Made by a program: the position numbers and the translations under genes. Source: a virus. Taken from it: DNA of 21,854 nt. Each line of letters begins with the position of its first letter. The stretch's first letter is position 1. The notes below the pieces were generated by a model, which was not told the origin of the DNA, ran no database searches, and saw only the letters and a program-made list of their open reading frames with translations. This document shows, one piece after another, positions 1-21,854 of this stretch. The stretch covers positions 1-21,854 of the IMG/VR virus record IMGVR_UViG_3300032267_000912. One strand, written 5' to 3'.

Positions 1-396
1 GTCAAATAGTTTTTCAGGCACTTCTGGCAGATTGGATATGTATTTAGCCTCCACCGAAAACCCGACTCCTGTACCGCAGAGCAATATGAACATTGCCTCA
101 TCAAACGATTTGGGGTCATCCACTGGGAGATACGAGCAATTATAGACACAGGTGTTATCACGATCGGCACTCTTTCCTGCCGTCATCATGGCGCGCATGG
201 ACGGCATCAAATCTAGGTTATGGATAGCATCAAAAATTTCATTTCGTAATTCTGTCTTATCTTTTATCGCCGGTGTTCTAGTAAAAATATAATCTACGTA
301 GCGATCTACTGTCTCGGCCCAGGTCTCTCGGCGTTGCTTGTCATCTTGAAAGCGGGCGTATCTACTGGCGGCAATGTATTCTTGGTACTGATCCAT
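1..396 (-). CDS. nrdJ: Adenosylcobalamin-dependent (class II) ribonucleotide reductase, N-terminal part; runs off the window
   Basis: The first 132 residues are present and the rest lies beyond position 1. The segment DNTCVYNCSYLPVDD, followed by EAMFILLCGTGVGFSVE, is the N-terminal signature of B12-dependent ribonucleoside-triphosphate reductases: an NCS cysteine, then the glycine-rich GTGVGFSV substrate loop. The enzyme would make deoxynucleotides in the cytoplasm for phage DNA synthesis. The ATG at 394-396 is preceded on the minus strand by a GAGAA-type ribosome site. The gene lies downstream of the DUF2815 gene but behind a strong terminator hairpin (432-460), so it is probably expressed by read-through or is attenuated. 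Residues RAMMTAGKSADRDN also fit the family. An anaerobic class III enzyme is unlikely because no ATP-cone precedes the motif. Confidence 0.85.
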   Translation of the reverse strand, partial: MDQYQEYIAASRYARFQDDKQRRETWAETVDRYVDYIFTRTPAIKDKTELRNEIFDAIHNLDLMPSMRAMMTAGKSADRDNTCVYNCSYLPVDDPKSFDEAMFILLCGTGVGFSVEAKYISNLPEVPEKLFD

Positions 397-426
397 TTAT
401 TGTTCTCTATGTTATATGGGTTGATG

Positions 427-460
427 AAAAAGGGAGGCCGCAGTTTCTACGGACACTCCC
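427..460 (-). terminator. Rho-independent terminator between DUF2815 and ribonucleotide reductase
   Basis: On the minus strand a two-part hairpin forms. GGGAG pairs with CTCCC, and inside it CCGTAG pairs with CTGCGG around an AAA loop. A run of five T follows directly. It lies 18 bases past the DUF2815 stop and should end or attenuate that transcript before the reductase gene. Confidence 0.8.
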
Positions 461-477
461 TTGCACTACTATACTAC

Positions 478-999
478 TTAAACTGCGAAGTCGGCTGCTG
501 CTGTTGTGCTGCCACCTAACTTCTCGCCGTCCTCTAACTTCTGGACGTTGTTCAAGCCACATGCGATGCCTTTAGAACCCTGAGCATTGTATGGGTAGAA
601 CGTGATTGATGCGCGACCATAGCACCCGCTATAAAACTCGCTGCTGTCAATGATCGGGTTCAAGTCGGCGTCAACAACGCCAGGCTTTTGTGCCGAGTTT
701 GCATTGATAAAGTAGCTGTTAGCGTACGCTGGGTCGTCCTTCTCTGCGTCACCATCACGCAGGCCCCCCTTTAAGTTCTTGGGTACCGCGCCACCGAAGT
801 ATGCAGACGCCGCGGCCTTGGTCTCTTCAAATGCTTTCTGGAGACGTGCGATGGTGTCCTTGTCAGACTTGGGGATGATGATTGATACGGAGTACTTCGG
901 TGTGCCACCCTCGATTGAGGAGGCGGGTTGGAATACGTTCGCATACGAGAAACGAACTTTACCGGTTACAACTTTTACTTTAGTAGTGGCTTGAGCCAT
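478..999 (-). CDS. DUF2815 family protein, putative single-stranded DNA-binding protein
   Basis: 173 residues. The order VVTGKVRFSYANVFQP, then YSVSIIIPKSDKDT, then the C-terminal YSGCYGRASITFYPYN and GIACGLNNVQKLEDGE, is typical of the DUF2815 family. That family occurs in phage replication modules next to DUF2800 and is thought to be an OB-fold single-strand binding protein; this role is family knowledge, not proven here. AAGGA sits seven bases before the ATG. It is the first gene after the 12-bp motif at 1067-1078, which is 67 bases upstream, and the leader between them contains a 7-bp hairpin. A terminator follows the gene, so it may be a single-gene transcript. Confidence 0.8.
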   Translation of the reverse strand: MAQATTKVKVVTGKVRFSYANVFQPASSIEGGTPKYSVSIIIPKSDKDTIARLQKAFEETKAAASAYFGGAVPKNLKGGLRDGDAEKDDPAYANSYFINANSAQKPGVVDADLNPIIDSSEFYSGCYGRASITFYPYNAQGSKGIACGLNNVQKLEDGEKLGGSTTAAADFAV

Positions 1000-1020
1000 T
1001 TTGATTCCTTTATAACTGTA

Positions 1021-1047
1021 GAACTGGACTTCAATAGGGGCCAGTTC
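1021..1047 (-). promoter_or_regulatory. Leader hairpin upstream of the DUF2815 gene
   Basis: GAACTGG and CCAGTTC form a perfect 7-bp stem around a 13-base loop. It sits between the 12-bp promoter-like motif and the ribosome site of the DUF2815 gene. It could stabilise the 5' end of the mRNA or modulate translation. No T-run follows, so it is not a terminator. Confidence 0.45.
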
Positions 1048-1066
1048 GTCTACCCTCTGCTAAATA

Positions 1067-1078
1067 TACTAATGCAAA
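1067..1078 (-). promoter_or_regulatory. TTTGCATTAGTA promoter-like motif, copy 1 (before DUF2815)
   Basis: Exact 12-bp match on the minus strand, one of six in the window. GTGAAA lies 16 bases upstream (1095-1100 on the plus strand as TTTCAC). The same spacing is found at copy 5. The motif overlaps the end of no gene and is just beyond the stop of the 48-residue gene. Confidence 0.65.
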
Positions 1079-1079
1079 C

Positions 1080-1226
1080 TTATTCACTTATATTTTTCAC
1101 AATACGATAATCCCAATATTCCAAGCGTCTTCTGTAATAATCCGCAAGTGTTTGTTCTTGAGACATTTGTATTTTTGACAGCTCTTCTTGTGATAACTTC
1201 TCTTCATGCGTCGTAGAATATTCCAT
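1080..1226 (-). CDS. Small hypothetical protein, 48 residues
   Basis: Not a recognised family. The product is charged and rich in E, Q, R and Y, with an acidic N-terminal half and a YYRRRLEYWDYRIVKN tail, and is probably helical. The ATG overlaps the end of the preceding gene in another frame by 23 bases and has GGAG five bases upstream. The stop codon abuts motif copy 1, so this is likely the last gene of the unit that starts at 2736. Support comes from the good ribosome site and a composition like its neighbours. Confidence 0.6.
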   Translation of the reverse strand: MEYSTTHEEKLSQEELSKIQMSQEQTLADYYRRRLEYWDYRIVKNISE

Positions 1227-1461
1227 GTTTCTCCATCGCTTTCTTCATTGCCATTGCTTGAATAAAATCAATTAAGTACTCTGGTTCGTGTAGCATCTCG
1301 GGATCTTCTGCCACCACATCAAATATGTTGCCGATTGAGTCGCGGAGCATATTGACCTCATGCCGAAGACCACGCCCAGATAATCCATCAAAATCTTTAA
1401 TGTATTTATCAATCATTAGGTCCGGTATATCAAACTCCGCACCGTAAAATTTTTCCTTCAT
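1204..1461 (-). CDS. Hypothetical phage protein, 85 residues
   Basis: Starts MKEKFYGAEFDIPDLMIDKYIKD and ends MAMKKAMEKHGIFYDA. I placed the start at the ATG at 1459-1461 because the longer reading to 1512 would overlap the C-terminus of the small membrane protein (1463-1606) in a different frame, whose stop lies one base before this ATG. No known domain is recognised. It is predicted helical and acidic, and part of the DUF2800 transcription unit. Confidence 0.65.
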   Translation of the reverse strand: MKEKFYGAEFDIPDLMIDKYIKDFDGLSGRGLRHEVNMLRDSIGNIFDVVAEDPEMLHEPEYLIDFIQAMAMKKAMEKHGIFYDA

Positions 1462-1462
1462 A

Positions 1463-1606
1463 TTATTTTGCGACCAGTACGAGCCCCACGTTGCCAATTG
1501 CGTAACCAACAAACATGATGCCAGTACCTACGCCGCCCTTCATAAATTGATCAATCGCCACGATAAAATACACGCAGCCCATCGCCGCTATTAGCCAGGT
1601 ACTCAT
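1463..1606 (-). CDS. Small two-span membrane protein, 47 residues
   Basis: Begins MSTWLIAAMGCVYFIVAID. A first hydrophobic stretch (about residues 4-18) and a second (about 28-45, GTGIMFVGYAIGNVGLVLV) flank a short QFMKGG turn, so a helical hairpin in the inner membrane is likely. Its ATG overlaps the TGA of the DUF2800 gene as ATGA, which argues for translational coupling. No holin or other family can be assigned from sequence alone. Confidence 0.65.
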   Translation of the reverse strand: MSTWLIAAMGCVYFIVAIDQFMKGGVGTGIMFVGYAIGNVGLVLVAK

Positions 1607-2736
1607 TTAAAGTCCTCCGTTGCAGTCTCTTGGACGCGGACCAGTTTGGGTGAACCCTCTGGTCGCTGGACTAACTCACCTAACCACGCCACAACTTGGC
1701 CCTTTGGTCTTAGCTTTTCTAGTGTCGCAATTGACTTGAGCTTTGGTGACTCCCAGAGCTGTTCCTCTGGCACGCCCTTTTCTTTTAGTACCTCAACCGC
1801 TAGCATTTGATCGGTGATCTTACGATGCGTTACCGTGGTCGATAACTTAAAACCAGTGGGCAGTTTGTTTTCGTTGACTGCCTTCTCGAGTGCGTACTCT
1901 TCAACGTCCGCCACCCAGGTCCGTAGATCCTGTGCCTTGGCCAGCACGTTGGCTAGTTCTTCCTCGTCTAAAAGGGGCGGCGCTCTAAACTCCTGTTTAG
2001 CGAGCTCTGTATTGAAATCAGAACGCGCTCTGCATTGCGCTTTTGCGCGACAGAACTGACAATGATCGCCGGGAATAAATTCGCCGGATCCGCTCCATGC
2101 TTTTTTTGCTTTAGGTTTGACAAAATAATTGGCCCAGTCTATGAGTTTATTAACGGTGGTGCCGTCAGTACTGATACTGTCCAGGCGAGGCTGGTGGATC
2201 GTGTAGGATACCTCTTTGATGTCCGGATACTCTTCTTTAAACTTGGAATAAGCACCCAGCGCATATAGTCGTAGCTGGGTGTTATCGATCGCGGAGACAG
2301 GCACGCCTTTTCCAAACTTAAGGTCGATGACGCGAATGGTGTGCTTAGAAAGTATAACCACATCGGCCGTGCCAAATCCATCAGGCACCCAGTCAGAGAA
2401 GTCCACACGTTGCTCAAAGAGCGGGGTATCACCCTCACCGATCTGGCTACGCACATATAGAACGTAATTATCGACGTTAGCCTCGAAATCGTCGTTGTAG
2501 TAGGGTGTGCTTTTAACTGCGTTGTATTCTGTTTCATATTCCTCGGTTCCAATTTGTTGAAAATGTTGGCGGAGCTTTATCTCAGCTAGTGTGTGGGCAG
2601 TGGTGCCCTCCTGGCTAAAATCAAACGCATCTGAATTTTTCTTTGGTTCGGGGAGTGTTGCCTCTAGTCTGGCGCTTGGCGTACATGTTAGCCATCGTTT
2701 AGACCCGGAGGCAGATAAAAGAGCGTGTGCGGTCAT
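1603..2736 (-). CDS. DUF2800 family PD-(D/E)XK nuclease with probable Fe-S cluster
   Basis: 377 residues. The RecB/AddB-like nuclease pattern is visible: EGTTAH near residues 43-48, GTADVVIL with D125, IDLKFGKG with D138-x-K140, and QLRLYALG near 154-161. Cys18 together with C226-x2-C229-x5-C235 matches the four-cysteine iron-sulfur arrangement of AddB/Cas4-type nucleases. It would process DNA ends during phage replication or recombination, alongside DUF2815. It is the first gene after motif copy 2, which lies 32 bases upstream, and an upstream terminator isolates it from the preceding unit. The next gene overlaps its stop as ATGA. Confidence 0.85.
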   Translation of the reverse strand: MTAHALLSASGSKRWLTCTPSARLEATLPEPKKNSDAFDFSQEGTTAHTLAEIKLRQHFQQIGTEEYETEYNAVKSTPYYNDDFEANVDNYVLYVRSQIGEGDTPLFEQRVDFSDWVPDGFGTADVVILSKHTIRVIDLKFGKGVPVSAIDNTQLRLYALGAYSKFKEEYPDIKEVSYTIHQPRLDSISTDGTTVNKLIDWANYFVKPKAKKAWSGSGEFIPGDHCQFCRAKAQCRARSDFNTELAKQEFRAPPLLDEEELANVLAKAQDLRTWVADVEEYALEKAVNENKLPTGFKLSTTVTHRKITDQMLAVEVLKEKGVPEEQLWESPKLKSIATLEKLRPKGQVVAWLGELVQRPEGSPKLVRVQETATEDFK

Positions 2737-2768
2737 CTTATTCTTTCAATTCAGTTTAGTCGTACATA

Positions 2769-2780
2769 TACTAATGCAAA
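2769..2780 (-). promoter_or_regulatory. TTTGCATTAGTA promoter-like motif, copy 2 (before DUF2800)
   Basis: Exact minus-strand match placed between a terminator hairpin (2784-2803) and the DUF2800 start codon, 32 bases upstream. Terminator followed at once by this motif is what a unit boundary with a fresh promoter should look like. Confidence 0.7.
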
Positions 2781-2783
2781 AAT

Positions 2784-2803
2784 AAAGGCCCCGTAGGGCC
2801 TTT
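2784..2803 (-). terminator. Hairpin terminator, potentially bidirectional
   Basis: AAAGGCCC and GGGCCTTT pair around a 4-base loop. On the minus strand the hairpin is followed by ATTTTT, and on the plus strand by TTTTTT. It lies 28 bases past the stop of the small-terminase-like gene and separates that unit from DUF2800. Confidence 0.8.
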
Positions 2804-2831
2804 TTTGGTCAAAACTGGAACTTTATTTTTC

Positions 2832-3221
2832 TTAGGACTTTAGGGCGGAAATCAAATCTGCTATCTCTTTATTAAAGTCGATCTTTGCCTCGATCTTTGC
2901 CTCTATTTTAGTGTCCCGCGTCTCTCGGTAGTCCTGCTGGAACTGGCCACGTAAGGCAATCTCGGCCAGCCGGCTGTTGTATGCCTTGTTGTCGACGTTT
3001 GCCAGTAGCTCGCGCTCCCAGTACGCCTGTGCGTGGACCAGGGATAGGTCCAGGGCCTCGGCAAACTCTGGGTACTTCTTCTTCCAGGTCTCCGCGGTGC
3101 CCTTTGAAATGCTCAGGTCGGACCAGATCATCTTTTGGGACGCGCCCAGCTTACCCAGCTCGATCATGCGATCGCACATAGCCGGATCGTATTTAGACGG
3201 GTTTGCTTTTTTAGTTGCCAT
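2832..3221 (-). CDS. Putative terminase small subunit-like DNA-binding protein
   Basis: 129 residues. The N-terminal region (YDPAMCDRMIELGKLGASQKMIWSDLSISKGTAETW, shown here in overlapping pieces) reads as a helix-turn-helix of the kind found in phage small terminases: CDRMIELGKLGAS, then SISKGTAETWKKKYPEFAEAL. A middle helix AYWERELLANVDNKAYNSRL follows, and the C-terminus carries a short KIEAK repeat. Small terminases recognise viral DNA for packaging. The large subunit is not seen next to it, so this is a probable rather than certain call. Its ATG overlaps the previous stop as TAATG, and a terminator follows. Confidence 0.5.
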   Translation of the reverse strand: MATKKANPSKYDPAMCDRMIELGKLGASQKMIWSDLSISKGTAETWKKKYPEFAEALDLSLVHAQAYWERELLANVDNKAYNSRLAEIALRGQFQQDYRETRDTKIEAKIEAKIDFNKEIADLISALKS

Positions 3222-3370
3222 TATTTTTTAGCTGTCTTTGCAGAATCTTTAAATGCCTTGGATGTGGGCGCGCCGGGGTCACCAGGCTTGCGCATCTTCT
3301 CACCGGATCCTTGCTTGATACGTTCACGCTTTTTTTGGATGTTGGCATAGAGGCCAGGTTTAGCTGCCAT
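3221..3370 (-). CDS. Small basic phage protein, 49 residues
   Basis: Starts MAAKPGLYANIQKKRERIKQ and ends SKAFKDSAKTAKK. Short proteins beginning MAAKPGLYANI are common in aquatic phage genomes, but I know of no assigned function. It is strongly basic and probably disordered, with a GSGEKMRKPGDPGAPT segment. Stop and start overlaps of one base (TAATG) at both ends place it in a tight cassette with the small-terminase-like gene and two other lysine/glycine-rich genes, which suggests a virion or packaging role (inference). Confidence 0.7.
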   Translation of the reverse strand: MAAKPGLYANIQKKRERIKQGSGEKMRKPGDPGAPTSKAFKDSAKTAKK

Positions 3371-3852
3371 TATTTTTTCCTTTTTGTGATTTTTCCGCCG
3401 CGTTTAAAAAGTGGTTTTTTCAACAGTCCGGTTTTTGGAATTTCTCCGGCGGCACTCCCACTACCTGTTGATCTACCGCTACGTTGTTGATCTCGAAGTG
3501 CTTGTTCACGTAGTTGCTCACGAGTAAAATCTGATTTACCTGTTAAATCTTTGCTAATTGGTTGTCTTTGTTCCGCAGGATATGGATTTTGCACTTCACC
3601 CGCTTTAACTCGATTAAGATAGTTTTCCATTCTTTGTGATTGGTCGGGCATAGCAGAACTACCAGTGCCAACTTTAGATGAGCCAGGTGTGTTGGCGTAA
3701 TCACTTAACCGACGAGCATCGGCTTTGTCAATTCTCCCCTCTGCTATACCTTTTTGAACTAACGGGTGATAATCAGATGCGATACCACCGCCATTCATTC
3801 TTTTTACAGAACCGCCGGCTTTCATTTTGGGGAGAGTTTTAAAACCCTTCAT
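3370..3852 (-). CDS. Lysine/glycine-rich hypothetical protein, 160 residues
   Basis: The N-terminus MKGFKTLPKMKAGGSVKRMNGGG resembles the start of the adjacent gene in the pattern M-x-GFK-x-x-PKM-x-x-GG-x-VK. The middle is polar (SDYANTPGSSKVGTGSS, then REQLREQALRDQQRSGRSTG) and the end is basic (FKRGGKITKRKK). No enzyme motif is visible and it looks largely disordered. The gene is joined to both neighbours by TAATG overlaps. A minor virion or packaging-associated protein is possible but unproven. Confidence 0.7.
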   Translation of the reverse strand: MKGFKTLPKMKAGGSVKRMNGGGIASDYHPLVQKGIAEGRIDKADARRLSDYANTPGSSKVGTGSSAMPDQSQRMENYLNRVKAGEVQNPYPAEQRQPISKDLTGKSDFTREQLREQALRDQQRSGRSTGSGSAAGEIPKTGLLKKPLFKRGGKITKRKK

Positions 3853-4133
3853 TATTTTTTAGCCTTACCACCACGTTTTAAACCTTCTGGGCGCAGGGTT
3901 TCTTTCGATACTCCAAGAGCATTTGCCACACTTGGTGCCAATTTTTTTGATCCTGAATCTGTTGGCATTTCAACGCCGGGGCGTTTTGTTGGCTTATACG
4001 GACTCATTCCGGGATCTATATCTTCTTTTGACTTTGCCAGTTTTTTGTATGACTCCAACACAGCGCCTCCGGTGTCATATTTTTTAACTTTGCCACCAGT
4101 GTTCATTTTTGGTATTTTTTTAAATCCGTCCAT
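3852..4133 (-). CDS. Lysine/glycine-rich hypothetical protein, 93 residues
   Basis: I chose the ATG at 4131-4133 because the product then begins MDGFKKIPKMNTGGKVKK, matching the N-terminus of the next gene. A start at 4145 would add only MDFY. Neither start has a strong ribosome site, and GGA lies seven bases before the chosen one. The tail LKRGGKAKK is basic. This is the first gene of a five-gene basic cassette (4133 to 2832). Upstream lie two palindromes (4171-4184 and 4192-4202) but no 12-bp motif, so its promoter is unclear. Confidence 0.65.
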   Translation of the reverse strand: MDGFKKIPKMNTGGKVKKYDTGGAVLESYKKLAKSKEDIDPGMSPYKPTKRPGVEMPTDSGSKKLAPSVANALGVSKETLRPEGLKRGGKAKK

Positions 4134-4170
4134 ATAAAAGTCCATAGGTGAGGCACCACAGCTCTAAACA

Positions 4171-4202
4171 TAACCTATAGGTTACGAATATTGCCACTGG
4201 CA
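4171..4202. promoter_or_regulatory. Two adjacent palindromes upstream of the basic cassette
   Basis: TAACCTATAGGTTA (4171-4184) is a perfect 14-bp palindrome and TGCCACTGGCA (4192-4202) a perfect 5+1+5 palindrome. They lie 40-70 bases upstream of the first gene of the 4133-2832 cassette, where an operator would be expected. The bound protein is unknown. Confidence 0.4.
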
Positions 4203-4327
4203 CGGTTGTGAAATAGAAAATGTCTTTTGTTGTCATGTGTTTGGTGGAGTAGCACGGTACTGCCCCGTGGTCCGCTGGGTTGCATATTAGCCTTGGCCCC
4301 TCGTCGAAACTATACCTACCCCATTGT

Positions 4328-4371
4328 AAAAAAGTCGCGACTTTTTTGTAAACTGGTTAAAAAAAGTCGCA
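4328..4371 (-). terminator. Terminator region built from repeated GTCGC/poly-T palindromes
   Basis: Positions 4328-4347 form a self-complementary 20-mer (six A, GTCGCGAC, six T). A second inverted copy further right (around 4360-4371) lets GCGACTTTTTT pair with AAAAAAGTCGC over an 11-bp stem, followed on the minus strand by GACTTTTTT. Two alternative hairpins share the middle arm. It lies just past the stop of the 4379-4636 gene and should end its transcript. Confidence 0.6.
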
Positions 4372-4378
4372 ACCGATA

Positions 4379-4636
4379 CTAAAATACTGCAGTGATACGG
4401 TTAAAGCGCTTGACGCCGTCAACCAATTGCGACTCGATCGTGGTGCTGATGAACTTGTTCATCTCCACGGCGTTGTCAATGATCTCGTGCATCGTGGGGA
4501 ACTTGGGCGCGTTTTCAAGCAGTTTTTTACCTGCCTCGTCTGCCACTTCCCACGCCTTTAACTGGGCGTTGTACTGCTCGGTTAAGAACTCCTTGGAGGT
4601 CTTGAGTAAGTCGTAACGTAATTCAAATGGGTTCAT
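4379..4636 (-). CDS. Hypothetical phage protein, 85 residues
   Basis: Begins MNPFELRYDLLKTSKEFLTEQYNAQ. It is predicted all-helical and acidic/amphipathic, with a helix KAWEVADEAGKKLLEN and a second HEIIDNAVEMNKFISTTIESQL. Short MNPF-type proteins of this shape occur in aquatic phages without a known role. AGGAG lies eight bases before the ATG. It is the only gene between motif copy 3 and the 4328-4371 terminator, so it is likely a single-gene transcript with a structured leader. Confidence 0.7.
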   Translation of the reverse strand: MNPFELRYDLLKTSKEFLTEQYNAQLKAWEVADEAGKKLLENAPKFPTMHEIIDNAVEMNKFISTTIESQLVDGVKRFNRITAVF

Positions 4637-4664
4637 GTAAATCTCCTGTGTTTGTGTATGTAAA

Positions 4665-4705
4665 ATAGGACGTTCGGGTGTCTCCCGACAGCTTACTAGC
4701 CCTAT
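4665..4705 (-). promoter_or_regulatory. Leader hairpin upstream of the 85-residue gene
   Basis: ATAGG pairs with CCTAT, and inside it TCGGG pairs with CCCGA around a 5-base loop. It lies between motif copy 3 and the ribosome site. Like the leader hairpin of DUF2815 it has no T-run. Confidence 0.45.
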
Positions 4706-4708
4706 ATC

Positions 4709-4720
4709 TACTAATGCAAA
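4709..4720 (-). promoter_or_regulatory. TTTGCATTAGTA promoter-like motif, copy 3
   Basis: Exact minus-strand match, placed within three bases of the stop codon of the gene on its right (4723) and 72 bases upstream of the 4379-4636 start. Followed on the minus strand by GATATAG. Confidence 0.65.
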
Positions 4721-4722
4721 AT

Positions 4723-4935
4723 CTACTTCTTTTCCGCCCCATCCGGGTTAATTAATAGCCTGTCACGCTCTGCAGCGCGAGCCTTGGCCTCCTTAATTGA
4801 CTCATTGATGATTAGGCGGGTCACTGCCCCGGCCATTTCCTGGATCTGCTTCTCCTTGGCCGCCTCTTTGTCCGCCAGTGTCTTGTCTATATCGTTACGG
4901 ATACCGGCCCGGTCTAACAAATCTTTAAGTTTCAT
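4723..4935 (-). CDS. Hypothetical coiled-coil protein, 70 residues
   Basis: Starts MKLKDLLDRAGIRNDIDKTL. The rest is charged and helical (DKEAAKEKQIQEMAGAVTRL, then IKEAKARAAERDRLL). I start it at the ATG at 4933-4935 inside the end of the preceding gene, because the upstream extension would need a TTG start. GAGAAAG upstream is a weak ribosome site. No known family. Confidence 0.6.
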   Translation of the reverse strand: MKLKDLLDRAGIRNDIDKTLADKEAAKEKQIQEMAGAVTRLIINESIKEAKARAAERDRLLINPDGAEKK

Positions 4936-5140
4936 CTTTTTGCGCTTTCTCAACGGCCTCTAGGTTTCTTTTTGCCTGCTCAACCTGTGGACCTGCTTGG
5001 CTTTGAATGTTGTTTATAAAATAAATTGCGGTAGTGGCCGGGGTTTGCGCCGGTAAATTAAGCGCGTTTAATAATATATTAATATCTCGGACTGTCATTT
5101 CTAACGTAACACTAAAATCATCAAGTAATTCTTTGCTCAT
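4925..5140 (-). CDS. Hypothetical phage protein, 71 residues
   Basis: Reads MSKELLDDFSVTLEMTVRDINILLNALNLP, given in pieces, then TAIYFINNIQSQAGPQVEQA. Proteins with a VTL...V.D.N.ILNAL...P pattern and a C-terminal amphipathic QAGPQVEQA helix are common in aquatic phages, where they are uncharacterised. The start overlaps the previous gene's stop as ATGA. Acidic, no membrane segment. Confidence 0.7.
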   Translation of the reverse strand: MSKELLDDFSVTLEMTVRDINILLNALNLPAQTPATTAIYFINNIQSQAGPQVEQAKRNLEAVEKAQKDET

Positions 5141-5430
5141 TTTTTGCCTTTCTTTATTTTAAGCTCTACATCCACATCCGGCATATATTTAGCTAACTGC
5201 ACAAAGTGGCCGTTTCCCACCATTTGCTCAAATCCATCCCACAGCCTTTGATTTTGAAGTTTTGCGGCGTATTTAATTCCACTGATGTAGTTATACACAT
5301 CGTCCTCCGACATATGCTCGGCCTTGTCTAAGTACTGCCGTAAGAACTCGTCTAGGTAGTCCTCAACTTGAGCGCATTTCATGATGTCTTGCTCCAGGTC
5401 AAATCGATCGTACTCGCTCCATAGATTCAT
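5137..5430 (-). CDS. Hypothetical protein, 97 residues
   Basis: Begins MNLWSEYDRFDLEQDIMKCA. It is acidic and helical, with several aromatics (YLDEFLRQYLDKAEHMSED, then VYNYISGIKYAAKLQNQRLW) and a basic tail KIKKGKK. No motif is recognised. ATGA overlaps at both ends place it firmly in the operon. Confidence 0.7.
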   Translation of the reverse strand: MNLWSEYDRFDLEQDIMKCAQVEDYLDEFLRQYLDKAEHMSEDDVYNYISGIKYAAKLQNQRLWDGFEQMVGNGHFVQLAKYMPDVDVELKIKKGKK

Positions 5431-5669
5431 TTCTTTTTCTTCCGTTTCTTTTTGTCAAAGTCATATACATACCATGCACCAACAACTTCAATGCTTTCGA
5501 GCACGCGCTCAAACTGCTCTAAATCTTCTTGTTCAAAGTCTTGTAGTTTCTTCTTAGACTTTAGAACCTTTATATTGTCTTTCAGCGAGTGATACGTATC
5601 TAGTAGGTGTGCCTCCATAATTGCGTCGGCTGTATCCCAATCTACTGTAATGGTTAATCCTTGGATCAT
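5427..5669 (-). CDS. Conserved phage protein of unknown function, 80 residues
   Basis: Starts MIQGLTITVDWDTADAIMEA and continues with a long charged helix (YHSLKDNIKVLKSKKKLQDF, then EDLEQFERVLESIEVV) and a poly-lysine tail. Small proteins opening with GLTITVD followed by a helical hairpin are familiar from aquatic phages, with no known role. The start at 5669 is chosen because it overlaps the TGA of the membrane protein as ATGA. A longer reading to 5747 would run through that gene. Confidence 0.7.
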   Translation of the reverse strand: MIQGLTITVDWDTADAIMEAHLLDTYHSLKDNIKVLKSKKKLQDFEQEDLEQFERVLESIEVVGAWYVYDFDKKKRKKKK

Positions 5670-5824
5670 ACTAAGTACCCCACGAGTGTTAATATGGCAC
5701 CAAATGCAATAATGTAATTGATAACTATTCGTTTCCAAGACGCGCATTCTGGTTTAAAATTATCTACCACGCTGTATGCCAGTATGCCGGTAATCATTAG
5801 CGCCACTCCAATACCTGTAATCAT
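5666..5824 (-). CDS. Small two-span membrane protein, 52 residues
   Basis: Begins MITGIGVALMITGILAYSVV (first membrane span, about residues 2-20), then the polar segment DNFKPECASWKR, then VINYIIAFGAILTLVGYLV (second span, about 33-51). It is flanked by ATGA overlaps with the DUF3310 gene before it and the 80-residue gene after it, strong support for a real gene. The function is unknown. Confidence 0.7.
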   Translation of the reverse strand: MITGIGVALMITGILAYSVVDNFKPECASWKRIVINYIIAFGAILTLVGYLV

Positions 5825-6024
5825 TTTATTCTCCGTTCAATTTCTCTGTCAATGTACCACCGTGCCTTACGTAGATCTTCAACTGCGTCATTCTTAAGGT
5901 CGGCGCGCCAAATGTATTTCACTGCGTTACCTAAACAAAAGCCCATGTGTTCGGTGATCTGTATGCACTCCACGCCACTGGGATGTGCTGTGTAGTGCTT
6001 AGGCTTGTTTACTGGATCGTTCAC
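5821..6024 (-). CDS. DUF3310 (SaV-like) protein
   Basis: 67 residues. VNKPKHYTAHPSGVECIQI, then FCLGNAVKYIWRADLKNDAV, then EDLRKARWYIDREI is the full DUF3310 pattern. The family is widespread in phage replication regions and is often labelled a nucleotide kinase-like protein, but its biochemical role is not established. The ATG lies 26 bases inside the end of the preceding gene. Confidence 0.85.
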   Translation of the reverse strand: MNDPVNKPKHYTAHPSGVECIQITEHMGFCLGNAVKYIWRADLKNDAVEDLRKARWYIDREIERRIK

Positions 6025-6199
6025 GTCTCATCTCCCTTAGGTGTGTTTGCATCGTAGTTACCTCGTCCATCGTCTCGCACTGCCAGACTCCCATCAACTT
6101 CTCAAATCTGCTGTGGCTCAGGTCAATGTCTTCGACACCCATCAGCGTCTCCATCATATACTTGTCCTTGTATAAATACTCTACAATAAAGTGGCTCAT
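5999..6199 (-). CDS. Hypothetical protein, 66 residues
   Basis: Begins MSHFIVEYLYKDKYMMETLM and then has HSRFEKLMGVWQCETMDEVT, ending in a basic MRRERSSKQA. It is probably a small alpha/beta protein. It overlaps the region-4-like gene by ATGA at its start and DUF3310 by 26 bases at its end. No family recognised. Confidence 0.65.
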   Translation of the reverse strand: MSHFIVEYLYKDKYMMETLMGVEDIDLSHSRFEKLMGVWQCETMDEVTTMQTHLREMRRERSSKQA

Positions 6200-6507
6200 A
6201 GCTTTAGTTCCTTCCTGATAAGTTCGATGCCCTTAGCAAAATGATAGCGCCAGTATTTCTCTGTCACACAAACGTCTGTGTACGTCAGCCCGTCTAAAAA
6301 TGACTCGATAATAAACTGTTGCTTGGGTGGCAACTTATCTGAGATCAGTCGACGTATGTCAGAAATATCCTCGGGGTCCCAGGGTAGCCACCCCTCGATG
6401 ATGTTTGAGGATATGCCCTCGCTCTCGTCCTGCTCGATTGGGTCCGGGTCCTCATCGCTGAGTCGCGGGGCTGTTGCGCTAACTTTGTATATTGTGATTT
6501 TCTTCAT
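6196..6507 (-). CDS. Sigma-70 region 4-like DNA-binding protein (stand-alone)
   Basis: 103 residues. After an acidic first half (DEDPDPIEQDESEG), residues 51-103 contain ISDKLPPKQQFIIESFLDGL, then TYTDVCVTEKYWRYHFAKG, then IELIRKEL. This matches the layout of sigma-70 region 4: L-P-x-x-Q-x-x-V/I-x-x-x-F/Y-x-x-G-L, a helix-turn-helix, and an R/K-x-L-R-K-E-L end. The recognition helix itself is atypical. No regions 1-3 are present. The start codon is only 9 bases from motif copy 4, with no ribosome site between. It could supply the -35 or activator function missing from the sigma-like protein at 13915-14487. Confidence 0.5.
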   Translation of the reverse strand: MKKITIYKVSATAPRLSDEDPDPIEQDESEGISSNIIEGWLPWDPEDISDIRRLISDKLPPKQQFIIESFLDGLTYTDVCVTEKYWRYHFAKGIELIRKELKL

Positions 6508-6513
6508 ACGTAA

Positions 6514-7854
6514 CTATACTAATGCAAAATTTAGGGCGTTTAGCAGGGCATCCTGCAAATTTATTTTTCCGTCCAATACCTTAATTACCTGCTCGTCGAT
6601 GCTGTTAGACACGGCTAGGTGGTGGATAATGACGGGTTTCTCTTGGCCTTGGCGGTAGATCCGTGCGTTTGCCTGAATATAGTTCTCCGAACTCCACGGC
6701 AGGTCATACCAGACGGTCTGCGCTGTCTCTCCAACATTACACTGGAGGTTAAGGCCGATGCCTCCAGATTGCGGATGTGCCAGCATAACTCTGGTCTTAC
6801 CATCACGCCACGCTTGTATGTTGGAATCATCAAGCACGACAGCCTCCGGAAATTTGAGTCGGAGACGCTGTAATGAATGTTTGAAGTGATAGAAGACGAG
6901 TGTCGGGGACGAGGACTCCTCCAAGATCGACTCAAGAAATTCCAATTTAGACGAGTGGATTTCGTGCCACTCACCGTCCTCGGAATAAATTGCCCCGCTG
7001 GTAAATTGCAGGAGTTTACCTGCAAGCGCGGCCGCAGTAGGGGCAGTGATTGTCTCTCCCTCAATTTCGGATACCATGTCTTTTTTAAGTGTGTCATATT
7101 GTTTACGCTCTGCGGTGGTTATGTCTACCTTGTGATACAGTTCGGTTAATTTTGGTAGTGTCAAATAATCCTCGGCCTTTAAACTAAAACAAATGTCCGC
7201 GATCTTGTCCTGAATTACCTTGTCCATGCCTTTCTTTATCCTCCAACTATATACCACCCGTGTATGGCGGTTGACTTGGTCAGGCTCCATGTATTTATCG
7301 CGGAACCGGGTCAGGGACGTCTCTAAACGGCTCCCTAAGTCCAATATACCCACCTGGGACCAGAGATCACCTATCCCCTGAGGGGTGGGGGTGCCTGTCA
7401 GAATAATACGCCTCTCGAAGCTCTTTAAGTGTTTTTTCAAGGTCTTGAATCTTTTCGTCGAAGGATCTTTGAAGCGACTCGACTCGTCGATTATCAGATT
7501 GTTGAATTGCATCGACGGTTGATCCAACAACCATATCAAGTTCTCGAGATTTACTACGTACACGTTCGAAGAACTCCTCAACGCTGTTAACCGTTGAGCC
7601 GGTGTCCCGAGTATCTTTGCTATCTTTAAATTTTTTAGGTGTTCCCATTTTTTGGCCTCCGTGTCCCATACTGTTTCAGCTACCCTCTTTGGCGCGACGA
7701 TAAGAGTTTTCCCCTTGAACTGCTCCGCGATAATCGTTAGCGTCGTCGCTGTCTTCCCAAGGCCCGGCGGTAAAAATAAACCCAAGCTGGGAATCATCTT
7801 TGCTTGTTTGACGAGATTTTTTTGGTACTGATGCAAGCTGTTCCGGTCTAACAT
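6514..7854 (-). CDS. SNF2-type superfamily 2 DNA helicase/ATPase
   Basis: 446 residues. Motif I is PPGLGKTATT (residues 29-38), motif II IIDESSRFKD (D123-E124), motif III LTGTPTP, and motif VI ANARIYRQGQEKPV near the C-terminus, with a YDLPWSSENYIQ segment typical of phage SNF2 proteins. It would act as a DNA translocase in replication or recombination. The start at 7854 is needed to include motif I, so the first 179 bases are also read by the preceding HNH-like gene in another frame. Its stop lies just behind motif copy 4. Confidence 0.9.
   Translation of the reverse strand: MLDRNSLHQYQKNLVKQAKMIPSLGLFLPPGLGKTATTLTIIAEQFKGKTLIVAPKRVAETVWDTEAKKWEHLKNLKIAKILGTPAQRLTALRSSSNVYVVNLENLIWLLDQPSMQFNNLIIDESSRFKDPSTKRFKTLKKHLKSFERRIILTGTPTPQGIGDLWSQVGILDLGSRLETSLTRFRDKYMEPDQVNRHTRVVYSWRIKKGMDKVIQDKIADICFSLKAEDYLTLPKLTELYHKVDITTAERKQYDTLKKDMVSEIEGETITAPTAAALAGKLLQFTSGAIYSEDGEWHEIHSSKLEFLESILEESSSPTLVFYHFKHSLQRLRLKFPEAVVLDDSNIQAWRDGKTRVMLAHPQSGGIGLNLQCNVGETAQTVWYDLPWSSENYIQANARIYRQGQEKPVIIHHLAVSNSIDEQVIKVLDGKINLQDALLNALNFALV
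6517..6528 (-). promoter_or_regulatory. TTTGCATTAGTA promoter-like motif, copy 4 (before the region-4-like gene)
   Basis: Exact minus-strand match inside the last codons of the helicase gene. Only nine bases separate it from the ATG of the region-4-like gene. If the motif acts as a -10 element, the transcript would start within two or three bases of the ATG, making the mRNA essentially leaderless. Confidence 0.65.
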
Positions 7855-8323
7855 TTTTTTCCACTTCCTTCTCTTTTTCGTATAACCAATCCGCGACTTT
7901 GTATAGTTTTTCGTAGCCCACTTTGTGTTTTATCGTGTTTGCCAGGTTACTAATAATACAGACGTTGCCCTTGATGTAGCCATACTCCGGTTTTATTTTA
8001 TCTAGCGACGGGGAGTTTGCTGCCATGTTTTTATGTCCCTCCCCTATCTTGCCCCAAGCTAGCTCCATACCAAATATAGGGCACCTGTCTGTCTTGATTG
8101 ACTTAAGGTACTCGATGTCAATGTCAAATGGTAGTTTTTCTAGCCGAGCTCGTTTGAGTGCGTTTTTGTACATTATCTCAATGTGCGCGTCTTCCTTAGT
8201 TTTGCTGTGGTACAAACCTGTATACCAACGTTTTCCGTTCCAGTAATAGCTAGAAAAAATTCTGCCGGTGGGGAGATGGACATCTCCGTGCTTGTAGTCG
8301 GTTGGTTTAGGTGGTCGCGTCAC
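7676..8323 (-). CDS. HNH/His-Me-like endonuclease candidate
   Basis: 215 residues. Residues 80-133 contain RCPIFGMELAW, then NSPSLDKIKPEYGYIKGNVC, then IISNLANTIKHK. The CP-x-x-G and SLD-(R/K)-I...GY-x-x-GNV-x-x-(I/V)S-x-x-AN pattern is shared with a phage HNH-type nuclease family. I cannot see a complete set of catalytic histidines, so activity is uncertain. The N-terminal part (about 15-45, GDVHLPTGRIFSSYYWNGKR) looks like a DNA-contact module. Residues 157-215 overlap the helicase gene in another frame and are low-complexity. Confidence 0.6.
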   Translation of the reverse strand: MTRPPKPTDYKHGDVHLPTGRIFSSYYWNGKRWYTGLYHSKTKEDAHIEIMYKNALKRARLEKLPFDIDIEYLKSIKTDRCPIFGMELAWGKIGEGHKNMAANSPSLDKIKPEYGYIKGNVCIISNLANTIKHKVGYEKLYKVADWLYEKEKEVEKNVRPEQLASVPKKSRQTSKDDSQLGFIFTAGPWEDSDDANDYRGAVQGENSYRRAKEGS

Positions 8324-8579
8324 GGATAAACTCCTCTATGTCTTCGTATGATCGTAGAATGTATACCGGAAAGCCGGCCTCGCCAAGCTGGTCAAACACT
8401 AAGACCTGCCTAGGAGATAGGTGGCCGGTTCCCGTCTTTAGCTCCGCCAAGTGGACCTGATTGTTCAGAAACACTATTCGATCCGGCACCCCCGTCACTG
8501 TGGATATCCACTTGAACGTTAGCCCCTTGCTTTGGGTTACCTTTTTTACGAGATATTTTTCGATCTGCTTTTCTAGCAT
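8307..8579 (-). CDS. VRR-NUC domain nuclease
   Basis: 90 residues, the usual size for a stand-alone phage VRR-NUC protein. GVPDRIVFLNNQVHLAELKT (residues 30-49) supplies the catalytic D and E-x-K, and GHLSPRQVLVFDQLGEAG follows as in the family. VRR-NUC enzymes are PD-(D/E)XK nucleases, some acting as Holliday-junction or structure-specific nucleases. It starts inside the end of the metallopeptidase-like gene (170-base overlap, different frame) and overlaps the HNH-like gene by 17 bases. Confidence 0.9.
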   Translation of the reverse strand: MLEKQIEKYLVKKVTQSKGLTFKWISTVTGVPDRIVFLNNQVHLAELKTGTGHLSPRQVLVFDQLGEAGFPVYILRSYEDIEEFIRDATT

Positions 8580-8964
8580 TATTGTTTTTCTCCGCCATCG
8601 TTATCTTAAATAATTGTCGTACCAGTGACTCGCTAAGATAGGCGCGCGTCTCCCCCTTGATGCCATCATCTTCCCCAATGTATTCTGCCAAGTGATCAAT
8701 TGCGTGACTGACCTCGTGCGCAATCGCGCCGACTACCTCGTCGATGCCGTCGGTAAGTGCCTCTAAGTTAAACACTAGGATAACCAACGCGTCCTGTCCG
8801 TCACCGATTAGGTGCGTCTCTGCTACGCCAATGTCTAATGCCTCGGCCTTCATTGTGACCTTATGGTCTTTTAGGATCTGCTGGAATACAGTATTTGAAA
8901 AACATACCTTCATCACGTCAGGATAAAAACCGACGTCTAGTTTGTAGTAGTCGTATTTTTTCAT
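8410..8964 (-). CDS. Zinc metallopeptidase-like protein (HExxH)
   Basis: 184 residues. HEVSHAIDHLAEYIGEDDG (H83, E84, H87) with E105 in KGETRAYLSESLV gives the HExxH...E pattern of zinc-dependent peptidases. The preceding segment ALVILVFNLEAL fits the edge strand of such folds. Its substrate is unknown; phage proteins of this type are usually uncharacterised. The domain ends near residue 122. Residues 128-184 overlap the VRR-NUC gene in another frame and are glycine/serine/asparagine-rich. Confidence 0.65.
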   Translation of the reverse strand: MKKYDYYKLDVGFYPDVMKVCFSNTVFQQILKDHKVTMKAEALDIGVAETHLIGDGQDALVILVFNLEALTDGIDEVVGAIAHEVSHAIDHLAEYIGEDDGIKGETRAYLSESLVRQLFKITMAEKNNNARKADRKISRKKGNPKQGANVQVDIHSDGGAGSNSVSEQSGPLGGAKDGNRPPIS

Positions 8965-9197
8965 CAGTGCCTCGTCTTCTTTTGTTTGTATTCAAGCATG
9001 CTGATAATCTCGGCCTGCTCCTCTTCGGATAGCTCTTCGACTGGTGTGGAGTAATCGATTATCTCTCCGCTCTCTGCCAACTCAAAGATGCCGGCGATAA
9101 ACGCGTCGAGCTCTTCCTGTGTCAGGTCTGCGTCCTCTGCAAGATCATCAAACACACCCTCGTCAAAGACTACTTTAAACGGCGGCTTCTTTTGCAT
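8964..9197 (-). CDS. Acidic hypothetical protein, 77 residues
   Basis: Very acidic: VVFDEGVFDDLAEDADLTQE, then DAFIAGIFELAESGEIIDYS and EELSEEEQAEIISMLEYKQK. Probably helical. Small acidic phage proteins can mimic DNA, but nothing here proves that. Its stop overlaps the next start by one base and its own start lies 23 bases inside the previous gene. Confidence 0.65.
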   Translation of the reverse strand: MQKKPPFKVVFDEGVFDDLAEDADLTQEELDAFIAGIFELAESGEIIDYSTPVEELSEEEQAEIISMLEYKQKKTRH

Positions 9198-9366
9198 GTT
9201 TCATTTTCTCCTGTGTGATGTGTTCTTTTAAAATCGATATGACGCCGAGCTCGATTAGCTTGCCCTTGGTGTAGTCGTTCATCTCCACCTCACAATTTGC
9301 CGACCCGTCCTCGTTCTCGCTAATTGTCTTGATGGTAAATTTAAAGTTTTCTTTTTTACGTTTCAT
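9175..9366 (-). CDS. Hypothetical protein, 63 residues
   Basis: Begins MKRKKENFKFTIKTISENED, with GSANCEVEMNDYTKGKLIEL and GVISILKEHITQEK following. The layout (beta strands, then a helix) is like other short phage proteins whose role is unknown. It overlaps both neighbours (ATGA at the start). Confidence 0.65.
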   Translation of the reverse strand: MKRKKENFKFTIKTISENEDGSANCEVEMNDYTKGKLIELGVISILKEHITQEKMKHAKEAAV

Positions 9367-9659
9367 TTTATTCCGTGCCTTTCTTCTATTGCTCGAGCAA
9401 ATCTTTGAGTATCACCAAGCATCATAAAATTTGGTTGCTTAACTACTTCTTGGTATATTTTTTCTATTTCCTCATCGCTCAAGGGTTTAGACTTGTAGAT
9501 TCCGCAAAAAAATGGCTTTGGCTCCGTGACTACGGCGTCCTCATAGCCAGGTTGGTATGGTGCCTCTGCTAGTTTCTTTTGGTAGTTCATTTCTCTCCTC
9601 TTCGCAAATTTTTCTGCCTCTTCCAAAGAACAAACCTTGTACTCATCGGTTGGTTTCAT
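9363..9659 (-). CDS. Hypothetical protein, 98 residues
   Basis: Starts MKPTDEYKVCSLEEAEKFAK and has a C-terminal half KPLSDEEIEKIYQEVVKQPN and MMLGDTQRFARAIEERHGIK. The last segment resembles the end of the 55-residue product two genes upstream (DEEIRVMITTLNKTNKMWNM, then RDFVRTVEKYHGIK), which suggests a shared small helical fold. No known family. Confidence 0.65.
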   Translation of the reverse strand: MKPTDEYKVCSLEEAEKFAKRREMNYQKKLAEAPYQPGYEDAVVTEPKPFFCGIYKSKPLSDEEIEKIYQEVVKQPNFMMLGDTQRFARAIEERHGIK

Positions 9660-9832
9660 TCTATTTCCTCATACCAGCCACGTACATAAAAAGCATCCCC
9701 AAAGTCTTTAACTAACTTTTCAGGGTAGCCGTTTTCAATTAACCACTGCACGGTGTTATTAACGTCCTCCGGTATTTCTTTTGGAAATCCGTACAGCCAT
9801 CCTTTGGGTGGGTCAATCATTTTAACTTTCAT
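9656..9832 (-). CDS. Small hypothetical protein, 58 residues
   Basis: Reads MKVKMIDPPKGWLYGFPKEI, then PEDVNNTVQWLIENGYPEKL and FYVRGWYEEIE. Aromatic and acidic. The stop overlaps the next start as ATGA, and its start overlaps the end of the 55-residue gene by 11 bases. No family recognised; the tight coupling supports it being real. Confidence 0.65.
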   Translation of the reverse strand: MKVKMIDPPKGWLYGFPKEIPEDVNNTVQWLIENGYPEKLVKDFGDAFYVRGWYEEIE

Positions 9833-9989
9833 TTTTTATCCCATGATATTTTTCAACTGTTCTGACAAAATCACGCATGTTCCACATCTTGTTTGTTTTG
9901 TTTAACGTCGTGATCATTACACGGATCTCTTCGTCGGTCATTGGTGTGCGGTTAACTGCGTCCTCGTACTCTTTCACTGTGCGGTACAT
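9822..9989 (-). CDS. Small helical protein, 55 residues
   Basis: MYRTVKEYEDAVNRTPMTDE is followed by EIRVMITTLNKTNKMWNMRD and FVRTVEKYHGIKNES. The C-terminal helix is similar to that of the 98-residue product at 9363-9659 (R-x-x-x-x-EKYHGIK versus R-A-I-EERHGIK), so the two may be distant paralogues. The ATG lies 16 bases inside the end of the previous gene. Confidence 0.65.
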   Translation of the reverse strand: MYRTVKEYEDAVNRTPMTDEEIRVMITTLNKTNKMWNMRDFVRTVEKYHGIKNES

Positions 9990-10306
9990 ACTAACTCCTT
10001 CCAGTTTGTTTTTTCCGGCATGATGTTGATCGTGGTGCCCTGCTCCTTTGCCTTGGCGATCAGGTTATTGAGCACCGATGCGCCGTACAGGTGTGAGCCA
10101 TAATTATGTTTGTAGCACCGGTACACAGACCCCGAGGCGCCATGAAAGTCGTAGTATTGTTTCTCTTCATCTACGCCCACGACGCCACTGTTCATCTGCC
10201 ACGAGTCTGATCCGGCGTACCCGCCATACCAGCAACCAAACACGCGGTAGAGATGCGTGTCTCCAGCAATTACCTCGACCATTACCCACTTGTCAGGTGT
10301 GTTCAT
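9974..10306 (-). CDS. Hypothetical protein, 110 residues
   Basis: Begins MNTPDKWVMVEVIAGDTHLY and contains VFGCWYGGYAGSDSWQMNSG, VDEEKQYYDFHGASGSVYRC and HLYGASVLNNLIAKAKEQGT. Rich in aromatics and glycine, a likely beta-sheet protein. Start chosen at 10306: it overlaps the previous stop as ATGA and has GGAGG nine bases upstream. A start 20 residues earlier lacks both. Small phage proteins of this W/G/Y-rich type are uncharacterised. Confidence 0.7.
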   Translation of the reverse strand: MNTPDKWVMVEVIAGDTHLYRVFGCWYGGYAGSDSWQMNSGVVGVDEEKQYYDFHGASGSVYRCYKHNYGSHLYGASVLNNLIAKAKEQGTTINIMPEKTNWKELVCTAQ

Positions 10307-10551
10307 AACCCAAACCTCCTCGATGGTGTACGTTTGCCAAACCTTACGTATATCTTTAAAGCACACAGGCGCCCGTAGGTTTGGTTACGCCACCCCTGCG
10401 AGGCCCTGCGGTACATCTGCATCCGAGTTCGCCTATAATGAATTGGCTTATCGGTCTTACTAATAAATACAGTGCGCCGGTGGCCCACCCCGCCAAAGAT
10501 TTCAGTAAAGCCAGTGCGCAGGGTGGTCCTCCTAAAGTTAAACTTTTTCAT
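10303..10551 (-). CDS. Arginine-rich hypothetical protein, 82 residues
   Basis: Very basic (MKKFNFRRTTLRTGFTEIFG, then HYRRTRMQMYRRASQGWRNQ and VRFGKRTPSRRFGL), so binding to nucleic acid is possible. Supported by overlaps with both neighbours (14 bases before, ATGA after), although the codon pattern is less convincing than that of its neighbours. Confidence 0.5.
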   Translation of the reverse strand: MKKFNFRRTTLRTGFTEIFGGVGHRRTVFISKTDKPIHYRRTRMQMYRRASQGWRNQTYGRLCALKIYVRFGKRTPSRRFGL

Positions 10552-10684
10552 TAGGCTTGTGTGCCATCATAAACTCGGCGTACTGCCACGCCTGTTGGGA
10601 CGCGGAGCTTGGTGCCTCTCCGCGCGCAACTAGCCCCATCAATGCGAGCCCTGCAAAAAACATCAACTCATCTTTGTTGTCCAT
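10538..10684 (-). CDS. Small hypothetical protein, 48 residues
   Basis: Reads MDNKDELMFFAGLALMGLVA, then RGEAPSSASQQAWQYAEFMM. A short hydrophobic helix (about residues 8-20) is followed by a polar helix. Similar short proteins (MD..E..FFAGLALMGL...) are common in phage early or replication regions with unknown role. Its ATG overlaps the primase-helicase stop by one base (TGATG). Confidence 0.7.
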   Translation of the reverse strand: MDNKDELMFFAGLALMGLVARGEAPSSASQQAWQYAEFMMAHKPNEKV

Positions 10685-12996
10685 CAATATCCTTCCGTTT
10701 CAAATGTTTCAACTGTTTTTAAGTACTCGCCGGCCGATGTGTTAAACCGTAGTCCCAAGTAGATCGGGGTACGGCTACCTTCGGATCGGCTCTCGCCTGC
10801 CTCGATGCGTTTCTCCTGTGTCGCGGCCAAGAACCTGCGCTTGAATGACATCTCCGAGCCAGGTGGCAAACTACGTTTAAGCGCCCACCTCTTCCAACAT
10901 AGGAATACGTCGTCCTTCTTAACCTGTGACACTGGGTCAAACACAAACGTGTCCTCCACGAACGAGTTCAGTGGGTTACCCAACTGCTCCATCAACAGCA
11001 ATAACTGACGCCCTGACTGTGGTTGTATGAAGTGCCCACCACGCGCCAGTCTGCGATCAAGTCCGGCCATCGCCCAGTTAAAGATACCGGCCAACTCGCC
11101 GGATAGCTTATTAAACAGGTCGGTGTCCTCGTTGTCATAGAATGACTTGGTCATGCGTAGCACCAACATACGTCCGGTGAGCGCGTTACTGTTTTCTGTT
11201 AATTGCAACGCCTCGTTCGAGTATACGATAATACGCGTCGGCAGATAGCCCGACCATGCCTCTTTATTTTTGCGATTAACGGTGACAGTATCACCACCCA
11301 CAATACGCAACAACTGGCTAACGACAGCGCTACGATTACGCTCAGGTGCACGAGCGTCAGTAAATGAGGCAAGGGGTTTTCCAAGCCATGGTTGTAGGCC
11401 AAATGTATCACAGAGCTCCTCTAGTTGTGGTGCGACGGTGTTGTGCTGTCCAAATAGCGATACGAGTACCTTGTTGATCGTACCCTTACCGCTACGTCGC
11501 GGACCAATTACGTTAAAAAACTTCTGCTGTCTCGTGTCTCCCGACAGAATGTAGCCGAAGATCTCCTGCAGTGTGTCGATCGACTCCTGATCGTCCTCCC
11601 ATATCGACTGTAAGAACGCGTCCCACTGCGGGCAGGTCGCGCTCTGATCGTACTTAAATGGTAGCGAGTGCTGTGTAAAAAACCCAAGCGAGTGTGGCAG
11701 TAAGATCTTGTCCTCTAGGTGAAAGAGGCCATTCTTGACGCTGATCAACTTCGAGGCGTCGGGCTTATTTGCCTGATACTCTTCAAACCAAATCGGTGGC
11801 TTGGTGTTTGCATGATTAGGTAGGTGCACAATCGACTTAATCGCATCCATAGAGGCCGAGACGCTCGCTGGTGACGGGTTAAACGGTACCAAGGCACCAC
11901 CTTTAGCCGGTTTCTTACACTTATCAAGAAACGCGTAGAGCCTCGAGCGGATCGTTGCCTCCTCGATGATCTCGTAGTGCGTGCCGGCGTGTATAAAAAA
12001 GTCTTCCGCATAGTGTACTAGCCGGTAGCCCTCCTCGCTGGAGTAGAGCGCGTCGAGAAAGGTACGTGCGTGATTCATCGCGCCCGAGTCGAGTACTATC
12101 TCGCCCCGAGCGAGCGCATCCGCCCTCTCTTTCTGATTGACCTTGAAGATGATGCTCCGTAGAGTCGCGCCACCACTCTTGAACGTGCGCCACTTTGACT
12201 CGCAACTATTCATGCCGTTTGATGCGTACTTGCCGGACTGCGAGCTCCAACGATCCCACAACTCACATGCCTCGACGTCCCCACCAAACTGGTGGAAGAG
12301 CGCGAACCCAACGCCCATCCAGTCTGTGTACCCGCAGTCGGGGTCGAGCTTGGATAGTAGCTCCATCTCAACTCTGTGCAGGTCGTAGCCTTCCACTGGT
12401 GGCACGTAGTCCGCGAACGCGTCACCCGTTACATGTAACGCACGCTCGGGGATGAACGCCGAGAGATCCTGCGCCTCGGTTGGTATCGTCCCGCCTAGGT
12501 AGTGGCCGGTGACTGTGAAGAACCTGCCCTGCGGGTAGATCTCTAGGCCTTGGCTGTGGTCGACGTGGGCGTGCGCTAAATCAGCGCGGGTGAATATCTT
12601 GATGCCGGTGCCACTGGGTGAGACTTCGTGGTATCCAAGTAGCTCGTCGGATATATGTTGCAGTGCAGCATTTGTGAAACGCTCTGCGATGTAGTCATAG
12701 CAGTCGTCTAAGTCCACGCCGATGAGGTTGTCTTCCGAGGTGAATACAAAGCCGATGCCGGCAAACTTCTCGGGGTCTTCCTCATAGGCGTGTTGGACTG
12801 ACGGGAAGTCTGTCCACGTCGCGGGGTTGGTCGACGAGGCGGGTTGTCCCGTTACCTGCGTTGGCAGTTTAGACCACCTCTTGTTACCCTCGTCGCCTAC
12901 CTCGACAAGGCGCCACAGGACCCACCTAGGAATGCGTTTCAATTCCAGTGGTATCGTGGCGAACTGCACGGGTAAGCAAATTGGTTTATCTGTCAT
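10684..12996 (-). CDS. PrimPol-type primase fused to D5/SF3 helicase
   Basis: 770 residues. N-terminus: IPRWVLWR (22-29), GIGFVFTSEDNLIGVDLDDC (80-99, D95 and D97 likely metal ligands), VSPSGTGIKIF (125-135) and LEIYPQGRFFTVTG (151-164). These motifs match archaeo-eukaryotic PrimPol proteins like that of phage NrS-1. A D5-type linker follows, then an SF3 helicase with Walker A GPRRSGKGT (498-506), a sensor segment LASFTDARAPER and YLPTRIIVYSNEALQL. It would prime and unwind phage DNA. It is the first gene behind motif copy 5, with GAAAGGAAAC before the ATG. No family A or B polymerase lies in this window. Confidence 0.9.
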   Translation of the reverse strand: MTDKPICLPVQFATIPLELKRIPRWVLWRLVEVGDEGNKRWSKLPTQVTGQPASSTNPATWTDFPSVQHAYEEDPEKFAGIGFVFTSEDNLIGVDLDDCYDYIAERFTNAALQHISDELLGYHEVSPSGTGIKIFTRADLAHAHVDHSQGLEIYPQGRFFTVTGHYLGGTIPTEAQDLSAFIPERALHVTGDAFADYVPPVEGYDLHRVEMELLSKLDPDCGYTDWMGVGFALFHQFGGDVEACELWDRWSSQSGKYASNGMNSCESKWRTFKSGGATLRSIIFKVNQKERADALARGEIVLDSGAMNHARTFLDALYSSEEGYRLVHYAEDFFIHAGTHYEIIEEATIRSRLYAFLDKCKKPAKGGALVPFNPSPASVSASMDAIKSIVHLPNHANTKPPIWFEEYQANKPDASKLISVKNGLFHLEDKILLPHSLGFFTQHSLPFKYDQSATCPQWDAFLQSIWEDDQESIDTLQEIFGYILSGDTRQQKFFNVIGPRRSGKGTINKVLVSLFGQHNTVAPQLEELCDTFGLQPWLGKPLASFTDARAPERNRSAVVSQLLRIVGGDTVTVNRKNKEAWSGYLPTRIIVYSNEALQLTENSNALTGRMLVLRMTKSFYDNEDTDLFNKLSGELAGIFNWAMAGLDRRLARGGHFIQPQSGRQLLLLMEQLGNPLNSFVEDTFVFDPVSQVKKDDVFLCWKRWALKRSLPPGSEMSFKRRFLAATQEKRIEAGESRSEGSRTPIYLGLRFNTSAGEYLKTVETFETEGY

Positions 12997-13015
12997 AGTT
13001 TCCTTTCTTCACACC

Positions 13016-13027
13016 TACTAATGCAAA
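13016..13027 (-). promoter_or_regulatory. TTTGCATTAGTA promoter-like motif, copy 5 (before the primase-helicase)
   Basis: Exact minus-strand match, 19 bases upstream of the primase-helicase ATG. The operator-like palindrome at 13044-13058 places GTGAAA exactly 16 bases upstream of the motif, the same spacing as at copy 1. Confidence 0.7.
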
Positions 13028-13043
13028 AATTTATGTGCCAATA

Positions 13044-13058
13044 TTTCACAATGTGAAA
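13044..13058. promoter_or_regulatory. Operator-like palindrome TTTCACAATGTGAAA
   Basis: Perfect 7+1+7 palindrome ending 16 bases from the primase-helicase promoter-like motif, in the place a repressor or activator would bind. The same sequence is at 21141 and a one-base variant is at 13227. Confidence 0.6.
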
Positions 13059-13226
13059 TGAATTGCTGTAAGTCCTTGATGTTTGACGGGGATGCGGGGG
13101 TTGCGGGGGTTAATTCCAGTTTACCCTCTATCTTTATTTTTCTTTTTTAAAAAAAATATAAAAATAGTAAAAGTACCCCCGCAAGTACCGCAAGCCCGTC
13201 GAAGATCAATGACTTAGCTGATTTCA

Positions 13227-13241
13227 TTTCACGATGTGAAA
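13227..13241. promoter_or_regulatory. Operator-like palindrome TTTCACGATGTGAAA
   Basis: Second palindrome of the two-armed element. It overlaps the stop codon of the small membrane protein gene 13229-13387. Confidence 0.55.
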
Positions 13242-13387
13242 AATAGAGCATAAATCACGTGCCCGATGAGGTATAAAAACAGGGTTAGCACCAGTAAGTT
13301 CTCCCTGCGCCTCATTTTGTCTATTTTGGGGTCGTGCTCGATAAACTTACGCCGTATCTTCTCGCCGTAGTCGTCCCCCCGTCTCAC
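13229..13387 (-). CDS. Small single-span membrane protein, 52 residues, GTG start
   Basis: After the GTG (start) the product reads RRGDDYGEKIRRKFIEHDPK, then IDKMRRRE, then one hydrophobic span NLLVLTLFLYLIGHVIYALF (about 30-49). The GTG overlaps the previous stop as GTGA, the same coupling style used throughout the block. It is the last gene of the early block, and its stop falls inside the operator palindrome. The positive charges before the span suggest an N-in orientation. Function unknown. Confidence 0.6.
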   Translation of the reverse strand: MRRGDDYGEKIRRKFIEHDPKIDKMRRRENLLVLTLFLYLIGHVIYALFFTS

Positions 13388-13578
13388 TTAACTACCTCGT
13401 AGTCCATGCGCTTTGCCATGCCCTCGGCCCACTCCCTAAACTCTCGGCGGTTGTCTGCGCTCTGCTCGTCGGATGGGTCCCACATGGCCTGAAACTGAAA
13501 GCCACCGAGCTCGTCATAAAACTCGATCTTCTCGAGGTTGCCCTCCTTATCCAATACGTCTGTCGGTATGACCCTCAT
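13384..13578 (-). CDS. Hypothetical protein, 64 residues
   Basis: Begins MRVIPTDVLDKEGNLEKIEF and continues YDELGGFQFQAMWDPSDEQS and DNRREFREWAEGMAKRMDYE. Beta strands, then a charged helix. Joined to the gene before by ATGA and to the gene after by GTGA. No family recognised. Confidence 0.7.
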   Translation of the reverse strand: MRVIPTDVLDKEGNLEKIEFYDELGGFQFQAMWDPSDEQSADNRREFREWAEGMAKRMDYEVVK

Positions 13579-13922
13579 TTCTCCTCCTTGATCTTGTTGA
13601 CGATGTCCGTGACCTTGTTGCCACGCTCTTCCCAGCTGTCCTGCGTGCCGTAGTCGCCCCTGCTCATGCGCATCCGCTCGTGGTGCCTAAACTCAGGCTC
13701 GACTGCTAGCCACGCCGAGAATGCCTCCTTGTACTCGAGCCACTCGTCGTTCTGTACGAATAGGGGATGGTTTAGCCCGACCACGTCCACGCACGCCGAG
13801 TAGTCGGATAGTGGCACCCAACTATAATTTTTGTTGGGCTTGACAGCGCCCAGCCCAACTCGGTCGCGTGCCTTGATAAAGCGTGCGTATGCCTTCTGTT
13901 GTACTTCGTTTAGTTCAATCAT
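13575..13922 (-). CDS. Hypothetical protein, 115 residues
   Basis: Starts MIELNEVQQKAYARFIKARD and has VGLGAVKPNKNYSWVPLSDY, then WLEYKEAFSAWLAVEPEFRH. It is predicted helical with exposed tryptophans. It follows the sigma-like gene with an 8-base overlap, so it could be a partner of that factor; this is inference from position only. Confidence 0.7.
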   Translation of the reverse strand: MIELNEVQQKAYARFIKARDRVGLGAVKPNKNYSWVPLSDYSACVDVVGLNHPLFVQNDEWLEYKEAFSAWLAVEPEFRHHERMRMSRGDYGTQDSWEERGNKVTDIVNKIKEEK

Positions 13923-14487
13923 CTAAGTGCTCCTCGGTAAATTTTTCTTGGTTAATGTAATCGAGCGAGACTGGCTCGCGTGCGATGTACCCGTGCAACT
14001 GGTGCACCTTGCTTTCTGTCACGCCCATGATCGAGGCCGTCTCGCTTGCCTTTGGTTTGCGCCCCAGTACTTGGGATAGTGAGCGCTCGGTGTAGTTCAA
14101 CTTTTTTACCTGCTCCATGATATTGATTGGTAGCCGTATGATGTTTGCCGTATTGTCTAGGTCACGCCGTACACCCTTTTCAATAAACGTCTTGGCGTAG
14201 GTAGCAAAGCGCGCGTTGTTCTTGGGCACCCACCGGCGACCTGCTGTAAACAGTGCCTCGTTACCCATGGCGACCATGTCCTCCACCGGTACCTTGCCGT
14301 GGTTCCACGCCGTCATCTTACGGACGACGTAGACCACAAAGCGCAGGTTGTGCTTGATCAACTTCTCTAGCGCACGCTCGTCACCCTTGGCGATCTTGCC
14401 CGCGAGCTCGTGCTCCTCCTCCACTGTCAACGGCTCGATGCCGTACAGTGATTTGAGGTAATCACTTAGTATGTCGTTTTCTTTCAT
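13915..14487 (-). CDS. Sigma-70 family factor lacking region 4
   Basis: 190 residues. Region 1.2 is at about 5-35 (LSDYLKSLYGIEPLTVEEEH, then ELAGKIAKGDERALEKL), region 2 at about 37-112 (HNLRFVVYVVRKM, EDMVAMGNEALFTAGRRW, ARFATYAKTFIEKGVRRDL), and a region-3-like helical part at about 113-172 (RLPINIMEQVKKL, LGRKPKASETASIMGVTESK). It ends with VSLDYINQEKFTEEHLDD, where primary sigma factors go on to region 4. It would direct host RNA polymerase to phage promoters. GGAG lies six bases before the ATG. The absence of region 4 recalls T4 gp55, which recognises a lone -10-like element. Confidence 0.85.
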   Translation of the reverse strand: MKENDILSDYLKSLYGIEPLTVEEEHELAGKIAKGDERALEKLIKHNLRFVVYVVRKMTAWNHGKVPVEDMVAMGNEALFTAGRRWVPKNNARFATYAKTFIEKGVRRDLDNTANIIRLPINIMEQVKKLNYTERSLSQVLGRKPKASETASIMGVTESKVHQLHGYIAREPVSLDYINQEKFTEEHLDD

Positions 14488-14638
14488 GCGATCTCCATAA
14501 GGTTGAAATTAGTGCGCCGATTGGTTTGTGTAGCATCATTACGACGCCGACAATCAACCAGATAAAAGTATCCAGATTAAATTGTTCGCTTACCAAAAAC
14601 CAACACACTAGCGTTAATAAAAATCCTATGATTGTCAA
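14462..14638 (-). CDS. Small membrane protein, 58 residues, TTG start
   Basis: Reads (M)TIIGFLLTLVCWFLVSEQ, then NLDTFIWLIVGVVMMLHKPI and GALISTLWRSHERKRHTK. Two hydrophobic spans are at about 3-17 and 25-37. The TTG overlaps the previous stop as TTGA and has GGGGAGG eight bases upstream, an excellent ribosome site that decides for this start. The gene extends 26 bases into the sigma-like gene. Function unknown. Confidence 0.6.
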   Translation of the reverse strand: MTIIGFLLTLVCWFLVSEQFNLDTFIWLIVGVVMMLHKPIGALISTLWRSHERKRHTK

Positions 14639-14817
14639 AATGGTGCCTCCCCTAGTATTAGCATTGCCTGTTGGTGTGGATTCGATTTTGGAACCTTTGG
14701 CAGGGGCTCTAGGCGCGTTTCGCCAGTAAGGTAGGGGGTAGCCTCCACCTTACTCGCAAACTTGCGTACTGCCCCGCCAAACTCGTCAATCAACACGTAC
14801 TTGTACTGGCTTGCCAT
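14635..14817 (-). CDS. Hypothetical protein, 60 residues
   Basis: Begins MASQYKYVLIDEFGGAVRKF, then ASKVEATPYLTGETRLEPLP. Two beta strands and a short helix are likely, as in many small phage early proteins. Overlaps both neighbours (32 bases before, TTGA after). No family recognised. Confidence 0.65.
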   Translation of the reverse strand: MASQYKYVLIDEFGGAVRKFASKVEATPYLTGETRLEPLPKVPKSNPHQQAMLILGEAPF

Positions 14818-14965
14818 TTTTAATCTCGTCTATGCGGTGTTGTAGCACACTAATCGCGGTATTAAAGTGACCAGTACCCTCTTCTTGGGGTTTGTAGTAC
14901 TCGTGTCGCAATACCTCGATCTCGTTGCGCAGTACTGCCATATACATATTAGAAAAATTATCCAT
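14786..14965 (-). CDS. Hypothetical protein, 59 residues
   Basis: Start set at the ATG at 14963-14965 because AGGAGA lies about nine bases upstream. An earlier ATG would lie within the preceding gene without a site. The product reads MDNFSNMYMAVLRNEIEVLR, then HEYYKPQEEGTGHFNTAISV and LQHRIDEIKNG. Two helices; short phage proteins with a TGHFNTAISVLQHRI-like helix are known but uncharacterised. Confidence 0.7.
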   Translation of the reverse strand: MDNFSNMYMAVLRNEIEVLRHEYYKPQEEGTGHFNTAISVLQHRIDEIKNGKPVQVRVD

Positions 14966-15116
14966 TCTGTTTTGTCTCCTGTTCTTTTTTCCAGTCAAGC
15001 CATACCTCTAGCAGGTTTTGCTCGGGCGGGCGTGGCTTGGTTAGTACGTCGTTGATAAATTTCTGCTGTTCGGCAGATTGGTAGTTTAGGTAAGCCATTG
15101 TTTGTAGTCCGTGCAT
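14958..15116 (-). CDS. Small hypothetical protein, 52 residues
   Basis: MHGLQTMAYLNYQSAEQQKF, then INDVLTKPRPPEQNLLEVWL and DWKKEQETKQNG. The first ATG overlaps the previous stop as TAATG. A start at residue 7 is the alternative. Helical, polar and probably soluble, with no recognised family. Confidence 0.65.
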   Translation of the reverse strand: MHGLQTMAYLNYQSAEQQKFINDVLTKPRPPEQNLLEVWLDWKKEQETKQNG

Positions 15117-15313
15117 TATTTTCTTTCCTCATAGTCTTTTACTGCGTCTTCAAGATTACTAAAATAGTGACCCCATGATGTTGACCTAGGATCGCCCTCA
15201 AAGTAGCGCCATGTTACGAATGGCGTTACCTTACTGCGCCACGTTGCCAGTATAGCGTTGTCGCTAAACTGGAGCACAGTGGCACCATTGTGTAATACGT
15301 CACCGATCTTCAT
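15116..15313 (-). CDS. Hypothetical protein, 65 residues
   Basis: MKIGDVLHNGATVLQFSDNA, then ILATWRSKVTPFVTWRYFEG and HYFSNLEDAVKDYEERK. A strand-rich first half (possible SH3-like or small beta barrel) and a C-terminal helix. GGGAGG before the ATG is a strong ribosome site. No family named. Confidence 0.7.
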   Translation of the reverse strand: MKIGDVLHNGATVLQFSDNAILATWRSKVTPFVTWRYFEGDPRSTSWGHYFSNLEDAVKDYEERK

Positions 15314-15322
15314 ATGCCCTCC

Positions 15323-15472
15323 CTATTTGTTTATCTTAACCCAAAAGAACGAAATGCTCGGGTGCTTTTCTTGCAGGCTCTCGATTCGTTCCTCTGCTTT
15401 TTTCACTGTCTCGTACAGTCCAAAGGCAAAAATACTGCCCTCGGTACTGGCGCCAATCACTGTCAGTTTCAT
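15323..15472 (-). CDS. Small hypothetical protein, 49 residues
   Basis: MKLTVIGASTEGSIFAFGLY, then ETVKKAEERIESLQEKHPSI and SFFWVKINK. The strand-helix-strand shape is like other tiny early proteins in this block. It starts two bases after the preceding stop and is followed by a strong ribosome site for the next gene. Confidence 0.7.
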   Translation of the reverse strand: MKLTVIGASTEGSIFAFGLYETVKKAEERIESLQEKHPSISFFWVKINK

Positions 15473-15473
15473 G

Positions 15474-15782
15474 CTACGCCCCCAGTGCTTTGACTACTAC
15501 TGCGTCGATCGCCTTGACCTCGGTGACCTGCTTGACAAACTCGTCGTTGCTGAGCTTGCGCACCAGGGTAGGGCTGATCGTGGCACGATCGTAGTGTTGC
15601 ACCTCGGCAAAGAACTTAGAGCCCTCGTAGGTGCCTACGCCACGCTTGATGAGCTCGGCCTTGAACTTGCGTGCTGTTGCCTCGAGCTCGTCGATGGCCT
15701 GCTTGACTGCGCCCAACTGGTCGACCAAGTCGTCGGTAAATGCTGGCACTTCGTTAAATGATGGTACGTTGATTGTGTTCAT
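15474..15782 (-). CDS. Hypothetical protein, 102 residues
   Basis: The first half is a helix (PAFTDDLVDQLGAVKQAIDE, then LEATARKFKAELIKRGVGTY). A beta segment EGSKFFAEVQHYDRATISPT and a second helix KLSNDEFVKQVTEVKAID follow. The outline (coiled helix, a GTYEG turn, an R-x-T pair) is like a class of small phage replication-associated proteins, but I cannot assign a family. It is the first gene downstream of the sigma-70-type promoter at 15803-15831, with CGGAGG before the ATG. Confidence 0.65.
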   Translation of the reverse strand: MNTINVPSFNEVPAFTDDLVDQLGAVKQAIDELEATARKFKAELIKRGVGTYEGSKFFAEVQHYDRATISPTLVRKLSNDEFVKQVTEVKAIDAVVVKALGA

Positions 15783-15802
15783 AATTCCTCCGTTAAAAAT
15801 TT

Positions 15803-15831
15803 ATTATACAGACCTTTTTACTTTTTTGCAA
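15803..15831 (-). promoter_or_regulatory. Host-type sigma-70 promoter
   Basis: On the minus strand TTGCAA (15826-15831) and TATAAT (15803-15808) are separated by exactly 17 bases. This is a near-consensus housekeeping promoter, 21 bases upstream of the 15474-15782 start. It would give a second early transcript reading toward the sigma-like gene. Confidence 0.75.
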
Positions 15832-16024
15832 AGTATATCTCGATGTTTTTAGAGTCGGCGTTTACATATCCGCCAAACCCCTGCTCGACCATGTAGTCGT
15901 CTGCCTCTTCCTCCGTGGCAAACTCCCGTGTGTCGTGCACTGCGTGGATCAGCGCCACTGGGTAGTGGTCGTCGCCCTTCACAAAGTCCCCGAACTCCAT
16001 GTCGCCAAAATAATAGAATGCCAT
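15818..16024 (-). CDS. Hypothetical protein, 68 residues
   Basis: MAFYYFGDMEFGDFVKGDDH, then YPVALIHAVHDTREFATEEE and ADDYMVEQGFGGYVNADSKN. Acidic and aromatic, with an alternating strand-helix pattern. The gene end overlaps the sigma-70-type promoter of the next unit. No family recognised. Confidence 0.7.
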   Translation of the reverse strand: MAFYYFGDMEFGDFVKGDDHYPVALIHAVHDTREFATEEEADDYMVEQGFGGYVNADSKNIEIYFAKK

Positions 16025-16026
16025 GA

Positions 16027-16140
16027 TTAATCCTCCTCTTCTACTTGAATTGAAATGATGCGCAGTCCATCAAATATCTCAACTACCTCGAACTCGATGC
16101 CTGCCTTTTCTAATAGGTCATACAATTGATCTGCTGTCAT
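16027..16140 (-). CDS. Very small protein, 37 residues
   Basis: MTADQLYDLLEKAGIEFEVV, then EIFDGLRIISIQVEEED. An amphipathic helix followed by beta strands, with an acidic end. GGAG lies about nine bases before the ATG, and the gene sits exactly between two neighbours with one- to two-base gaps. Short, but the layout is convincing. Confidence 0.6.
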   Translation of the reverse strand: MTADQLYDLLEKAGIEFEVVEIFDGLRIISIQVEEED

Positions 16141-16141
16141 G

Positions 16142-16450
16142 TTATTTCACTCCTGCCATTTTGTTTGCCCATACTACGCCGTTGTGTTGCTTGACGTACT
16201 CCCATGATCCCTTGGTGCCGTCCTTAACTTGGAGGCGTGATGGGATTGTGTTGCCCCAGTAGTCACTGGCACCCTTGAGACCTAGGAGGCATTTGCCTGC
16301 CTCTATTGCCTCCATCATGGTGCGACCATACGATCCTTGGAGTGACCACATACCACTGTTAATCGCGCGCTGTATGGAGGCGTAGTAATCTGCCTCACTG
16401 ATCTCTTCGTCAAACTCGATATTGTTTACGTCTTCTAATGTGAATGTCAT
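16142..16450 (-). CDS. Hypothetical protein, 102 residues
   Basis: MTFTLEDVNNIEFDEEISEA, then YYASIQRAINSGMWSLQGSY and GRTMMEAIEAGKCLLGLKGA, ending SWEYVKQHNGVVWANKMAGV. Helical, with a QRAINSGMW-SLQGSYGR-MMEAIEAG core of a kind seen in small phage proteins of unknown role. Starts with an ATGA overlap. Confidence 0.7.
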   Translation of the reverse strand: MTFTLEDVNNIEFDEEISEADYYASIQRAINSGMWSLQGSYGRTMMEAIEAGKCLLGLKGASDYWGNTIPSRLQVKDGTKGSWEYVKQHNGVVWANKMAGVK

Positions 16451-16629
16451 TTTGTTACTCCTATTTGTGGTACTACACTGTTAATTTTAAACACGCCACT
16501 GTCGTAGTCGTGCTCCAAGTCTAAAAGGTTTACGCCCCACGCCTTTTCACGTGCCTCGTCGATATCCTCGGCGTCAATTACAGTCGAATAGTACGACTCG
16601 CGTACGTACGTCACAATATATTTACTCAT
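16447..16629 (-). CDS. Small DpnD/PcfM-like hypothetical protein, 60 residues
   Basis: MSKYIVTYVRESYYSTVIDA, then EDIDEAREKAWGVNLLDLEH. A strand, then V-x-A-E-D-x-D-E-A-x-E-x-A helix is the pattern of small DpnD/PcfM-like proteins. Their function is not known. The product at 17560-17745 has the same outline (EVEADDEDQARDLIMG), so the two may be paralogues. Confidence 0.6.
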   Translation of the reverse strand: MSKYIVTYVRESYYSTVIDAEDIDEAREKAWGVNLLDLEHDYDSGVFKINSVVPQIGVTK

Positions 16630-16858
16630 AAGTTAACTCCCATTGTACTGGATAAGATGGCAGGACTACATAGTCCGACCAATCGGTTGTGTTGTCCTTG
16701 GCGCGATACGCCACGACGTCGTACCAATTGTCGTCCTCTTCGTTTACTGCGATGGTGACAGTCCACGACCACAAATTGTAAGACCAGTCGCCGTCCTTGT
16801 AGATCTCGTGCTTGTAACGATCCTTCAAAATTTCTACTGCCTTGATTAGTCTGTTCAC
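16622..16858 (-). CDS. Hypothetical protein, 78 residues, GTG start
   Basis: The GTG at 16856-16858 overlaps the stop of the previous gene as GTGA. The product reads (M)NRLIKAVEILKDRYKHEI, then YKDGDWSYNLWSWTVTIAVN and WYDVVAYRAKDNTTDWSDYV. A helix followed by a W/Y-rich beta sheet. No family recognised. An out-of-frame 86-residue reading over the same bases is basic, lacks coupling and is rejected. Confidence 0.65.
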   Translation of the reverse strand: MNRLIKAVEILKDRYKHEIYKDGDWSYNLWSWTVTIAVNEEDDNWYDVVAYRAKDNTTDWSDYVVLPSYPVQWELTYE

Positions 16859-17019
16859 TCTGTAATCTCCTCGTCGTCAAATTCAAAGTTAATGGTGCGA
16901 CTGCAACACGTGCACCTTTCTACATATATAAAGCCATTGTTGCTAACTGCCTCCGTCCTTGCCCCATCGTAGGGGCAGGTAAATGGTTGGTCGCTATCTG
17001 CTATGAAAATGTCGGTCAT
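16855..17019 (-). CDS. Small zinc-ribbon-like protein, 54 residues
   Basis: MTDIFIADSDQPFTCPYDGA, then RTEAVSNNGFIYVERCTCCS and RTINFEFDDEEITE. Only one complete CxxC (CTCC) and one further cysteine (C15 in CPYDG) are seen, so a three-cysteine zinc site would need another ligand; call it zinc-ribbon-like only. The ATG overlaps the previous stop as ATGA and its own stop overlaps the next GTG start. Confidence 0.6.
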   Translation of the reverse strand: MTDIFIADSDQPFTCPYDGARTEAVSNNGFIYVERCTCCSRTINFEFDDEEITE

Positions 17020-17285
17020 TCGTATACTCCCAGTTCGCCTGCGTTAATCCACTCTGCGTAGAGTCCGTATTTATGTAACGTGTTGGTGATCAGTGGGTTG
17101 ACACCAAACTCCCAATCTGATCCGATCGTGTGCCCGTCGTAATAGTCCGCCCATAGTGTGTCGCCGTACTTGGGGTCAAAATTGCACTCGGCGCTGATCT
17201 GAAAGTTCTTGATGTCATAGCGCTCGTATACCGGCGCGTTGATCTTCCTGAGTGCGTTAAATGCTAGTCTGTGCTTGCGTGTCAT
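17016..17285 (-). CDS. Hypothetical protein, 89 residues
   Basis: MTRKHRLAFNALRKINAPVY, then ERYDIKNFQISAECNFDPKY and DYYDGHTIGSDWEFGVNPLI. A basic helix at the start, then a mixed sheet with several aspartates and aromatics. Joined to neighbours by ATGA overlaps. No family recognised. Confidence 0.7.
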   Translation of the reverse strand: MTRKHRLAFNALRKINAPVYERYDIKNFQISAECNFDPKYGDTLWADYYDGHTIGSDWEFGVNPLITNTLHKYGLYAEWINAGELGVYE

Positions 17286-17548
17286 ACTGCCTCCTTTGTT
17301 GGATACTCAATCTTATTAATCACATACTCCATCAGGGTGATGGCGAGCTCGCGCTTGATCTGCTCTTCCATGTTGGTCGCGCTAAACCCACCCGACCATG
17401 ACGACTGATTAGAGCGCGCTATGCCCTGCAAATACCTGAGAGCACGCACTGGGTCTTCAATGTCATTGATCGCGCTGAAGAGCTCTTCGTGATAGTCGTG
17501 GTAAAAATTCTTTGCTAGCGCACGCACGCCAAATTGTAGATCTGCCAT
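17282..17548 (-). CDS. Hypothetical helical protein, 88 residues
   Basis: MADLQFGVRALAKNFYHDYH, then EELFSAINDIEDPVRALRYL and QGIARSNQSSWSGGFSATNM, ending IKRELAITLMEYVINKIEYP. Predicted mainly helical. The AGGAGG-type site before the ATG is strong. No family recognised. Confidence 0.7.
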   Translation of the reverse strand: MADLQFGVRALAKNFYHDYHEELFSAINDIEDPVRALRYLQGIARSNQSSWSGGFSATNMEEQIKRELAITLMEYVINKIEYPTKEAV

Positions 17549-17559
17549 ATTACCTCCTG

Positions 17560-17745
17560 TTAAGTTTTTTCAATATCTTTTACAACTTCTGTAATACTTC
17601 CTTCAAAAAATTCCCAATCAGTTTCATAGGAATCGTTTTCAATCTCTGCACCCATGATTAAATCTCTTGCCTGATCTTCGTCATCAGCCTCAACTTCAAT
17701 CTCAAAATACTGTTTTCTAATCATTACTCCGCTATATATTGGCAT
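17560..17745 (-). CDS. Small DpnD/PcfM-like hypothetical protein, 61 residues
   Basis: MPIYSGVMIRKQYFEIEVEA, then DDEDQARDLIMGAEIENDSY. The strand-then-EADDEDQARDL-helix pattern matches the product at 16447-16629 and the DpnD/PcfM-like outline; a duplicated early gene is possible. Acidic. More AT-rich than its neighbours. Confidence 0.6.
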   Translation of the reverse strand: MPIYSGVMIRKQYFEIEVEADDEDQARDLIMGAEIENDSYETDWEFFEGSITEVVKDIEKT

Positions 17746-17754
17746 TTCATTCCC

Positions 17755-17973
17755 CTATAAATTAGAAATAACTTCTTCGAACTCGTCTTCGAGCTCTTGA
17801 ATCTCGTCGTCTGTCAATCCCTCGTAGCAGGGTGACAGATCCCAATCCCATCCACCCTTGCCCTCGTCGTCCATGTCGTACCAGTAAAACACCATGATCT
17901 TGGTGCCCTCGACGTCGACCTCGTATGTGTTTGATACCTTCTTAGATATTAGCACTGGATCTTTGATTCTCAT
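17755..17973 (-). CDS. Acidic hypothetical protein, 72 residues
   Basis: MRIKDPVLISKKVSNTYEVD, then VEGTKIMVFYWYDMDDEGKG and DLSPCYEGLTDDEIQELEDE. A beta sheet followed by a very acidic C-terminal helix. Ten bases separate it from the next gene, with a GGGGAA site. No family recognised. Confidence 0.65.
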   Translation of the reverse strand: MRIKDPVLISKKVSNTYEVDVEGTKIMVFYWYDMDDEGKGGWDWDLSPCYEGLTDDEIQELEDEFEEVISNL

Positions 17974-17974
17974 A

Positions 17975-18229
17975 TTACACCTCCCAAAATTGGATTGTTG
18001 GATCGAGTTTCTGTAACTGCTCAGCGACTCGGATTAAATTATTATACCTGCGATTGACCTCAGCGCGTGAGAGCTCGCCATCCATGGTGAGGTTCTCAGG
18101 GCTTAGCTCGTTGTCAATACGACGCGCTAGGCGCTGACGATCGCCCTCATTAGTTAGATCATACTGGCCACGATTAAAGATCGCGTTCCAGTCATTGGCC
18201 TGCTTTACATAATTTTGTAGTGCTTTCAT
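17975..18229 (-). CDS. Hypothetical helical protein, 84 residues
   Basis: Start set at the ATG at 18227-18229: it has GGAGG upstream and overlaps the previous stop as ATGA. A start six codons earlier would lie inside the previous gene. The product MKALQNYVKQANDWNAIFNR is followed by GQYDLTNEGDRQRLARRIDN and ELSRAEVNRRYNNLIRVAEQ. Charged and helical, possibly nucleic-acid-binding. No family recognised. Confidence 0.7.
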   Translation of the reverse strand: MKALQNYVKQANDWNAIFNRGQYDLTNEGDRQRLARRIDNELSPENLTMDGELSRAEVNRRYNNLIRVAEQLQKLDPTIQFWEV

Positions 18230-18432
18230 TTTAATTCCTCCATCCATTGATTGTAATCCTTAGATAAAAATAATGCCTCCGCATCCTTACGATCGGCAAA
18301 CCAGTTTGATGTGATTTTGCGTGCATAACCACCTTGCACTGCCCACACGTCATACTTACCGGCGCCCAGTGGATCGATGCGCACCTCGAACGTGATGTCG
18401 CCGGTTGGGTTCCAAATCTTTGCGTAGCTCAT
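18226..18432 (-). CDS. Hypothetical protein, 68 residues
   Basis: Start set at the ATG at 18430-18432, which has AGGAGA seven bases upstream. The product MSYAKIWNPTGDITFEVRID is followed by PLGAGKYDVWAVQGGYARKI and NWFADRKDAEALFLSKDYNQ, a sheet followed by a helix. A TATAAT with a weak -35 sits 23 bases before the start (18455-18460), and a small GCTCA/TGAGC hairpin precedes it. Confidence 0.7.
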   Translation of the reverse strand: MSYAKIWNPTGDITFEVRIDPLGAGKYDVWAVQGGYARKITSNWFADRKDAEALFLSKDYNQWMEELK

Positions 18433-18486
18433 ATTATCTCCTGTTGATGTGATCATTATACTGGGTCAGTGGCTCACAGACTGAGC

Positions 18487-18663
18487 TTAGGCCTCTTCAA
18501 TGTATTGTTTTATAATTTCAATGGCACGGCTTGGTTCGGTCGTCGATTCGTACTTTACATCACCCGCGCGGTGGAGCTGTACCTGATAATGTTTATTGCG
18601 CAGGGTGCACACCACAAAAACGTCAGGCTTGATCTCGCGCTTATAAATTAATTGTGTTGTCAT
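18487..18663 (-). CDS. Small hypothetical protein, 58 residues
   Basis: MTTQLIYKREIKPDVFVVCT, then LRNKHYQVQLHRAGDVKYES and SRAIEIIKQYIEEA. A beta-rich start and a C-terminal helix. GGAGGC lies about six bases before the ATG. The stop is followed by 50 noncoding bases. No family recognised. Confidence 0.65.
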   Translation of the reverse strand: MTTQLIYKREIKPDVFVVCTLRNKHYQVQLHRAGDVKYESTTEPSRAIEIIKQYIEEA

Positions 18664-18674
18664 ATTGCCTCCGA

Positions 18675-18941
18675 TTAAATGTCCATGCCAAATTGTACTA
18701 CAACCACGGCGCGATCGTTTAGGATGCCGTCACGCATGATCCTGTACGACTTGCAAAAACTGGTGCCTGCGCCACGGCTCTCGCGGTGCCACAACTGGGC
18801 AAACGCCTCGTCGATTTCGTCGTCGACGATTGGCTCATAGTCGAGTGTTTGAAATAGAAAGTAGCCGTCGGTGGCGCTGTATCCATCAAAAATCTCACCG
18901 ATGGTGGTGATTTTAAAGTTATTGTGCTCGATTGGTTTCAT
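18675..18941 (-). CDS. Hypothetical protein, 88 residues
   Basis: MKPIEHNNFKITTIGEIFDG, then YSATDGYFLFQTLDYEPIVD and QLWHRESRGAGTSFCKSYRI, ending NDRAVVVVQFGMDI. A mixed alpha/beta protein with AGGAG before the ATG. A TATAAT on the minus strand at 18968-18973 lies 27 bases upstream but has no good -35. The gene is the first one downstream of hammerhead candidate 1. Confidence 0.7.
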   Translation of the reverse strand: MKPIEHNNFKITTIGEIFDGYSATDGYFLFQTLDYEPIVDDEIDEAFAQLWHRESRGAGTSFCKSYRIMRDGILNDRAVVVVQFGMDI

Positions 18942-18972
18942 GGTGGCTCCTGTATTGGTTTGGGTTGATTAT

Positions 18973-19021
18973 AAGGCATTGCTACCGACCTAGGGGTTGC
19001 TAGCCTAGGAAGAGGTGCCTT
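18973..19021 (-). other. Long hairpin directly behind hammerhead candidate 1
   Basis: On the minus strand AAGGCA pairs with TGCCTT (outer stem), and the two CCTAGG copies pair with each other (inner stem, 18989-18994 with 19004-19009), separated by internal loops. It begins one base after stem II of the ribozyme. It may protect the 5' end released by cleavage or form part of the same RNA domain. Confidence 0.4.
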
Positions 19022-19072
19022 GGTCATCATCAGTGCACGCATCACGTGCAGACGCCTTACGGCGTTTCGACC
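19022..19072 (-). ncRNA. Type II hammerhead ribozyme candidate 1
   Basis: Read on the minus strand: GGUC (stem II, 19072-19069), GAAA core, stem III ACGCC/GGCGU with a GUAA tetraloop, cleavage site GUC (C at 19051), stem I UGCACG/CGUGCA with a 5-base loop, core CUGAUGA (19033-19027), one extra U (19026), then GACC (stem II, 19025-19022). All conserved core positions are present. Cleavage is predicted between 19051 and 19050. The strand ends open at stem II, which defines type II. The only departure is the extra U between A9 and G10.1, a position where a viroid hammerhead is known to tolerate an extra base. It starts two bases past the stop of the 19075-19383 gene. Confidence 0.8.
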
Positions 19073-19074
19073 TG

Positions 19075-19383
19075 TTATTGGAAGTTAAAAAACTTATCGA
19101 TATCAAACGCACCCCACTCACTGGCCTTGGGCCCGATAAGCGTGCCCTTGTTGATATCGTGGTTAAACACTGCGACACAGTCCTGATCGAGCTCGGCGCA
19201 GAGCACTGTAAGTGAGCCGACTGGTTCGAAGTAGGTGACGACTAGGGTCACCTCACCACCATCTTTTGCGACTGCAATGTCGCTGATACCCTTGAGGTAG
19301 CGGATCGCGACGCCGATGGTTTGGTCGACTGTGTTTTGTTTGCCGGTGACTGGGTTATCCAGTCCGATGTTGATTGTCTGCAT
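19075..19383 (-). CDS. Hypothetical protein, 102 residues
   Basis: MQTINIGLDNPVTGKQNTVD, then QTIGVAIRYLKGISDIAVAK and GGEVTLVVTYFEPVGSLTVL, ending WGAFDIDKFFNFQ. Strands alternate with one helix. AGGAG lies before the ATG. The TAA is followed after two bases by hammerhead candidate 1, so cleavage would leave this mRNA with a short 3' tail containing stem III. No family recognised. Confidence 0.7.
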   Translation of the reverse strand: MQTINIGLDNPVTGKQNTVDQTIGVAIRYLKGISDIAVAKDGGEVTLVVTYFEPVGSLTVLCAELDQDCVAVFNHDINKGTLIGPKASEWGAFDIDKFFNFQ

Positions 19384-19398
19384 ATACTCTCCTGTTAA

Positions 19399-19650
19399 TT
19401 AGTCGATATTAATGACTCGGCGGTCTGCTGTCAATACTAGGTGGTTGCCGAGCTCGTCGGTGCCGATGGCAAACACCGGCACGCCCCTGAACTTACCACC
19501 ACGCAGGTGTTGGGCACGATACGACAGTGACAGGCTACGATCGCTCACGCCGATGTTAGTAAACCCGCCGTCAAGCAAACCATTTAGGAACTCAATGGTC
19601 AAGATGCGGTTCTCACTGCCTTTAATCTCAGAATGTTTTTGTCTTGGCAT
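19399..19650 (-). CDS. Basic hypothetical protein, 83 residues
   Basis: MPRQKHSEIKGSENRILTIE, then FLNGLLDGGFTNIGVSDRSL and SYRAQHLRGGKFRGVPVFAI, ending LVLTADRRVINID. I start it at 19650, where GGAGG lies six bases upstream. A longer reading beginning at 19677 would start inside the CUGAUGA core of hammerhead candidate 2 without a ribosome site and is rejected. Cleavage at candidate 2 leaves about 47 bases before this start, so the message stays translatable. Confidence 0.7.
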   Translation of the reverse strand: MPRQKHSEIKGSENRILTIEFLNGLLDGGFTNIGVSDRSLSLSYRAQHLRGGKFRGVPVFAIGTDELGNHLVLTADRRVINID

Positions 19651-19668
19651 ATAGCCTCCGTGTTGGTT

Positions 19669-19721
19669 GGTCATCATCAGTGCACGCCTAACGTGCAGAC
19701 AGCCGTGAGGCTGTTTCGACC
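19669..19721 (-). ncRNA. Type II hammerhead ribozyme candidate 2
   Basis: Same architecture as candidate 1 on the minus strand: GGUC (19721-19718), GAAA, stem III ACAGCC/GGCUGU (6 bp) with a UCAC loop, GUC with C at 19698, stem I UGCACG/CGUGCA with loop UUAGG, CUGAUGA (19680-19674), an extra U (19673), GACC (19672-19669). Stem III differs from copy 1 in sequence and length but stays fully paired, and all loops differ while the core is identical; this pattern shows selection on RNA structure. Cleavage is predicted between 19698 and 19697. It starts four bases past the stop of the 19726-20160 gene. Confidence 0.8.
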
Positions 19722-19725
19722 TGTA

Positions 19726-20160
19726 TTACTTAACCTCAACTATCTGCACGTCCACCCATGAGTCGCCGAGTGAACTGGCTAGCTTTTGGGCTAGATCTGC
19801 ACGACCACACCACCCTTGGATCACATAAGTATCATATGCACCCTCCGAGGCGTATCGCTCGATCTCAGCAATTGAATTAGCTTTGTACTGGGCTTGGTGT
19901 GCGTCCATGCCGATGGCTAGGATTGCGTTGCCCTTGGCTACATACTCGGCGATGCTTTTAGGTGTTTCCCAAGAGTAGACTGGCGCCTTGCCTAGTGCAT
20001 GGTCGACCATGTACTGGGCGTTGACGTCTGTGCAAACTGACGCCCAGTGCAGTGCCTTGGCTTTGCTTTTCTTGGCTACTACGATATGGCTGTAAGTACG
20101 GGCAGTGGTGCGGGTAAATGTTTGACCTGCAAACTCTACGGCGTATTTGGTTTTGCTCAT
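19726..20160 (-). CDS. Hypothetical early protein, 144 residues
   Basis: MSKTKYAVEFAGQTFTRTTA, then RTYSHIVVAKKSKAKALHWA and KAPVYSWETPKSIAEYVAKG, then QAQYKANSIAEIERYASEGA and VIQGWCGRADLAQKLASSLG. It looks like an alpha/beta protein with a basic N-terminal half. First gene of the leftward early block, so it would be expressed soon after infection. AGGAG lies before the ATG, preceded by a 10-bp hairpin and a half copy of the 24-bp palindromes. Hammerhead candidate 2 follows its stop. No family recognised. Confidence 0.75.
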   Translation of the reverse strand: MSKTKYAVEFAGQTFTRTTARTYSHIVVAKKSKAKALHWASVCTDVNAQYMVDHALGKAPVYSWETPKSIAEYVAKGNAILAIGMDAHQAQYKANSIAEIERYASEGAYDTYVIQGWCGRADLAQKLASSLGDSWVDVQIVEVK

Positions 20161-20173
20161 ATTTAAATCTCCT

Positions 20174-20186
20174 GTTAGTTAGTACT
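20174..20186. repeat. Half copy of the 24-bp palindrome near the early block start
   Basis: GTTAGTTAGTACT matches the left half of the four palindromes 0.5-0.75 kb further right. It lies 14 bases upstream of the 19726-20160 start codon, where a bound protein would block translation initiation signals or transcription. Confidence 0.45.
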
Positions 20187-20191
20187 GCCTC

Positions 20192-20215
20192 GAGCACACT
20201 GTAAACAATGCGCTC
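20192..20215 (-). promoter_or_regulatory. 10-bp hairpin in the early leader
   Basis: On the minus strand GAGCGCATTG pairs with CAGTGTGCTC (10 pairs including two G-U) around a UUUA loop. It lies 31 bases before the first early start codon. No T-run follows. Further hairpins lie upstream: GGCGCC/GGCGCC around 20333-20351, and CCCAC/GTGGG around 20232-20262. Confidence 0.5.
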
Positions 20216-20421
20216 TGAGCATTACTATCAGCCCACTGTTGCGACAGCCTACGCCGTGGGTAACTCTTCACTAGCGCCTGTGCACTAGGTCTGCCACACG
20301 TTTAACGAGGCTGGTACTTAGTCACCTCGGGCGCCGTATCGTGGCGCCGTGCCGTCAGCCCTAATCTGCGCATTATTATCATCCCGATAATTCACTGCTG
20401 TGATCAAAGTGCCGATGCTTT

Positions 20422-20451
20422 ATTGTAATGACCTTTTGAATTAAAAGTAAA
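20422..20451 (-). promoter_or_regulatory. Putative host-type early promoter
   Basis: On the minus strand TTTACT (20446-20451) and TACAAT (20422-20427) are 18 bases apart. This is the best sigma-70-like pair I find upstream of the leftward early block. It would give a roughly 250-base structured leader. Confidence 0.4.
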
Positions 20452-20580
20452 GCACTAAATACCCGACTAAACTGTGGGGGATTGTGGGATATTGTGGGTT
20501 GGCAAATTGCCCAACATCTCGCCCACCCCAGCGCCCAGCCCTCGCGCCCGCAAAGCCTTTGTGGAGGCACCCCGAGTCCA

Positions 20581-20640
20581 CCATGGCACGATCGCAGACC
20601 ACTTGATACCTAACCATTAGAAAGTACGATCGTGGCGTGG
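20581..20640. repeat. Imperfect inverted repeat
   Basis: CCATGGCACGATCG (20581-20594) and CGATCGTGGCGTGG (20627-20640) are inverted copies with two mismatches and a 32-base spacer. A protein-binding pair of sites or a cruciform is possible. Confidence 0.4.
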
Positions 20641-20705
20641 CGCCCCTTTAAAACGCGCCCAATCCGTCAACTAGGGGAAACCCTAATCTTGTGGTGCGGT
20701 GCAAT

Positions 20706-20923
20706 AAGTTAGTTAGTACTCACTAACTTGGTGGGCGCGCCTAAATGCAAATGAGAATCATTATCATCTCGGCTCGGGCTACTCTATGTTAGTAAGCGCT
20801 CACTAACATACCGGCTACTTGGCAGGGGGGCGCGGTGCCTCCATGTTAGTTAGTACTCACTAACCTATGCGCTACTTGGCAGGGGGGCGAGGTGCCACGA
20901 TGTTAGTGAGTACTAACTTACAT
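20706..20923. repeat. Array of four 24-bp palindromes (iteron-like)
   Basis: Copies at 20706-20729, 20786-20809, 20843-20866 and 20900-20923 share the core GTTAGTNAGTACTNACTAAC or a close variant (copy 2 has AGCGCT in the centre). Copies 2, 3 and 4 are spaced exactly 57 bases centre to centre, and copy 1 is 80 bases from copy 2. Between copies 2-3 and 3-4 lies a direct repeat beginning GCTACTTGGCAGGGGGGCG. Regular palindromic spacing suggests a phage initiator or repressor binding array. Confidence 0.75.
20747..20765. promoter_or_regulatory. Fur-box-like sequence
   Basis: GCAAATGAGAATCATTATC matches 16 of 19 positions of the E. coli Fur consensus, including the whole right half. It lies between palindrome copies 1 and 2. 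Whether an iron regulator of the host binds here is inference. Confidence 0.35.
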
Positions 20924-20938
20924 CTTGGCGTTACAGCT

Positions 20939-21035
20939 GTGCACCAATCTGGTGCACGCGCACCAAAGCGGTGAATTTGTGCACCAATTTGGTGCACGGG
21001 GGGCTTTTTCATGATGCGATGCACCAATTTGGGTC
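20939..21035. repeat. GTGCACCA palindrome cluster
   Basis: GTGCACCAATCTGGTGCAC (20939-20957) and GTGCACCAATTTGGTGCAC (20979-20997) are 19-bp palindromes 40 bases apart. GCACCAAAGCGGTG lies between them, and a half copy, ATGCACCAATTTGG, starts at 21020. A second, distinct set of protein-binding sites. Confidence 0.65.
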
Positions 21036-21127
21036 CCGTGGCGGGGCGGCGGCCCGGGGGCCCCACAGACCCCAAGCTCGTTCCATTCCCCACAAAAACC
21101 AACTTTCTAAAATTTTTTTTTGTAAAA

Positions 21128-21138
21128 TTTGCATAGTA
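21128..21138 (+). promoter_or_regulatory. Degenerate copy of the 12-bp motif
   Basis: TTTGCATAGTA is the motif with one T missing, two bases before the operator-like palindrome at 21141-21155. It may be a decayed promoter or a coincidence in an AT-rich stretch. Confidence 0.25.
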
Positions 21139-21140
21139 AA

Positions 21141-21297
21141 TTTCACAATGTGAAACGGAATGCGCTAAGTCCTTGATGTTCGACGGGGATGCGGGGGTTG
21201 CGGGGGTTACTTTATTATTTTTATTATTTTTAAAAAATAAAAAATAAAGATAGAGGGAAACCTGGAATATACCCCCGCAAGTGCCGCAAGTGCCGCG
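21141..21297 (+). repeat. Second copy of the arm element, upstream of the rightward block
   Basis: Starts with TTTCACAATGTGAAA (21141-21155). It then aligns along about 150 bases with the minus strand of the 13044-13241 element, including CTAAGTC, TTCGACGGG, GCGGGGGTTGCGGGGGTTA and AATAAAGATAGAGGG. The right-hand arm is shorter than in the first copy. Both copies lie in the same orientation relative to the nearby 12-bp motif, so they are functional control elements rather than a random duplication. Confidence 0.75.
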
Positions 21298-21351
21298 CTT
21301 CTGCGAGCAAAATTGATAGTTAAAAACTATTGGGGCTACAACAATCAAATG

Positions 21352-21363
21352 TTTGCATTAGTA
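21352..21363 (+). promoter_or_regulatory. TTTGCATTAGTA promoter-like motif, copy 6 (rightward block)
   Basis: The only plus-strand copy, pointing into the rightward genes. Only five bases lie between it and the ATG at 21369, so a transcript starting from it would be leaderless. Confidence 0.65.
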
Positions 21364-21368
21364 GTTGT

Positions 21369-21710
21369 ATGAACGAATATGTTTATCAGATCCAGGGTGC
21401 CCTAGAAGATTCCAATGGAAGACTTAGGGGGTTCCGTGTCTTAGTCTGTGATCTGAACTACTTTGACTCTGCCGACGCGCCAGTTGAAATATTGGACAAA
21501 GAGACGGCCAGGTACATCGAGTTTCGTTTAAAGGTCTGCGAGCACCTGGACATTAACCGGCTGCCCGTAGAAATACAAAACAAAATTAGGACGCCGTTAG
21601 GGCGTTGGTTGGACCTGTGGGTCCTAGATAATTTTTATGGCCATACTAGCAAATCAAAAAGTCCTGACCCTGGACTATTGGAAACCGGCAAACAAAATCC
21701 AGCCGGGTGA
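21369..21710 (+). CDS. Hypothetical protein, 113 residues, first gene of the rightward block
   Basis: MNEYVYQIQGALEDSNGRLR, then GFRVLVCDLNYFDSADAPVE and ILDKETARYIEFRLKVCEHL, then INRLPVEIQNKIRTPLGRWL. A mixed alpha/beta protein. I start it at 21369 because an upstream ATG at 21330 lies before the motif and gives an atypical N-terminus. No ribosome site is visible. The last 73 bases also encode the start of the next gene in another frame, so its tail (SKSKSPDPGLLETG) is probably unstructured. Family not recognised. Confidence 0.6.
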   Translation: MNEYVYQIQGALEDSNGRLRGFRVLVCDLNYFDSADAPVEILDKETARYIEFRLKVCEHLDINRLPVEIQNKIRTPLGRWLDLWVLDNFYGHTSKSKSPDPGLLETGKQNPAG

Positions 21711-21854
21711 CTACCTGTTTGACCGGAATGGTAAGCCGGTGCGGGTAAAGTTGGTACAGGAATACTTCTCAGACGACTGCTACGAGGTCATGTTAAATGA
21801 TTACCTGACAATCTCTGGCGACAAGCGCCTAGAATTTTTAGTGGAAAACTTTAA
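21637..21854 (+). CDS. Phage protein with a Hint-like N-terminus; runs off the window
   Basis: 72 residues are seen. MAILANQKVLTLDYWKPANK is followed by IQPGDYLFDRNGKPVRVKLV and CYEVMLNDYLTISGDKRLEF. The GDYLFDRNGKPVRV strand pair, the CYEV strand and the NDYLTISGDK segment resemble the Hint (hedgehog/intein) fold. Similar N-termini occur on large phage proteins, possibly terminase or structural proteins; I cannot tell which from this fragment. The catalytic residues needed for splicing are not visible so far. Confidence 0.55.
   Translation, partial: MAILANQKVLTLDYWKPANKIQPGDYLFDRNGKPVRVKLVQEYFSDDCYEVMLNDYLTISGDKRLEFLVENF

Follow-up and report, generated by a model that had tools for sequence, protein, structure and literature searches.

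Why should a hammerhead ribozyme lie directly behind a stop codon in a phage operon, and would it cut the messenger there? The question arises from a viral stretch of 21,854 nucleotides (hereafter, the window), in which a sequence-only reading had picked out a type II hammerhead and proposed it, as a strong lead, as an mRNA processing site in an early operon.

Two hammerheads between small genes

Hammerhead copy 1 occupies 19022–19072 of the minus strand, where nucleotides 19072 to 19022 read GGTC GAA ACGCCGTAAGGCGT C TGCACGTGATGCGTGCA CTGATGA T GACC. Stem II pairs GGUC (19069–19072) with GACC (19025–19022); it is open and 4 bp long and, with stems I and III closed, this gives the type II permutation. 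After the 5′ strand of stem II come the core residues G12, A13, and A14 (19066–19068), the stem III hairpin ACGCC-GUAA-GGCGU (19052–19065; 5 bp with a GNRA loop, GUAA), the stem I hairpin (19034–19050; 6 bp, 17 nt, loop UGAUG, with the U at 19044 adjoining pair 1.6), and the core CUGAUGA (19027–19033), all on the minus strand. The hammerhead consensus predicts cleavage between C17 (19051) and U1.1 (19050), the position given in the sequence-only reading. The core and the NUH cleavage triplet are correctly placed in the three-way junction, together with one extra U (U9a, at 19026) between A9 and G10.1. The core had been described as fully conserved: CUGAUGA, GAA(A), and GUC are indeed present, but the U at 19026 had been overlooked. 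Immediately 5′ of stem II stands A11.5 (19073), the proposed partner in an A.U tertiary pair. The minimum-free-energy fold (−21.5 kcal/mol, z = −3.0) is exactly the hammerhead structure, and sequence and fold agree on the three helices, the open stem II, and the GNRA tetraloop on stem III noticed earlier.

Copy 2 is found upstream on the same strand (19669–19721), with predicted cleavage at 19698/19697, the extra U at 19673, and A11.5 at 19722. Its stem III differs from that of copy 1 by compensatory changes. A covariance model built from the family (R1) gives 72.1 bits for copy 2, 68.2 bits for copy 1, and at most 11.4 bits for anything else in the window; in 300 first-order Markov randomizations of the window there was no match of comparable quality.

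The gene order on the minus strand is gene 1 (19726–20160; 144 aa, phrog_32956, function unknown), copy 2, gene 2 (19399–19650; 83 aa, no family), gene 3 (19075–19383; 102 aa, phrog_11722, function unknown), copy 1, and gene 4 (18675–18941; 88 aa, no family). Copy 2 parts gene 1 from genes 2 and 3, and copy 1 parts these from gene 4. The UAA of gene 3 ends at 19075 and is followed by C, A, and then stem II, so that copy 1 does lie two bases behind a stop codon between small genes. In the window operon, ribozymes occupy only 2 of about 10 gene junctions; processing is therefore not obligatory. No promoter was identified for this operon. That it is an early operon is plausible from its surroundings, a repeat-rich non-coding region upstream and replication genes downstream.

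A compact subclass of type II hammerheads

Relatives are numerous. In viral contigs, the exact pattern with the extra U matched 54 stretches, against 3 when that U was replaced by A, C, or G; the pattern without the insertion matched at least 120. A structure scan of the pattern-matched viral and genome-contig loci gave 278 non-redundant hammerheads among the matches listed. A second, independent pattern, in which the core and the stem I loop are fixed and the pairs of stems II and I are free, also matched at least 120 stretches, and with two core bases changed it matched none.

This mutated-core control bears on the most trivial reading, that ordinary mRNA hairpins or intrinsic terminators merely resemble a hammerhead. 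GC-rich hairpins after a stop codon are what such a reading expects. Yet the terminator scan called no terminator at the ribozyme, no U tract lies behind it, and the unpaired core bases are invariant; with zero matches for the mutated core against at least 120, core conservation refutes the reading in substance, and its probability is negligible.

Several other searches add little. We did not observe a near-identical match to the window among INPHARED phages. The 102-aa protein also occurs in Achromobacter and Erythrobacter phages, whose whole records contain no R1 match. Blastn aligned copy 2 with many T7-like phages of Klebsiella; these matches cover only 35%–62% of the query, lie inside a tail gene, and were set aside as chance. 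The strict pattern hit 15 bacterial or archaeal genome contigs; those from Methanoregulaceae are without an R1 match, and those labeled Novosphingobium, Lachnospiraceae, and Bordetella have weak R1 scores only (24–30 bits) and are not relied on.

The relatives share a fixed architecture: stem I has exactly 6 bp, with a U right after pair 1.6, stem II has exactly 4 bp, and an A sits directly 5′ of stem II. Each feature turned up in sets that were not selected for it. Where the seed was stem II, the stem I hairpin of the matches listed is exactly 17 nt in 251/276, and a U follows pair 1.6 in 249 of these 251. In the set seeded on stem I, again among the matches listed, all four stem II pairs form in 93/97 with many different sequences, residue 11.5 is A in 96/97, and stem I is fully paired in 96/97, none of the three having been selected for. 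Over all 329 compact members among the matches listed, A11.5 is A in 326 and U follows pair 1.6 in 327.

Covariation in 51 diverse sequences is strong. Cells are paired at 99.3%, both sides have changed in 13 of the 16 pairs, double-change cells number 274 where shuffles give 88, and pairing falls to 28%–41% once the partner is displaced by one to three columns. These sequences were chosen by a scanner that required paired stems, and the unbiased figures are therefore those from the stem I-seeded set given above for stem I (96/97) and stem II (93/97).

With this fold, the strong covariation, the hundreds of relatives, and the empty mutated-core control, the assignment to type II stands, and at the level of sequence the window copies are confirmed as real type II hammerheads of a compact subclass. 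They share with the type II hammerheads already described (PMC3088659; RF02276) the permutation, the core, and the tandem occurrence between phage or prophage genes. In the published consensus, stem II is short, often 2 bp, and loop I forms a pseudoknot with the tail that follows stem II (PMC3088659, Fig. 2A). The compact subclass differs by its 4-bp stem II, its fixed 6-bp stem I with a small loop, the lack of the pseudoknot, and the optional U9a. Among the 329 compact members in the matches listed, the mean helix between loop I and the tail is 1.68 versus 1.65 after shuffling. In contrast, members with a stem II of 3 bp or less have a loop I–tail pseudoknot of at least 4 bp in 8/8 cases among the matches listed; several of these share one operon (L037).

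The sequence-only reading had pointed to a search with the Rfam type II models as a check. RF02276 scores copy 1 at 22.4 bits and copy 2 at 32.3 bits, both below its gathering score of 37, because that model is built on the different, pseudoknotted subclass. At the gathering score, it finds in 12 loci only three copies, all of the short-stem-II, long-loop kind and all from L037, and none of the 37 compact copies detected by R1 in the other 11 loci. In L037 (114–4271), pseudoknotted hammerheads with a 2-bp stem II occur beside copies that have both the extra U and the loop I–tail pseudoknot.

What might hold the compact fold in place of the pseudoknot is suggested by another hammerhead. The hammerheads of sTRSV and Schistosoma have one tertiary pair in common, in which the A at the end of the stem II loop contacts a U adjacent to residue 1.6 (PMC2553840). 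The type III sTRSV ribozyme resembles the phage subclass in having a U next to residue 1.6 and an A immediately preceding the 11.x strand of stem II, and in sTRSV these two form a conserved Hoogsteen pair (PMC2553840). The difference is that in sTRSV, with stem III open, the A is the last base of the loop closing stem II, whereas in the phage subclass stem II is open and the A therefore stands in the mRNA directly before it. By this analogy, an A.U tertiary pair would hold the compact fold instead of the type II pseudoknot. Covariation is not a test of such a pair, since both bases are invariant. The sequence-only reading had feared that a short 4-bp stem II may need extra contacts. The length is right, and the worry is answered, 4 bp being the rule in the subclass; with a stem of 4 bp, the near-invariant A is placed where sTRSV has its tertiary-contact A.

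One compact member has been assayed. The hammerhead of Burkholderia phage Bcep176 belongs to the subclass by sequence (A-GGUC-GAAAC, stem I UGCACG-UUAUG-CGUGUA, 48.2 bits with R1). Its kobs is below 0.1 per minute, a slowness ascribed by the authors to an A6C change (PMC3088659). The window copies differ from it at that core position and in having U9a.

The extra U lies outside the consensus core and could slow the window copies. Among the matches listed, a single inserted base is U in 100/102 members, it is found on several stem II sequences, and close relatives mix copies with and without it. Natural core insertions are known elsewhere, after A6, after A13, and next to C3 (PMC3088659). Since U9a is nearly always U, on several stem II sequences and in mixed relatives, the comparison argues for a tolerance with a base preference and not for decay. 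On the opposite reading, U9a prevents cleavage or makes it conditional: copies with the U would be inactive relics, or would depend on a helper or a particular condition. Insertions near the core do cut the activity of other natural hammerheads (A6a and G2a/C2b; PMC3088659), and U-bearing and U-less copies side by side fit such a switch-off. But decay would not hold the inserted base at U with the constancy just given, nor would it preserve the perfect stems and invariant contact bases of the U-bearing members; moreover, one or two nucleotides between CUGANGA and the stems do occur in alignments of known hammerheads (PMC10085705). We consider decay or switch-off improbable.

Placement and a proposed cut between genes

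Among the matches listed, 247 of the 255 copies away from contig ends lie behind a stop codon, at a distance of −4 to +6 nt in 205 of these 247, and 228/255 precede a Shine–Dalgarno sequence and a start codon. At random control positions in the same loci, a stop before and a Shine–Dalgarno sequence with start after are found in 13%. The predicted cut lies, among the matches listed, a median of 28 nt past the stop codon and 49 nt ahead of the start codon. In the multi-copy loci of the matches listed, all copies lie on one strand in 70/70, with consecutive copies a median of 455 nt apart. Within 5 kb, pattern scans find as many as 11 copies, all in the same orientation, the richest records holding 11, 11, 9, and 8 copies (both among the matches listed). 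The downstream proteins, mostly unknown and with a median of 91 aa, fall into 205 clusters among 261 (among the matches listed); the element is therefore not tied to a gene. Placement behind a stop and before a start, with one strand per locus, speaks for the mRNA processing site proposed by the sequence-only reading. A ribozyme that hides the ribosome site was rejected because the Shine–Dalgarno sequence lies 3′ of stem II.

From the architecture, the covariation, the invariant A and U, and the placement, all read in the sequences, we infer cleavage, the A.U pair itself, a stabilizing effect, and a gain to the phage. The copies are probably self-cleaving compact type II hammerheads, held by the A.U pair, that cut the polycistronic phage transcript between genes. 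The transcript would fold the ribozyme in the intergenic gap and cut itself after GUC. The upstream mRNA would then keep a short 3′ UTR, closed off by the stem III hairpin and a 2′,3′-cyclic phosphate, and the downstream mRNA would have the stem I hairpin at its very 5′ end, which would carry a 5′-OH and lie about 49 nt from the start codon. Such hairpin-capped ends should resist exonucleases and decay that depends on the 5′ end, and each gene would get its own mRNA level. With both ends capped, single- or few-gene mRNAs with their own stability would arise without a host nuclease. With only a few nucleotides between stop codon and stem II, a ribosome terminating there would mask the stem, and cutting may wait until it departs.

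The extreme diversity of the downstream genes also suits another reading, namely that the ribozymes mark cassette boundaries: they would move together with small accessory genes and be kept, as short homologous repeats, wherever cassettes are exchanged, cleavage being a by-product or an insulation of the newcomer gene. Two close relatives (L006 and L025) match the window at 94% up to query position 902 and again at 96%–98% from query position 1224, which is the start of copy 1. In both, the gene slot between the ribozymes (window 19383–19075) has been swapped, and both carry an additional ribozyme. Against this, each of the three stems shows compensatory changes and the contact bases are invariant, which points to selection on the RNA fold and not on DNA identity. 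As a replacement for processing, cassette boundaries seem unlikely; the two may hold together.

A further reading starts from the type II geometry, from which one may suppose that gene-length RNAs with hammerhead-cut ends could circularize or be recombined, in a manner resembling exon shuffling. Stem II is shared within loci above expectation (55/77 pairs versus 0.125, among the matches listed), and in 14 loci found without a constraint on stem II its within-locus excess is larger than at most stem I and III positions. However, plain duplication also yields a shared stem II, stem I and III positions are likewise more alike within loci, and in 70 loci the difference for stem II vanishes. No RtcB ligase was found in 14 multi-copy records, and for other phage hammerheads a search by Perreault et al. 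turned up neither circular nor spliced products (PMC3088659). Circularization or recombination is, like decay, improbable. More doubtful still is its full form, in which halves sharing a stem II would religate into circular or recombined phage mRNAs and the array would work as a self-splicing-like system of half-hammerheads.

Known systems and other features of the window

Cutting between the genes of a phage operon has a familiar counterpart. In phage T7, the early polycistronic mRNA is cut between genes by the host RNase III, and hairpin ends are left. T7 uses a host enzyme; here, the RNA itself would cut. Among ribozymes, tandem hammerheads flank prophage genes and are active in vitro as well as in E. 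coli, where one such triple was shown to cut (Perreault et al. 2011; PMC3088659). In haloviruses HF1 and HF2, a hammerhead (HHphage) similarly lies 13 nt upstream of an early gene start, and a transcript 5′ end has been mapped within 3 nt of the cleavage site (PMC3088659). HHphage differs by a core insertion near C3, by its single copy, and by belonging to an archaeal virus. A processing site in a phage operon is thus supported as a lead but is not new, having been proposed and partly shown in 2011; type II phage hammerheads were likewise known then (PMC3088659). To judge from the literature consulted, what is new is the compact subclass with its sTRSV-like contact, the failure of Rfam to detect it at the gathering score, the recurrence of U9a, and arrays with as many as 11 copies. 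The 2011 data set of Perreault et al. may already include some of the compact members.

A sizeable and well-defined natural ribozyme subclass, common in environmental phages, thus appears to be missed by the reference model. It offers a small natural type II hammerhead (about 53 nt) whose proposed tertiary contact, a single pair, is directly testable, and natural pairs with and without the unusual core insertion U9a. The operons with up to 11 copies are a test bed for the self-cutting of polycistronic phage mRNA into single-gene messengers, and small modular devices that cut between cistrons would also be of use in building expression constructs.

Other features of the window were observed beside the ribozymes. 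In the leader from copy 1 to gene 4 (19014–18975, minus strand), a CCUAGG...CCUAGG hairpin is common to L006, L025, and L052; as a structured element it was rejected, its fold being no better than that of shuffles (z = −0.98). The long non-coding stretch upstream of the operon contains iteron-like palindromic repeats (GTTAGTTAGTACTCACTAAC and variants), in four copies at 20700–20927 with a partial fifth at 20174, which are candidates for an origin or for regulator binding. A further pair of palindromes, GTGCACCAAT(T/C)TGGTGCAC, follows at 20938–20998. Two similar segments, each with CCCCCGCAACCCCCGCATCCCCGTC and an A/T-rich hairpin, occur 8 kb apart, at 13071–13215 and at about 21150–21290. 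Rfam also gave weak matches in the window, to CRISPR repeats, plant miRNAs, and ARRPOF; these were judged to be chance, the miRNA ones arising because of the twin CCCCCGCAACCCCCGCATCCCCGTC segments. A DUF2815 RNA (RF03084, 75.6 bits) is present at 997–1056 on the minus strand, directly upstream of the gene for an Enc34-type ssDNA-binding protein (999–478).
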